Shown here: positions 1-49,369 of the stretch, in pieces
Numbering within the stretch: the stretch's first letter is position 1
Layout of the letters: the number at the start of each line of letters is the position of its first letter
DNA from: Megalodesulfovibrio gigas DSM 1382 = ATCC 19364
GTDB lineage: Bacteria; Desulfobacterota; Desulfovibrionia; Desulfovibrionales; Desulfovibrionaceae
Assembly: GCF_000468495.1 (NCBI RefSeq)
Contig: NC_022444.1
Span: 1,936,919-1,986,287, forward strand
DNA length: 49,369 bases
Direction of reading: 5' to 3'
Translations under genes and position numbers: made by a program
Notes under the pieces: model-generated
The model's database searches: none
What the model saw: only the letters and a program-made list of their open reading frames with translations
Told to the model about the DNA's origin: nothing

Positions 1-64
1 GGGAAGAACCTTTCTGCAGAACGGTTTTCCCCCGAGAACTTCTTTCAAAGATAACCTGCCCTAG
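1..64 (+). repeat. Palindromic intergenic repeat, copy A (cut by window start)
   Basis: The right half of a dispersed palindromic element. It holds an imperfect hairpin (GGGAAGAACC against GGTTTTCCC) and then an outer arm ending in TGCCCTAG. The same arm closes the full copy at 23947-24045 and, inverted, opens the copy at 18411. The final CTAG (61-64) contains the TAG stop of the minus-strand MFS gene, so the repeat sits exactly at the 3' end of that gene and could serve as its terminator. The left half lies outside the window. Confidence 0.75.
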
Positions 65-1227
65 GGGGACGCCCTGCCTTCGGCTGTAGCTGCCACCGGC
101 CCGGGGGTGCGTACGAACTGGCTGAGCACCAGCGAGATGGCCGCCATGACCGCCCCGGCCAGGAAGGGGATGTGGTAGTCGATGGTCCACAGCCAGCCTC
201 CCAGCGCCGGGATGACCACCGCAGCAATGTGATTGATGGTGAAGCCCACGGCCGAGGAAGGCGCGATGTCTGGCCGGTCGGCGATCTTCTGCAGATACGT
301 GCGGATGCAGACCACGAAGTTGAAGGCCAGATGGTCCATGATGAACAACGCGCCGGCCACATAGGGCGATTCGGTGTAGGAATAGCCCAGAAAGACCACA
401 ATCAGCGTCGAGTACTCGACGGTCAGCAGTGCGCGTTCGCCGTAGCGGTTGATCATCCTGCCGATGACCGGGTTCACGGCCCAGGCGATGATGTTGTTGA
501 CCATGAACAGCCCGCTGATGGCCATCAGGGACAGTTCAAACTTCTTCACCAGCAGAAACGTGGCAAAGACCATGAAAATCTGCCGCCGCGAGCCGGAAAG
601 AAACGTCAGTGCGTAGTACAGCCAGTATTTCCAGCGAAACAGCATCTTCTTGTGCTGCGGGGGCATGGATTTGTCTGACGGATCCTGCAGCACGGCCCAC
701 ACCCCGATCCCCGTGACCACCGCCCCGATGAGCAGAAAAAGCGTTGGATAGCCCAGCCACCCGGACAAGGCGAAAATCACCCCGCCCACGCCGATGTTGG
801 CCAGGGCCATGGCCGCGCGCAGGCGGCTGAGCATGATGGGCGCGGCCTCCAGGCTGAAATACTGCAGGGAGAGGGACTGGTTCAGCGGCTCGAAAAAGTG
901 AAAGCCCGTGGACATGATGAGCGTGGAGCACACCACCCCCCAGAAGCTGGGCAGATAGCCGGTGATGCTCACCCCAAGCCCCATGACCAGAATCGACAGC
1001 GCCGCGGCGCGGTGCTCGGTCAGCACCAGCAGCAGATAGATCACCAACAGTGACAGAAAACCGGGAATTTCCCGTATGGACTGGGTGATGCCTATCTCGA
1101 GCGGCCCCAGGCCGGCGCTTTCCACGGCAAAGTTGCTGAGCAGTGTCACCCAGCCCATCATGCCGATGGTGGCGGCAATGGAGGTGACCATGAGAAACCG
1201 ATACATGCGTTGCTGCGGGGGAGTCAT
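61..1227 (-). CDS. Major facilitator superfamily transporter
   Basis: A 388-residue integral inner-membrane protein with about 12 hydrophobic segments along its whole length, the usual size for an MFS carrier. Between the two halves (about residues 185-205) is a basic, charged loop, as expected for the central cytoplasmic loop. A conserved-looking GRMINRYGER stretch (about residues 255-265) resembles the MFS loop-2/loop-8 signature. The substrate cannot be told from the sequence. The ATG at 1227 has an AGGA about 11 nt upstream; a Met at residue 8 is an alternative. It lies 96 nt downstream of pgpA on the same strand, so it may be co-transcribed. The stop codon is embedded in a repeat copy. 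The family call is firm, the function open. Confidence 0.85.
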   Translation of the reverse strand: MTPPQQRMYRFLMVTSIAATIGMMGWVTLLSNFAVESAGLGPLEIGITQSIREIPGFLSLLVIYLLLVLTEHRAAALSILVMGLGVSITGYLPSFWGVVCSTLIMSTGFHFFEPLNQSLSLQYFSLEAAPIMLSRLRAAMALANIGVGGVIFALSGWLGYPTLFLLIGAVVTGIGVWAVLQDPSDKSMPPQHKKMLFRWKYWLYYALTFLSGSRRQIFMVFATFLLVKKFELSLMAISGLFMVNNIIAWAVNPVIGRMINRYGERALLTVEYSTLIVVFLGYSYTESPYVAGALFIMDHLAFNFVVCIRTYLQKIADRPDIAPSSAVGFTINHIAAVVIPALGGWLWTIDYHIPFLAGAVMAAISLVLSQFVRTPGPVAATAEGRASP

Positions 1228-1323
1228 GAAAAAACGTCCTGGCGGAAAGAGGGAATACGAAAGAAGCCCTCTTAGCCCAGGCGAGTTGCAGCCGCAACTG
1301 TTTTGTGTGGCACCCTTTCGGGA

Positions 1324-1827
1324 CTACGACAGGGCGCGCATGAGCGCCAGCAGCACACCCGCGGCCACGCCGGCGGCCAGGTCGTCCGCCATCACGCCCC
1401 AGCCGCCGGGAAGATGCTGCAGGGTGCCAATGGGACCGGGTTTGATGATGTCGAAGAATCGGAACAGCAGAAAGCCGGCCAGCAGATCCAGCCAGCCCAG
1501 GGACGGGAAGGCGGCATAGGTCAGCCACAGTCCCAGCCACTCATCCACCACTATTTCGCTGGCATCGTGTCTGCCCAGCAGGATTTCCGCCCGCGCCGCA
1601 GCCCATACTCCGGCCAGGGTCAGGGGCACGAGCAGCAGCAACCGTAGCCACACCGGCAGGGGCATGAACACCAGCGCCGCGGCCAGCATGGCCGCCACGG
1701 ATCCCCAGGTGCCCGGAGCCTTGGGCAGCAATCCAGAGCCGAATCCCCGGGCGATGAACAGGGCTGCGGCGTCCCATCGCGGGCCGCCGGATGTGCCGCT
1801 GAGCAGTATTTGAAATTTATTCAACAC
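1324..1827 (-). CDS. pgpA: Phosphatidylglycerophosphatase A
   Basis: A 167-residue membrane protein of the PgpA family, which removes phosphate from phosphatidylglycerophosphate to give phosphatidylglycerol in the inner membrane. Visible hallmarks are the N-terminal GSGLLPKAPGTWGS motif (about residues 30-43), the EIVVDEWLGLW block (about 91-101), the FRFFDIIKPGP block (about 122-132), and a GGWGVMADDLAAG stretch near the C-terminus holding the acidic pair. Three or four membrane segments separate them. Length is normal for the family. The start is a GTG at 1827 with GAGG about 9 nt upstream; a TTG follows directly. It lies 88 nt downstream of a histidine kinase gene and 96 nt upstream of the MFS gene, all minus strand. 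Confidence 0.92.
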   Translation of the reverse strand: MLNKFQILLSGTSGGPRWDAAALFIARGFGSGLLPKAPGTWGSVAAMLAAALVFMPLPVWLRLLLLVPLTLAGVWAAARAEILLGRHDASEIVVDEWLGLWLTYAAFPSLGWLDLLAGFLLFRFFDIIKPGPIGTLQHLPGGWGVMADDLAAGVAAGVLLALMRALS

Positions 1828-1915
1828 GTTGCATCGCCTCTGGCCGCATTGCTGCGGCTGGTTGTATTGGGGGGCAAGTCCCTGGGGTGGCGTGGCTGGG
1901 GAGTGGGCGTTGCCG

Positions 1916-2848
1916 TCAGGCGTGTTGCGCTCCCTGGATGGGCAGTTGAAACCGGAACGTGCTGCCCTGGCCCGGCTGGGATTCGGCCCAGATCTGCCCG
2001 CCGTAATGCTCCACGATCTGCCGGCAAATGGCCAGGCCCAGGCCGGTGCCGCAGCGGGTGCCCTGCAGCGTGTCTTCCAGGCAGGCTTGCTGGAAGAGAT
2101 CGAAGATGCGGGGCAGCTCCTCGGGGGGGATGCCTGTGCCCGTATCCCGGACGCAGATTTCCAGGTGGCCTGTCTCCACCACCAGGGCGGAGATTTCCAC
2201 GTGGCCGCGTTCGGTGAACTTGGCGGCGTTGTGCAGCAGGTTCACCAGCACCTGGGCAATGCGGTCGGGATCCACCCGGATGACGGGCAGTTCGCGGGAG
2301 GCGTTTGCCTGCAGGTTGACGTCCGGCTTGTCTGCAAACTGACCGGCCACGGACAGCAGGGCTTCGTAGATGCAGTCGGCGATGTTCACAAGCCGGTCGC
2401 GCCATACGGCTTGGCCGGCTTCGATTTTGTTCAGATCCAGCAGGTTGTTGATGAGGCGGGTCAGGCGGTCGCCTTCGGCGTGCATCACCTGCAGGTTGGC
2501 CAGGGTGCGTTTTGCCTTGTCCATGGCTTCTGCGGCCCCTGCGGCCTCGGATTTGCTGCGGATGAAGGGCAGGATGGCGCGTTCAATATCCCGGCGCACC
2601 AGCTTGGCATAGCCAAAGATGGAGGTCATGGGGGTGCGCAGGTCGTGGGCCACGGTGGCGAAAAAGGCATTCTGCAGCCGGAAGTTCTCCAGCATGCGGG
2701 CGTTGTTGGCCTGGGCTTCCTGCAACTGCAGCTCCAGCAGGGCCACGCGGGCTTCCAGCTCTTGTTCCCGGCGATGCAACGCGGGTTCTTCCGCCTGGGG
2801 CCGCTGGTTCCACTGGGTCCGGGGAGTGCCGGCATTGCACTCGTGCAT
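1916..2848 (-). CDS. Soluble sensor histidine kinase
   Basis: A 310-residue histidine kinase without a transmembrane segment. Residues 20-60 form a predicted coiled coil. A HisKA domain follows, with the phospho-acceptor His at about residue 68 in VAHDLRTPM. The HATPase_c domain has the N box (NLLHNAAKF), G1 box (DTGTGIP), an F-box-like FDLFQQ and the G2 box (GTGLGLAI). No receiver domain is attached and no response regulator gene lies in the window, so the partner is unknown. The chosen ATG at 2848 follows AAGGGA at a good distance; a TTG at 2896 would add 16 residues. Input sensing may run through the coiled coil or a partner protein. It sits between a GDSL hydrolase and pgpA, with gaps of about 89 nt. 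Confidence 0.9.
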   Translation of the reverse strand: MHECNAGTPRTQWNQRPQAEEPALHRREQELEARVALLELQLQEAQANNARMLENFRLQNAFFATVAHDLRTPMTSIFGYAKLVRRDIERAILPFIRSKSEAAGAAEAMDKAKRTLANLQVMHAEGDRLTRLINNLLDLNKIEAGQAVWRDRLVNIADCIYEALLSVAGQFADKPDVNLQANASRELPVIRVDPDRIAQVLVNLLHNAAKFTERGHVEISALVVETGHLEICVRDTGTGIPPEELPRIFDLFQQACLEDTLQGTRCGTGLGLAICRQIVEHYGGQIWAESQPGQGSTFRFQLPIQGAQHA

Positions 2849-2937
2849 CGATTTCCCTTGGAGAGGAAAGCGGTTAGTGCGACTTGACTCCTGCAAGTCT
2901 ACCCTGATCGGCCCGGAAAAGCAATCCGCACGGCGCG

Positions 2938-3531
2938 TTATTTTGTCGTCGGCGGTTGCAGCCAGGCGCGCCAGGCATCCCAGACGTTCACCAGCCGGAA
3001 AATGTGGCTGTAGCCGGCCTGGCCGGGATGGATGCCGTCGCCGCCCACCAGTTCATCCAGATAGAGTTCCGAGGCCTGCAGTTCGGGAAAGATGTCCAGA
3101 TAGGGCACGCCCAGTTCCCGGCAGCAGGCGGCAATGGCCGTGCCGCGCTCGGCGATGGCCTCGCTGCTGCGCCGGTCTGCTGCTGGGGCAGGGCCCACGA
3201 ACAGCGCCTGCCCCAGCGCCCGGCTGCGCTCCAGGATCTGTCGGGTGTTGGCGATGGTCTGCTCCAGGGGCAGGCCGGCCTTGGGCAGGGCGTCCACCAC
3301 GCCAAAGGAGAACAGCAGCCGCATGGGCTGGTCTTCATACACGCGGCAGCGGGTTTCGGCCTCGAACCGGGCCAGGATCGCCGCGCTGGAGTGCCGGCGT
3401 ACGCCGAGGTTGTAGCCGGTCACGTCGTGTCCGGCAGCCCTGGCGGCGGCCAGCAGCCGGCCGGCCCAGCCCAGGGCCTGGGGATCGCCCACGCCGTTGG
3501 TGAGGGAATCGCCGAAAAAGCACAGGATCAT
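2938..3531 (-). CDS. GDSL/SGNH-family hydrolase
   Basis: A 197-residue predicted cytoplasmic esterase or lipase of the SGNH hydrolase fold. Block I is FFGDSLTNG with the nucleophile Ser9, and block V is GDGIHPGQAGY with Asp165 and His168 completing the catalytic Asp-His pair. The block III position reads FGVVDA rather than the common GxND, so the oxyanion Asn appears to be replaced. There is no signal peptide. The start is fixed by the ATGA overlap with the end of the upstream cation-transporter gene (its TGA is at 3528-3530), which indicates translational coupling; an upstream in-frame start at 3567 is less likely. The substrate is unknown; TAP-like thioesterases and carbohydrate esterases share this architecture. 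Confidence 0.88.
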   Translation of the reverse strand: MILCFFGDSLTNGVGDPQALGWAGRLLAAARAAGHDVTGYNLGVRRHSSAAILARFEAETRCRVYEDQPMRLLFSFGVVDALPKAGLPLEQTIANTRQILERSRALGQALFVGPAPAADRRSSEAIAERGTAIAACCRELGVPYLDIFPELQASELYLDELVGGDGIHPGQAGYSHIFRLVNVWDAWRAWLQPPTTK

Positions 3532-4520
3532 GGCGTCACCTGAGGAGTTGACGTGACGGGGTCGCATGCGCCGGGGAGCAGGGGGCGGGCGGTGGTTGCG
3601 CCGAAGGGCTCCACATGGATGGTCACGTCCAGCACGTGGGGCATGCCGGCCATGATGCGCTCCTTGGCCTCGTGCGCCAGGGTATGTCCCTCAAGCACTG
3701 TGATGTTCGGATCCACCAGCAGGTGCAGGCTCACGTCCACGCCGGCGCTCAGGTAGCGCGTGCGGATGTGATGCGCCCCGCGCACCTCCGGCGCGGCGCA
3801 GCACAGCGTCAGGATGCGCTGTACCTCTTCCGCGGGCGCGCCCTTGTCCATGAGTTCGTTCAGGGCCGGTCCCAGAATCTTCCACGCCGCATGCAGGATG
3901 AAGAACGACACCACCACCGCGCCCACCTTGTCCACAAACGCCCACTGCGGGGAGATCCAGGCCAGGCCGATGGCCAGGGCCACGGGCAGGGAGGAGATGG
4001 CGTCGGACCGGTGATGCCAGGCATTGGCCGCCACGGCGGGCGAGCCGGCCAGCCGGCTTTGATGCAGGGTCCAGCGGTACAGGAGTTCCTTGGACACGAT
4101 GGTCAGCACGGCCACGGCAAGGGCCCAGGCATTGGGGGCGAGGGGGGAATCCTGCCGCAGGCTGTGCAGGGCGTTCCAGGCCAGGCCCCCAGCCACGGCC
4201 ACCATGGCCAGTCCCACGCCGGCGGAAAAGAGTGTTTCCAGACGTTTGTGTCCGTGAGGATGGGCCGCGTCCGGCGGGGCTTCCCAGTATTTTACGCCGA
4301 CCACCAGCAGCATGCTGGAGACGATGTCCGTCAGACTCTCCACACCATCGGCCATGAGGGCCTGGCTGTTGGCCAGGACGCCGGCGGTGAGCTTGACGGC
4401 AGCCAGGACCACGTTGGCCCACACTCCCACCCAGCCGGCCCGGCGCACCAGCCGCAACACGGTAGCCGGCTTTGGCGTGGCGGCACTTTTGCCGGGTTCG
4501 ACGGCGGTTTGCCTGCGCAT
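3528..4520 (-). CDS. Cation diffusion facilitator (CDF) metal exporter
   Basis: A 330-residue CDF-family protein of the inner membrane that should export divalent metal ions in exchange for protons. It has six hydrophobic segments and then a cytoplasmic C-terminal domain from about residue 215 (a ferredoxin-like dimerisation domain, VDVSLHLLVDPN and VTIHVEPFG). The metal site is visible in helix 2 (ADGVESLTDIVSS, E61/D65) and in helix 5 (NAWHHRSDAISS, His and Asp). A histidine-bearing HPHGHKRLE loop is typical of the family. The ATG at 4520 has a strong GGAGGGGG just upstream. It overlaps the downstream hydrolase by ATGA. Zn, Fe or Mn are possible substrates; specificity cannot be read from the sequence. 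Confidence 0.92.
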   Translation of the reverse strand: MRRQTAVEPGKSAATPKPATVLRLVRRAGWVGVWANVVLAAVKLTAGVLANSQALMADGVESLTDIVSSMLLVVGVKYWEAPPDAAHPHGHKRLETLFSAGVGLAMVAVAGGLAWNALHSLRQDSPLAPNAWALAVAVLTIVSKELLYRWTLHQSRLAGSPAVAANAWHHRSDAISSLPVALAIGLAWISPQWAFVDKVGAVVVSFFILHAAWKILGPALNELMDKGAPAEEVQRILTLCCAAPEVRGAHHIRTRYLSAGVDVSLHLLVDPNITVLEGHTLAHEAKERIMAGMPHVLDVTIHVEPFGATTARPLLPGACDPVTSTPQVTP

Positions 4521-4590
4521 TCTCGCGCCCCCTCCTGCTCTGGTTTGAAATCGCGCGTGAGCCGGCCCATGTCCTTGCCCATGTCCTTGC

Positions 4591-4619
4591 TTGACAACGC
4601 GCCCCGAAGCGGCAATGAA
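4591..4619 (+). promoter_or_regulatory. Candidate sigma70-type promoter for gpt and the nucleoside importer
   Basis: A perfect TTGACA (4591-4596) is followed 17 nt later by AATGAA (4614-4619), a weak -10. It lies in the divergent gap between the CDF gene and gpt, about 50 nt before the gpt ATG. A 12-bp unit (CCATGTCCTTGC) is tandemly duplicated just upstream at 4567-4590. No riboswitch-like structure is visible in the short leader. Confidence 0.4.
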
Positions 4620-4667
4620 AAGCCGCAACCCACATCTAGCAACGGGCTGCGCCCTCTGCAACCATCC

Positions 4668-5162
4668 ATGCAAAATTCCGAACGCTACGTCAAAACCTAC
4701 CCCATCTCCTGGGAGCAGCTCCACCGGGACAGCAAGGCCCTGGCCTGGCGGCTGCTGGACAAAGGCCCGTTTCGCGGTATTGTAGCCGTGGCCCGTGGCG
4801 GACTCATCCCGGCGGCGGTCATCGCCCGGGAGCTGGAAGTCCGGCGCATCGAGACCGTGTGCGTCATGAGCTACGACTGGCAGGCCCAGCGCGAATCCTC
4901 CGTCCTGAAGACCCTGGGGGCGGACGTGCCGACCGACGGCGAGGGCTGGCTCATCGTGGACGACCTGACGGACACCGGCGGCACGGCCCGCATTGTGCGG
5001 GAAATGCTGCCCAAGGCCCTCTTCGCCACCGTGTACGCCAAGCCCGAGGGCAAACCCCTGGCCGACGTCTACGTGACCGAAGTGAGCCAGGATACATGGA
5101 TTCTGTTCCCCTGGGATACGGAGCACCAGTACGTGCAACCCCTGGCGGCTCGCAAAGAATAG
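4668..5162 (+). CDS. gpt: Xanthine-guanine phosphoribosyltransferase
   Basis: A 164-residue type I phosphoribosyltransferase. It transfers the ribose-phosphate of PRPP to xanthine, guanine or hypoxanthine for purine salvage. The PRPP-binding loop is WLIVDDLTDTGGTA (about residues 94-107), the PPi loop is VARGGLIPAAVIAREL (about 41-56), and the C-terminal WILFPWDTE block matches the bacterial Gpt/Xpt type with a purine-stacking Trp. Length is near the family norm of about 150-165. It starts an apparent plus-strand operon: the nucleoside-binding protein gene begins 22 nt after its stop, so salvage enzyme and purine importer are likely co-expressed. The specificity call is by motif resemblance; a closely related hypoxanthine enzyme is the alternative. 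Confidence 0.88.
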   Translation: MQNSERYVKTYPISWEQLHRDSKALAWRLLDKGPFRGIVAVARGGLIPAAVIARELEVRRIETVCVMSYDWQAQRESSVLKTLGADVPTDGEGWLIVDDLTDTGGTARIVREMLPKALFATVYAKPEGKPLADVYVTEVSQDTWILFPWDTEHQYVQPLAARKE

Positions 5163-5184
5163 GCAATTTTTCAAGGAGAATCCC

Positions 5185-6243
5185 ATGCGCGCATTCGTCG
5201 TCGCCCTGGCCCTGGCCCTGTTGGCCTGTCTGCCGATGCAGGCCGTGGCTGAAGACCTGAAGGTCGGCTTCATTTACGTCTCCCCCGTGGGCGACGCTGG
5301 CTGGTCCTGGGCGCATGACCAGGGCCGCAAGGCTGTGGAAGCCCTGGATGGCGTCACCACCTCCTTCGTGGAAAGCGTGCCTGAAGGGCCGGATGCCGAG
5401 CGCGTCATCGCCGGTCTGGCGCGCAAGGGGCACTCCCTCATCTTCACCACCAGCTTCGGGTACATGGACCCCACCCTCAAGGTGGCCGGCGAGTTCCCGG
5501 ATGTGGCCTTCATGCACTGCTCGGGCTTCAAGACCGGGCCGAACATGGGCAACTACTTTGGCCGCATCTATCAGGCCCGCTACCTCACCGGGCTGGTGGC
5601 CGGCAAGATGACCAAGTCCAACATCGTCGGGTACGTGGCGGCCTTCCCCATTCCCGAGGTCATCCGCGGCATCAACGCCTTCACCCTGGGCGTGCGGGAA
5701 GTGAATCCCAAGGCCGAGGTCCGCGTGGTCTGGACCAAGACCTGGTACGATCCTGCCCTGGAAAAGGACGCCGCCAAGAGCCTGCTGGACGTGGGCGCGG
5801 ACATCATCGCCCAGCATCAGGATTCCCCCGGCCCCCAGGAAGCCGCCATGGAAAAGGGCGTCTACTCCATCGGCTACAACTCCGACATGAGCTCCTTCGC
5901 TCCCAAAGCCCACCTGACTGCTGCCATCTGGAACTGGCCCGTGTTCTACACGACCATGGTCCGTCAGGTGCAGGATAAGACCTGGGCTCCCGAATCCATG
6001 TGGTGGGGCATGGAGTCCGGTCTGGTGGACATCGCCCCCATGGGCCCCATGGTGCCCCAGGGCGTCAAGGATCTGGTGGAAGCCAAGAGGCAGGCCATCA
6101 TCGACAACACCCTCGTCGTGTTTGGCGGCCCTGTGCGGGACCAGAAAGGCGAGGTGCGCATCAAGGAAGGCGCCGAGCCCGCGGATAAGGATCTCCTGGG
6201 CATGACGTGGTTTGTGGAAGGCGTTGTGGGTTCTACCGAGTAG
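5185..6243 (+). CDS. BMP-family nucleoside ABC transporter, periplasmic binding protein
   Basis: A 352-residue secreted protein with a clear signal peptide (basic MRA start, hydrophobic core, cleavage probably after AVA near residue 22). The rest matches the BMP/PnrA-like purine-nucleoside-binding family. The start VGFIYVSPVGDAGWSWAHDQGR is the ligand-contact opening, followed by KGHSLIFTTSFGYMD, a conserved GKMTKSNIVGYVAAFPIPEVIRGINAFTLG stretch and AHLTAAIWNWPVFY. No lipobox Cys is seen, so it is probably free in the periplasm. A strong AAGGAG precedes the ATG. A terminator-like hairpin follows at 6278-6304, which would let this gene be expressed above the membrane components. The gpt gene just upstream supports a purine base or nucleoside ligand. 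Confidence 0.93.
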   Translation: MRAFVVALALALLACLPMQAVAEDLKVGFIYVSPVGDAGWSWAHDQGRKAVEALDGVTTSFVESVPEGPDAERVIAGLARKGHSLIFTTSFGYMDPTLKVAGEFPDVAFMHCSGFKTGPNMGNYFGRIYQARYLTGLVAGKMTKSNIVGYVAAFPIPEVIRGINAFTLGVREVNPKAEVRVVWTKTWYDPALEKDAAKSLLDVGADIIAQHQDSPGPQEAAMEKGVYSIGYNSDMSSFAPKAHLTAAIWNWPVFYTTMVRQVQDKTWAPESMWWGMESGLVDIAPMGPMVPQGVKDLVEAKRQAIIDNTLVVFGGPVRDQKGEVRIKEGAEPADKDLLGMTWFVEGVVGSTE

Positions 6244-6250
6244 GTTGACC

Positions 6251-7321
6251 GTGCCCTTCAGACTTGTCGATCGCACCAAGCCCCTCCCTTGGGGGGGCTT
6301 TTTTGTTGCAGCGCTTTCCCTGGCCGCCGCACTGGTCGTCTGCGCCCTGTTGCTGGCCTGGCAGGGCAAGCCCGGCCTGCACGGTGTCTGGCTGCTGGTG
6401 GATGGCGGCTTTCTGCACGGCTATGCCCTGGAAGACGCCGTGCGCAAGGCCATTCCCATCTTCCTGTGCTCCCTTGGGGTGGCGCTGTGTTTCCGCATGA
6501 AGCTGTGGAACATCGGGGCGGAAGGGCAGTTTGCCCTGGGTGCCGTGGGCGCCACGGCCGTGGCCCTGCACGGCGGCCACTGGCCGGCCTGGGCCGTGCT
6601 GCCCTGCATGTGCCTGGCCGGCGCCGCCGCCGGGGCGCTGTGGGCCCTGGGGCCGGCCCTGCTCAAGCGCTGGCTGGGGGTGAACGAGATCATCACCACC
6701 CTCATGGCCAACTACATCGGCGTGCTGGTGCTGCAGTATCTCGTCTACGGCGCGTGGAAAGATCCCGTGAGTTACGGCTTTCCCATGACCGAGCTGTTCA
6801 GCCCTGCCGCCCAGGTGGGCCTGCTGCCGGGCTCGCGCATCCATTACGGCCTGTTGTATTGCGTGGCCGCCGGGCTGGGCTTCTGGTGGTGGATTTCCCG
6901 CACGCGCCTGGGCTTTGAGCTGGTGGCCTGCGGCGAGAATCCCCGCGCGGCCCGCTTTGCCCACATGTCGTATGGCATGCTCATCTGTCTGGCCATGGGC
7001 GGCTGCGGGGCCCTGGCCGGGGTGGCCGGATTTCTGGAGGCCTCGGCCTCGGTGCATCGTCTCCAGCCCTCCATCATGGTAGGCTACGGCTTCACCGCCG
7101 TGGTGGTGGCCTGGCTGGGTCGGCTGCGCGTGCCGGCCATTGCGGCGTTCTCGCTCCTGCTGGCGGGCTTCCGCGTGGGGGTGGAGAATCTGCAAATCGA
7201 GCTGCAGGCTCCGGCAGCCATGGCCGGGGTGCTGGAAGGCACGATTTTGATGGCGGTGTTGTCCGGCCAGCTCCTCAACCATCGCCGCCTGGTCTGGGCG
7301 TCAGGAAAAAGGACGTCATGA
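6251..7321 (+). CDS. Nucleoside ABC transporter permease 1
   Basis: A 356-residue inner-membrane permease of the BPD_transp_2 type (RbsC/NupP-like), with about ten hydrophobic segments. The family motif is visible as the cytoplasmic coupling region GVNEIITTLMANYIGVL and later ELVACGENPRAARFAHM, typical of nucleoside importers. The start is taken as GTG 6251, because the first membrane segment (FFVAALSLAAALVV) begins only 17 residues later and no in-frame ATG lies between. No good ribosome binding site is visible, so translation may be coupled to the binding-protein gene that stops 7 nt earlier. A strong intrinsic-terminator hairpin lies inside codons 10-18. Its stop overlaps the next start as ATGA. 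Confidence 0.9.
   Translation: MPFRLVDRTKPLPWGGFFVAALSLAAALVVCALLLAWQGKPGLHGVWLLVDGGFLHGYALEDAVRKAIPIFLCSLGVALCFRMKLWNIGAEGQFALGAVGATAVALHGGHWPAWAVLPCMCLAGAAAGALWALGPALLKRWLGVNEIITTLMANYIGVLVLQYLVYGAWKDPVSYGFPMTELFSPAAQVGLLPGSRIHYGLLYCVAAGLGFWWWISRTRLGFELVACGENPRAARFAHMSYGMLICLAMGGCGALAGVAGFLEASASVHRLQPSIMVGYGFTAVVVAWLGRLRVPAIAAFSLLLAGFRVGVENLQIELQAPAAMAGVLEGTILMAVLSGQLLNHRRLVWASGKRTS
6278..6304 (+). terminator. Intrinsic terminator / attenuator inside the start of the permease gene
   Basis: AAGCCCC (6278-6284) pairs with GGGGCTT (6294-6300) and is followed by a run of six T (6299-6304), a textbook Rho-independent terminator shape. It lies 35 nt after the binding-protein stop and inside the first codons of the permease gene. 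Partial read-through here would give binding protein in excess over permease and ATPase, a stoichiometry common in ABC importers. Translation from GTG 6251 could melt it. Confidence 0.65.
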
Positions 7322-8271
7322 TGCCGGACATGTGGGGACCCCTGGCGATGTTCACGCCGTTGCTGGCTGCGGCCATTCAGTCCGGCGCGCCCATTCTTTT
7401 TGCCACGGTGGGGGAGATTGTCACGGAGCGCAGCGGCACGCTGAACCTGGGCGTGGAAGGCATGATGCTGTGCGGCGCGCTGGCGGCGTTCGTGGTCAGC
7501 CTGGGCACGGGCTCGCCCTGGCTGGGGGCGCTGGCAGGCTGCGCCGCGGGATCCCTGCTGGCCGTGCTGCATGGATTGTCCACCCTGACCTGCGGCGGCA
7601 ACCAGGTGGTCTCGGGCCTGGCCCTGACCATCCTGGGCGTGGGCCTGGCAGACACCCTGGGTGCGGGACACATCGGCCAGGTGTCACCGGGCTTTGATCC
7701 TGTGGCTGTTCCCCTGCTTTCAACCATTCCCGTGCTTGGGCCGGCCCTCTTCAATCAGGATCCCCTGGTGTACCTGAGCTATGTGATGCCCCTGGCCGTG
7801 TGGCTGCTGCTGTGCCGCACCCGCTGGGGCCTGCACCTGCAGGCGGCCGGGGAGAATCCTGCCGCGGCCCGCGCCGCCGGCATCTCCCCGTTGCGCTGGC
7901 GGTGGATCGGCATTCTGGCGGGCGGTGCATTGTGTGGCCTGGGCGGCGCGTATCTGAGTCTGGCGGCCACGCATCTGTGGACCACCAACCTCACCGCCGG
8001 CCGTGGCTGGATTGCCGTGGCGCTGGTGATTTTTTCCGCCTGGCGGCCGGAACGGGCCATGCTGGGGGCGTATCTCTTCGGCGGCGTCATGGCCTTGCAG
8101 CTCAGGCTCCAGGCCATGGGGGCGGCATTGCCATCCTCGTTGCTGCTGATGATGCCCTACGCCATGACCGTGCTGGCGCTGGTGGTCTTCTCCCGGGCCA
8201 AGGCCAGGGCCGCGGGCCGGAATCTGCCGCCGGCGTCCCTGGGCGTGCCCCTGGGCGGGGAGGGCGGATAG
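7318..8271 (+). CDS. Nucleoside ABC transporter permease 2
   Basis: A 317-residue second permease of the same BPD_transp_2 family (NupQ-like), pairing with the preceding protein to form the heterodimeric channel. The N-terminal block (GAPILFATVGEIVTERSG, then TLNLGVEGMMLCGAL) and RTRWGLHLQAAGENPAAARAAGIS are characteristic of the second nucleoside permease. About eight to nine hydrophobic segments are seen. The ATG at 7318 overlaps the stop of permease 1 (ATGA), showing translational coupling. The ATPase gene starts directly after its TAG with no gap. Confidence 0.93.
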   Translation: MMPDMWGPLAMFTPLLAAAIQSGAPILFATVGEIVTERSGTLNLGVEGMMLCGALAAFVVSLGTGSPWLGALAGCAAGSLLAVLHGLSTLTCGGNQVVSGLALTILGVGLADTLGAGHIGQVSPGFDPVAVPLLSTIPVLGPALFNQDPLVYLSYVMPLAVWLLLCRTRWGLHLQAAGENPAAARAAGISPLRWRWIGILAGGALCGLGGAYLSLAATHLWTTNLTAGRGWIAVALVIFSAWRPERAMLGAYLFGGVMALQLRLQAMGAALPSSLLLMMPYAMTVLALVVFSRAKARAAGRNLPPASLGVPLGGEGG

Positions 8272-9783
8272 ATGGCCGGACATATTCGCATTGAGGGCAT
8301 CTCCAAGTCCTTCGGCATGCAACAGGCCAATCGGAATGTCTCCCTGGATATCCGGGCCGGCCGCATCCTGGCGCTCCTGGGCGAGAACGGCGCCGGCAAG
8401 TCCACGCTTATGTCCATCCTGGCCGGCACCCTGACGCCGGACACCGGGCAGATTTTGGTAGACGGCTTGGCCCTGCCGCCGGGCACACCCGCCGCCAGTC
8501 TGGCCGCGGGCATCGGCATGGTGCATCAGCATTTTCTGCTCATGGAGCAGTTGCGCGTGGCCCAGAATGTCTGCCTGGGGCTGCCCGGGGCGTTCTGGCT
8601 GTCGCCACGGCGCATGGCCACCCTGGTGCGCGACGTGGGCCGCCGTTTCGGGCTGGAGATCGACCCCACTGCCCGCGTCGGCGCATTGTCCATGGGCGAG
8701 CGGCAGCGGGTGGAGATCCTGAAGCTCCTGGCCCGGGACTGCAGCGTGCTGATCTTCGACGAGCCCACCGCCGTGCTCACTCCCGGCGAGGCCTCCATCC
8801 TGGCCGACGCCCTGTGCGGCATGGTGGCGCAAGGCAAGGCCGTGGTCTTCATCTCCCACAAGTTGCCGGAAATCATGGCCCTGGCCGCCCGGGCCCCGGT
8901 GGATGTGGCTGTGCTGCGCCAGGGCGAAGTGGTGGCCCGCTACGATCTGACGCAGGACACCCCCAGCGAGTCCGAACTCATCCGGGCCATGGTGGGCCGC
9001 GAGGTGGATCTGGCCCAGGTGGCGCACCTGGCCGCCGCCGCGCACCCCCTGGGCGACGAGGTGCTGTGCTGTCGGGGCCTCCAGGCTCCGGGACTGCAAG
9101 GCGTCTCCCTGACCGTGCGCCAGGGGGAAATCGTGGCCCTGGCCGGTGTGGCCGGCAACGGGCAGAAGCCCCTGGTGGAAGTGCTGGCCGGCGTGTGCCC
9201 GCCGGAGGGCGGCGAGGTGCGCCTGCTGGATCACTCCTGGCAGGACTTCTACAGCGGCGAGGAGCCCGGCCGCGGTCTGGCCGTGATTCCCGAAGACCGC
9301 CGCGGCGCGGCCACCGCCGGCAATCTGGACCTGCTGGACAACTATCTGCTGACCACCCGCCGCCGCTACACCCGCGGCATGCTCATCGACCGTCGTCAGG
9401 CCCTGCAGGACGTGCGGCAGCTCATTGAGGATTTCAATGTCCGCCCGCCCGAGCCTGCCACGCCGGGCGGCCGGCTCTCGGGCGGCAACCTGCAAAAGCT
9501 GGTGCTGGGACGGGAATTCTCGCGCGATCCGCGTCTGGTGGTGGCCGAACAGCCGGCCCAGGGGCTGGACGTGGGCGCCACCGAGGACGTCTGGCGGCGG
9601 CTGCTGGCCATGCGCGCCCGGGCCGGCGTGCTCCTGGTGACCAGCGACCTCACCGAGGCCCTGCTGCTGGCCGACCGCATCCTGGTGCTGTATGCCGGCC
9701 GCATCATGGGCGAGGTCCGGCGGGGGCAGGACAGCGAAGACGCCCGCGCCCGCATCGGCCGCTGGATGGCCGGGCTGGCGTAA
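8272..9783 (+). CDS. Nucleoside ABC transporter, tandem ATPase subunit
   Basis: A 503-residue cytoplasmic protein with two ABC ATPase domains, as in NupO/RbsA-type importers. Domain 1 has Walker A GENGAGKST (37-45), a Q-loop at MVHQHFLL, signature LSMGERQRVE and Walker B VLIFDEPTAVL. Domain 2 has the usual degenerate Walker A (GVAGNGQKPL), signature LSGGNLQKLVLGRE and a VVAEQPAQGLD site, in which the Walker B Glu region is altered as in the family. Probably only domain 1 is fully catalytic. It starts at the base after the permease 2 stop. ATPase-last order is unusual compared with the common ATPase-then-permeases order. It completes a four-gene purine nucleoside importer. Confidence 0.94.
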   Translation: MAGHIRIEGISKSFGMQQANRNVSLDIRAGRILALLGENGAGKSTLMSILAGTLTPDTGQILVDGLALPPGTPAASLAAGIGMVHQHFLLMEQLRVAQNVCLGLPGAFWLSPRRMATLVRDVGRRFGLEIDPTARVGALSMGERQRVEILKLLARDCSVLIFDEPTAVLTPGEASILADALCGMVAQGKAVVFISHKLPEIMALAARAPVDVAVLRQGEVVARYDLTQDTPSESELIRAMVGREVDLAQVAHLAAAAHPLGDEVLCCRGLQAPGLQGVSLTVRQGEIVALAGVAGNGQKPLVEVLAGVCPPEGGEVRLLDHSWQDFYSGEEPGRGLAVIPEDRRGAATAGNLDLLDNYLLTTRRRYTRGMLIDRRQALQDVRQLIEDFNVRPPEPATPGGRLSGGNLQKLVLGREFSRDPRLVVAEQPAQGLDVGATEDVWRRLLAMRARAGVLLVTSDLTEALLLADRILVLYAGRIMGEVRRGQDSEDARARIGRWMAGLA

Positions 9784-9933
9784 GACGTGTCGTCAACAGC
9801 AGGCTTTTTCGGAAGAACCCCTTTCCAACGACGCGTATTTGAGGGAAAACGGATAGTGTCGTAACCAAAAAGGAACCCCACCCTGGATGGACGGAAGACG
9901 CGTCCGGAAACTTTCTTCAGGAGCAGCAGTCCT

Positions 9934-11025
9934 ATGCGCGATGTGGAACTTCCGGCCCTGGATGCGTTTCTGAAAGCCCGGTTCGGCCCCTCGGCCAGTC
10001 TGACGGCCGTGCGCACCATGGCCGGAGCGTCCAAGCAGGGCATCAAGGAATTCGGCTACGGCAAGCCCGTGCTGGTGGAATACGAGCTGGACGGCCAGCG
10101 CCGCGAGGCCGTGTTCTCCTCCATGCGCGGCGACAAATACGGCCACCAGTTCTACTGGGACCGCGCCGCCATCCTCATGTTCCAGCACGAGACCTCGGCC
10201 CGGCTGCCCGGGCATGCCCGGTCCCTGGCCCTGGGATACGTGGGCGCGGGGGGGCGGCTGGTGCTGTGCAATGACATCGAGGAATTCTTCGTCCTCCAGG
10301 AAAAGCTGCCCGGGCACGACTATTATGACGACCTGGAGCGCATCCGCCGCGGCGACTTCCGCCCCTCGGATCTGGTCATGGCCCGCTCCCTGGCGGCCTG
10401 GCTGGCGGACATCCATCAGACACGAAAGGCCGATCCCGACCTCTACTGGCGGCATATCCGCAACCTCATCGGCTCCAGTGAATGCATTCTGGGGCTGATC
10501 GACGAGGCCTACCCGCCGGACTTTCCGGATTTTTCCGCCGACCGCTTCCTGGCCCTGGAAAAGCGGCTGCTGGACTGGCGCTGGACCCTCAAGCCCCTGC
10601 ACCATCGGCTGGCCCAGGTGCACGGCGACTTCCACCCGTTCAATGTCCTGACCAGCGAAGACGGCAGCTTCGGCCTGCTGGACCGCAGCCGCGGCGAGTG
10701 GGGCGAGCCCGCCGGGGATCTGGCGGCCATGGCCGTGAATTATCTGCTCCTGGGCCTGCTCATGCATCCCGAAACACCGCTGGAATTCCGCGGGCCGTTC
10801 CGCGAGTTGTGGGACGCCTTTTTCGAGGAATATCTGGCCCGCACCGCAGATGCCCAGGCCCTGGAGGTCATTGGGCCGTTCTTCGTGTTCCGCTGCCTGG
10901 TGGTGGCCTCGCCGCAATGGTACCCCGGCCACCCGCCAGCCGTGCGGCAGGGGCTGTTGCGGTTCATGGAGCGGGTGGCGGGCAAGCCCTTCGACTTCAG
11001 ACAGCCGGAGACGTTCCTGTGCTGA
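9934..11025 (+). CDS. APH-fold kinase (aminoglycoside phosphotransferase family)
   Basis: A 363-residue cytoplasmic kinase-like protein. The catalytic loop HGDFHPFNVL (His230, Asp232, Asn) and the metal-binding LLDRSRGEWGEPAGDLA segment match the APH/choline kinase family. The usual second metal Asp (as in DWE/DFD) is represented by the Asp of LLDRS. The N-terminal half is weakly conserved. True antibiotic resistance is unlikely; related proteins in many genomes occur fused to a P-loop kinase, and here the following gene encodes such a P-loop kinase and overlaps this one by 7 nt. AGGAG lies about 10 nt before the ATG. The 150-nt upstream gap contains a half-copy-like stretch of the hairpin repeat near 9812. 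The substrate is unknown. Confidence 0.8.
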   Translation: MRDVELPALDAFLKARFGPSASLTAVRTMAGASKQGIKEFGYGKPVLVEYELDGQRREAVFSSMRGDKYGHQFYWDRAAILMFQHETSARLPGHARSLALGYVGAGGRLVLCNDIEEFFVLQEKLPGHDYYDDLERIRRGDFRPSDLVMARSLAAWLADIHQTRKADPDLYWRHIRNLIGSSECILGLIDEAYPPDFPDFSADRFLALEKRLLDWRWTLKPLHHRLAQVHGDFHPFNVLTSEDGSFGLLDRSRGEWGEPAGDLAAMAVNYLLLGLLMHPETPLEFRGPFRELWDAFFEEYLARTADAQALEVIGPFFVFRCLVVASPQWYPGHPPAVRQGLLRFMERVAGKPFDFRQPETFLC

Positions 11026-11648
11026 GCAGGGACGGAGACGCCGCCAACGGCATGCCCGTGCGGCTCCCCCTCCTCTGGATCGCCGGGCTGCCCGGGTCCG
11101 GCAAGTCCACCATCGCCCGGCTGGTGCGGGATGCGCTGGTCTTGCAAGGGCTGGACGTCGTGCTTTTGGCCATGGATGAGCGGCGAAAAGTCTATATCCC
11201 GCACCCAGAATACACGGCCGAGGAACGCGAGCGGGCCTATGCCATGTTGGTGGACGAAGCCGTGGCCCTGCAGCGGCAGGGCAGGGTGGTGCTCATCGAC
11301 GCCACGGCCCATCGTCGCGCCTGGCGGGAGGCAGCCCGGGCGCGGGCGGCGCATTTCGGCGAGGTCATCATCCATGTGCCCCTGGAGGTGGCCATGGCCC
11401 GCGAGGCGGCCCGGCCCGAAGGGCTGGTGCAGGCGCAGCTGTATCGTCGCGCCCTGGAGCGCCGCCGCAGCGGCCGGCCGGATCCCGGCCTGGGCGAGGT
11501 GCCGGGGGTGGATGTGCCCTTTGAGATGCCCGCTCCCAGTGTCCCTGGCACCCCCGGCGTGCTGGTGCTGGACGGCGCGGCGCTCTCCCCGCAGCAGGCC
11601 GCGGGGCGCATCCTGGACTGGCTTGCGCAAGCGGATCGTGCCGGCTAG
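11019..11648 (+). CDS. Adenylylsulfate-kinase-like P-loop kinase
   Basis: About 209 residues with Walker A GLPGSGKST (about residues 23-31) and an organisation like CysC or the AAA_33/zeta kinases: LDVVLLAMDERRKVY after strand 2, then a RQGRVVLIDATAHRRAWREAARA block as in CysC (VIVS-FISPYR). The CysC substrate motif DGDxxR is replaced by MDERRK, so a sulfate-activation role is doubtful. The start is taken as GTG 11019 (GGAG 8 nt upstream), overlapping the APH gene; ATG 11052 is an alternative that keeps the P-loop. APH domain plus this kinase is a known fusion architecture, here split into two coupled genes, so the two proteins probably act together on one small-molecule or sugar substrate. 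Confidence 0.75.
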   Translation: MLSRDGDAANGMPVRLPLLWIAGLPGSGKSTIARLVRDALVLQGLDVVLLAMDERRKVYIPHPEYTAEERERAYAMLVDEAVALQRQGRVVLIDATAHRRAWREAARARAAHFGEVIIHVPLEVAMAREAARPEGLVQAQLYRRALERRRSGRPDPGLGEVPGVDVPFEMPAPSVPGTPGVLVLDGAALSPQQAAGRILDWLAQADRAG

Positions 11649-11699
11649 AAACGCCTCCACGCTCTTCCCTTCCGCTGCAACACTGCTTACAGTCCCCCC

Positions 11700-13100
11700 A
11701 TGCAATTCCATACCATGACTTTCGGCTGTCAGATGAACGTGCACGACGCCGCCTGGCTGGATCGCGCCCTTGTGGCCCGTGGGCATGCCCGGCATCCGGT
11801 GCTGCTGGGACCGGGCGAGGAGCTTTCGCCCCAGGTGCTGGCCGGTGCGGACTGCGTCATCCTGCATACGTGCAGCGTGCGCGAGAAACCCGAACAAAAG
11901 GTGTACAGCCTGCTGGGCAGGCTGGCGGCGTATTTTCGGGCCAATCCCCGCGCCTTTTGCGCCGTGGGCGGCTGCGTGGCCCAGCAGGTGGGCCCGGAGC
12001 TGTGGCGGCGGTTTCCCTTTGTGCGGCTGGTGTTCGGCGGGGATTCCCTGCCCGAGGCCCCGGAGGCCCTGGAGCGGCTGCTGGCGCATCCCCGCTTGCG
12101 CATCTCCCTGCTGGATTTTTCCGAAAGCTGGCGGCCGCGTGAGGATCACCTGGAGGCCGCGCCGCCTTCGCCGCAGGCCTTCGTCACCATCATGGTCGGC
12201 TGCGACAACTGGTGTAGCTACTGCATTGTGCCCAGCGTGCGCGGGCCGCAGCGGTCCCGCCCCTTTGCGGACATCCTGGACGAGTGCCGCCGTCTGGTGG
12301 ACGCCGGCGCGCGGGAAATCACCCTCCTGGGGCAGAACGTCAATGCCTACGGCCTGGATTTGGGTCCCGGCGCCTCGTCCTTCGCCGAGTTGCTGCGGGC
12401 CGTGGCCCGGCTGCCCGGTCTGGTGCGGCTGCGGTTCACCACGTCGCATCCCAAGGATCTGGACGAGGCCGTCATTGCCGCCTTCGGGGAGGAATCCACC
12501 TTGGCCCCCATGCTGCACCTGCCGGTGCAAAGCGGGTCGGACCGCGTCCTGGAGGCCATGGGCCGTCGCTACACCGTGGCCCATTACCATAAATTAATCG
12601 ACGCCCTGCGCGCAGCCCGGCCGGACATGGCCTTCAGCACGGACTTCATTGTGGGCTTCCCTGGCGAGACCGAGGCCGACTTTCAGGAGACCCTGGACCT
12701 CATCCGCCAGGTGCGCTACGCCTCGGCCTTTTCCTTCTGCTACACGGACCGCCCGGGCACCAAGGCATCCGCCATGCTGGAGAAAATCGACCCCGCCCAA
12801 AGTCTGGACCGCCTGGCCCGGCTGCAGGCCCTGCAGCAGGAGATCAGCGAATCCCGGCTGGAAACCTTTGTCGGCCATACGGTGGAGGTGCTGCTGGAAG
12901 GCCCGGCCCGCCGTCAGGACACCGCCGGGCTGGTGCTCACCGGCCGCGATGCCTGGAATCGCGTGGTCAATGTGCACGACCCCGAAGGGCTGATCCGTGC
13001 GAGACAAGACCGGTCCTTTTCTGGCATGATGGTTCCAGTCCGCATCGACGCGGCCCTGAAACATTCCCTCGCGGGAAAAGCGGCAGGTGCGACATGGTAG
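11700..13100 (+). CDS. miaB: tRNA-2-methylthio-N6-dimethylallyladenosine37 synthase
   Basis: A 466-residue radical-SAM methylthiotransferase that adds the 2-methylthio group to i6A37 of tRNAs reading U-starting codons. The N-terminal UPF0004 domain has three cluster cysteines (FGCQMN Cys10, the TCSVR Cys, and GGCVAQQ). The radical SAM triad is Cys168, Cys172 and Cys175 in CDNWCSYC. A C-terminal TRAM domain follows (about residues 380-445, GHTVEVLLEG). The QMN variant of the first motif separates MiaB from MtaB and RimO. Length is standard. There is no strong ribosome binding site (CCCCC before the ATG). Its end overlaps the next gene start by 7 nt. Confidence 0.96.
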   Translation: MQFHTMTFGCQMNVHDAAWLDRALVARGHARHPVLLGPGEELSPQVLAGADCVILHTCSVREKPEQKVYSLLGRLAAYFRANPRAFCAVGGCVAQQVGPELWRRFPFVRLVFGGDSLPEAPEALERLLAHPRLRISLLDFSESWRPREDHLEAAPPSPQAFVTIMVGCDNWCSYCIVPSVRGPQRSRPFADILDECRRLVDAGAREITLLGQNVNAYGLDLGPGASSFAELLRAVARLPGLVRLRFTTSHPKDLDEAVIAAFGEESTLAPMLHLPVQSGSDRVLEAMGRRYTVAHYHKLIDALRAARPDMAFSTDFIVGFPGETEADFQETLDLIRQVRYASAFSFCYTDRPGTKASAMLEKIDPAQSLDRLARLQALQQEISESRLETFVGHTVEVLLEGPARRQDTAGLVLTGRDAWNRVVNVHDPEGLIRARQDRSFSGMMVPVRIDAALKHSLAGKAAGATW

Positions 13101-13600
13101 AGATGAAGGTATACGGACTCGCCCTGGATGAGGACACCCAGGTCCCGGTGCTGGTGCTCAAGGATCTGGCCGGCAATACGGTTCTGCCCATCTGGATCGG
13201 CGCCATGGAAGCCATGGCCATCTCCCTGGCGCTCAACGGCGTCTCGCTCCCCCGTCCCATGACGCACGATCTGCTCCTTTCCACCCTGCAGGCCCTGGAC
13301 GCGCGCGTGGTGGGCGTGGATGTGGTCTCCCTGCAGGATGGCACCTATTACGCTGAAATCCAGGTCCGCCAGGGAGACGCCCTGCGTCGCGTGGACTGCC
13401 GGCCCTCGGACGGCATTGCCCTGGCCCTGCGTGCCGAAGCGCCCATCAGCGTGCATGAAGACGTGCTGGCCCAGGCCGCCACGGACTCGCTTCAGGAAAC
13501 CGGGACCGGCGGCACCCCCGTGCTCACGACCGAAGACGCGGACAAATGGAGCGACATGCTGGAAAAGCTCAATGTCGAGGAAACGAAGTACAAGATGTAA
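13094..13600 (+). CDS. Bifunctional nuclease family protein (DUF151)
   Basis: A 168-residue cytoplasmic protein of the BFN domain family. It carries the typical opening MVEMKVYGLALDEDTQVPVLVLKDLAGNTVLPIWIG, the EAMAISLALNGVSLPRPMTHDLL block, and the RVDCRPSDGIALALRAEAPI block. Family members in plants and Thermotoga have been linked to nuclease activity or unknown roles; a biochemical role here is not established. The ATG lies inside the end of miaB (ATGG then TAG), so translation is coupled. A C-terminal acidic tail of about 45 residues (from about residue 125) extends past the core. A hairpin follows at 13615-13648. Confidence 0.9.
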   Translation: MVEMKVYGLALDEDTQVPVLVLKDLAGNTVLPIWIGAMEAMAISLALNGVSLPRPMTHDLLLSTLQALDARVVGVDVVSLQDGTYYAEIQVRQGDALRRVDCRPSDGIALALRAEAPISVHEDVLAQAATDSLQETGTGGTPVLTTEDADKWSDMLEKLNVEETKYKM

Positions 13601-13614
13601 GGACGCATTTTTTC

Positions 13615-13648
13615 GGGGGAACCGGGTGTTGCTGAACCGGGTTCCCCC
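13615..13648. terminator. Hairpin after the bifunctional-nuclease gene
   Basis: GGGGGAACC (13615-13623) pairs perfectly with GGTTCCCCC (13640-13648) around a 16-nt loop. No T-tract follows on the plus strand; a T run (13608-13613) precedes the stem. The stem and the following CCCCCGACCTCC resemble the core of the dispersed repeat family, so this may be a decayed copy acting as a terminator. Confidence 0.5.
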
Positions 13649-13659
13649 GACCTCCCTCC

Positions 13660-14247
13660 ATGCGCACGGACTTCCATATTCATACCCGCCTTGGCCTGGG
13701 TGCCGATGCGCCCCTGGCCATGCTGTGCCGCGCCCGGGCCCTGGGGCTGCATGCCGTGCATCTGGCCGATCTGGTGGACGCCGCCACCCTGGAGCCGGTG
13801 CTGACGGCGCAATTGGCGCTCTTGTCCGACGCCCTGCACCTGGATGTGGAGCTGGTGCCCGGCGTGTGTCTGGCCCATGTGCCGCCGGGACGGTTGGAGG
13901 AGCTGGTGGCCCGGGCGCGGGCGCTGGGGGCAAGGCAGGTGGCCGTCTACGGCGAGACCCTGGGCGATCACGTGCCGCGCGGGACGAACCTGGCCGCCAT
14001 CGAGGCCCGGGCCGACGTGCTGCTGCATCCGGGTCTGATCACACCGCAGGAAGTTGCGCTGGCGGCGGAATACGGCGTGCGGCTGGAGCTGTGCGCGCAT
14101 CCCCGGCATTGTCTGGCCAATGGGCACGTGGCCCGGCTGGCCCTGGAGCACGGCGCGGTGCTGGTGACCGGCAGCGGCGCGCGCAGCGTGGAGCAGTTGC
14201 TGGATCCCCGGGGCCTTTCTCTGGTGCGGCAGGGGGCTGGCTGGTGA
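13660..14247 (+). CDS. PHP-domain protein, histidinol-phosphatase-like
   Basis: A 195-residue predicted metal-dependent phosphoesterase. The PHP first motif is FHIHTRLGLGAD (His6, His8); the remaining motifs follow as ADLVDAATLEP, a VELVPGVCLAHV stretch (Glu), VLLHPGLIT and LELCAHPRHCLANG (His). The protein is short for a PHP enzyme, and the usual final DxH motif is not clear (LVTGSGARSVEQ at that place), so activity could be reduced. No ribosome binding site is visible before the ATG. It stands 59 nt after the nuclease-family gene, beyond the hairpin. Product and substrate are unknown beyond the fold; related genes are often annotated as histidinol phosphate phosphatase domain proteins. Confidence 0.78.
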   Translation: MRTDFHIHTRLGLGADAPLAMLCRARALGLHAVHLADLVDAATLEPVLTAQLALLSDALHLDVELVPGVCLAHVPPGRLEELVARARALGARQVAVYGETLGDHVPRGTNLAAIEARADVLLHPGLITPQEVALAAEYGVRLELCAHPRHCLANGHVARLALEHGAVLVTGSGARSVEQLLDPRGLSLVRQGAGW

Positions 14248-14406
14248 GACGCAGCCTGGCGCAGGTACAAAAGTTTTACGCGAATCCGGCATGAATCCTG
14301 ATGACGCGTCAGGCAAAAACGCCTAAGCACGCTGCCCAGGGGCATTGAAGCCTCCACTGTTCGGCGTTCGTCATCCTCTTCCACGGTTGCGTGTTCAGGG
14401 TTGTCC

Positions 14407-16026
14407 ATGTCCCGCTCACACGGTTTCGCGCCACATTCGCCGGGTCTGTTTGCCCGCAGTCTGACGGTGGTGTTTGTGCTGCTGCTGGCCGCGCCAGTGC
14501 TGGCGCTCTTGCCTGCGCTCCGGCCCGCCCCCCTGGATCTTCAGGAAAACCGTCCGCTCGCCCCCTGGCCGGATCTCGCCGCCATGCCCCTGGCCGAGGC
14601 CTCCCGCGCCGTGGAGCTGTACGTGGCGGACCACTTCCCCTTCCGCACGCACCTGGTGGCCGCGTACATCATGGTCATGGAACGCTGGCTGGGCGTGCCC
14701 GTGGATGCGCATCTGCTGGGCAAGCACGGGGAATTGTTCTTCGTCATGAGCGACGAAAACACCGTGCGGGATTACATGGGCATGAGGCCCCTGGCGCAGG
14801 ACGAACTGCTGCGTCGCCGCGCCTACCTGACCGGCCTGCAGGCCTGGTGCGAGGGGCAGGGCGTGGCCTATCTGTTCATGCTCGGCCCCAACAAGACCAC
14901 CATCCATCCGGAATGGCTGCCGGACTGGATCCAGGACCAGCAGGGCCAGACGCGGCAGGAGCAGTTCCTGGCCATGATGGCCGGCACCCCTGTGCCCGTG
15001 CTGGATGTGTCTTCCGAGTTTGTGGAACGCAAGGACCAGGGACGGCTGTTCAACGTCCTTTCGGACACGGCCCACTGGAACGGCCGCGGCCTGCGTCTGG
15101 CCAACGAGTTGCTGGTGGGTGCCGTGCGCCGTCGGCTGCCGGGGCTGCCCGACGTGGACACCTCGGCCCGCATGCATCTGCGCGATGAACGCGCCGTCAC
15201 GGTGTATGACGAAGACGTGGTGCCGCTGCTGGTGTTCTCCGACGCCTTGTCCTTGCGCTACGACCACACCCCGGCCTTCCTGGCCACGGTGGCGGCGATG
15301 CCGTCCATCTGGCTCAAGCCCTACCGCATCGTCAACGATGCCCTGCCGCAGAAACAGGGCAGCGCCGTGCTCTTTGCCACGGACTCCTACTTCTCCACCC
15401 ACGTAGGCCAGGGCGGCATGCCCGGCACCGACAAGGACACTCCCTGGTTCCCCACGCCGCTGCCGTATCTCTTTCATACATTTGTGCATTTTCATCACGA
15501 CGCCATGACGCGCCCGGCCCTGGAGCGGTTCTTCCGGGACGAGCAGCCCGCCTTGCTGGTGCATGCCTATGCCGAACGCAGCATGCTCTGGCCCTGGCAT
15601 CTGATGGATCCCGAGCTGATGGCCCTGGGCGAAGCCGTGCTGGGATCCCCGCTCCTGGAACTGACCCGGGCCGGGACCGCGGAGGGAAAGCCCGTCGTGG
15701 ACGAGCCATGGGACATCCGCGAGCCCACGGTCATCTCCCTGCCTGAGGCGGTGGCCGACGCCCACGGCCGCGTGTTGGTGACGGGCCGGGTGCAGCGCAT
15801 CGCCGGAGGCGGGAGCATTCGGCTGGCCATCCGCGGTGGTGCGGAGGAGATGGCCGTGACCTTCGACAATGAAGACGAGGTCTTCTGCGTGGCGGTACCC
15901 GGCACGCCTGGCACACCGGTGCGGCTCACGGCGGCCCTGGCTCCCCAGAGCGAAGGCCGATGGCTGCTGCTGGAACCTGAACTGCTCCGTCAATTCCGCC
16001 AGAACGGCACGGCAGGAGGCCGCTGA
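14407..16026 (+). CDS. AlgJ/AlgX-like SGNH O-acetyltransferase-associated protein
   Basis: A 539-residue exported protein with one N-terminal membrane anchor or signal (about residues 14-38, SLTVVFVLLLAAPVLALLPAL). It resembles alginate O-acetyltransferase AlgJ/AlgX: an ENRPLAPWPDL start of the mature region, DHFPFRTHLV, a LLGKHGELFF block, LGPNKTTIHPEWLP, and the catalytic DTAHWN pair (Asp220, His223). The C-terminal region (from about residue 420) is extra and may be a beta-sandwich carbohydrate-binding domain. It should transfer acetyl groups to an exported glycan in the periplasm. The ATG at 14407 has CAGGG 6 nt upstream; a TTG 6 nt earlier is possible. The stop overlaps the MBOAT start (TGATG). 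Confidence 0.85.
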   Translation: MSRSHGFAPHSPGLFARSLTVVFVLLLAAPVLALLPALRPAPLDLQENRPLAPWPDLAAMPLAEASRAVELYVADHFPFRTHLVAAYIMVMERWLGVPVDAHLLGKHGELFFVMSDENTVRDYMGMRPLAQDELLRRRAYLTGLQAWCEGQGVAYLFMLGPNKTTIHPEWLPDWIQDQQGQTRQEQFLAMMAGTPVPVLDVSSEFVERKDQGRLFNVLSDTAHWNGRGLRLANELLVGAVRRRLPGLPDVDTSARMHLRDERAVTVYDEDVVPLLVFSDALSLRYDHTPAFLATVAAMPSIWLKPYRIVNDALPQKQGSAVLFATDSYFSTHVGQGGMPGTDKDTPWFPTPLPYLFHTFVHFHHDAMTRPALERFFRDEQPALLVHAYAERSMLWPWHLMDPELMALGEAVLGSPLLELTRAGTAEGKPVVDEPWDIREPTVISLPEAVADAHGRVLVTGRVQRIAGGGSIRLAIRGGAEEMAVTFDNEDEVFCVAVPGTPGTPVRLTAALAPQSEGRWLLLEPELLRQFRQNGTAGGR

Positions 16027-17462
16027 TGCTCTTTTCCAGCATGTTTTTCCTGGGGGCGTTCCTGCCTGCCGTGCTGGCCGGGCACACCCTGTTGCAGTGG
16101 CTGGCCCAGCGGGACGGCGCGGCGCATCGCGTCTGGCAGGAGGCGGCCAACGCCTTCCTGCTGGCCGCCAGTCTGGTCTTCTATGCCTGGGGCGAACCGC
16201 GGCATCTGCTGGTGCTGGGGGCGTCCATCGGCCTGAACTACGCCGCCGGCCTGGCCGTGGCCTCCCTGCGGACCGGGAACCGGCAGCACAGGGCCGTCGC
16301 TGTGGCCGTGGTGCTGAATCTGGGGCTGCTCATCTATTACAAGTACATGAATTTCTTTATGGATGCAGCCGGGATGGGCCTGGCGGAGCGCATTGCCCAG
16401 CCCCTGGGGGTGAGCTTTTTCACCTTCCGCGGCATCAGCTACGTGCTGGACGTGTCTCGCGGCGTCACCCGGGCCAGCCGTTCGCCGTTGACCTTCGGCT
16501 GCTACATGGCGTTGTTCCCGCAGTTGGTGGCCGGTCCCATCGATCGGCATCCCCTCCTGGCTCCGCAGCTTGCCGCCCGTCGTCTGGACTGCGAGGGCTT
16601 TGCCGAAGGCGCGCGGCGGTTCATCCTCGGGCTGGCCAAAAAGGCCCTGCTGGCGGACACCCTGGCCAAGGTGGCAGATGCCGCCTTCAACGCCCCGGCT
16701 CAGGAACTTTCCTGGACCATGGCCTGGGTTGGCCTCGTCTGCTACACCCTGCAGATCTTCTTCGATTTCAGCGGCTATACGGACATGGCCGTGGGGCTGG
16801 CCCGCATGCTGGGCCTGCGCATCGCCGAAAACTTCAACTATCCGTACATCGCCCGCAGCGTGCGGGAATTCTGGCAGCGTTGGCACATGTCGCTGTCCAG
16901 CTGGTTTCGGGATTACCTGTACATCCCCCTGGGCGGCAACCGGCGCGGCTCGGCGCGCACGGCCTTCAATCTGTTCATGGTCTTCTTCCTGTGCGGCATG
17001 TGGCACGGCGCAGGCTGGGCCTTCATCGCCTGGGGGGCGTACCATGGCCTGTGCATCAGCCTGGAGCGATTCTTCCCTGTCTTTTTCGACAGGATGCCCC
17101 GCCTGCTGCAGCATGGGTATCTGATGCTGGCCATCATGCTGGGCTGGACGCTGTTCCGTGCGCCCACCCTGGCCGCGGCCCTGGACTATTACGGCGCGCT
17201 GGTTGGCCTCTCCACGCCCGGGGAGGCGGTGAAGGAAGTCCTGTGGCACCTGCACGGCGTGGACGTGCAGGCGGCCCTGCTCCTGGGCGTGCTCTTCTCC
17301 CTGCCCACGGCGTCATGGATTGCCCAGCGCCTGCCCGCGGGGCTGGCGGCGTCACCGGTGTTTGCCCTGGCCCGCACGGCGGCGCTGGCCGTGCTGTTTG
17401 CCGTCAGCATGGCTCCTCTGGCGGGCAAGACCTTCCAGCCGTTCATTTATGCCCAGTTCTAG
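16026..17462 (+). CDS. MBOAT-family O-acyltransferase (AlgI-like)
   Basis: A 478-residue polytopic inner-membrane protein of the MBOAT family. Diagnostic segments are the FFPQLVAGPIDR-type motif (here LFPQLVAGPIDRHP), FFDFSGYTDMAVGLARMLG, the NFNYPYIARSVREFWQRWHMSLSSWFRDYLYIPLGGNR block and CGMWHGAGWAF with the catalytic His327. It should move acetyl groups across the membrane to the AlgJ/X-like partner encoded just upstream, whose stop codon it overlaps. No polysaccharide synthase gene lies nearby, so the acetylated polymer must be made elsewhere. Length is normal for the family. Confidence 0.95.
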   Translation: MLFSSMFFLGAFLPAVLAGHTLLQWLAQRDGAAHRVWQEAANAFLLAASLVFYAWGEPRHLLVLGASIGLNYAAGLAVASLRTGNRQHRAVAVAVVLNLGLLIYYKYMNFFMDAAGMGLAERIAQPLGVSFFTFRGISYVLDVSRGVTRASRSPLTFGCYMALFPQLVAGPIDRHPLLAPQLAARRLDCEGFAEGARRFILGLAKKALLADTLAKVADAAFNAPAQELSWTMAWVGLVCYTLQIFFDFSGYTDMAVGLARMLGLRIAENFNYPYIARSVREFWQRWHMSLSSWFRDYLYIPLGGNRRGSARTAFNLFMVFFLCGMWHGAGWAFIAWGAYHGLCISLERFFPVFFDRMPRLLQHGYLMLAIMLGWTLFRAPTLAAALDYYGALVGLSTPGEAVKEVLWHLHGVDVQAALLLGVLFSLPTASWIAQRLPAGLAASPVFALARTAALAVLFAVSMAPLAGKTFQPFIYAQF

Positions 17463-18414
17463 TCGTGCTCCCACGGGCCGACTGGCCCCCAGTCCCACGG
17501 GCCGGCTGCATCTGGGCAACGCCTGGGCCATGCTGCTAGCCTGGCTGGCGGCCCGCAGCCGCGGCGGCCGGGTGATTCTGCGGATGGAAGACATCGACAC
17601 CGTGCGCGCCAGGCCGGCCTTTGCCGGCCAGATGCAGCGCGATCTGGAATGGCTGGGCCTGGATTGGGACGAGGGACCGCATTTCCAGAGCCATCACCTG
17701 GATCGGTACGAGGCCGCCATGGAGGATCTGCGGCGGCGCGGGCTGGTCTATCCCTGCTACTGCACCCGTAAGGAGTTGCGCGGCCTGGCCTCCGCACCGC
17801 ATGCCGGCGAGGTCGGGCCGGTGTATCCCGGCACCTGCGCCGGTCTTTCGTCCGGGGACTGCGCCGCCCGGGAGGCCCAGGGCCGGCGGCCGGCATGGCG
17901 GTTGCGGTGTTCCGACGAGCCGGCAACCTTTGTGGATGCGCGTCGCGGCGAGCAGCGCATTGCCCCGGCCAGCCTGGGGGACGTGGCCCTGCGGCGTTCG
18001 GACGGCGTCTGGGCCTATCAACTGGCCGTCACCGTGGATGATGCCGCCATGGGCGTGACCCAGGTGGTGCGCGGCGAAGATCTGCTGGACTCCACGCCCT
18101 GGCAGGTGTTCTTGCTGGGATTGCTGGGCGCGCCCGCCCCGCAGTATCTGCACGTGCCCCTGCTGGTGGATGCGTCCGGGGAGCGTCTGGCCAAGCGGCA
18201 CGGCAGCGTGGAACTGGCAGCCCTGCGAGAGGCCGGGGTACGGCCGGCGGCCGTCATCGGCTGGCTGGGAGCCCGGGCCGGCCTGCTGGACACGCCCATC
18301 CCCATGCCCTGCGCCGCGGGCGAACTCATTCCCCGGTTCACGCCAGCGGCATTGCCCTCGGGACCGGTCTCGACACCCGACGGCATTGCCGCCCTGCTGC
18401 GCCGGCTTGGCTAG
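17449..18414 (+). CDS. gluQ: Glutamyl-Q tRNA(Asp) synthetase
   Basis: A 321-residue protein homologous to the catalytic part of glutamyl-tRNA synthetase without an anticodon-binding domain. It charges queuosine in tRNA(Asp) with glutamate. The HIGH-like motif lies in RLAPSPTGRLHLGNA (11-25). A zinc site is suggested by CYCTRKEL and VYPGTC. The KMSKS position reads LAKRHGS. QLAVTVDDAAMGVTQVVRGEDLL is the conserved family block. The ATG at 17449 lies 14 nt inside the end of the MBOAT gene, so translation is likely coupled. The TAG stop lies in a CTAG that begins a repeat copy. At 321 residues it is somewhat longer than the usual 290-310. Confidence 0.93.
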   Translation: MPSSSRAPTGRLAPSPTGRLHLGNAWAMLLAWLAARSRGGRVILRMEDIDTVRARPAFAGQMQRDLEWLGLDWDEGPHFQSHHLDRYEAAMEDLRRRGLVYPCYCTRKELRGLASAPHAGEVGPVYPGTCAGLSSGDCAAREAQGRRPAWRLRCSDEPATFVDARRGEQRIAPASLGDVALRRSDGVWAYQLAVTVDDAAMGVTQVVRGEDLLDSTPWQVFLLGLLGAPAPQYLHVPLLVDASGERLAKRHGSVELAALREAGVRPAAVIGWLGARAGLLDTPIPMPCAAGELIPRFTPAALPSGPVSTPDGIAALLRRLG

Positions 18415-18480
18415 GGCAAGGTATCTTTGAGAAGAGTTCCTGGGGGAACCCCTTTCTGTAGAAAGGGGTTCCCCCAGCCC
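18411..18480 (-). repeat. Palindromic intergenic repeat, copy C, with perfect 17-bp hairpin
   Basis: Begins on the CTAG that contains the gluQ TAG stop and runs as the inverted form of the family: CTAGGGCAAGGTATCTTTG, then a perfect hairpin with stem CTGGGGGAACCCCTTTC (18440-18456), loop TGTA and complementary arm 18461-18477. It is followed by a C-rich run. It lies between the convergent genes gluQ and the small secreted protein gene and probably terminates both. Confidence 0.8.
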
Positions 18481-18544
18481 CCCCCCTCCCCAAAGACTTT
18501 TGGTATAATTATAAGATACTATCAATGTTTTGGAAGGGGAGAGC

Positions 18545-18609
18545 GCGAGAGGGAAGCACTTGTTGCAAAAAGGGACCCCTCTCGCAGCGTCCTTGTCTCA
18601 GCACATTGA
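18545..18609 (-). repeat. Palindromic intergenic repeat, copy D (partial)
   Basis: GCGAGAGGG (18545-18553) pairs with CCCTCTCGC (18577-18585). Read on the minus strand, the stretch AAGGACGCTGCGAGAGGGG then CCTTTTTGCAA matches the left half of the copies at 23947 and 49309. It lies in the same orientation as copy C, 65 nt away, so this convergent gap carries two copies or one copy split by about 60 nt of AT-rich sequence (TATAATTATAAG-like, 18503-18520). Confidence 0.65.
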
Positions 18610-18621
18610 AACACGCTCCGG

Positions 18622-18975
18622 CTACTGCCAGCAGCGGATGAGCTTGCCGTTCCAGTCGCCCCGCCAGTTCTTGTCCGAGGCGTTGTTCCATTTGCCCTGG
18701 AATCCAGCCTTGTGGAAGTTGAACAGCAAGGACCCGCTGCCATCGGATTGCGCCCACTGCCCCTTGGCGGAGCTGCCGGTCAGCACGCCCATCACCTGGC
18801 CGCTATGGTGGGGATAGTCGCCGCTGAAGGTGTTGTTGTTGTAGTTGAAGTGCAGGGTCAGCACGCCCCATGGCGTGTTGTACTGGCAGGTCTCCGCCAT
18901 GGCCGGCGCGGCGACGAGCATGATCGCAACCGCCAATATGAGCAGCCGCACGATGTGACTACAGGATGCGCGCAT
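18622..18975 (-). CDS. Small secreted protein of unknown function
   Basis: A 117-residue protein with a clear signal peptide (MRASCSHIVRLLILAVAIML, cleavage after AMA near residue 27). The mature part of about 90 residues is rich in Gly, Trp, Asn and aromatic residues and has two cysteines, one at each end (ETCQY and IRCWQ), likely a disulfide. The spacing of GVLTLHF, FSGDY, GVLTGSSAKGQW, GSLLFNF and FQGKWNN is that of short beta-strand repeats seen in secreted bacterial beta-barrel-like domains, where G-x-W turns recur. The ATG at 18975 has GGAGGGGA at good spacing, so an upstream extension is rejected. It lies 131 nt downstream of the M1 peptidase gene on the same strand. Confidence 0.85.
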   Translation of the reverse strand: MRASCSHIVRLLILAVAIMLVAAPAMAETCQYNTPWGVLTLHFNYNNNTFSGDYPHHSGQVMGVLTGSSAKGQWAQSDGSGSLLFNFHKAGFQGKWNNASDKNWRGDWNGKLIRCWQ

Positions 18976-19106
18976 ATCCAGTCCCCTCCGGGTTACGGTG
19001 TGCCAAAAATGAGCCGGCACATGCCGGTTTATACCCCATATGCACGGTTTTACCCTGGGTGACAAGAGGGTCGGGTTTGCGCTTCCGTCAGGGCCGTTCG
19101 GCCCGA

Positions 19107-21278
19107 TCATTCTTCCGTGAAGCGGTGGACGGTGCCCCCGTCGCCGGGGGGCCAGGTGTCCTTGAACACGGCCTGCCCCTCGCGGAAGGCAAGCACGCTG
19201 TAGCGGCCGTAATGGCCGATGAGGAAGGCCGGACGCGAGACCGCCTGCGCGGAGGCCTGGGGCGCGAGGTGCACCAGCCCGCGCACGCCGCGGGGCATGT
19301 CGGCATGATCGCCGTGCATGACCAGCAGGTGCACGTCCGGCATGGCGGTTGCGGCGGCCTCGGGCAGGGCAGGGATTCGCCCCAGCAACTGCCGGCCGAT
19401 GGGGGTTTCCGGCTGGCCGAAGAACAGCAGGTCCCGATGCCCCAGGGCGTGCACGTCGGCTTCCTGCAGGGAGGTTTCCTCCACGATGCGGGCGCGCGGC
19501 TGGGAAATTCCGGCCAGCAGGGTGGGCAGCATCTCCCGGTATGCCGGCGGCACTCCTGCGCCCAGCACGGCGGTGCAGGTGGCCGAGCCCTTGAGGGTGT
19601 CCACGGTGGCGGGAATTTCCTGCGGGTCGAGCAGCCGGAACAGGTGGGCGTCCGGATCAATGATCACGGCCTGCGGCCTGCCCGGTGTTTCCAGGGAAAA
19701 GGCCGCCCGGGCTTGCGGCAGGGACATTGTCCGCGTCACAACGGCGTTGCCCATGCCGACTTCCAGGCGCACGGGCAGGGCGTAGGCCGGTTCCTGCTGC
19801 GTCAGTACGCCATCCACCTGCCACCCGTCGTGGTCGGCAAAGGTTCGTCGCTGGCGGCGCACCGCGTCCAGGGCCAGCACGGGCGCGCCGGGCCGGGCGA
19901 TCCATTGCTGTAGGAAGCGCCGGCTTTCCTCCTCGTCCCAGCCGCCATGCTCCACAAAGGCGCGACGCAGATCCTCCCAGCCGGCTTCCCGGAACAGCCA
20001 TTCGCGGTATACGGTCCGCAGGGCGTTCCAGAAGGCCTCGTCTCCCAGGCGGGTGCGGATCATGTGGAAGACGAACATGGCTTTGCCGTAGCCCACGGCC
20101 TGGGTGGCTGGGCTCATGCGCGAGGCGAAGCGTGCCAGGGGAAAATCTTCGGGGCCGGCAGCCAGTTGGGCGTAGCGGCGCAGGGTGCGCAGGCGGTAGT
20201 CCCTGGCGGCGTCGGGGGATTTTTCTTCCTCGCCCAGGTAGTCCGCCACATAGGAGGCCAGGCCCTCGCACCAGTTGCCCTGGCTGTAATCCACAAATAC
20301 GCCGTTGCCCCACCAGCAATGGGCGATTTCGTGGCGCAGGCTGGTGTCCGGGATGAATGGCAATCGCAGCACGGCGCTGCCCAGCAGGGTGAAGCCGGGA
20401 AAGCCGTAGCCCGTGGGCAGGAAGTTTTCCACCACCAGGAACTGGGCAAAGGGGTAGGGGCCGTGCAGCCGTTCGTAGAACCGGATCCAGCGTGCCGAGG
20501 CCTCCAGATAGCGCGACGCCAGGGCGGCGGTGTCTTTGGTCAGACAGGTGAGGACGCGCACGCCGGCCTCGCGAGACTCCTGCACCTCCCACCATCCGGC
20601 GGCCAGGGGCAACGGGCCGAGGACGGGCATGGTCTCCCAGACGGAGAGGCTCTCCCCGTCAGCTTCCGAAAATGCCACCAGGGTGCCGGTGGTCACTGCG
20701 AGCATGCCCGCCGGCGCGCGCACCGTGATGTGGAAGCGGTCGCCGTTTGGTTGGGCGGAGACGGGATGCCAGCCGCTGCCGGCCAGGAGCATGGCGCCTT
20801 TGGGGTGGATGACGCCTTCCACGCCGAATCCTGGATTGTCCATGTTGGCGGGGGCTTCATCCACGTCTTCCTGAAAAACGCACCGCGTGTGCAGGTGCAG
20901 CTCGCCACCTGCGGCCTGTTCGGGCAGCAGAAGTCGCAGGCGGCCGTTTTCCTGCTCCACAGGGACGGCGATCTGTCGGGGGGCGCCATCCTCCGCCGGA
21001 GCATGCAGGACGGCCTGCAACACTTCCACCTGCCGGGCCATGCGCAGTTCCAGCACCGGGGGGGTGTCTTGCGGGACGTCTTGGAAGAAGTCCTTGGGCA
21101 GTTCGATGATGTCGTGCACGTCGATGCGGGCGAGCTCGGGCAGCAGGCGCGCCTCCAGTCGATGCGTCAACGGGCGCGCTTGCGGGGTGCCCCAGGCAGG
21201 GGCGTACGCAAGGAAGGAAAACAGGGCCACGGCGCAATAGATCGCCGGGCAACGCAGGAGGGGCATGCGTTGAACCAT
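19107..21278 (-). CDS. Secreted M1-family (gluzincin) metallopeptidase
   Basis: About 723 residues. An N-terminal signal peptide (CPAIYCAVALFSFLAYAPAWG) precedes an M1-type N-terminal beta domain. The catalytic domain holds HEIAHCWWGN (His316, Glu317, His320), and the third zinc ligand is the Glu of NWCEGLASYVADYL, 18 residues on, as in M1 aminopeptidases. The GAMEN-like exopeptidase motif is not obvious; the corresponding stretch is GYGFPGFTLLGSA, so it may not be an aminopeptidase. A C-terminal region (from about residue 470) is not catalytic and is probably a binding domain. Start choice is uncertain: Met at 21278 or at 21266 keep the signal peptide; 21344 would place 22 residues before it. 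Likely periplasmic. It is divergent from the hybrid kinase gene (129-nt gap). Confidence 0.87.
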   Translation of the reverse strand: MVQRMPLLRCPAIYCAVALFSFLAYAPAWGTPQARPLTHRLEARLLPELARIDVHDIIELPKDFFQDVPQDTPPVLELRMARQVEVLQAVLHAPAEDGAPRQIAVPVEQENGRLRLLLPEQAAGGELHLHTRCVFQEDVDEAPANMDNPGFGVEGVIHPKGAMLLAGSGWHPVSAQPNGDRFHITVRAPAGMLAVTTGTLVAFSEADGESLSVWETMPVLGPLPLAAGWWEVQESREAGVRVLTCLTKDTAALASRYLEASARWIRFYERLHGPYPFAQFLVVENFLPTGYGFPGFTLLGSAVLRLPFIPDTSLRHEIAHCWWGNGVFVDYSQGNWCEGLASYVADYLGEEEKSPDAARDYRLRTLRRYAQLAAGPEDFPLARFASRMSPATQAVGYGKAMFVFHMIRTRLGDEAFWNALRTVYREWLFREAGWEDLRRAFVEHGGWDEEESRRFLQQWIARPGAPVLALDAVRRQRRTFADHDGWQVDGVLTQQEPAYALPVRLEVGMGNAVVTRTMSLPQARAAFSLETPGRPQAVIIDPDAHLFRLLDPQEIPATVDTLKGSATCTAVLGAGVPPAYREMLPTLLAGISQPRARIVEETSLQEADVHALGHRDLLFFGQPETPIGRQLLGRIPALPEAAATAMPDVHLLVMHGDHADMPRGVRGLVHLAPQASAQAVSRPAFLIGHYGRYSVLAFREGQAVFKDTWPPGDGGTVHRFTEE

Positions 21279-21407
21279 GCCTGCAGCATACACAAATCTG
21301 CGCGCAACGGAAGCGAATTTCTGTCGGCCCATTCCCTTTTCCACTGGGCTGTGCCATGCTGCCTATGCGTTTTCCACGCGCAGCAACTGAACCCCCGGCG
21401 TTTTATC

Positions 21408-23924
21408 ATGAGCGATTTGCCCGCAGTGCGCGCCATCGTGGCGTTTCTGGCGTATCCCGAGGGGGAGGCGCTCACCGGCGTGTTGATCGGGCTGTTGCTG
21501 GGCCTGGGCGTCTGGGCGCTGATGCTGTATCGGGAAATCGGGCGGCGTCGGCGGACCGAAGCTGCCTTGCGGCAGGAGCAGGACCGCCTTCGGCAAACCC
21601 TGGCTGCCGCCTGCGATGCGTCCTGGGAGCTGGATGCCGAAAACGGCGTGTTCAGCCCGCGTGAGGCCTGGAGGTCCATGCTGGGCTATGGCCCGCGCCA
21701 GGATGCCGACACCGTGCGCACCTTCGAGGCCTTGCTGCATCCTGAAGACCGTCCCCGCCTGCAGGAGGCGGTGCAGGCGGTTGTCCGTGGCGACGCGCCG
21801 GGCATGGCCGTGGAAATTCGTCTCATGAACGCCGCCGGGCAGTGGCAGTGGACGTGCTGCCGTGGCGCGCCGATCTTGCGAGACGGTCAGGGCCGGGTGT
21901 TACGTCTCGGTGGTGGATTGACGGACATCCACGCCCGGAAAGACGCTGCCGCGGCCTGTCGGGCCGGTGTGCGCAAGCTCGATGCCGTGCTCAAGACGCT
22001 GCCGCTGCATTTGTATTGGAAGGATGCCGCGCTGCGCCTTGACGGCTGCAATGGCTGGTCCTTGCTGGATCAGACAGCGCCCCTCAGGCAGGATGCCTGC
22101 TCGCGCGCGTGGCAGCCTGATCCGCGGCGCGAGTTGCTGGAACGTCAGGTGTTGGCCACGGGCGTGCCGGTGCTGGATCTGCATGAGGTGACGCATCCGG
22201 AAACAGGGGAGGGGCACACCGTGCAGGTGCATCTGCTGCCCCTGCCGGGCGATGGCCCCCAGCCCGGCGGCGTGTTGGGCATGTGCCACGACGTGACGCA
22301 ACGGCTGGCCCTGGAGCGCGATCTGCAATTTGCCAAGCAGAAGGCCGATGCGGCCAATCTCGCCAAATCCCGCCTGCTGGCGGCCATGAGCCACGAGATC
22401 CGTACGCCCATGAACGCCATCCTGGGCATGGCCGAAATGCTGCGCGAAACCCGGCTGGATCGTGAGCAGGAGGGGTTTGTGCAGGTGCTGACGACCTCGG
22501 GCGAGTCGCTCATGGCCATCATCAACAATATTCTGGACTTCAGCCGTGCGGAATCCGGCCAGATGCAGCCGGAGCACGCCCCGTTCCGCCCGGCGGAAGT
22601 GCTGACCCGGCTGCGGGATCTGTTTGCCCTGCGCTGCCAGACCAAGGGACTGCGGTTGGAATTTATCTTGGACCCGGCCCTGCCGGATCTGCTCCTGGGC
22701 GACGCCTTGCGGCTGCAGCAAATCTTGTCGAATCTGCTGGAGAATGCCGTCAAGTTCACCTCGGCGGGGAGTCTTCGCGTGCAGGCCACGTTGTTGCGTC
22801 AGCAGGAGCAGGGGGCGGAAGTGCTGTTCGAGGTGGCAGATACCGGCCCCGGCATTCCAGAATCCAGGCAACAGGCTGTTTTTGAACACTTTGTCCAAGT
22901 GGACGAGTCCACCACCCGGCAGTATGGCGGCAGTGGCCTGGGGCTGGCCCTGTGCCGCGAGCTGGCCCGGCTGCTGGGGGGGCAGCTCTGGCTGGAAAGC
23001 GAGGTGGGCCAGGGGAGCACCTTTTTCCTTGCCCTGGGGTTCGGGGTGCCCCCGTCAGACATGGCCGACTCGGCGTCGGCAGCGGCCCGGCGTCGGCCTT
23101 CTGCCCCCGGCGTGCCCGCAACCGCGGATACCTGCCACGTCCTGCTTGTGGAAGACTCTGAATTCAATGCCTTTGTGGTGGCCTCGTATCTCAAGGGCAC
23201 CGCCTGTCGCGTCACCATCGCCAGCAATGGCGAGGAAGGACTGAAGGCGTATGCAAAGGGGACCTTCGACGTGGTGCTCATGGACATGCAGATGCCGGTG
23301 ATGGACGGCTACACCGCCACCCGCGCCATCCGCGATCTGGAAGCGGCCGAGGGCCTGCCTGTCACCCCCGTGCTGGCCATGACCGCCCACGCCATGGACG
23401 AGCAGCGGGAGCGGAGCCTGACGGCCGGCTGCTCGGCCCATCTGGCCAAGCCGGTGAGCCGGCGGGACTTGCTGCAGGCCATCGCCCGGTTCACGGGCAA
23501 GCAGGTGCTGCGGGGCGCTGCGGTGGCGGCAGAGTCCCTGGAGATCGACGCAGGCAGCGCGGGCATGCTCGAGGCACTCCCGCCGCAAGACACCTGCCCG
23601 ATTGTGGAAGCAGACGCCATCATGCAGGACGGCAGCCCCATCCCCGTGTGCGTGGACCCGGAGCTCAAGGATTTGGCGCCCACGTTCCTGCAGGCCATAC
23701 AGTCCAAAATTTCCCCGTTCCGCCGCGCCCTGCTTCCGGAGGACATGGAGGCCCTGTCCCGGCTGGGACATCAGCTCAAGGGAGAAGGGGCAGCCTTCGG
23801 GTTTCCGATTCTGGGTGAACTTGGGGCCCAGCTCGAAGGGGCAGCCCTCCGGGGCGACAGTGATGGGGCGGCCGCAGTGCTGGACCGCCTGCAGGACGTG
23901 CTGGACCGCATCGTGATGGTGTGA
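21408..23924 (+). CDS. Hybrid histidine kinase with PAS, receiver and Hpt domains
   Basis: An 838-residue membrane-anchored phosphorelay protein. In order: one transmembrane helix (about 22-42), a short coiled coil, a PAS domain (about 65-190, SWELDAENGVFSPREAWRSMLGYG), a second PAS-like region (about 195-305), HisKA with His329 in MSHEIRTPMNAIL, HATPase_c (N box NLLENAVKF, DTGPGIP, GGSGLGLAL), a receiver with phospho-acceptor Asp626 in VLMDMQMPVMDGY and a conserved Lys (LAKPVS), and a C-terminal Hpt domain with His788 in LGHQLKGEGAAFGF. This is the ArcB/BarA-like three-step architecture. No output regulator is adjacent; the AraC gene 129 nt downstream is not a response regulator. The ATG at 21408 is preferred because the 487 upstream in-frame codons are antisense to the peptidase gene. 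Confidence 0.94.
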   Translation: MSDLPAVRAIVAFLAYPEGEALTGVLIGLLLGLGVWALMLYREIGRRRRTEAALRQEQDRLRQTLAAACDASWELDAENGVFSPREAWRSMLGYGPRQDADTVRTFEALLHPEDRPRLQEAVQAVVRGDAPGMAVEIRLMNAAGQWQWTCCRGAPILRDGQGRVLRLGGGLTDIHARKDAAAACRAGVRKLDAVLKTLPLHLYWKDAALRLDGCNGWSLLDQTAPLRQDACSRAWQPDPRRELLERQVLATGVPVLDLHEVTHPETGEGHTVQVHLLPLPGDGPQPGGVLGMCHDVTQRLALERDLQFAKQKADAANLAKSRLLAAMSHEIRTPMNAILGMAEMLRETRLDREQEGFVQVLTTSGESLMAIINNILDFSRAESGQMQPEHAPFRPAEVLTRLRDLFALRCQTKGLRLEFILDPALPDLLLGDALRLQQILSNLLENAVKFTSAGSLRVQATLLRQQEQGAEVLFEVADTGPGIPESRQQAVFEHFVQVDESTTRQYGGSGLGLALCRELARLLGGQLWLESEVGQGSTFFLALGFGVPPSDMADSASAAARRRPSAPGVPATADTCHVLLVEDSEFNAFVVASYLKGTACRVTIASNGEEGLKAYAKGTFDVVLMDMQMPVMDGYTATRAIRDLEAAEGLPVTPVLAMTAHAMDEQRERSLTAGCSAHLAKPVSRRDLLQAIARFTGKQVLRGAAVAAESLEIDAGSAGMLEALPPQDTCPIVEADAIMQDGSPIPVCVDPELKDLAPTFLQAIQSKISPFRRALLPEDMEALSRLGHQLKGEGAAFGFPILGELGAQLEGAALRGDSDGAAAVLDRLQDVLDRIVMV

Positions 23925-23946
23925 TTGCCTTGTCGTACGGCTGGGG

Positions 23947-24045
23947 CTAGAGCATGTTACTTTTGAAAAAGGACGTTGCGAGAGGGGAAACCTTTTCGCA
24001 AAAGGTTTTCCCCCGACAACTCCTTGCAAAAATACCTTGCCCTAG
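23947..24045 (+). repeat. Palindromic intergenic repeat, copy E (complete, 99 bp)
   Basis: The best complete copy. It is bounded by CTAG at both ends. The outer arms are imperfect inverted repeats: the left arm reads CTAGAGCATGTTACTTTTG and the right arm, inverted, reads CTAGGGCAAGGTATTTTTG. The centre is a hairpin with GGGGAAACCTTTT opposite AAAAGGTTTTCCCC. It lies between the hybrid kinase stop (23924) and the AraC start (24054), where it could end kinase transcription or act in the AraC leader. Confidence 0.8.
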
Positions 24046-24053
24046 AATGCGTC

Positions 24054-24863
24054 ATGAACTCCCGTAACGAAGCCCAGCTCTGGACACCGCCCGGGCACCC
24101 GGGATTCCGGCTCTTCAAGGCCCGTTTCACGTCCTTTGTCTTCGACCGCCACGCCCACGAGGAATTCGCCCTGGGCGTCATCGAGGAAGGCGGTCAACGC
24201 TTTGTGCACAAGGGGGCGCGGCACGAGGCGCCGCCCTTGTCCATCATCAGCGTCAATCCCGATGAAGTGCACGACGGCCAGTCCGCCACCTGCGATGGCT
24301 ACGCCTATCGCATGCTCTACGTCGGTATTCCCACACTGGAAGCGTTGTTCGATGGTGCGTTTCGGGGCCGGGATCTGCATGCGTTCAAAAGCCCCGTCAC
24401 TGTGGATGCGCCCCTGGCCCGCAGTCTGGACCAGGCCTTGCGGGTGGTGGAACTGCAGCCCGAGCGTCTCGACGAGCTGCTGCTGCCCATGTTGCACACC
24501 CTCTTTTCCCGTCATGCCTTTCCCAGGCTCGCCGTACCCTGTGCCCGGCACGACGCTGCCGTGCGCCAGGCCCGGGAGTACCTGCGGGCGCATGCCCTGG
24601 AAAATCCCACGCTGGATGCCCTGGCCCGCGAGGTTGGCCTGTCCAAGTTTCATCTGCTGCGGGTGTTCAAGGAGGCCACTGGCCTGGCGCCGCATGCCTG
24701 GCTGCTGCGGCACCGCGTGCAGTTGGGCCGCAAGGCGTTGGAGCAGGGACGCACCCCGGCAGAGGCTGCCGCCCTGGCCGGATTTGCCGATCAAAGCCAC
24801 TTCACCCGGCGCTTCAAGGCCGTGCACGGCCTCACCCCCGGGGCGTTCGCCGCCATGCGTTGA
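24054..24863 (+). CDS. AraC-family transcriptional regulator
   Basis: A 269-residue regulator. The N-terminal part (about 1-130) is a cupin-type AraC ligand domain (FRLFKARFTSFVFDRHAHEEFALGVIEEG, NPDEVHDGQ). The C-terminal 100 residues form the double helix-turn-helix: NPTLDALAREVGLSKFHLLRVFKEATGLAPHAWLLRHRVQLG and EAAALAGFADQSHFTRRFKAVHGLTPGAF, both well conserved. The ligand and targets are unknown; regulators of this subtype commonly control a neighbouring amino-acid exporter or metabolic gene, but no such gene lies next to it. The start ATG 24054 begins just after a repeat copy and lacks a clear ribosome binding site. It is convergent with the C25 protease gene. Confidence 0.93.
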   Translation: MNSRNEAQLWTPPGHPGFRLFKARFTSFVFDRHAHEEFALGVIEEGGQRFVHKGARHEAPPLSIISVNPDEVHDGQSATCDGYAYRMLYVGIPTLEALFDGAFRGRDLHAFKSPVTVDAPLARSLDQALRVVELQPERLDELLLPMLHTLFSRHAFPRLAVPCARHDAAVRQAREYLRAHALENPTLDALAREVGLSKFHLLRVFKEATGLAPHAWLLRHRVQLGRKALEQGRTPAEAAALAGFADQSHFTRRFKAVHGLTPGAFAAMR

Positions 24864-24900
24864 GTCCGTGATGAACAGGTGGCCAATTTGGGCGGAAGCG

Positions 24901-24934
24901 CCCTGCCTGCAGCGGTATGCCACTGCAGGCAGGG
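24901..24934. terminator. Bidirectional hairpin between convergent genes
   Basis: A perfect 12-bp stem, CCCTGCCTGCAG (24901-24912) against CTGCAGGCAGGG (24923-24934), with a 10-nt loop. It lies midway between the AraC stop and the C25 protease stop. No T-tract follows on either strand, so it is either a weak two-way terminator or an RNA-stabilising 3' structure. Confidence 0.55.
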
Positions 24935-24954
24935 GTGGTCGCGTTTGGTCCGGA

Positions 24955-27768
24955 CTACTGCAGCAGGAGGTACAGCGTCGGGACGATCGTCTCGGCGGCG
25001 CTGTCCGTGACGCCCTGCGGCAGGAAGACGAGGGCCTGATTGGCGCTGAGGCTGGCCTGATTGTATGAGTACTGCAGCCCCTCGCTGCCGTCGAGGTTCT
25101 CAATGCCCACGGTGGCGTTGCCGCCGCCGGTGTAGCTGCTGGTGGCAAAGGTGACGTTGGCGTACTGCATGGTGATTGTGCCGGTCCGCTCATCGAGAAC
25201 GACCTGGAAGGTGGCCGGCGCACTGGTGACGGATTCCCCGTAATGGCGAATGTTGCCCCAGGTGATGACCATGCGGGCATTGGGCGAGGCGCCCAGCTGC
25301 TGGGCCGTCACCCGGCCGCCCAGGGAGCTGGTCACGACCAGATCGTCCCAGAACGGGGCGATCATGGCATTGGGGTTCGCCGTGTTGGGGATGGCCGTGT
25401 TGCTGTAGTACGGGGAGGACGTGGTGAACGACAGGAAGCCGTTACTGCAGACGTACACCGAGGAATACACACCGTCGAAGAAGGGGAAGCTGAACCCGAG
25501 ATTCAGGGAGACAACGGTATCATCGCCAGAAGAGATGATGGTGGTGGCGGTGGAATCGTCCACCCAGTTGTAGGTGCCGGCCTGCATGACGTACGCGAAC
25601 GCCTGGTTTACGGTGCCGGAAACAGTTGCCGTTGCTGCGGTGTAGCCGCTTTTGGAGGCCCGGATGGTGATGGTCACGTTGCCGGCGGCGTTTGGTGTCC
25701 AGCTGCCGCCGTAGGTGCCGTCGTTGGCCACGCCGTCCTGGTGCGCGCCATCGTCGTACAGGGTGACGGCGGTCTGGCCTGTGCTGAACGTGGCCTGCAC
25801 CGTGCCGCCCGTCAGGGCGGTGCCGCATCCCGTGACCACTTGGGCAGTCAGTTGTTGCGCGGTATTGACGCGCGCCGTGAATTGCGCCGCGGGGGTGGTG
25901 ATGGCCACGGCCAGGGTGCTGTCGGTGCAGGAAAGTTTGAGCTGGGAGGCCGGGTCGCCCATCAGGTTGATTTCAAACCCCAGCCAGCGGTACACCCCGT
26001 CCGAATAGTTGAGGGACGCCTTGGACTGGTTGTTGGCAGGGCCAAGGCGGCGGATGGAGGACTGGAACACGGCTTCGGCAAAACGACGGTGCACCAGGTT
26101 GGAAGCGCCATTGTAAACCTGACCGAAATTATACCAGCCGTATCGTGAGTTCCCGATGTAGGCGAAGGCGTTCTTGGTGTTGCGGACCAGAAAATCTTCC
26201 CCGATGCTGTCGGAGGAGGAATAGGAGCCGACCGTGGTGGTGCGGCCGTCATAGGAATTGGAGTAGCAGCCCTGGCTGTAGATGAATTGGTATTTCGTGT
26301 TGGTGATGCTGTCGAGGTCCGAGTTGGACATCTTCATGTTGTACGTGACGTTCGAGTGCCCAAGGTGGAAGACGATGCTGTAGGCGTTGCCAGAGAGCAG
26401 GGAGATCAGTTCGCTTTTGGGCCAGTCGTTGGATGCTGCATCGCGGTCGTACAGCGTGTCCCGGGGCATGGCGTTCATGGCCTCGTACACGTAATCCATC
26501 TTGTCGCCGCCCCAGGTGGGGGTGCTGTCAAGATTTTCCCCCACCAGCAGGGCCTTGTATGGTGCGGATGCCGTGTCGTAGGCGATGATCTTGTTGATGG
26601 CGTTCTGCACTTCCTGGGTTGTGTCCGCGGGAATGCGGCCCACGGCCACTTCGGCCAGCCAGTCGATGTCGCCACCGCTTACGCCGTCGGTGGATTCACC
26701 GAAAATGTTGTCGTTGTCGTTGTCCCAGGTGCCGTCAAGGCAGGCATAGTAATAGTCCGTGGGGATATAACTGTCGGAGTAGGAGCCAACAGTGGCTGGG
26801 CAGCCCCGGGTGGGCACGGCCTGGGAGGCTTGCGGACCGTCCGCATCGCCGCCCAGCACCACATACTGCGTGCCGTAATTCGTGTAGCAGCCCTTGATGT
26901 AGTTGCGCATTTTTTCCGCCAGATCCCGCCCGCTCTGGCCGCTGGCGATGTCCTCCACTGTGGTGATGTACGTGGTGAACCCGCCGCCGGCGCTGGAGGC
27001 GCGGTGCGTGAGCAGGGGAGTGAAGGCGGACTTGAGGGCATTGGTGGTGATGACCAAAAACTGGCGGCTGCTGTCCAGCGGGAGGGCGTTTTTCTGGACG
27101 TCAAAAGGGACGGCGTCCCCGTTGTCGATCAGATTCAAAACGTCCTGCAGATCCGTGCCGCTGCGCCGGGGTTGCAAGTCTGTCGCCACGGCATTTTTTT
27201 GCACGGATGTATGCACGGTCACCTTGATGGAGGTGGCGTATTCCACAACGCCCGAAGCCGGAAGATACCGCACCGGCCTGAGCTCGGTGGTGACGATCCG
27301 ATAACCATGCAGGTGCTGATCCGACGCCCTGGCCCATGTCTGGCTGGGGTAGGGCTGGTTGCTGCCGTAAATGGTGGGGTTGGGCAGTGCCGCAGGCAGC
27401 GAGGTGTTGCCCATGCTCAATGGTTGCGGCGAAACGGCATGAGCCAGCGTATATGTGCCGGGCAACGCCTGCATTGCACCAAATGAGACTTCCACAGTGT
27501 CCACATGCTGGCCTGCAGGAACATACAATCGTGACAGCATGAGGGGCAGCATGGGCGCGCCAATGGTCTTGGTGTCCTGTTGTGTCCCTGGCAATTCCAC
27601 GATGGCTTTGCCGTCGGCACCGTATAGCACCGTCGGCTTTTGGATGGTATACGTATGGGTTATTGTTTCCGCAAATGCGTTTTGACCAAAAACAAGAGCG
27701 ACAACCAGCGCAATCCCGAGCATGACGCCATGCACACGAAAGGAGCGCAGCCTTGTCCGCATTGCCAT
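24955..27768 (-). CDS. Secreted gingipain-like C25 cysteine peptidase with surface domains
   Basis: A 937-residue exported protein. The signal peptide ends near residue 33 (FGQNAFA). A propeptide-like region (about 34-210) resembles the gingipain C25 propeptide. The catalytic C25 domain (about 215-610) has the His of FHLGHSN (His471, with His468 close by) and the nucleophile Cys501 in YSQGCYSN. An Ig-like beta domain follows (about 625-740, LYDDGAHQDGVANDGTYGGSWTP), then a nidogen-like C-terminal domain (about 745-920, APFWDDL, MVITWGN, FQVVLDERTGTITMQY). The ATG at 27768 follows a very strong GGAGGTGGGGGAA. A long leader with a good promoter lies upstream. The extreme C-terminus is SAAETIVPTLYLLLQ. 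Likely outer-surface or secreted; its role (nutrition, autoprocessing, host or prey interaction) is open. Confidence 0.88.
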   Translation of the reverse strand: MAMRTRLRSFRVHGVMLGIALVVALVFGQNAFAETITHTYTIQKPTVLYGADGKAIVELPGTQQDTKTIGAPMLPLMLSRLYVPAGQHVDTVEVSFGAMQALPGTYTLAHAVSPQPLSMGNTSLPAALPNPTIYGSNQPYPSQTWARASDQHLHGYRIVTTELRPVRYLPASGVVEYATSIKVTVHTSVQKNAVATDLQPRRSGTDLQDVLNLIDNGDAVPFDVQKNALPLDSSRQFLVITTNALKSAFTPLLTHRASSAGGGFTTYITTVEDIASGQSGRDLAEKMRNYIKGCYTNYGTQYVVLGGDADGPQASQAVPTRGCPATVGSYSDSYIPTDYYYACLDGTWDNDNDNIFGESTDGVSGGDIDWLAEVAVGRIPADTTQEVQNAINKIIAYDTASAPYKALLVGENLDSTPTWGGDKMDYVYEAMNAMPRDTLYDRDAASNDWPKSELISLLSGNAYSIVFHLGHSNVTYNMKMSNSDLDSITNTKYQFIYSQGCYSNSYDGRTTTVGSYSSSDSIGEDFLVRNTKNAFAYIGNSRYGWYNFGQVYNGASNLVHRRFAEAVFQSSIRRLGPANNQSKASLNYSDGVYRWLGFEINLMGDPASQLKLSCTDSTLAVAITTPAAQFTARVNTAQQLTAQVVTGCGTALTGGTVQATFSTGQTAVTLYDDGAHQDGVANDGTYGGSWTPNAAGNVTITIRASKSGYTAATATVSGTVNQAFAYVMQAGTYNWVDDSTATTIISSGDDTVVSLNLGFSFPFFDGVYSSVYVCSNGFLSFTTSSPYYSNTAIPNTANPNAMIAPFWDDLVVTSSLGGRVTAQQLGASPNARMVITWGNIRHYGESVTSAPATFQVVLDERTGTITMQYANVTFATSSYTGGGNATVGIENLDGSEGLQYSYNQASLSANQALVFLPQGVTDSAAETIVPTLYLLLQ

Positions 27769-28140
27769 TTCCCCCACCTCCGCGTTGTACACCTGCGTAA
27801 TTGAATGGCATCAATCCATGCATAACAATGGTTGCATGGAGAGTTGCATGCGTCTTGAAGCACCTGTTGAGTGCAGGCATGTGTGACTGCATGGGCAGTT
27901 CTTCAAGGAGATAAATATACCCCTTTTGTGAAGTAGGGTCAATTGCGTGCGGGATGATGCGTTGCCATGACGGCGTATTGCTTCAAGATTATTGCCAATG
28001 AAGCATGCATGCCATTGTGCGTGCAGCGTGTGATTGCTGCATCAAAGCAGAAAAAGGGCCCTGCTGCATGGGGGAGTGCACGTCGGCGCACGCCGGCGGC
28101 ACGGGCAATGCATTGCACGGCGTCCGGTTTCTGGCGCGGG
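27769..28140. other. Long leader of the C25 protease and gene-free gap
   Basis: About 372 nt without a gene. The part nearest the protease (27769 to about 27909) should be its 5' untranslated region of about 140 nt. On the mRNA strand it carries repeated CATGC words, including two CATGCAAC copies, CATGCAG and ATGCATGG. Beyond the promoter, 27950-28140 is rich in TGCAT/ATGCA words and short palindromes (GCATGCATGC, GTGCAATGCATTGC) but no reading frame that looks coding. Confidence 0.5.
27916..27944 (-). promoter_or_regulatory. Sigma70-type promoter for the C25 protease
   Basis: On the minus strand TTGACC (complement of 27939-27944) is followed, after exactly 17 nt, by TATATT (complement of 27916-27921). 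The predicted start of transcription is near 27909, giving a leader of about 140 nt before the protease ATG. The match and spacing are among the best in the window. Confidence 0.6.
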
Positions 28141-28275
28141 CTATGCGAAGAACAGGCGCTCGTAGACTTTGCTCAGCCAGTGGGCCGTGGTGTAGCTCAG
28201 GCCCAGGCCGCGCAGGCGGCAATAGACATGCAGGGGATTGCAGTGGTGTTGAATGGCGTTGCGAATGGCGTCCAT
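28141..28275 (-). CDS. 44-residue small protein, unknown function
   Basis: An ATG with a near-consensus GGGAGGTCGCC in front opens a 44-codon frame ending in TAG at 28141. The protein begins MDAIRNAIQHHCNPLHVYC and continues with an RLRGLGLSY stretch, ending in a hydrophobic YERLFFA. It has two Cys (12 and 19), three His close together at the N-terminus and a basic, helical C-terminal half. There is no signal peptide and no clear membrane helix. The strong ribosome binding site, good codon use and plausible amphipathic composition argue that it is real although very short. It lies 126 nt downstream of the split-ATPase operon on the same strand and may be its last gene or stand alone. The family is not recognised. 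Confidence 0.7.
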   Translation of the reverse strand: MDAIRNAIQHHCNPLHVYCRLRGLGLSYTTAHWLSKVYERLFFA

Positions 28276-28401
28276 GGCGACCTCCCTGGGCCGCGGGTTC
28301 CGTGGGGGCAGAATGCGCCACCGTTGATAGTGATCGGCAGCATTGCGGAAAGGATTACCCTTCTATCGCGTTCCCCGGGTTCCCTGAGTGCATTGACAAA
28401 A

Positions 28402-29142
28402 TCAATGCTGTTCGACTTGCAATCCGCGTGCCGGTTCTTGGTGCTGCCGCTGGGTCTTGCGGCCATGTTCCAGAATGCAGTCCAGAACCACGCCATGCTC
28501 GCGGGATGGCGCCAGGCCGAAGATGCGGTCTGCCTTGAGGGCGAACAGGTCCATAGGATGATGACTGATGACCAGCACTTGCAGTCCAAGCGCCTTGGCC
28601 GTGCGGGCCACGAGGTCCATGAACCGGGGCACCAGATCCGGCTTGAGCCAGCAGTCGCCTTCGTCCAGCACCAGGAAGGGCCGGTGTCGGGCCTGATCCA
28701 GCTGGGAGAGGGCGATAAGCCGCAGCCCGGCCGAAACAATGTTGCACACCGAGCCGCCCTGGCCGCGGCGGATGTCTTCCTCGCCCTCGGGGCTTTCGAT
28801 ATAGAATTCGATGGCCAGCCGGCCATCCTTGACGCTGCGCCGGGTGCGGGCCTGGCGTTCCTGGCCCAGAATCTCGCGGATGGCCTGGGTGAGCGTCGAT
28901 TCCACGTCGCCCAGCATTTCATCAAAGAGCCGGCGTGTCAGTTCGTCCAGCAGCTCCTGGGCGCGGGGGGCGACGTCCAGAAAGGCTTCCACCTCGGCAA
29001 CGGCCTGGCGTTGTTCGGCAAGCTGGGCATGGGCCTGGCCGGCGCGAGCCTCCAGGCGGTCCAGACGGCGGGAAAGCTCCCGCAGCTGCCGGGAAAGGGC
29101 CGTCAACTCTCCGGCAGAATCGGTATGGTCGGCCGGCGTCAT
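28402..29142 (-). CDS. Rad50/SbcC-like ATPase, C-terminal half (Walker B)
   Basis: A 246-residue protein with no Walker A. Residues 12-60 are coiled coil; then comes an ATPase C-lobe with the signature-like GQGGSVCNIVSAGLRLIALSQ (about 128-147), Walker B FLVLDEGD (156-163) followed by an LKPDL loop, and the H-loop VISHHP (191-196). This is the order of the C-terminal lobe of Rad50/SbcC/RecN-type ATPases. The matching N-lobe with Walker A is encoded three genes upstream (30404-31753), so the two probably assemble into one ATPase. The ATG at 29142 overlaps the stop of the coiled-coil gene (ATGA). A His/Gln-rich tail follows residue 225. It could load onto DNA ends with the Mre11-like partner. 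Confidence 0.82.
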   Translation of the reverse strand: MTPADHTDSAGELTALSRQLRELSRRLDRLEARAGQAHAQLAEQRQAVAEVEAFLDVAPRAQELLDELTRRLFDEMLGDVESTLTQAIREILGQERQARTRRSVKDGRLAIEFYIESPEGEEDIRRGQGGSVCNIVSAGLRLIALSQLDQARHRPFLVLDEGDCWLKPDLVPRFMDLVARTAKALGLQVLVISHHPMDLFALKADRIFGLAPSREHGVVLDCILEHGRKTQRQHQEPARGLQVEQH

Positions 29143-29453
29143 TCGGCAGATCCTGCCGCCTGCTCGGCGGCGGCCAGACCGGCCTGCACCCCGGCGATGT
29201 GTTCGCGGTAGGCGGCCACGCGGCGCTCGTTTTCCGCACGGCGTGCATCCAGGAGTTGCTGCAGGGCCTCGGGATCGCTGACGCCGTACTCCTCCAGGGC
29301 CTGTTTCTCCAGCGCCCCCAGCTGCTGTTCGATGCTGGCCAGTTGTTCTTCCGTGCGGACCTTGTCTTCCTTCAACTGCTCGAACTTGTTGCGCAACTTT
29401 CCGAGCTCCTGGTCCAGGGCCGTGTCACGGTCAGTCGTTTTGGGCGCCGCCAT
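29139..29453 (-). CDS. Short coiled-coil protein of the split Rad50/Mre11 operon
   Basis: A 104-residue charged protein, almost entirely coiled coil (about 8-50 and 62-95, LGKLRNKFEQLKEDKVRTEEQLASIEQQ), with a short break around EEYGVSDPEALQQLL. It has no catalytic motif, no cysteine and no membrane segment. The start at 29453 lies 23 nt inside the 3' end of the nuclease gene, and its TGA overlaps the start of the ATPase C-half gene, so it is made in step with them. A reasonable inference is that it bridges or extends the coiled-coil arms of the split ATPase. The family is not recognised. Confidence 0.78.
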   Translation of the reverse strand: MAAPKTTDRDTALDQELGKLRNKFEQLKEDKVRTEEQLASIEQQLGALEKQALEEYGVSDPEALQQLLDARRAENERRVAAYREHIAGVQAGLAAAEQAAGSAE

Positions 29454-30414
29454 GGATGATCTCCTCGTACAGGCTGAGAATGATTTGTGATTCCGGGAGG
29501 GTAGGGTCAAGATTGTCGCTGAGGAACTGCCCCAGGCCCGCGCCCTCGCGGGTGCGTTTCCAGACCAGCCGCTCCAGGCCCCTGAGGAACAGGGATTCCC
29601 CGCCTTCCTTGATCTGGGTGTCCGGGAACGGTTGATCGGGGAAGACGTCTTCAAAGGGCAGAAAGGGCACGTCCAGCCGTTCCAGCTCGGTCATGCCGGG
29701 ACGCCAGATGGCTGCGGCCGGGCGACGCTCCTTGACTCGCGGGGCAAAGCTCATGCGCGTCAGGCTGCCGAGGTTCACCCAGGTGGTCATGCCGCGGCGC
29801 TGGGGCGGCTGGGGCTGGTGCAGGTGGCCGTTGATCAGCCAATCCACACCCGGCAGCTCGCGCAGGGGCTGGCGCTGGTCTGCATAGTCTGGGAACCCCA
29901 GCCCGTGATGGGAGACCCAGAGCACGGTATCGGCCTCGTCGCGCTCCACGGCCTTGGGCAGGGGGGCCATGTCCGGCGATGCGCCCAGCAGGGCCACATG
30001 CCCGTCAATCAGGACGCGGCACTGCGGGCCGGCTTCCTTCATCACGTGGATCACGCCGGCGCTCTCCAGCACGGCCATGGAGACGTCGTCCGTGTAATTG
30101 GCCTGCCATTTGTCATGGTTGCCCACGAGCACCCAGCACTTGAGGGGGGTGGCGGCCAGGGGTTTGAACAGCTCGATGCAGCGCACCAGCAGGGTGTTTG
30201 GATTCTCCCGCGGCCAGTGGAAAAGATCGCCGCAGATGACCGGCAGCAGGTTGCGGGATGCGGCCTGCTCCAGACAAAAGGCCAGCTTGGCCAGGGTCTG
30301 TTCGGTGTAGCCGGGCAGGCGCTGCCCGGGCGGCGTGCCGGCCAGGTGGACATCCGTGCAAAACAGGATGCCTGCGCAGGCGATGGCGGGAAGATCGGCG
30401 CGTTCAATGTCCAT
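29431..30414 (-). CDS. Mre11/SbcD-like calcineurin-fold nuclease
   Basis: A 327-residue metallophosphoesterase. All metal-binding motifs are visible: TDVHLAG (Asp21, His23), CGDLFHW (Asp63), GNHDKW (Asn99, His100), VSHHG (His169/170) and NGHLHQPQ (His197, His199). The last third (from about 230) is probably a capping/ATPase-binding domain, though shorter than in SbcD. By analogy it should cut DNA ends or hairpins under control of the ATPase halves encoded on either side. The ATG at 30414 has GGAGGGCGGCC upstream and overlaps the ATPase N-half gene by 11 nt; longer in-frame starts are antisense artefacts. Other phosphatase functions cannot be excluded, but the context favours a DNA nuclease. 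Confidence 0.85.
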   Translation of the reverse strand: MDIERADLPAIACAGILFCTDVHLAGTPPGQRLPGYTEQTLAKLAFCLEQAASRNLLPVICGDLFHWPRENPNTLLVRCIELFKPLAATPLKCWVLVGNHDKWQANYTDDVSMAVLESAGVIHVMKEAGPQCRVLIDGHVALLGASPDMAPLPKAVERDEADTVLWVSHHGLGFPDYADQRQPLRELPGVDWLINGHLHQPQPPQRRGMTTWVNLGSLTRMSFAPRVKERRPAAAIWRPGMTELERLDVPFLPFEDVFPDQPFPDTQIKEGGESLFLRGLERLVWKRTREGAGLGQFLSDNLDPTLPESQIILSLYEEIIHGGAQND

Positions 30415-31753
30415 GGCCGCCCTCCAGAAATTCGTCCAGGGTGGCGCGGGAGAGGACCTGCCCGCAGGTGGGGCAGTGGCCGATGGCCTCCAACCGGGCG
30501 GCGACGGCCTCGCGTTGTGCCACCAGGGCCGATTCCGCCGCCTGCCGCCGCTGCCGGGCCTGTTCGCGTTGCACATTGAGGCGGCGCAGGGCCTGCAGCA
30601 TGGCCGCCAGGGGAGCCACCGGCTCCAGCACGGGCGGCGGGTTCAGGGTTTCCAGGGCATCCCCCCGGCCCCTGGCGGCTGCCTGCCGTTGCGCGAGATC
30701 ACGCCACTGCTGCAGCAGGGCGGCGGGTCGGGCTGCCTCGGCCAGTGCCGGCGGTTCGTCCAATGCCTGCAGCACGGTCTTGCGTCTCTCCAGACGGGTT
30801 GTCCGCATCGCCAGGGCCTGCCGATCCGCCAGATGGCGCGCCAGGGGCCGCACCGGCTCCAGCCCGGAGGGGCCGGCCAGGGGCTCCAGGACATGGCGAC
30901 GACCGAGGAGGGATTGCTGCGTGGCTGCCAGTTCGGCCCGGCGGGCCAGGTGCCGGAGCAGGCGATCCACCGGCTCCAGGGTCGGCGGAAGGTCCAGGGG
31001 CTCCAGGACAAGGCGGCGACGGGCCAGCAGTGCCCGGCGTTCCCGAAGCTGCCGCATTTGCGTTACGCACTGGGCCAGTCGCGGCAGGGCGGCGGCCAGG
31101 GCGGTCAGTTCGTGCTCCTCGGCTTCGGCGGCCTCCAGGGCCAGGGCGATATCCGGCAGCGCCGCCAGGCGATCCAGCATGCCGCGCTGGGCCTGCTGGG
31201 CAAGCTGCAGGGTCTGGCGATCCTTTTTGGCGTCCCGAATCTTGCTCTTCAACAGATCCTGCATGGCCAGCAGGTGCGCGCCCTCGCTGGAGGCGGCGAA
31301 AAAGTGGGCCACCTGGGCCGGGGGGCGGTCGATGAGAAAAATGGGCGTGCGTTGGTCGCTCAGGTGCACATCCACGCGATTCTTGTCGTCGATGTCCACG
31401 GGCTGGATCCGCAGCAGCTCCAGCACCTGCGGCGGGGCCTTGCCCTGGCCCATTTTATAGAAGGATTCCGGCTCCTGCCCTGGCCGCTCGATCTCGTACC
31501 AGGACGTGGTTTTCTTGCGATGCCAGCGCAGGAGGGTGCCGTCTTCCAGCTCCACGGCCACGGTGGCCTGCTTTTTTCCGTGCCGGATGAACGCCCGACC
31601 CAGGGCCGGATTTTCGCTCAGGCAGCGCAGGGCCTCCACCACGGCGGATTTGCCGGTGTTGTTGGGGCCGGTGAGCACGGTCACGCCCTCGGCCAGGGCG
31701 ATTTCGCTGTGGCCGTGGGCCATGAAGTTGTGGAGGATGATTTTTTTGATCAT
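30404..31753 (-). CDS. Rad50/SbcC-like ATPase, N-terminal half with zinc-hook motif
   Basis: A 449-residue protein. The N-lobe starts MIKKIILHNFMAHGHSEIAL, as in RecF/Rad50 (KKLxLxNFxxH), and has Walker A GPNNTGKS (29-36). After about residue 165 it becomes coiled coil. Residues 246-401 contain four tandem units of about 39 residues. Near the end stands the zinc-hook motif GHCPTCGQVL (Cys427, Cys430), and the protein stops 19 residues later. No signature motif or Walker B is present; these are in the separate gene at 28402-29142. The gene is thus cut exactly where a normal SbcC would turn back at its hook. The start ATG overlaps the methyltransferase stop (ATGA). Its stop overlaps the nuclease start. 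Confidence 0.85.
   Translation of the reverse strand: MIKKIILHNFMAHGHSEIALAEGVTVLTGPNNTGKSAVVEALRCLSENPALGRAFIRHGKKQATVAVELEDGTLLRWHRKKTTSWYEIERPGQEPESFYKMGQGKAPPQVLELLRIQPVDIDDKNRVDVHLSDQRTPIFLIDRPPAQVAHFFAASSEGAHLLAMQDLLKSKIRDAKKDRQTLQLAQQAQRGMLDRLAALPDIALALEAAEAEEHELTALAAALPRLAQCVTQMRQLRERRALLARRRLVLEPLDLPPTLEPVDRLLRHLARRAELAATQQSLLGRRHVLEPLAGPSGLEPVRPLARHLADRQALAMRTTRLERRKTVLQALDEPPALAEAARPAALLQQWRDLAQRQAAARGRGDALETLNPPPVLEPVAPLAAMLQALRRLNVQREQARQRRQAAESALVAQREAVAARLEAIGHCPTCGQVLSRATLDEFLEGGHGH
30551..31018 (-). repeat. Four tandem ~39-codon units inside the ATPase N-half
   Basis: Coding repeat, residues 246-284, 285-322, 323-362 and 363-401. Each unit starts with Arg-Arg or Arg-Gly and follows the pattern RR-x-VLEPL-x3-P-x-LEPV-x2-L-x-HL, then a charged helix. 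Units 1 and 2 are most alike (RRLVLEPL and RRHVLEPL); unit 4 keeps LEPVAPL. The Pro pairs would break the coiled coil at regular steps. Confidence 0.75.
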
Positions 31754-32532
31754 GACGAGACAGTCCCGCCTGCGTTGCAGGCCAGCCAGGGGCACAGCGC
31801 CAGGGCGGCGGCGGAGAGCGGCGCACGTGCGCCCGGCAGCGGCGCCGGGGCCGGCGCATCATCGTACAAAAAGAGCGGCGGTTCAATGGCCAGCTCCTGC
31901 CCGGCGTGCTTGCGCGCCTCCAGCAGCAGCAGTTTGGCCGGACGATCCGGCCGGGGATGCACGCAGCGCAGCCGTTTGGGCTCCAGCCCGGCAGCGCGGC
32001 AGACGGCGATCACCTCGGCCAGGGCATCGGCCCGATGCACCAGGCAACAGCGGCCGCGCACCGGCAGGGCATGGGCGGCCAGGGTCAGAAAATCCGCCAG
32101 GGACGAGCCATCCTCGTGAAACCGGGCGGCCTGCCGTTGCGGCTGCGCCGGCTGTCCGGATCCCGGCGTCCGCCAGGGCGGATTGCAGACCACCAGCCCG
32201 AAGCCGGCGGCAGGCAGCGTCGTCCTGGCTTCGCGCACATCCGCCGCCACAAATCCGGCGCGTTCTGCCAGTGCCAGCCGGCGGGCGTTCTCCCGGGCGC
32301 AGGCGAGCATGTCCGGATCAATATCCAGGCCCAGGAGCGTGGCGGCCTCGTCCAACAGCAGCAGGCCCAGGCCGATGACGCCCGACCCGCAGCCGAGGTC
32401 CAGGATGCGCCCGCCGGGCCGCAGCCCCTGCGCTGCCCAGGCAGCCAGGAGCAGGGAATCCACGGCAAAGCGGAAGCCCTGCGCCGGCTGGGCCAGGCCG
32501 CGGGGAAACAGGCGGGCCGGCTGCTCGATCAT
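31750..32532 (-). CDS. TrmN6-like SAM-dependent N6-adenine methyltransferase
   Basis: A 260-residue class I methyltransferase. Motif I is LDLGCGSGVIGLG (44-56), the acidic loop is LGLDIDPDML, and the catalytic NPPW (117-120) followed by RTPGSGQ marks an N6-adenine amino-methyltransferase of the TrmN6/YfiC type, which modifies A37 of tRNA1(Val). DNA methylation is an alternative because NPPY/NPPW is shared with DNA enzymes. A Pro/Ala-rich C-terminal tail extends beyond the core. The ATG at 32532 has AGGA 5 nt upstream (a TTG at 32580 is less likely). Its TGA overlaps the start of the split ATPase gene, making it the first gene of the five-gene operon. Whether it belongs functionally to that system is unknown. 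Confidence 0.82.
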   Translation of the reverse strand: MIEQPARLFPRGLAQPAQGFRFAVDSLLLAAWAAQGLRPGGRILDLGCGSGVIGLGLLLLDEAATLLGLDIDPDMLACARENARRLALAERAGFVAADVREARTTLPAAGFGLVVCNPPWRTPGSGQPAQPQRQAARFHEDGSSLADFLTLAAHALPVRGRCCLVHRADALAEVIAVCRAAGLEPKRLRCVHPRPDRPAKLLLLEARKHAGQELAIEPPLFLYDDAPAPAPLPGARAPLSAAALALCPWLACNAGGTVSS

Positions 32533-32595
32533 ACGTTCCTGCGGATGCGGGAGGCCTGCCGGGTGGCAGGCCTCTTTCAATGCAATGGCAGCAGG

Positions 32596-33738
<1,143 letters not shown>

Positions 33739-33843
33739 GAACAATGCCTCCGGAAGCGAAGTGGGATGCCGCGTTGTACGGGAGGCCGCGGCGGGAGGCA
33801 AGGGGCAGGAGCAAGGCGAACGGGCGATGGTGGTCCCGGGTTC

Positions 33844-34623
33844 TCACGCCGCCGCCACAAAGGGCAGGTTGATGAGATTTTCCTTGTTGTAGCGGATGGG
33901 GTTGCCGTTCAGATCCAGCACGGCGCCGCCGGCGCCTTCCACAATGGCCTGGCCCGCGGCGGCGTCCCATTCGTAGGTGGGGTAGAGGCACGGGAAGAGG
34001 TGGGCGTCGCCCTGGGCCAGCAGGCAGAACTTCACCGCCCCGCCGCGGCAGTAGCGGCGGGCCACGTGCGTGTGCTGCAGGTAGGCATCCAGCTTGGGGG
34101 TTTCCCGGGTCACGCTGCACAGCACGGTCAGCCCCTCGTCGGGAGCCGGCTTGCGGGTGCGAATGCCCACGGGGACTGCACCGGGAGCCAGCATCTCGCT
34201 CCCCAGGCCGGGACCGCCGGCATACAGCACATCGTCCACGGGGATGTGGATGCAGCCGGCCGTACTGCGTCCCTCCTGCACCAGGGCGATGGCCACGCAG
34301 AAATCGCCGTTGCGGCGCAAAAACCCCTTGGTGCCGTCCAAGGGATCCACCAGAAAGAACTGGTCCCAGTTGCGGCGCACGGCATAGGGAAAGGCGTCGC
34401 CCTCTTCCGAAAGCACAGGCACGCCCGGGAAATGCCGGCCCAGCACGGCGACGATGCAGGCATGGGAGGCGGTGTCCGCCTCGGTGACGGGGGAGTCGTC
34501 CGCCTTGGTCCACTGGGCCACGGGCTTGCCATAATGCGAGGCCACCAGCCGTCCGGAGGTCTGGCAGGCTTCCTTGAGTGCAGGCAGCACGGCGGCAGGG
34601 TCAAGACGGGGAGTGGGTGTCAT
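33844..34623 (-). CDS. cysQ: 3'(2'),5'-bisphosphate nucleotidase
   Basis: A 259-residue inositol-monophosphatase-fold enzyme that dephosphorylates 3'-phosphoadenosine-5'-phosphate (PAP). Metal-site motifs are SEEGD (72-76), DPLDGTKGF (93-101) and the C-terminal TYEWDAAAGQAI (WDxAA). TKADDSPVTEAD near residue 40 is the conserved CysQ loop, and the GTKGF form is CysQ-like rather than IMPase-like (GTxNF). Length is normal. The start ATG at 34623 has no strong ribosome binding site; longer in-frame extensions run antisense over the GGDEF gene and are rejected. It is transcribed away from the GGDEF gene and lies upstream of icd on the same strand. Confidence 0.93.
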   Translation of the reverse strand: MTPTPRLDPAAVLPALKEACQTSGRLVASHYGKPVAQWTKADDSPVTEADTASHACIVAVLGRHFPGVPVLSEEGDAFPYAVRRNWDQFFLVDPLDGTKGFLRRNGDFCVAIALVQEGRSTAGCIHIPVDDVLYAGGPGLGSEMLAPGAVPVGIRTRKPAPDEGLTVLCSVTRETPKLDAYLQHTHVARRYCRGGAVKFCLLAQGDAHLFPCLYPTYEWDAAAGQAIVEGAGGAVLDLNGNPIRYNKENLINLPFVAAA

Positions 34624-34732
34624 GCGCCACGATGTATGGGAATGCCCGCCCGTTGGCAAGCGCTTCGCGCGCGGTGGCATGGCTGCACTGTTTGCAATAC
34701 TGCAATTTTCCGCTATGGTTGGTGAGAGACAG

Positions 34733-37234
34733 ATGCATCCATTTTTCAGCGACCTCATATTGCGCGGATCACGCATGCGACCAGCCAAGCAAGACACCCA
34801 ACCCGGCGACGATGCTGCCTGTCCCCTTGCCCTGCGGCAGGTGGACCAGCTGAAAGCCCAGGTTGCGCAATTGCAGGCCCAGGTGGATCGCCTGACCCGG
34901 GAGAAGATCACCTCCCTGGACGCCCTGGAAGACGCCGTGCTGCTGGGCGTGTTTCGGCCCGATGCGGATGATATTGATGGCATGCAGCACATCATCTCGC
35001 AAACGCTTGAAAAGCTTGGGGCGCTGTTGCCGTTCGAGGCCATGGCCATGTATCTGGTGCAGGAGGAGGACGCCTCGTTCCAGCTGGCGCAGTGCGAGCC
35101 TGCATCCATGCGCGACCTCATGGAGCGCGAGACGGACAGCCTGATCGAGGACAACGCCTTCGCCTGGGCCCTCTCTGCCCGCAAGCCGCGGCTGCTCTCG
35201 GCCCGGCATGTGCCGGGGCGGCTGTTCCTGCATCCCCTGGCCACGGCGTCGCGCATCCGGGGCATGTTCGTTGGCCTGCTGGACCCGACCTTGTCTGGCC
35301 TGCAGGACATGAACCACTCCCTGGCGTCCATCCTGCTGCTGTCTTCCGCGGCGGCCATCGAAAGCTTCGAGGTCTACGCATACATCAAATCCATCAATCG
35401 CTCTTTGGAATCCAATGTGGCCCGGCTGGCGGATTCCGAACGCGACCTCATCGACCATCGCACCCAGCTGCAGCAGGAGGTGGAGGCCCGCACGGCGGAC
35501 CTTTCCCTGGAAATTCAGGAGCGCCGCAAGGCCCAGCGGGCACTGCAGCTTGAGCGCGACTTCATCCAGACCATTTTCGAGACAGCCGGCGCGCTCATCG
35601 CCGTGTTGGACGTCACCGGCCGGCTCAAGCACTGCAACCATGCCTTTGAAGTCATTACCGGGTATCAGACCTCTGAACTCAAGGACAGACCGTTTCAGGA
35701 ACTGTTGGCCTTTCAGGATGCCGGGAACTTCTTTGCGGCCAGCCTGCGCCGGCTAGCCCAGCACGGCGATGTGCTGCGTGAGGAGCTGCCCGTGCGCACC
35801 CGCACCGGAGCCCGCCGGCATGTGAGCTGGTCCTTCACCGCCATGAGCGCCGGCGATGGCGAGGCTGTGGGGCACGTCATCGCCACGGGCATGGACATGA
35901 CGGAAAAGCGCAGCGCCGAAGACGCCCTGCGCGACAGTGAGGCCCGGTTCCGCGCCATGTTCACCGAGGCCGGCATGGGCATTGCCCTGTTCGACGTCTC
36001 CGGCTTCTGCCTGGATGCCAATCCCTGCCTGGCCGGCATGCTCAAGCGCCCTCCGCACGAGCTGCCCGGCACGCTTCTGGCGCGGTATGCCCACCCGGCG
36101 GACGCTTCTCTGCTGGCCGGCGCCATCAAGGAGCTGTTCAACGAGCCTGGAACCACCCGGCGGCTGGACATGCGCTTTGTGGACTGCGAGGGACGCCGTC
36201 TCTGGACCCAATGCGCCCTGAGTCTGGTGGTGGCCCGAGGCGGCAGGACCGCCTATGGCTTTGCCATCATTGAAGATGTCACCCGCCGTCACGAGATGGA
36301 GGAGGCCTTGCGGTCCGCCGAGGCCACCTATCGCACCATTTTTGAAAATGCCGTGGAAGGCATCTTTCAGGCCGGGCTGGAAGGCGGCTTCCACCGCATC
36401 AATCCTGCCATGGCCATCATGTTTGGCTACCCGTCCCCGGCCATGATGGCCGCCGAGGTCCCCCAGGCCCTGGAATTGCTCTGCACCCGGCCCGAGGCGC
36501 GGGCCGCTCTGCTGGAGCAACTGGCCACCCAGGGTCATGTGGCCAACCACGAAATGGAAGCCCGACACCGCGACGGGCGCACCATCTGGATCAGCGTCAG
36601 CGCCCGGGCGCTCATGGACGAGACCCGCACCCTGCGCTACCTGGAAGGCCTGGCCGAGGACATTACCGAGCGCAAGGCCTGTGAGCTGATCCTGCACCAG
36701 AAGGCCACCCTGGACGAGTTGACCGGCATCCCCAACCGCTACCAGTTCATGGAGCGTTTCGAGCAGTTGCTGACCCAGAGCCGCCGGCTCAAGCAGCCCC
36801 TGGCCGTGTTGTACATCGACCTGGACGGCTTCAAACAGGTCAACGACACCCACGGCCACCACACCGGGGATCAGGTGCTGGCCGAGGTGGCCCGCCGTCT
36901 GGGCGAACGGGTGCGCAAGTCCGATTTCGCCGCCCGTCTGGGTGGGGACGAATTTGCCGTGCTGCTGCTGGGCAGCGCCGTGTGGGAAGACATTTTCCAC
37001 GTGTGCCAGAGCATCATCCAGGCGGTGACCAAACCCTACCTGCCCCCGGCCCTGGGCGGCGAGCAGGAGTGCCGCATCGGCGCCAGCATTGGCGTCAGCC
37101 TGTTCCCGGAACACGGCAGCGACACCGAAACCTTGTTGCGCAAGGCGGATGTGGCCATGTACCGGGCCAAGCAGCACGGCGGCAACACCGTGCACCTGTT
37201 CGCCGACCCCGTCCAGCCATTCCGCAACGATTGA
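34733..37234 (+). CDS. GAF/PAS/GGDEF diguanylate cyclase
   Basis: About 833 residues, soluble. In order: coiled coil (about 37-60), a GAF-like region (about 70-215), coiled coil with heptads (about 235-290, LADSERDLIDHRTQLQQEVEARTADL), three PAS domains (about 295-405, 415-535, 540-655) and a GGDEF domain (about 665-825). The active site RLGGDEFAVLL is intact (GGDEF 737-741), and the inhibitory I-site RKSD lies five residues before it (728-731), so it should make cyclic di-GMP with product feedback. The start is uncertain: ATG 34733 has GGTGAGAG upstream; ATG 34775 would also keep all domains. No EAL domain is present. It is divergent from cysQ and 65 nt upstream of the exporter gene. The ligand of its sensors is unknown. 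Confidence 0.92.
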   Translation: MHPFFSDLILRGSRMRPAKQDTQPGDDAACPLALRQVDQLKAQVAQLQAQVDRLTREKITSLDALEDAVLLGVFRPDADDIDGMQHIISQTLEKLGALLPFEAMAMYLVQEEDASFQLAQCEPASMRDLMERETDSLIEDNAFAWALSARKPRLLSARHVPGRLFLHPLATASRIRGMFVGLLDPTLSGLQDMNHSLASILLLSSAAAIESFEVYAYIKSINRSLESNVARLADSERDLIDHRTQLQQEVEARTADLSLEIQERRKAQRALQLERDFIQTIFETAGALIAVLDVTGRLKHCNHAFEVITGYQTSELKDRPFQELLAFQDAGNFFAASLRRLAQHGDVLREELPVRTRTGARRHVSWSFTAMSAGDGEAVGHVIATGMDMTEKRSAEDALRDSEARFRAMFTEAGMGIALFDVSGFCLDANPCLAGMLKRPPHELPGTLLARYAHPADASLLAGAIKELFNEPGTTRRLDMRFVDCEGRRLWTQCALSLVVARGGRTAYGFAIIEDVTRRHEMEEALRSAEATYRTIFENAVEGIFQAGLEGGFHRINPAMAIMFGYPSPAMMAAEVPQALELLCTRPEARAALLEQLATQGHVANHEMEARHRDGRTIWISVSARALMDETRTLRYLEGLAEDITERKACELILHQKATLDELTGIPNRYQFMERFEQLLTQSRRLKQPLAVLYIDLDGFKQVNDTHGHHTGDQVLAEVARRLGERVRKSDFAARLGGDEFAVLLLGSAVWEDIFHVCQSIIQAVTKPYLPPALGGEQECRIGASIGVSLFPEHGSDTETLLRKADVAMYRAKQHGGNTVHLFADPVQPFRND

Positions 37235-37299
37235 TCCTGCGTTGCGCCTGTGGCGTACGCGTCCCGATCCCGCTCACCTCATCCCCATAGTCCCTCATC

Positions 37300-39099
37300 A
37301 TGTCCACCCCCGTCGCCCGCCTGTTCGGTCAAGCCGTGTGGCCGCTGTTTGCCTGGGCCAAGCCTTACAAGAAACGCATTGTCCTGGGCCTGGGCTGCAA
37401 CGCCCTGGCCCGGTTTTTCGATCTGGTGCCCCTGGTGCTCATCGGCCGGCTGGTGGACGCCATGACCAACCCGCCCGGCGGCGTCTTCCCCGATCCCGGG
37501 ACGTTTTTGCAGTATGGTCTGATGGTGCTGGCGGCCTTCTGCTGCCTGGCGTTGTTCCAGAGCACGTCGGATTATCTGCTGGATTCCATGGCCCAGAAGG
37601 TCCGGCATGATCTGCGCACGGATTTGTATGCCGCCCTGTCTCGTCAGGATCTGGCCTTTTTCGAGGATCGCCAGACCGGGGACATCCTGTCCGTGGTGTC
37701 CAATGATGTGGACAACCTGGAGACGTTTTTTTCCGACGCCACCACCAGCATGGTGCGCACGGTCATCACCTTTGCCGGCACGTTCGGCTTTCTGTTCTGG
37801 CTGGACTGGCGACTGGCCCTGCTGCTGGCCGGCCCGTTGCCCCTGGGGTTGTTTGCGGTGCGCTTCTTCGCCACCCGCGTGCAACCGCAATATCGCAAGG
37901 CCAGACAGAGTGTGGGGGAAATCAATTCCCTGCTGGAAAACAACATCCAGGGCATGGGCGTCATCCAGGCATACACGGCCGAGGCCAGCCAGGCGGCGCG
38001 CATTGCGGAACAGTCCGCCATGTATCGGGACGCGGCCATCAAGGCCGGGTTGGAGCGGGCCCGGTTTGTGCCCCTGCTGTATGGCGTGGCCGGGGTGTCA
38101 TACGCTGTGCTCATTGGCGGCGGCGGCTGGCTCACGTTTTCGGGCAGCGGGCCATCTGTTGGGGATTACACAACTTTTGTGCTCATGGCCATGCGGTTGA
38201 TTCTGCCGCTGTTCGTCTTCGGCATGCTCATCAACCAGATCCAGCGCACCGAAGCCTCGGCCCAGCGCATCCGGGAACTGCTGCACACAACGCCGCGGGT
38301 GGTGGACGCGCCCCAGGCCGTGGAACTGCCGGAACCGCCGGCCAGCCTGGAATTCCGCGATGTCTGCTTTGCCTATCCCGGCCGCGAACAGGTGCTCAAC
38401 CACGTGCAGTTCCGCCTGCAGCGCGGCCAGGTGCTGGGCGTGGTGGGACCCACGGGAGCGGGCAAGTCCACCTGCATCAAACTGGTGTTGCGATATTACG
38501 ATCCAACGGGCGGGGCGGTGCTGCTGAATGGCCGGCCCCTCTCGGAATATACCCTGGCCAGCATCCGCAAGCATCTTGGCTATGTATCGCAGGAGGCCTT
38601 CCTCTTCCACGGCACCGTGGCCGAGAACATCCGGCTGGGCTCCCCCGAGGCGACCCCGGAGGCGGTGCGCCGGGCCGCCGCCGTGGCTGGCGCCGACGAA
38701 TTCATTGAGAAACTGCCGCAGGGCTACGAGACCCTGGTGGGCGAGCGCGGGGTGAAGCTCTCGGGCGGACAGCGCCAGCGCGTGTCCCTGGCGCGGGCCG
38801 TGCTGCGGGACCCGGCCATCCTGATTCTGGACGAGGCCACCTCCGCCGTGGACACCCGCACCGAAGCCCTTATCCAGCAGAACCTGCAGCGCTTTCGCCA
38901 GGGCCGCATGACGCTGGCCGTGGCGCACCGGCTCTCCACCATCCGCCACAGTGACGACATTCTGGTGCTGGTGGACGGGGTGGTGGTGGAGCGCGGCGAT
39001 CACCAGGCGCTGTTGGCCCGCCAGGGAGCCTATGCCCACCTGTGGCGCGTGCAGAGCGGCGAGGCGCGGGCGGAAGCGCCTATCCCAGCTGCTCGATGA
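37300..39099 (+). CDS. MsbA-like ABC exporter (fused membrane and ATPase domains)
   Basis: A 599-residue half-size ABC exporter. Residues about 20-330 hold six membrane helices (ABC_membrane type), and about 340-590 the ATPase: Walker A GPTGAGKST (383-391), Q-loop YVSQEAF, signature LSGGQRQRV, Walker B ILILDEATSAVD and H-loop VAHRLST. It should act as a homodimer, flipping lipid or exporting hydrophobic substrates across the inner membrane. MsbA itself is an essential lipid A flippase, but many paralogues exist, so the substrate stays open. The ribosome binding site is weak. Its last 20 nt overlap, tail to tail, the end of the minus-strand gene 39080-39457. Confidence 0.92.
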   Translation: MSTPVARLFGQAVWPLFAWAKPYKKRIVLGLGCNALARFFDLVPLVLIGRLVDAMTNPPGGVFPDPGTFLQYGLMVLAAFCCLALFQSTSDYLLDSMAQKVRHDLRTDLYAALSRQDLAFFEDRQTGDILSVVSNDVDNLETFFSDATTSMVRTVITFAGTFGFLFWLDWRLALLLAGPLPLGLFAVRFFATRVQPQYRKARQSVGEINSLLENNIQGMGVIQAYTAEASQAARIAEQSAMYRDAAIKAGLERARFVPLLYGVAGVSYAVLIGGGGWLTFSGSGPSVGDYTTFVLMAMRLILPLFVFGMLINQIQRTEASAQRIRELLHTTPRVVDAPQAVELPEPPASLEFRDVCFAYPGREQVLNHVQFRLQRGQVLGVVGPTGAGKSTCIKLVLRYYDPTGGAVLLNGRPLSEYTLASIRKHLGYVSQEAFLFHGTVAENIRLGSPEATPEAVRRAAAVAGADEFIEKLPQGYETLVGERGVKLSGGQRQRVSLARAVLRDPAILILDEATSAVDTRTEALIQQNLQRFRQGRMTLAVAHRLSTIRHSDDILVLVDGVVVERGDHQALLARQGAYAHLWRVQSGEARAEAPIPAAR

Positions 39100-39457
39100 A
39101 CAGTTCCAGCTCGTTGGGCTGGCCGGGCGCGTAGTCGTCCGGGTACAGCAGGCTGGCCTTGTAAAACACGCTGTTCACCTTGCGGGCCTGCCGGGCGCGC
39201 AAGGCCATGTTGCGGACCTGATCCTGGATCATCTCCGCCAGATGCCTGGGCATGTCCGTCAGCAGGGGCGTGATGCGGTCCGGCAGGTCGATGAGCACGG
39301 CGCATTTTTCGTCCAGGGCGGCGGCGTGGGCGGCGGTATCATAGTTGTTGTCCAGGGCGGCCTGCGCGGCGGCTTCCCGGGCGCGGATCTGGGCAGCCAC
39401 GTCGCGCAGCAGGGCCAGGGCAGGGTGCGAAGCAGCATCGGGGGTGGTGGCGGTCAT
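39080..39457 (-). CDS. Conserved-looking helical protein of unknown function
   Basis: A 125-residue cytoplasmic protein, mostly helical, with an Ala-rich charged N-terminal half (DVAAQIRAREAAAQAALDNNYDTAAHAAALDEKCAVL) and a more polar C-terminal half (ARKVNSVFYKASLLYPDDYAPGQPNELELFIEQLG). There is no signal peptide, membrane segment or known motif. The ATG at 39457 has GAGG about 5 nt upstream. The gene is divergent from the HTH regulator at 39697, and the perfect ATTGCGAT palindrome lies only 16 nt before its start codon, so it is probably controlled by that regulator. It overlaps the exporter gene end by 20 nt. The family is not recognised. Confidence 0.78.
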   Translation of the reverse strand: MTATTPDAASHPALALLRDVAAQIRAREAAAQAALDNNYDTAAHAAALDEKCAVLIDLPDRITPLLTDMPRHLAEMIQDQVRNMALRARQARKVNSVFYKASLLYPDDYAPGQPNELELFIEQLG

Positions 39458-39472
39458 GCGATCCTCGTGAAG

Positions 39473-39491
39473 ATTGCGATATAATCGCAAT
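39473..39491. promoter_or_regulatory. Perfect palindromic operator ATTGCGAT-ATA-ATCGCAAT
   Basis: Two exact 8-bp half-sites in inverted orientation around a 3-nt spacer, with a consensus -10 hexamer TATAAT (39480-39485) lying across the centre. It is placed in the divergent gap between the 125-residue protein and the HTH regulator. The geometry fits a homodimeric repressor occluding a promoter. Confidence 0.65.
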
Positions 39492-39627
39492 GCAGCCGGC
39501 CTGCACAGTTCGGATGCATGGCCGAGTTTCGGCAAGCCTATGGCAGTGGCGCGGGCTTGTCAACGCGCCGGGGGATGGAGTCAGCGGCGGGATTCTGGAT
39601 ACCATCTATTTTTGTGGGTGGTTGCAT

Positions 39628-39656
39628 ATCGCAATCATACCGTTTACAGTTGCGAT
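39628..39656. promoter_or_regulatory. Second ATCGCAAT operator pair
   Basis: ATCGCAAT (39628-39635) and, 13 nt on, GTTGCGAT (39649-39656, one mismatch) repeat the half-sites of the palindrome at 39473-39491. The first half-site is also part of a shorter TTGC-N5-GCAA palindrome (39623-39635). They lie 41-69 nt before the HTH regulator start, suggesting autoregulation. A further ATCGCAAT occurs inside the regulator gene at 39963-39970. Confidence 0.5.
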
Positions 39657-39696
39657 CCAGGTTGCCTGCCCTGAACCCGGAATCCAGGATGTGCCC

Positions 39697-40335
39697 ATGA
39701 TTTCTTCCCTGCCCGACGATGATCCCCTGCATGCGGACGGTCCCGTGTCCATCATGGATCTGGCGCGACGGTTCCTGCTGCCGGAATCCACCGCCCGGTA
39801 TTATTGCAAGCGGTTCCTGCCCTGGCTGCCCCATGCCGGACTGGGCAAGCGGCGGCGGTTTCTGCCGGAAGCGGTGCCGGTGTTTGCCGTCATTGTGCAG
39901 GGCATGCAGGAATGCAAGGATGCCAGACAGGTGGAGCGGCAACTGGGCGAGCCATTCGCAGGATCGCAATTGCCGCAAGTAAAATCGCAGCCTCGTGCCG
40001 TGCAGGAGGCGTCGCGCATGGGCGAACTGGCCGTCATCCAGCCCACGGCCCTGCATCCGCATGAGTTGGGCGAATTGGCCCAGGCCGTGCGCCAGCAGGG
40101 AACGGCGCTGGAGACCATTGCCGGCGCGCTGCTGGCCATGCAGTCCCAGCAGCAGGAGCTTGCTGCGTTGCGTCAGGCCTTGGCCCGCCGGGAAGAGGAA
40201 GCCCAGACCCTGCGCGAGGAGTTGCGCCGGTTGACCATGCTGCAGGACAGTGCGGAAAAGACGCATCAGCAGGATTTGGAACAGCTGCGCAAGTGGCTGG
40301 CCGCCCTGGCCCGGGAGCAGCAGAAGAACCGGTAG
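39697..40335 (+). CDS. HTH (MerR-like) DNA-binding protein with coiled coil
   Basis: A 212-residue protein. Residues about 18-75 form a winged-helix-like reader (VSIMDLARRFLLPESTARYYCKRFLPWLPHAGLGKRRRF), in which the helix-turn-helix and the basic KRRRF wing resemble MerR-type domains. A linker follows, then a coiled coil from about residue 118 to the end (QQQELAALRQALARREEEAQTLREELRRL), probably for dimerisation. The same layout occurs in plasmid and chromosomal KfrA/MerR-like repressors. AGGA precedes the ATG. Flanking ATTGCGAT/ATCGCAAT sites suggest that it represses itself and the divergent gene. No effector-binding domain is seen. It is convergent with the UspA gene (23-nt gap). Confidence 0.82.
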   Translation: MISSLPDDDPLHADGPVSIMDLARRFLLPESTARYYCKRFLPWLPHAGLGKRRRFLPEAVPVFAVIVQGMQECKDARQVERQLGEPFAGSQLPQVKSQPRAVQEASRMGELAVIQPTALHPHELGELAQAVRQQGTALETIAGALLAMQSQQQELAALRQALARREEEAQTLREELRRLTMLQDSAEKTHQQDLEQLRKWLAALAREQQKNR

Positions 40336-40358
40336 TGTGAGACGGGGTTTTCCCGCGA

Positions 40359-40883
40359 TTATTCCGGCTCGTCTTCGTGCACCGGGGCCACAAGCACGGG
40401 GATGCGGCTGGACCGGATTACGCCTTCGGCCACGCTGCCCACCAGCAGCCGCGAAACCATGCCTTGCCCGTGGGACCCGACGACGATGCAGTCAAACTCG
40501 CCGTCATGCGCGCAGTCCAGAATGGTTTCCACAGGATCGCCGGCCTTGACCAGAATTTCCAGCTGCTGTGACAGATCCGCCGCAGCCTCGGCCTGCATTT
40601 CCTGACACAGTTGTTGAAGTTGCGCTTCCACATCCGTCGTTGCGATTTGTTGTTCGCGATCCAGCCAGTCCAGGTTGCTGCCGAGGCTGCTGCCGGGCCC
40701 GATGAGGGACGCCGGGTCCAGGACGGCGCGCTGGGAGAGTTCGACGGCCAGGTCCGGCAGGGTGTGCAATACCGTCAGCCGCGCATTGTACGCCTGGGCC
40801 AGGGAGAAGGCGTAGCCCATGGCGTGGCGGCAGACGTCCGAAAGGTCGCTGGCGAACAGGATATGCTGGAAATGCGGGAGCAT
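40359..40883 (-). CDS. Universal stress protein, UspA family
   Basis: A 174-residue single-domain Usp protein. It opens MLPHFQHILFASDLSDVCRHAMGYAFSLAQ with the conserved Asp of the nucleotide site and ends with the ATP-binding motif GSHGQGMVSRLLVGSVAEGVIR (G-2x-G-9x-G-S type), so it is probably the ATP-binding subtype. An insertion of about 25 residues (DPASLIGPGSSLGSNLDWLDREQQ) after strand 2 makes it longer than the usual 140-150. The ATG at 40883 has AGGA about 9 nt upstream; the longer frame to 41021 overlaps selB and is rejected. It lies 74 nt after selB on the same strand. Confidence 0.92.
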   Translation of the reverse strand: MLPHFQHILFASDLSDVCRHAMGYAFSLAQAYNARLTVLHTLPDLAVELSQRAVLDPASLIGPGSSLGSNLDWLDREQQIATTDVEAQLQQLCQEMQAEAAADLSQQLEILVKAGDPVETILDCAHDGEFDCIVVGSHGQGMVSRLLVGSVAEGVIRSSRIPVLVAPVHEDEPE

Positions 40884-40957
40884 GGCGGATTCCTGGAAAG
40901 GGTGGCGCGAAGGGAGCGATCCTAGCGCATCTGCGGGGCCATTGGCAATGGAAATGC

Positions 40958-42889
40958 CTATTGCCGCCGGAGTCGGCGTTTGTCTCCCACGCGGACGGTG
41001 ATCTTTTCCTTGTCCAGCCACTCCAGCAGGGGGATGAGGTATTTGCGGGTCAGGCCGGTGAGTTCGCGGAATTTGTCTGGCCCCATCTCCTCGCGGGGGG
41101 TGTCCGGATCCTGAAACCAGGCGCGCACGCGGGTCACGAGCTCGGCCAGGGCCGGGGCGTGGAAGTACATGTCTTCCTTCACCTTCACCAGCGTGCCCTG
41201 TTCCTGCAGCAGGGTGAGCACCGGCTGGGCCTGCTTGGGTGTCACGGCCAGGGGTTCCAGCACGTCCTTGAGGTTGGGCGGGGTGAGCCCGCCGGCCACG
41301 TAGGCCGCCAGCAGCGTCTGGGAGAATCCGGCCACGTCCGAGGCCATGGACACGGCGTGCCCGGCCAGCTTGAGCACATCGCCCTCAGTTTCCAGGTCTT
41401 TTTGCTTGAGGAGCCGTTCCACCACCAGATGCCCCAGCCTGGGCGGCGTGGCGGCGGGCCAGGCAGCGGAAAGCGCCCCACGAGAGAGGCCGAGCTTCAT
41501 GGGCTCCCGGGCATGGAAGGCCTTGACGAAGGCCAGGGTGGCGGCGGACAGCTGCTGCACCGTGTCTCCGGCCACGTAGCGGCGTTCTTCCTTGTCGAAG
41601 AGCAGGGCGGTTTGCCGGCCGGACATGGCTTGCAGCACGGCGTCCAGTTGTTTGGTATCCAGATTGGCGCCGGCCTTGAGCTCGGCCAGACTGCGGCCCA
41701 GCACGCCGGCCATGGCCAGTTGGGTGGCCACGAGTGCTTCGGGATTGCCGGTCAGCAGGGGATCGAGGCGTTGCAGGTCGGCCTCGTTGAAGCGGCGGAC
41801 CTTGAATGTCCGCGGTCTGGGCAGCGGGTTCAGCACCCGTCCGCCGGCCACGGTGCGCAGGGGGGCGAAGCTGCGGATGACGAAGCGGTCGCCGTACACG
41901 CCCACCATGGGTTCCTCGAAGCGGATCTGGCAGATGCAGCGTTCGCCCGGGGCCAGGCGGTCGCGGTCGAAGAGATGGATGCGCGCCTGGGTCTCCCGCG
42001 CGCCGTGATGGAAGTGCACCTCCAGCCGATGCTTCAGGGCCTTGGGCGAGGAGGACAGGCAGGTCAGTTCCACATCCCAGCCCAGATGCGGGAAGAGCTG
42101 CCCGGGCCGGCCCAGCACATCGCCGCGGTGGATGTCTGCCACGTCCAGACCGGCCAGGTTCACGGCCGTGCGCCGGCCGGCGGGGGCGGTGTCCGTCGGG
42201 GCGCCGTGGCTTTGCAGGCTGCGTATTTTGGAGGTTGTGCCAGATGGATACAACACCACATCCTCGCCCAGGACCAGTTGTCCGGCAATGAGCGTGCCCG
42301 TGACCACGGTGCCGTGGCCTTTCATGGTGAAGACGCGATCGATGGGCAGGCGGGCCAGATCCGGCCGGCGGGTGGGGGCAAAGGCGGCCACCTGCGCGGC
42401 CAGGGCGGCCTTGAGTTCCGGCAGCCCCTGCCCGGTATGGGCGGAGACGGGGAAGATGGGGGCGTTTTCCAGGAAGGTGCCGTGCAGGAACCCGGCCACG
42501 TCCTCCGTGGCCAGGGCCAGCCAGTCTTCGTCCACCATGTCGCACTTGGTCAGGGCGACGAGGCCGCCGGAGATGCCCAGGAGCTGGCAGATTTCCAGGT
42601 GCTCCCGCGTCTGGGGCATCACGCCCTCGTCCGCGGCCACCACCAGCAGCACAAAGTCGATGCCGGTGGCCCCGGCCACCATGTTCTTGACGAATTTTTC
42701 GTGCCCGGGCACGTCCACGATGGACAGCCGTTGCCCCTCCAGATCCAGGAAGGCAAAGCCCAGCTCGATGGTGATGCCGCGCTTTTTTTCTTCCACGAGC
42801 CGGTCGCAGTCGATGCCGGTGAGGGCTTTCACCAGCGTGGTTTTGCCGTGGTCGATGTGCCCGGCGGTGCCCATGATGACGGGGCGCAT
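40958..42889 (-). CDS. selB: Selenocysteine-specific translation elongation factor
   Basis: A 643-residue GTPase that delivers Sec-tRNA to in-frame UGA codons marked by a SECIS hairpin. The G domain has GTAGHIDHGKTTL (7-19), the switch region KKRGITIELGFA, DVPGHEKF and TKCD; EF-Tu-like domains 2 and 3 follow. The C-terminal part (about 380-643) consists of SelB winged-helix repeats, ending in the RVGDKRRL tail that binds SECIS RNA. Length matches bacterial SelB (about 610-640). GAGG lies before the ATG at 42889. It is the last gene of a folC-selA-peptidase-selB cluster, 7 nt after the M18 peptidase gene. The organism must therefore use selenoproteins; no selC or SECIS is visible in the window. 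Confidence 0.96.
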   Translation of the reverse strand: MRPVIMGTAGHIDHGKTTLVKALTGIDCDRLVEEKKRGITIELGFAFLDLEGQRLSIVDVPGHEKFVKNMVAGATGIDFVLLVVAADEGVMPQTREHLEICQLLGISGGLVALTKCDMVDEDWLALATEDVAGFLHGTFLENAPIFPVSAHTGQGLPELKAALAAQVAAFAPTRRPDLARLPIDRVFTMKGHGTVVTGTLIAGQLVLGEDVVLYPSGTTSKIRSLQSHGAPTDTAPAGRRTAVNLAGLDVADIHRGDVLGRPGQLFPHLGWDVELTCLSSSPKALKHRLEVHFHHGARETQARIHLFDRDRLAPGERCICQIRFEEPMVGVYGDRFVIRSFAPLRTVAGGRVLNPLPRPRTFKVRRFNEADLQRLDPLLTGNPEALVATQLAMAGVLGRSLAELKAGANLDTKQLDAVLQAMSGRQTALLFDKEERRYVAGDTVQQLSAATLAFVKAFHAREPMKLGLSRGALSAAWPAATPPRLGHLVVERLLKQKDLETEGDVLKLAGHAVSMASDVAGFSQTLLAAYVAGGLTPPNLKDVLEPLAVTPKQAQPVLTLLQEQGTLVKVKEDMYFHAPALAELVTRVRAWFQDPDTPREEMGPDKFRELTGLTRKYLIPLLEWLDKEKITVRVGDKRRLRRQ

Positions 42890-42896
42890 GGCGGCC

Positions 42897-44276
42897 TCAG
42901 CTTTCCAGGAAGGCCCGGAAGGCCTCCGTGGTGGCGAAGATGTCCGCCTTGCTGGAGAGTTCCAGGGGGCTGTGCATGGAGAGCACGCAGGGGCCGACGT
43001 CGATGACGTCCATGCCGTACTGGGCCAGGAACTTGGCCACGGTGCCGCCGCCGCCCAGATCCACCTTGCCCAGCTCGGCCATTTGCCAGGGGATGCCCCG
43101 GGCGTCCAGCACGCCGCGCAGCCAGCCCACGTATTCGGCGTCGGCCTCGCTGGCGCCGTATTTGCCGCGGTGGCCGGTGAATTTGGAGAAGCTGGGGCCG
43201 TAGCCCAGGCGGGCGCTGTTCTTGGCGTCGTGCAGCTCCTGGAAGTCCGGGTCCACGGGGGCGTGGACGTCGGCGGAGAGGGCCTTGCCGGCCAGCATGG
43301 CGGTGCGCAGGGCCGTGCCGGGGTTCCAGGCGGCGATCAGGTCTTCCAGGCAGTATTCCAGAAAGCGGGACTGCGCGCCGGTGGCGCCGTCGGAGCCGAT
43401 TTCCTCCTTGTCCCAGATCAGCACCAGGGTGGTGTATTCGGGGGCTTGGGCCTGGAGCAGGGCTTCCAGGGCGCAGAAGACGCAGGCGCGGTCGTCCTGG
43501 CCGTAGCTGCCGATCAGGGCCTTGTCCAGCCCGATGAACCGGGCCGGCCCGGCAGGCACGGCCTGCAGTTCGGCGGAGAGGAAGTCGGCCTCGGCGATGC
43601 CGTAGCGCTCGTGCAGCATGGCGAGGATGCGGGTCTTGACGGGATCCTTGGGGGCCTCGGCCTCGGGGGAAGGCTTGCCCGCGGGCTCGTGCCCCAGGAT
43701 GATATTCAGCTTTTCCGCCTCGAAGCCGTCGGAAATTTTCTGCTCGTTGTGCTTCTGGGCCAGGTGGGGGAGCAGATCCGGGATGGCAAAGGCGAAGTCG
43801 TCGTCTTCGCCCAGCACAATATCCACCACGCGGCCGTCGGCCAGCACGACCACGCCGTGCAGGGCCAGGGGGATGGCCAGCCACTGGTACTTGCGGATGC
43901 CGCCGTAATAGTGGGTCTTGGCGCGCAGCAGATCACAATCCTCGGTGAAGGGCCGCTGCTTGAGGTCCAGGCGGGGGGTGTCGCCGTGCGCGCCGAGGAG
44001 CCGGAAGCCTTCGGCAAGCGGCCGGCGGCCCTTGCGGGCCAGGAGCACCGTCTTGCCGCGCCAGGGACGAAGATAGGTCTCGGAATCCAGGTTCTCCACA
44101 TAGCCGGCGGCGGCGGCGCGGTCCACGAGGTAGCGGACGGTTTCGCGCTCGGTCTTGCAGGCGGTGAGGAAGGCGAGGTAGCGCAGGGCCATGTCTTCCA
44201 TGGCTTGGCGGTCTTCGGGGGAGGCGTAGCGCTCCCAGGCGCTCTTTGGGGTATGGAACAGCGGATTGTCAGCCAT
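42897..44276 (-). CDS. M18-family aminopeptidase
   Basis: A 459-residue zinc aminopeptidase of the M18 family (aspartyl-aminopeptidase-like, the ApeA/LAP4 group). Metal ligands are visible in LGAHGDTPRLDLKQRP (His, with a neighbouring Asp), the GQDDRACVF region, WDKEEIGSDGATGAQS (catalytic Glu pair) and SADVHAPVDPDF; the C-terminal VIDVGPCVLSMHSPLELSS carries the last His. It probably trims N-terminal residues from peptides in the cytoplasm. The start has AAGGAATC just before the ATG. It sits between selA (9 nt upstream) and selB (7 nt downstream), an unusual insertion into a selenium operon; a link to selenoprotein turnover is only a guess. Confidence 0.93.
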   Translation of the reverse strand: MADNPLFHTPKSAWERYASPEDRQAMEDMALRYLAFLTACKTERETVRYLVDRAAAAGYVENLDSETYLRPWRGKTVLLARKGRRPLAEGFRLLGAHGDTPRLDLKQRPFTEDCDLLRAKTHYYGGIRKYQWLAIPLALHGVVVLADGRVVDIVLGEDDDFAFAIPDLLPHLAQKHNEQKISDGFEAEKLNIILGHEPAGKPSPEAEAPKDPVKTRILAMLHERYGIAEADFLSAELQAVPAGPARFIGLDKALIGSYGQDDRACVFCALEALLQAQAPEYTTLVLIWDKEEIGSDGATGAQSRFLEYCLEDLIAAWNPGTALRTAMLAGKALSADVHAPVDPDFQELHDAKNSARLGYGPSFSKFTGHRGKYGASEADAEYVGWLRGVLDARGIPWQMAELGKVDLGGGGTVAKFLAQYGMDVIDVGPCVLSMHSPLELSSKADIFATTEAFRAFLES

Positions 44277-44285
44277 GATGATTCC

Positions 44286-45698
44286 TTATGAGATGATTGC
44301 CGAGCGCAGCACCGTGGTGGCGAGGGGCAGTTCCTCGTCCAGCAGGGTGCGCGGATCCAGGCAGAAGCGGTTACGTTCGATGCGCCCGACAAGGGGCGGG
44401 TCGCTTTCCAGCAGGCGGCGCTGGAGTTCGTCCGGGGAAAGGCCCATGCCGGTGGTGTCCAGCTCCACCAGGGTGGTGGGCAGGTCGCGTTCGGGAAAGG
44501 CCCCGCCGCCCACACGGGATGCGCCAGGACAGGTGGAGACGCGCACCCCGGCGCCCAGCTCCTTGCGCAGCCTGCGGGCCAGCCGGCCGGCCTTCTGCCG
44601 CAGGGCCTCGTGAGTCATGGCCAGCATGCGCAGGGTGGGGATGCGCTCGCGGGCTTGGGCAGGGTCCAGGTACAGCCGCAGGGTGGCTTCCAGGGCGGCG
44701 AGGGTCATCTTGTCGATGCGCAGCGCCCGGTTGAGGGGGTTCTTCTTGATGGGATCGATGAATTGCTTGCGGCCCATGATGATCCCGGCCTGCGGTCCGC
44801 CGAGGACCTTGTCCCCGCTGCAGGTGACCACGTCCGCCCCCTGGGCCAGGACCTCGCGTACCGTGGGTTCGCCGTGCAGGCCGATGGTGGAGAAATCAAA
44901 GAACGTGCCGCTGCCCAGATCTTCCAGCACAGGCAGGCCGTGGCGGCCGCCGATCTCGCGCAGTTCGGCCAGGCTCACTTCCCTGGTGAAACCGATGATG
45001 CGGAAGTTGGACGTATGGACCTTGAGCAGGGCGGCAGTCTGGTCGGTGATGGCGTTTTCGTAGTCCCGGGGATGGGTGCGGTTGGTGGCGCCCACTTCCT
45101 TGAGGATGGCGCCGGACCGGGCCATGACATCCGGAATGCGGAAGGACCCGCCGATTTCCACCAGCTGGCCACGGGAGACGATCACTTCCTGCCCCTGGCA
45201 CAACGTGGCCAGCATGAGCAGCACGGCCGCGGCGTTGTTGTTTACCACCAGGGCGGCTTCGGCTCCGGTGAGACGGCAGATCAGGGCCTCCACATGGCTG
45301 TAGCGGCTGCCACGCTCGCCGGAGTCCAGGTCGAATTCCAGATTGGAATAGTAGCGGTTGGCCTGGGTCACGGCCTGGATGGCTTCCTCGGCCAGCAGGG
45401 AGCGGCCCAGGTTGGTGTGCACCACCACGCCCGTGGCGTTGAGCACGCGGCAAAAGTGCGGCTGCCCGGCCCGGCGCACGAAGGCCGCGAGCTGCGGGAA
45501 GAGCACGGCGTCGGCCAGATGGGCGGCGTTGTCTATCCGGCCGTCCTTGATGGCGGCGCGCAGCATGTCCAGAAACGCGGTGGCGGCATCCTTGCGCAGG
45601 TCGCGGGGCAGGGCAGCCAGGAGGGGATCGGCCTCCAGATACTGCAGGGCGGCATCGGTGGACGGCAGGTGGCGGAACAGGGCAGCGGGTGTGGACAT
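44286..45698 (-). CDS. selA: L-seryl-tRNA(Sec) selenium transferase
   Basis: A 470-residue PLP enzyme that converts seryl-tRNA(Sec) to selenocysteinyl-tRNA(Sec) using selenophosphate. The PLP lysine is Lys297 in CSGDKVLGGPQAG. Other blocks are NATGVVVHTNLGRS (87-100), SNLEFDLDSGERGSRYSH and VVNNNAAAVLLML, all diagnostic for SelA. The N-terminal 80 residues form the tRNA-binding domain of the decamer. Length is standard. It begins 23 nt after the folC stop and ends 9 nt before the M18 peptidase, so it lies in one transcription unit with selB. Confidence 0.96.
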   Translation of the reverse strand: MSTPAALFRHLPSTDAALQYLEADPLLAALPRDLRKDAATAFLDMLRAAIKDGRIDNAAHLADAVLFPQLAAFVRRAGQPHFCRVLNATGVVVHTNLGRSLLAEEAIQAVTQANRYYSNLEFDLDSGERGSRYSHVEALICRLTGAEAALVVNNNAAAVLLMLATLCQGQEVIVSRGQLVEIGGSFRIPDVMARSGAILKEVGATNRTHPRDYENAITDQTAALLKVHTSNFRIIGFTREVSLAELREIGGRHGLPVLEDLGSGTFFDFSTIGLHGEPTVREVLAQGADVVTCSGDKVLGGPQAGIIMGRKQFIDPIKKNPLNRALRIDKMTLAALEATLRLYLDPAQARERIPTLRMLAMTHEALRQKAGRLARRLRKELGAGVRVSTCPGASRVGGGAFPERDLPTTLVELDTTGMGLSPDELQRRLLESDPPLVGRIERNRFCLDPRTLLDEELPLATTVLRSAIIS

Positions 45699-45721
45699 GG
45701 CAGTGGCGCGGCTCTCGCGGG

Positions 45722-47113
45722 CTAGGGGTCTGCCTGCCAGGGACCCAGCAGGTGGGGAGCGAGCTTAAAGAACTCCGCCAGCAAATACAAGGAGCCACAG
45801 CACAAGACCGGCGCCGTCGAAATTGGCGCGCCGGGGCTCGCCATCCCGGCCAGCACGTCCGCCAGGCTGCCGCCGGCCTGGATTCGGTCTCCAAACGCCG
45901 GCCGCAGTCTGGCCACCACCTCCGCCGCCGGCAAGGACCGGGAGGACCCGGGCAGCTCCGGTACGATGCATCGGCCGGGTACAATCCGGGCCAGCAGAGG
46001 CGTCATGGCCGACAGGTCCTTGTCCTTCAGGCAGGTGAAGACGAGGTGCTCGGGCCTGCGGAAGCCGCGAGTGGGTCTGGCCAGGGCCTGTTCCAGAATG
46101 GCCAGGGCCGGGGCGTTGTGGGCGGCATCCAGCAGCATGGCGGGATACCTGCCGGGGACGGCGGGCGCGTGCTGCAGGCGGCCGGGCAGCCAGGTGCGGG
46201 TGAGCCCCTCCCGGGAGGCGGCCGCATCCAGCGGCCAGTCGTGCCGGCTGGCCAGCACCAGCCAGGCGGCCATGGCCAGCCGGGCGTTTATGGTTTGATG
46301 CGGGCCGGGCAGCCCCAGGGTCAGGGGCGCAGGGCCTTCGCCGGCCAGGGGATCGGGCAGGGGGTAGAAGCCGAAATCGGGATCGAATCCCCGAGGCATT
46401 CGGACCTCGAACAGCTGCGCCTTGCGCGCCGCGGCCACGCGCTCCAGCCGAAAGATGGCCCGCGGATCCTGCGGTACGGCGAGGACGAGGCCATTTTTCG
46501 GCACGGCCCGGGCCTTGTCTGCCGCGATGGCCGACAGGGACGGGCCGATGACATCGGCATGATCCAGCCCGATGGGCGCGACGAGGAGCATCTCTCGTGG
46601 CGCTGCGGTGGTGGCGTCGCCGCCGCCGCCCAGGCCGGCTTCCAGGACGATGAGATCCACCTCCTCTTCCCGGAACCACCACAAGGCCATGGCCAGGGTG
46701 CGTTCAAAATAGGTGAGGGAGGGGCCGGTGGGAGTCTGCAGCACGGCGTTGGCCGCGTCCACCCAGCTTTCCGCGGGGATGGGCTCCAGGCCAAAATCGT
46801 CCACCAGCACCATGCGTTCGCGCGGGTGGAGCAGGTGCGGCGAGGTGAACAGGCCCACCTGCAGCCCCTGGGCCGCGGCGATATGGGCCAGAAAACAAGC
46901 CGTGGATCCCTTGCCGTTGGTGCCCACCACCTGCACCGTGGGAGCGTGGGACACATCCAGCCCCAGGGCCGTGAGGCAGTGGCGGATGCGGTCCAGGGTC
47001 AGTTCCATGTGGAAAAAACCGCAGGACGCCAGCCAGGCATCCACCTCGGCGGCAGACGTCAGGAGGGCCGGGAGGGGAGGGGGGACGACGGAAGCATTCA
47101 GGGAATCTGTCAT
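45722..47113 (-). CDS. folC: Folylpolyglutamate / dihydrofolate synthase
   Basis: A 463-residue Mur-ligase-family enzyme adding glutamate to folates, and possibly dihydropteroate to glutamate. The P-loop is VVGTNGKGST (62-71), then SPHLLHPRERM (folate-loop region), VLEAGLGGGGDATTA, a conserved LVAPIGLDHADVIG (His ligand), and the C-terminal domain with PGRLQ, LLDAAHNAPAL and FTCLKDKD. Length is in the family range (about 420-460). The ATG at 47113 is chosen because upstream codons run through the promoter and tRNA region; no clear ribosome binding site is visible. It heads the selenium operon, 131 nt from the divergent tRNA-Arg gene. Confidence 0.93.
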   Translation of the reverse strand: MTDSLNASVVPPPLPALLTSAAEVDAWLASCGFFHMELTLDRIRHCLTALGLDVSHAPTVQVVGTNGKGSTACFLAHIAAAQGLQVGLFTSPHLLHPRERMVLVDDFGLEPIPAESWVDAANAVLQTPTGPSLTYFERTLAMALWWFREEEVDLIVLEAGLGGGGDATTAAPREMLLVAPIGLDHADVIGPSLSAIAADKARAVPKNGLVLAVPQDPRAIFRLERVAAARKAQLFEVRMPRGFDPDFGFYPLPDPLAGEGPAPLTLGLPGPHQTINARLAMAAWLVLASRHDWPLDAAASREGLTRTWLPGRLQHAPAVPGRYPAMLLDAAHNAPALAILEQALARPTRGFRRPEHLVFTCLKDKDLSAMTPLLARIVPGRCIVPELPGSSRSLPAAEVVARLRPAFGDRIQAGGSLADVLAGMASPGAPISTAPVLCCGSLYLLAEFFKLAPHLLGPWQADP

Positions 47114-47165
47114 GCATGCACGCAATGCCGCGACCGGCGCACAAGGTGAGGGACACGGAATCGGA

Positions 47166-47194
47166 TTTACAAGAAGGACGGAACGGGGTAAAGT
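47166..47194 (+). promoter_or_regulatory. Sigma70-type promoter for tRNA-Arg
   Basis: TTTACA (47166-47171), then exactly 17 nt, then TAAAGT (47189-47194). The predicted start of transcription is near 47201, 44 nt before the tRNA. It lies in the gap divergent from folC. Confidence 0.6.
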
Positions 47195-47244
47195 CTGGAG
47201 TTTCCACCAGCGCCGCATGTCGGCGCTTCCGTCGGTCCTTGTGC

Positions 47245-47321
47245 GCGCCCGTAGCTCAGTTGGACAGAGCAGGAGCCTTCTAAGCTCTTGGCCGGGGGTT
47301 CGAATCCCTCCGGGCGCACCA
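47245..47321 (+). tRNA. tRNA-Arg (anticodon TCT)
   Basis: A complete 77-nt cloverleaf. Acceptor GCGCCCG pairs with CGGGCGC. The D arm is GCTC/GAGC, the anticodon arm GGAGC/GCTCT with loop CTTCTAA (anticodon TCT, reading AGA/AGG), and the T arm GGGGG/CCCTC with loop TTCGAAT. CCA is encoded (47319-47321). Discriminator A. It decodes rare AGA/AGG arginine codons. A good promoter lies upstream. Confidence 0.96.
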
Positions 47322-47579
47322 ATACATTCAGGACACATCATTTGTTGACGCCCGGGCCAACGGCTTTTGCGGCAACTCCATTCCGACGTTCTTTGTCCGC
47401 GGGTGGTTGCGCTCATTACAATCGATACGTGCTGGCCTGGCAACCTCACGCGCGAATTCGCAAGCTCTCGATGCGAAGTGTTGTTAGCGAGACACACGGG
47501 CAGGCAGTCAACAGACGGGAAAAGACACGAAAAAACAGAAGCAGACAATAATTACTAGCAATAAAAGGAGTTTATACAC

Positions 47580-47604
47580 AAAAAAACCCGTCCTGAAGAC
47601 GGGT
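47580..47604 (-). terminator. Intrinsic terminator
   Basis: On the minus strand ACCCGTC, loop TTCAG, GACGGGT is followed by a run of T (complement of the A run 47580-47586). The stem is 7 bp and perfect. It stands 13 nt after the tRNA-like fragment at 47618-47638, as expected downstream of a tRNA gene on that strand. Confidence 0.75.
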
Positions 47605-47617
47605 GTAATCAACTATG

Positions 47618-47638
47618 TGGCGGAGGGAGAGGGATTCG
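47618..47638 (-). tRNA. tRNA 3'-end fragment (Ser- or Sec-like), probable attachment-site scar
   Basis: The minus strand carries, in two parts, CGAATCCCTC and TCCCTCCGCCA. This is the 3' half of a T loop and T stem, a seven-base acceptor strand, discriminator G and CCA. Discriminator G points to a serine or selenocysteine tRNA. Similarity stops in the T loop and no 5' tRNA part is present, so this is a fragment, not a gene. With a terminator right behind it, it looks like the displaced end left by site-specific integration. Confidence 0.6.
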
Positions 47639-47886
47639 TACAACAGACATTATTACTTGAAATTATATCATTTATTGGCATGTTTTTTTGTATGCCCCCA
47701 GCGTGCAGGCCATGAATTGGGCTCCCTGATTGGGATCACCATCGATATCCAATCATAGCATCCAAGATTGTGCAACATGCTGGCCGGTCAACAGCACTGA
47801 GTCAAGTGGTTCCGCATTGCTGTCAATATGTTGCATCTGACTGCAAACATTGATTATGATCGTGTTGCGGCGCTGCAAGATAGGCT

Positions 47887-49143
47887 CTATTCCTGCCCAC
47901 CGGGCGCGTCCGGGAACTCGGGGAACAGGCCGGGCATCCAGCGTGGGGCCAGGCGGGCGGGGAAGGCGAGTCGGAGGGGGGCCCGGGAGCTTTCGGAGAT
48001 GACCACGCCCTGATCCTGCAGGGCCGCCACCACCCGCCGCGCCTGGCGGTCGCCCAGGCCGGTCACGGTGGGCACGTCGCTCCGAGGCAGTTCGCCGCGA
48101 TAGAGCAGGGCCTCCAGGACGGCCATGGCATGGTGCGGGAGTTGCCCCAGGCGGATGCATTCCTCGGCCCAGAGGGCAATGCGGGTGCGCAGCTGCTCAG
48201 GCTGGATCAGGCGTTCCATGAAGGCCACCTGGTCCAGGCAAATGTCCAGAAAGAAAGCCACAAACTCCACGAGGGCCGCCTGGCTGAGGCTGCCGCGGCC
48301 GTCGGTGTCTCCCTGGCGGGGGAGATCGCAGGCTGCCAGATGCCGCTTGTAGGCCTCCACGTTGCGGGCCAGCCCGCGGGCCACGGACCAGAGGGCGCCC
48401 GTGTCCAGGCTCTCCAGCAGGACGGCGTGGGACAGCAGACGGGCGACGCGGCCGTTGCCGTCGAGGAAGGGATGGATCCACAGCAGCCGATGGTGCGCGC
48501 AGGCCGCGGCCAGGATGGTGTCCGCCTTGCCAAGTCCTGAGTATGCCTGGACAAACCGGTGCAGAAACCGCGGCACTGCGCCGGGGCTGACGGCCACGTG
48601 CCGTCCCACCCGCACATCCCGCGTGCGTAGGGTGCCGGGCTGCACCCTGACGCGTTCTTCTGCCTGATTTCCATCCCCGACCGTCCACAGCAGTTCCCCG
48701 GGCAGCCGCTCGCAGAACTGCCGGTGGAGTTCCAGCAGGCCCTCCAGGGTGAAGGCCCGGCCGCGCAGCCCGCCCGCGTCGATCCAGGCCTGGACCTCCA
48801 CATGGGCCCGCGCCTCCAGCTGCAGATTACGCTGCCGGGCGTCGGCGCTGAAGTCCTGGCGCAGGGCGCGTTCGATGTCCACGGGGTGGGTGTCGTGCCC
48901 CTCGATCAGGTTGCTGTAATAGCAGTTCATGGACCGCACGAGCCCGGCCAGGGAGGTCGCCAGATGGCCTGGCAGACTCCGGCGCAGGCCAGCGGACTGC
49001 TGGGCTAGCACCAGAATCTTGTCCAGCAACTCGCCACGCCGCGCCGCGCCCGAGGGCACGAGCAGGGGCTCCATCAGGGCGATGCTTTCGCCGCGATCTG
49101 GGGGGATGATGTCCGCTTGCATGACAGGGAACGATGCGTCCAT
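47887..49143 (-). CDS. Fic-domain AMP-transferase, class II self-inhibited
   Basis: A 418-residue Fic protein. The catalytic motif is HPFLDGNGRVAR (His224), and the N-terminal inhibitory helix is SNLIEG (77-82, Glu81), which places it in class II, where the own N-terminus blocks ATP. A C-terminal winged helix (about 340-410, LPRSDVPTVTGLGDRQARRVVAALQDQGVV) suggests DNA binding or autoregulation. It should transfer AMP to a Tyr/Ser/Thr of an unknown target. The ATG at 49143 lies 7 nt from a good -10 box, so the message may be leaderless; a Met at residue 8 is the alternative. No antitoxin gene is next to it, consistent with the built-in inhibitor. It may lie on an island bounded by the tRNA scar. 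Confidence 0.93.
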   Translation of the reverse strand: MDASFPVMQADIIPPDRGESIALMEPLLVPSGAARRGELLDKILVLAQQSAGLRRSLPGHLATSLAGLVRSMNCYYSNLIEGHDTHPVDIERALRQDFSADARQRNLQLEARAHVEVQAWIDAGGLRGRAFTLEGLLELHRQFCERLPGELLWTVGDGNQAEERVRVQPGTLRTRDVRVGRHVAVSPGAVPRFLHRFVQAYSGLGKADTILAAACAHHRLLWIHPFLDGNGRVARLLSHAVLLESLDTGALWSVARGLARNVEAYKRHLAACDLPRQGDTDGRGSLSQAALVEFVAFFLDICLDQVAFMERLIQPEQLRTRIALWAEECIRLGQLPHHAMAVLEALLYRGELPRSDVPTVTGLGDRQARRVVAALQDQGVVISESSRAPLRLAFPARLAPRWMPGLFPEFPDAPGGQE

Positions 49144-49149
49144 AACTGC

Positions 49150-49178
49150 TTTATACAGCGTAACTATCCGCGTGTAAA
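49150..49178 (-). promoter_or_regulatory. Sigma70-type promoter for fic
   Basis: On the minus strand TTTACA (complement of 49173-49178), 17 nt, TATAAA (complement of 49150-49155). The expected start of transcription is at about 49143, the A of the fic ATG. No Shine-Dalgarno sequence lies between. Confidence 0.6.
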
Positions 49179-49308
49179 CCAGAGAGGATGTCTGGCGAAA
49201 TGTCCGCTTGGATGGCCGGATGGGGACGGATGGGAGGGGCGGCAGGCTTGCGCTCTTGGGGTGTATTTTATATCCGATATATGCGGGTGGCGTATTGAGC
49301 AGTTGGAG

Positions 49309-49369
49309 CTAGATCATTTTAATTTTGCAAAAGGACATTGCGAGAGGGGAAACCTTTTTGCAAAAGGTT
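49309..49369 (+). repeat. Palindromic intergenic repeat, copy F (cut by window end)
   Basis: Starts at CTAG (49309-49312) and matches the left half of the complete copy at 23947: an AGGACATTGCGAGAGGGG stretch, then the first hairpin arm GGGGAAACCTTTTT and the beginning of the second arm (GCAAAAGGTT). The window ends inside the hairpin. Confidence 0.8.

Follow-up and report, generated by a model that had tools for sequence, protein, structure and literature searches.

A Four-Gene Set Encoding a Probable Rad50-Type ATPase Divided at Its Zinc Hook and an Mre11-Like Nuclease

How the hook and coil of Rad50 communicate with its ATPase head is an old question. In the YhaN/YhaO system, an AAA_27 ATPase is paired with an SbcD-like nuclease. 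Rad50 itself has a one-chain, fold-back layout, as described in PMC4494100. No description of a naturally split Rad50 or SbcC was found in the open-licence PMC literature, but this is a weak absence because preprints were excluded.

Within the window (the whole stretch of 49,369 nucleotides that was analysed), the open reading frames and their translations reveal a set of four genes on the minus strand, in the order N-M-K-C (Table 1). It was postulated in the initial annotation that an SMC-type DNA-repair ATPase is split here at the zinc hook into an N-half, which carries GPNNTGKS and ends 19 residues past a CPTC, and a C-half three genes downstream, which carries the signature region, FLVLDEGD, and an H-loop. 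The reading frames and motifs of N and C bear this out: re-reading of N returned the same values, and C is indeed found three genes downstream, with its H-loop at H194 and a signature region that is present, albeit without the serine. The calcineurin-fold nuclease and the short protein that were placed between the halves correspond to M (327 aa counted from the ATG; M was aligned without its Met) and K (104 aa). All of the junctions had been described as overlapping, by ATGA or by 11-23 nt, and the measured overlaps are 11 nt for N/M, 23 nt for M/K, and 4 nt (ATGA) for K/C. The TrmN-like methyltransferase gene that adjoins N is probably a neighbour, outside the complex; a homologue lies upstream of N, 76 to about 2400 nt away, in 16 of the 80 loci taken from the best 80 of 117 relatives.

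Table 1. Positions in the window of the four genes, their motifs, and the adjoining upstream gene
Feature	Position	Strand	Size or basis
N subunit: Rad50-type ATPase lobe I, helical arm, and C-terminal zinc hook	30404..31753	-	449 aa
M subunit: Mre11/SbcD-like metallophosphoesterase	29431..30414	-	327 aa from ATG
K subunit: short helical-looking protein, conserved fourth component	29139..29453	-	104 aa
C subunit: long helix, then Rad50-type ATPase lobe II	28402..29142	-	246 aa
Walker A GPNNTGKS, N residues 29-36	31646..31669	-	sequence and alignment A5
Tandem 39-residue modules, N arm residues about 252-407, four units	30533..31000	-	DNA repeats and model helices
Zinc hook CPTC, N residues 427-430	30464..30475	-	19 residues from C-terminus
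Altered ABC signature GQGGS, C residues 127-131	28750..28764	-	usual serine place without serine
Walker B FLVLDEGD, C residues 156-163	28654..28677	-	D160 and E161 invariant in A6
TrmN-like methyltransferase gene upstream of N	31750..32580	-	ATGA overlap with N

The N protein gives an AAA_23 match above the cut-off, and residues 1-143 of its model superimpose on residues 2-149 of P. furiosus Rad50 (1f2u_A, Z 10.7, rmsd 3.1, 131 aligned); by fold comparison, SMC and RecF heads fit the N model no less well than Rad50. Walker A residues G29, N31, N32, G34, K35, and S36 are invariant in the 56 rows of alignment A5 (the window plus 55 of 66 N proteins; nine truncated ones, L169, and L170 were omitted). 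A CxxC lies within the last 60 residues of all 66 N proteins (from the best 80 of 117 relatives), and the hook part of N matches the Rad50 hooks 6zff_A and 1l8d_A. Judged from its sequence, a CxxC zinc hook is present at the tip of the arm; zinc binding is inferred.

The arm that carries this hook is modular. Repeat copies in its DNA are found 234 and 117 nt apart, helices in the N model begin at residues 263, 302, 341, and 380, and arm length is observed to differ among relatives in 39-residue steps, which is not the case for K and C. Because the modules belong to N alone, the arm can lengthen or shorten by whole modules unmatched by C or K. A zigzag arm of antiparallel helices was also considered. 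However, odd and even module numbers are both seen, which would turn the hook round, and such an arm is consequently judged less likely; for this question the arm model is weak (pTM 0.39, weak linkers).

The second lobe is provided by C, in whose model residues 70-224 superimpose on residues 738-882 of P. furiosus Rad50 (1f2u_B, Z 12.1, rmsd 2.9, 142 aligned). As modelled, N and C fit complementary halves of the Rad50 head. Alignment A6 (the window plus 57 of 80 C proteins) preserves D160 and E161 of Walker B without exception, and Pfam comparison of C gives no match to SbcC_Walker_B (PF13558), even with hits accepted up to E 1. Among the C proteins from the best 80 of 117 relatives, the signature reads GQGGS in 76, GTGGS in 3, and GCGGS in 1; profile alignment places Gly where the serine usually stands, or Gln in the other register. 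Given the absence of this serine, ATP-driven closure of the head may differ. The serine-less ABC signature and the 39-residue arm steps are new here.

SbcD/Mre11 chains lead the matches of the M profile, the first solved one being a T. maritima SbcD/Mre11 chain (4o24_A, E 4.5e-8), and the metal-binding motifs are kept across the M rows, even though M falls far below the curated SbcD cut-off (17.3 vs 77.65 bits). M is an Mre11/SbcD-like protein of calcineurin fold, with nuclease activity inferred. The matches of K in profile searches are those of any coiled coil. Whenever the four genes are linked, K is located between N and C; it is probably a detached remnant of, or a substitute for, the descending coil, bracing the base of the arm, a role that is likewise inferred.

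The four-gene order was sought in both bacterial and phage genomes. In the genome scan, the best 80 of 117 relatives were kept as loci, and 65 of these 80 have the order N-M-K-C; the others comprise seven that start at a contig edge (six MKC, one KC), one that is frameshifted, and seven with C alone. Records containing N-M-K-C loci among these best 80 of 117 are labelled Desulfobacterota, Planctomycetota, Bacillota, and Chlamydiota. In genomes G031 and G057, the C gene is separated from N-M-K. Such unlinking had also been assigned to G041 (L132) and was withdrawn; N-M-K and C each end at a contig edge there, and thus a contig break between K and C can account for it. A genome search detected no strong N in the genomes of L149, L154, and L185, the last of which sits at a contig edge. 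Pairwise distances of N (first 165 residues), M, K, and C, taken from 55 of the 65 N-M-K-C loci plus the window, correlate with r 0.83-0.93 (0 of 500 permutations for each pair). Alignment A1 has 32 rows, the C proteins of L050, L052, L061, L063, and L082 having been left out. The conservation of gene order and hook position in distant relatives argues that the arrangement is not due to chance.

Among viruses, all four genes are present in the order N-K-C-M in 27 of 27 viral contigs, with a short tail after the hook of N. One of these contigs is a copy of Bacillus phage vB_BboS-125, in which a Holliday junction resolvase gene lies near the set and the N and C genes carry the names exonuclease (PHROG 16465) and ATPase (PHROG 15167). 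The same two PHROG families match N residues 2-232 and C residues 14-196, respectively. The term "SbcC" is absent from the main text of the paper on vB_BboS-125 and other phages (PMC6375668). The genes of Microcystis phage Mvi-JY20 follow the bacterial order, with N succeeded by an M-like gene, one of 94 aa, and C. In the stretches analysed, Tunturiibacter phage Tunturi_5 has C without N, and Microbacterium phage Magritte has solely a hook-less N-like gene. Viral scans with the bacterial C alignment, the Microcystis phage C, and the Tunturiibacter phage C yielded no relatives, and the three best BFVD fold matches of C are stand-alone viral proteins of 193-219 residues.

Whether a separate, intact sbcC/sbcD exists elsewhere in the window's own genome had been raised by the initial annotation; neither an SbcD nor an SbcC_Walker_B match was observed there at E 1e-3. 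The same genome has 15 AAA_23 matches, of which the eight weakest (L038-L045) were left out. Within the window's family, inferred to be Desulfovibrionaceae, an SbcD-like (E 1e-6) or YhaN-type (E 1e-9) match occurs in none of 34 genomes with the set vs 48 of 55 without it. Weaker SbcD-like matches (2e-6 to 4e-5) are present in four of the 34, and weak SbcC_Walker_B matches (9e-5 to 9e-4) in five, three of these being counted over the cut-off with neighbours. In family genomes, AAA_27 and SbcD-like matches are seen as neighbours. Among 36 other hosts, hand-picked from the 80 loci (best 80 of 117 relatives), 17 have a YhaN-type AAA_27 match below 1e-9, and 23 have a weak SbcD-like match at 1e-3, with SbcD over the cut-off in none. 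A Planctomycetota-class sample of 198 genomes around G164, 20 of them with a strong C, was counted by hand from listings: over-cut-off SbcD is found in 1 of 20 with C vs 36 of 178 without (Fisher p 0.13, not significant), and SbcD-like matches at E 1e-6 or better in 2 of 20 vs 145 of 178 (p 2e-10). None of these co-occurrence counts is corrected for phylogeny. The idea that the set replaces other Mre11-Rad50-type pairs holds in the window's family at the thresholds given but fails as a general rule, given the 17 of 36 hosts with AAA_27; outside the family, mutual exclusion with SbcD/YhaN is partial.

A frameshifted or misassembled single-chain SbcC is rejected and can be set aside almost entirely. 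The break recurs in relatives of several phyla, M and K sit between the halves, the phages have another gene order, and C is located elsewhere in some genomes. Furthermore, among the frames scanned in the loci fetched, none holds two of N, M, K, and C; the intact single-chain SbcC of the same sequence that would have overturned the initial annotation was thus not met, N and C sharing 0 frames. Nothing in the window points to such an error, the nearest case being one relative copy (L181/L082) that is itself frameshifted in M, K, and C. Because the four genes are found together in several bacterial phyla as well as in phages, the division looks more like a long-standing functional arrangement than a damaged gene. 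It is also conceivable, if improbable, that N and C belong to separate assemblies rather than to one head and resemble a cut Rad50 by ancestry only. The altered signature, the genomes in which C is apart from N-M-K, and the C without N in the analysed stretch of Tunturi_5 would be compatible with this, but Walker A is carried by N and Walker B by C, both invariant in the alignments, and the distances of N and C correlate (r 0.88).

The initial annotation had left a choice between a natural split of an SbcCD-like machine and a distinct DNA-end or defence complex. For a defence complex, a Lamassu, OLD/Gabija, or MADS-like ATPase-nuclease that senses phage DNA ends, there is little support, and we think it has only a slim chance of being correct. 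PADLOC models of LmuB (E 9e-10) and GajA do match N, and the MADS ATPase mad3 matches C (E 7e-10); however, these matches are weak or generic to ATPases, most of those of N cover just the Walker A region common to SMC-like ATPases, and M has none. In addition, the recurrent upstream neighbours in Desulfovibrio-type loci are MurJ, MutM, and TrmN-like genes, although no search for defence islands or partner genes was made. Somewhat less doubtful, yet still unlikely, is a phage recombination module taken up by bacteria, with its main evolutionary home in phage genome replication and end processing. The 27 viral contigs with all four genes, the bacterial gene order in Mvi-JY20, and the resolvase gene in vB_BboS-125 are consistent with such an origin. 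Bacterial copies are nevertheless present in several phyla, the direction of transfer is untested, and the proposal concerns origin more than mechanism and is compatible with a split Mre11-Rad50 machine.

Several findings favour a naturally split SbcCD-like machine: the conserved gene order, the unlinked C, the complementary fold matches to the Rad50 head, the SbcD/Mre11-like nuclease, and the lack of an SbcD match at E 1e-3 in the window's own genome. It is probable, in our estimation, that the set specifies an Mre11-Rad50-type complex for processing DNA ends, made of four or more separate polypeptides, in which Rad50 is naturally split, its activity being inferred. In this model, lobe I and the hook-tipped arm would come from N, and C would contribute the signature, Walker B, H-loop, and a long helix; N and C would meet as a single ATPase head. 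A pair of these heads would grip ATP and DNA and gate M, and the hook, held out by the arm, would allow two complexes to be linked through zinc. This assembly is inferred, as is an ATP-dependent dsDNA exo-/endonuclease activity. The inferred cellular role is most likely the chromosomal work of SbcCD or YhaNO in this bacterium, namely the opening of blocked or hairpin DNA ends and the resection of breaks.

The chances seem about even for a more specific proposal: a natural Rad50 in three pieces (N, K, and C) that has dispensed with the fold-back coil, carries its hook near a free C-terminus, and has a serine-free signature. Here the number of modules would set how far the tether extends, and no strand of equal length would run back. 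If so, an Mre11-Rad50 machine would require neither an unbroken chain at the hook nor a long coiled pair, and the design would be old enough for several phyla and phages. A natural version that is cut at the hook and has a modular arm lets hook-head communication in Rad50 be tested directly: the arm can be changed by 39-residue units, subunits can be omitted singly, and a head can be reconstituted from its two component proteins. The set is also a candidate repair nuclease for sulfate reducers without detected SbcD-like and YhaN-type genes, and it suggests a function for phage genes annotated merely as exonuclease, ATPase, or hypothetical.

Among known systems, PHROG 16465 and 15167 resemble N and C but are kept as two separate families. 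MADS mad3 and Lamassu LmuB share a weak profile similarity in the ATPase lobes; the mad3 model aligns with N at one end and with C at the other and thus describes a single chain, and the partner genes of MADS and Lamassu differ from those of this set. In the P. furiosus Rad50 crystals 1f2t and 1f2u, the two lobes are likewise separate chains, matching C and N, an arrangement that we take to be a laboratory construct rather than a natural split. A YhaN/YhaO-type pair also combines an ATPase with a calcineurin-fold nuclease and is present in many of the family's genomes without the split set, but its AAA_27 ATPase (strong matches) is mostly a single frame of about 1000 residues or more. With SbcCD/Mre11-Rad50, the set shares Rad50-type lobes, an adjoining Mre11/SbcD-like nuclease gene, and a CxxC hook on the tip of a helical arm. 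The Rad50-type ABC head is matched by two chains, each fitting its own half, and the calcineurin-fold nuclease with metal-binding motifs is matched by M, though below the SbcD cut-off. In contrast to SbcCD, both lobes are not in one polypeptide, the chain being cut at the hook into separate genes and frames; an extra subunit, K, is present; the bacterial nuclease gene lies between the halves; the arm of 39-residue modules has no returning coil of equal length; and GQGGS stands in place of the canonical serine signature, which is absent from the C proteins of the best 80 of 117 relatives.

On the minus strand of the window, a TrmN-like methyltransferase gene is followed by four overlapping genes, designated N, M, K and C; the methyltransferase frame overlaps N by 4 nt, and the overlaps along the set are 11, 23 and then 4 nt. 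Walker A (GPNNTGKS) lies in N, which ends 19 residues after CPTC, and both FLVLDEGD and the H-loop lie in C. The initial annotation had claimed an SMC-type repair ATPase split at its zinc hook, with an Mre11-like nuclease gene between the halves, and its details of the four-gene anatomy (motifs, hook position, overlaps) agree with the sequence. Also on the minus strand, at 24955-27792, a frame of 945 residues combines a nidogen-like domain with one of the Peptidase_C25 (gingipain) family.

Genes of the split set in the window
Gene	Product	Position	Strand	Length
N	Rad50-type lobe I, arm and hook	30404-31753	-	449 aa
M	Mre11/SbcD-like nuclease	29431-30414	-	327 aa
K	short helical-looking protein	29139-29453	-	104 aa
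C	Rad50-type lobe II	28402-29142	-	246 aa

N exceeds the Pfam AAA_23 cut-off. The SMC-type heads matched by its profile include Rad50 lobe I, and the C-terminal end of the profile separately matches Rad50 zinc-hook structures (6zff_A, E 1.9e-4; 1l8d_A, E 5.9e-4). M exceeds the Metallophos cut-off and reaches 17.3 bits against SbcD, below the 77.65 required; the top match of its profile is T. maritima SbcD/Mre11 (E 4.5e-8), followed by other Mre11/SbcD chains and a few other phosphoesterases. The DxH, GD, GNHD, H and GHxH motifs are kept, though the Microcystis phage row shows some changes. The C profile matches SMC, Rad50 and other ABC chains, while a three-row phage C profile places Rad50 C-lobes on top (3qkr_B, E 9.7e-10). 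K has matches of coiled-coil type only.

The predicted structure of C (mean pLDDT 86.7) has a helix at 8-92 with lobe II after it, and residues 70-224 align with P. furiosus Rad50 738-882 (1f2u_B; Z 12.1, rmsd 2.9, 142 aligned). That of N (mean pLDDT 81.3, but pTM 0.39) has lobe I and then a row of helices; residues 1-143 align with Rad50 2-149 (1f2u_A; Z 10.7, rmsd 3.1, 131 aligned). Since the models align to different Rad50 segments, the two chains are predicted to cover complementary halves of one Rad50-type head. SMC and RecF heads score equally well against the N model, so its fold is not enough to point to Rad50 specifically; that comes from the hook and the nuclease.

A match to C at E 1e-3 was found in 41 of 149 genomes searched. 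Strong matches (5e-46 or better) occur in 34, the genome carrying the window included, all in the window's family, and 33 of these 34 have a strong N. In 29 of 33 stretches from other genomes N, M and C stand in order, with K over threshold in 28 of the 29; in four C is alone. N-M-K and C lie inside different contigs in genome G031; in G057 about 6 kb separates them and they are on opposite strands. In G041 each part reaches a contig edge, so the separation may be due to a break between contigs; in G006 C lies inside a contig without N, M or K, and M, K and a part of N are at an edge elsewhere.

A distant scan with C, one genome per species, gave 117 relatives, of which the best 80 were analysed. 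By record title these include Desulfovibrionales, Syntrophobacteraceae, Desulfobacca, Desulfobacterales and many Planctomycetota, as well as two Bacillota or Clostridiales MAGs and one Parachlamydiaceae MAG. MAG contig assignments can be wrong. The order is N-M-K-C in 65 of the 80 loci; six M-K-C loci and one K-C locus start at a contig edge, and one (L181), which is frameshifted, has K under threshold. C is alone in seven: L132 and L185 are at an edge, and L133, L144, L148, L149 and L154 lack N, M and K in at least 3 kb upstream. The genomes of L132, L144 and L148 have N at another place, and that of L133 has part of it; genome searches found no strong N for L149, L154 or L185. In the frameshifted copy (L181/L082) M, K and C are affected and N is open, which reflects either decay or poor sequence.

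Upstream frames recurring in at least six of the 80 loci include MurJ (14 loci), MutM (10) and TrmN-like (16), with Pfam confirmation of MurJ and MutM for one representative each; this looks like a housekeeping setting, at least in Desulfovibrio-type loci. Between K and C, locus L122 has an Rce1-like (CPBP) membrane protease frame by Pfam match, and L054, L055 and L080 have similar frames named by motif. A frame of about 690 residues, named RNB-ribonuclease-like by motif only, occupies this position in L062 and L069.

The set is also found in phages. In Bacillus phage vB_BboS-125, gp32 is N, an AP2-domain gene comes next, gp34 is K and gp35 is C; M is there as a frame (L046:8250-9230) for which the public record annotates no gene. 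When viral sequences were scanned with this phage's C, 27 contigs matched, the phage itself among them, all with the order N, K, C, M and with CPLC or CPTC close to the C-terminal end of N. Microcystis phage Mvi-JY20 has the bacterial order (N, an M-like gene, a 94-aa gene, C), with CSQC as the hook. A C-like ATPase of Tunturiibacter phage Tunturi_5 (L047:4785-5525) lies close to DNA replication genes; N was not found in the stretch examined around it. Among the frames scanned (126 N, 127 M, 101 K and 115 C hits), none joined two of the four.

At E 1e-3, the genome carrying the window has no SbcD, SbcC_Walker_B or AAA_27 match. It has 15 AAA_23 matches, N included; those inspected besides N (the eight weakest were left out) are, on our own reading of motifs, RecN-like, OLD-like, ABC-transporter-like and UvrA-like. 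Within the family, SbcD-like matches at 1e-6 occur in 0/34 genomes with the set versus 47/55 without it, YhaN-type AAA_27 matches below 1e-9 in 0/34 versus 36/55, either in 0/34 versus 48/55, and SbcD over its cut-off in 0/34 versus 16/55. Genomes with the set do have weaker SbcD-like matches (4/34) and weak SbcC_Walker_B matches (5/34), and p values for this exclusion overstate it because the genomes are related. In a Planctomycetota-class sample the pattern is only partial. Among 36 other hosts, chosen from the 80 loci, 17 have a YhaN-type match, 23 a weak SbcD match and none SbcD over the cut-off. The set has thus probably taken the place of the usual pairs in the window's family while working alongside some of them elsewhere.

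In P. furiosus Rad50, S793R is reported to prevent ATP binding (PMC7247530). The corresponding region of C reads GQGGS in 76/80, GTGGS in L172, L177 and L185, and GCGGS in L183. The signature serine position is glycine by the alignment from the phage C profile and glutamine in the other register. Arg141, invariant in both C alignments (A1, 32 rows; A6, the window plus 57/80 C proteins), corresponds on our reading to Rad50 Arg805. Given this altered signature, head closure may differ in chemistry.

The arm of N is modular. Measured from F139 up to the first cysteine of the hook, it has 249, 288, 327, 366 or 405 residues in 43/56 N proteins, the window's included; in the remaining 13 its length differs from such a value by between -5 and +8 residues. 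A period of 39-39.5 scores 0.93, and none of 2000 uniform draws exceeded 0.48. Within the window, copies at the DNA level are spaced by 234 and 117 nt, and helix starts in the N model by 39 residues. The lengths of K and C do not follow that of the arm (r -0.10 and 0.17, 54 loci).

Searches of the open-licence PMC literature found no description of the split layout. What the analysis shows is the structure and conservation of the genes, the steps in module number, the fold matches and the lack of an SbcD match in this genome; everything about assembly and activity is inferred. N and C would most likely come together as a single head; a pair of heads with M would clamp DNA ends, ATP would open and close access to M, and hooks would join complexes. 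The coil of ordinary Rad50 folds back on itself (PMC4494100), whereas the modules added to the arm of the split set lack a returning coil of equal length; we infer that the arm suffices by itself, perhaps through pairing between two N chains. Both bacteria and phages have the K gene between those for N and C, the place that the descending coil takes in the Rad50 chain, and K is taken, by analogy, for a putative coil remnant bracing the arm base. The parts themselves belong to a known machine.
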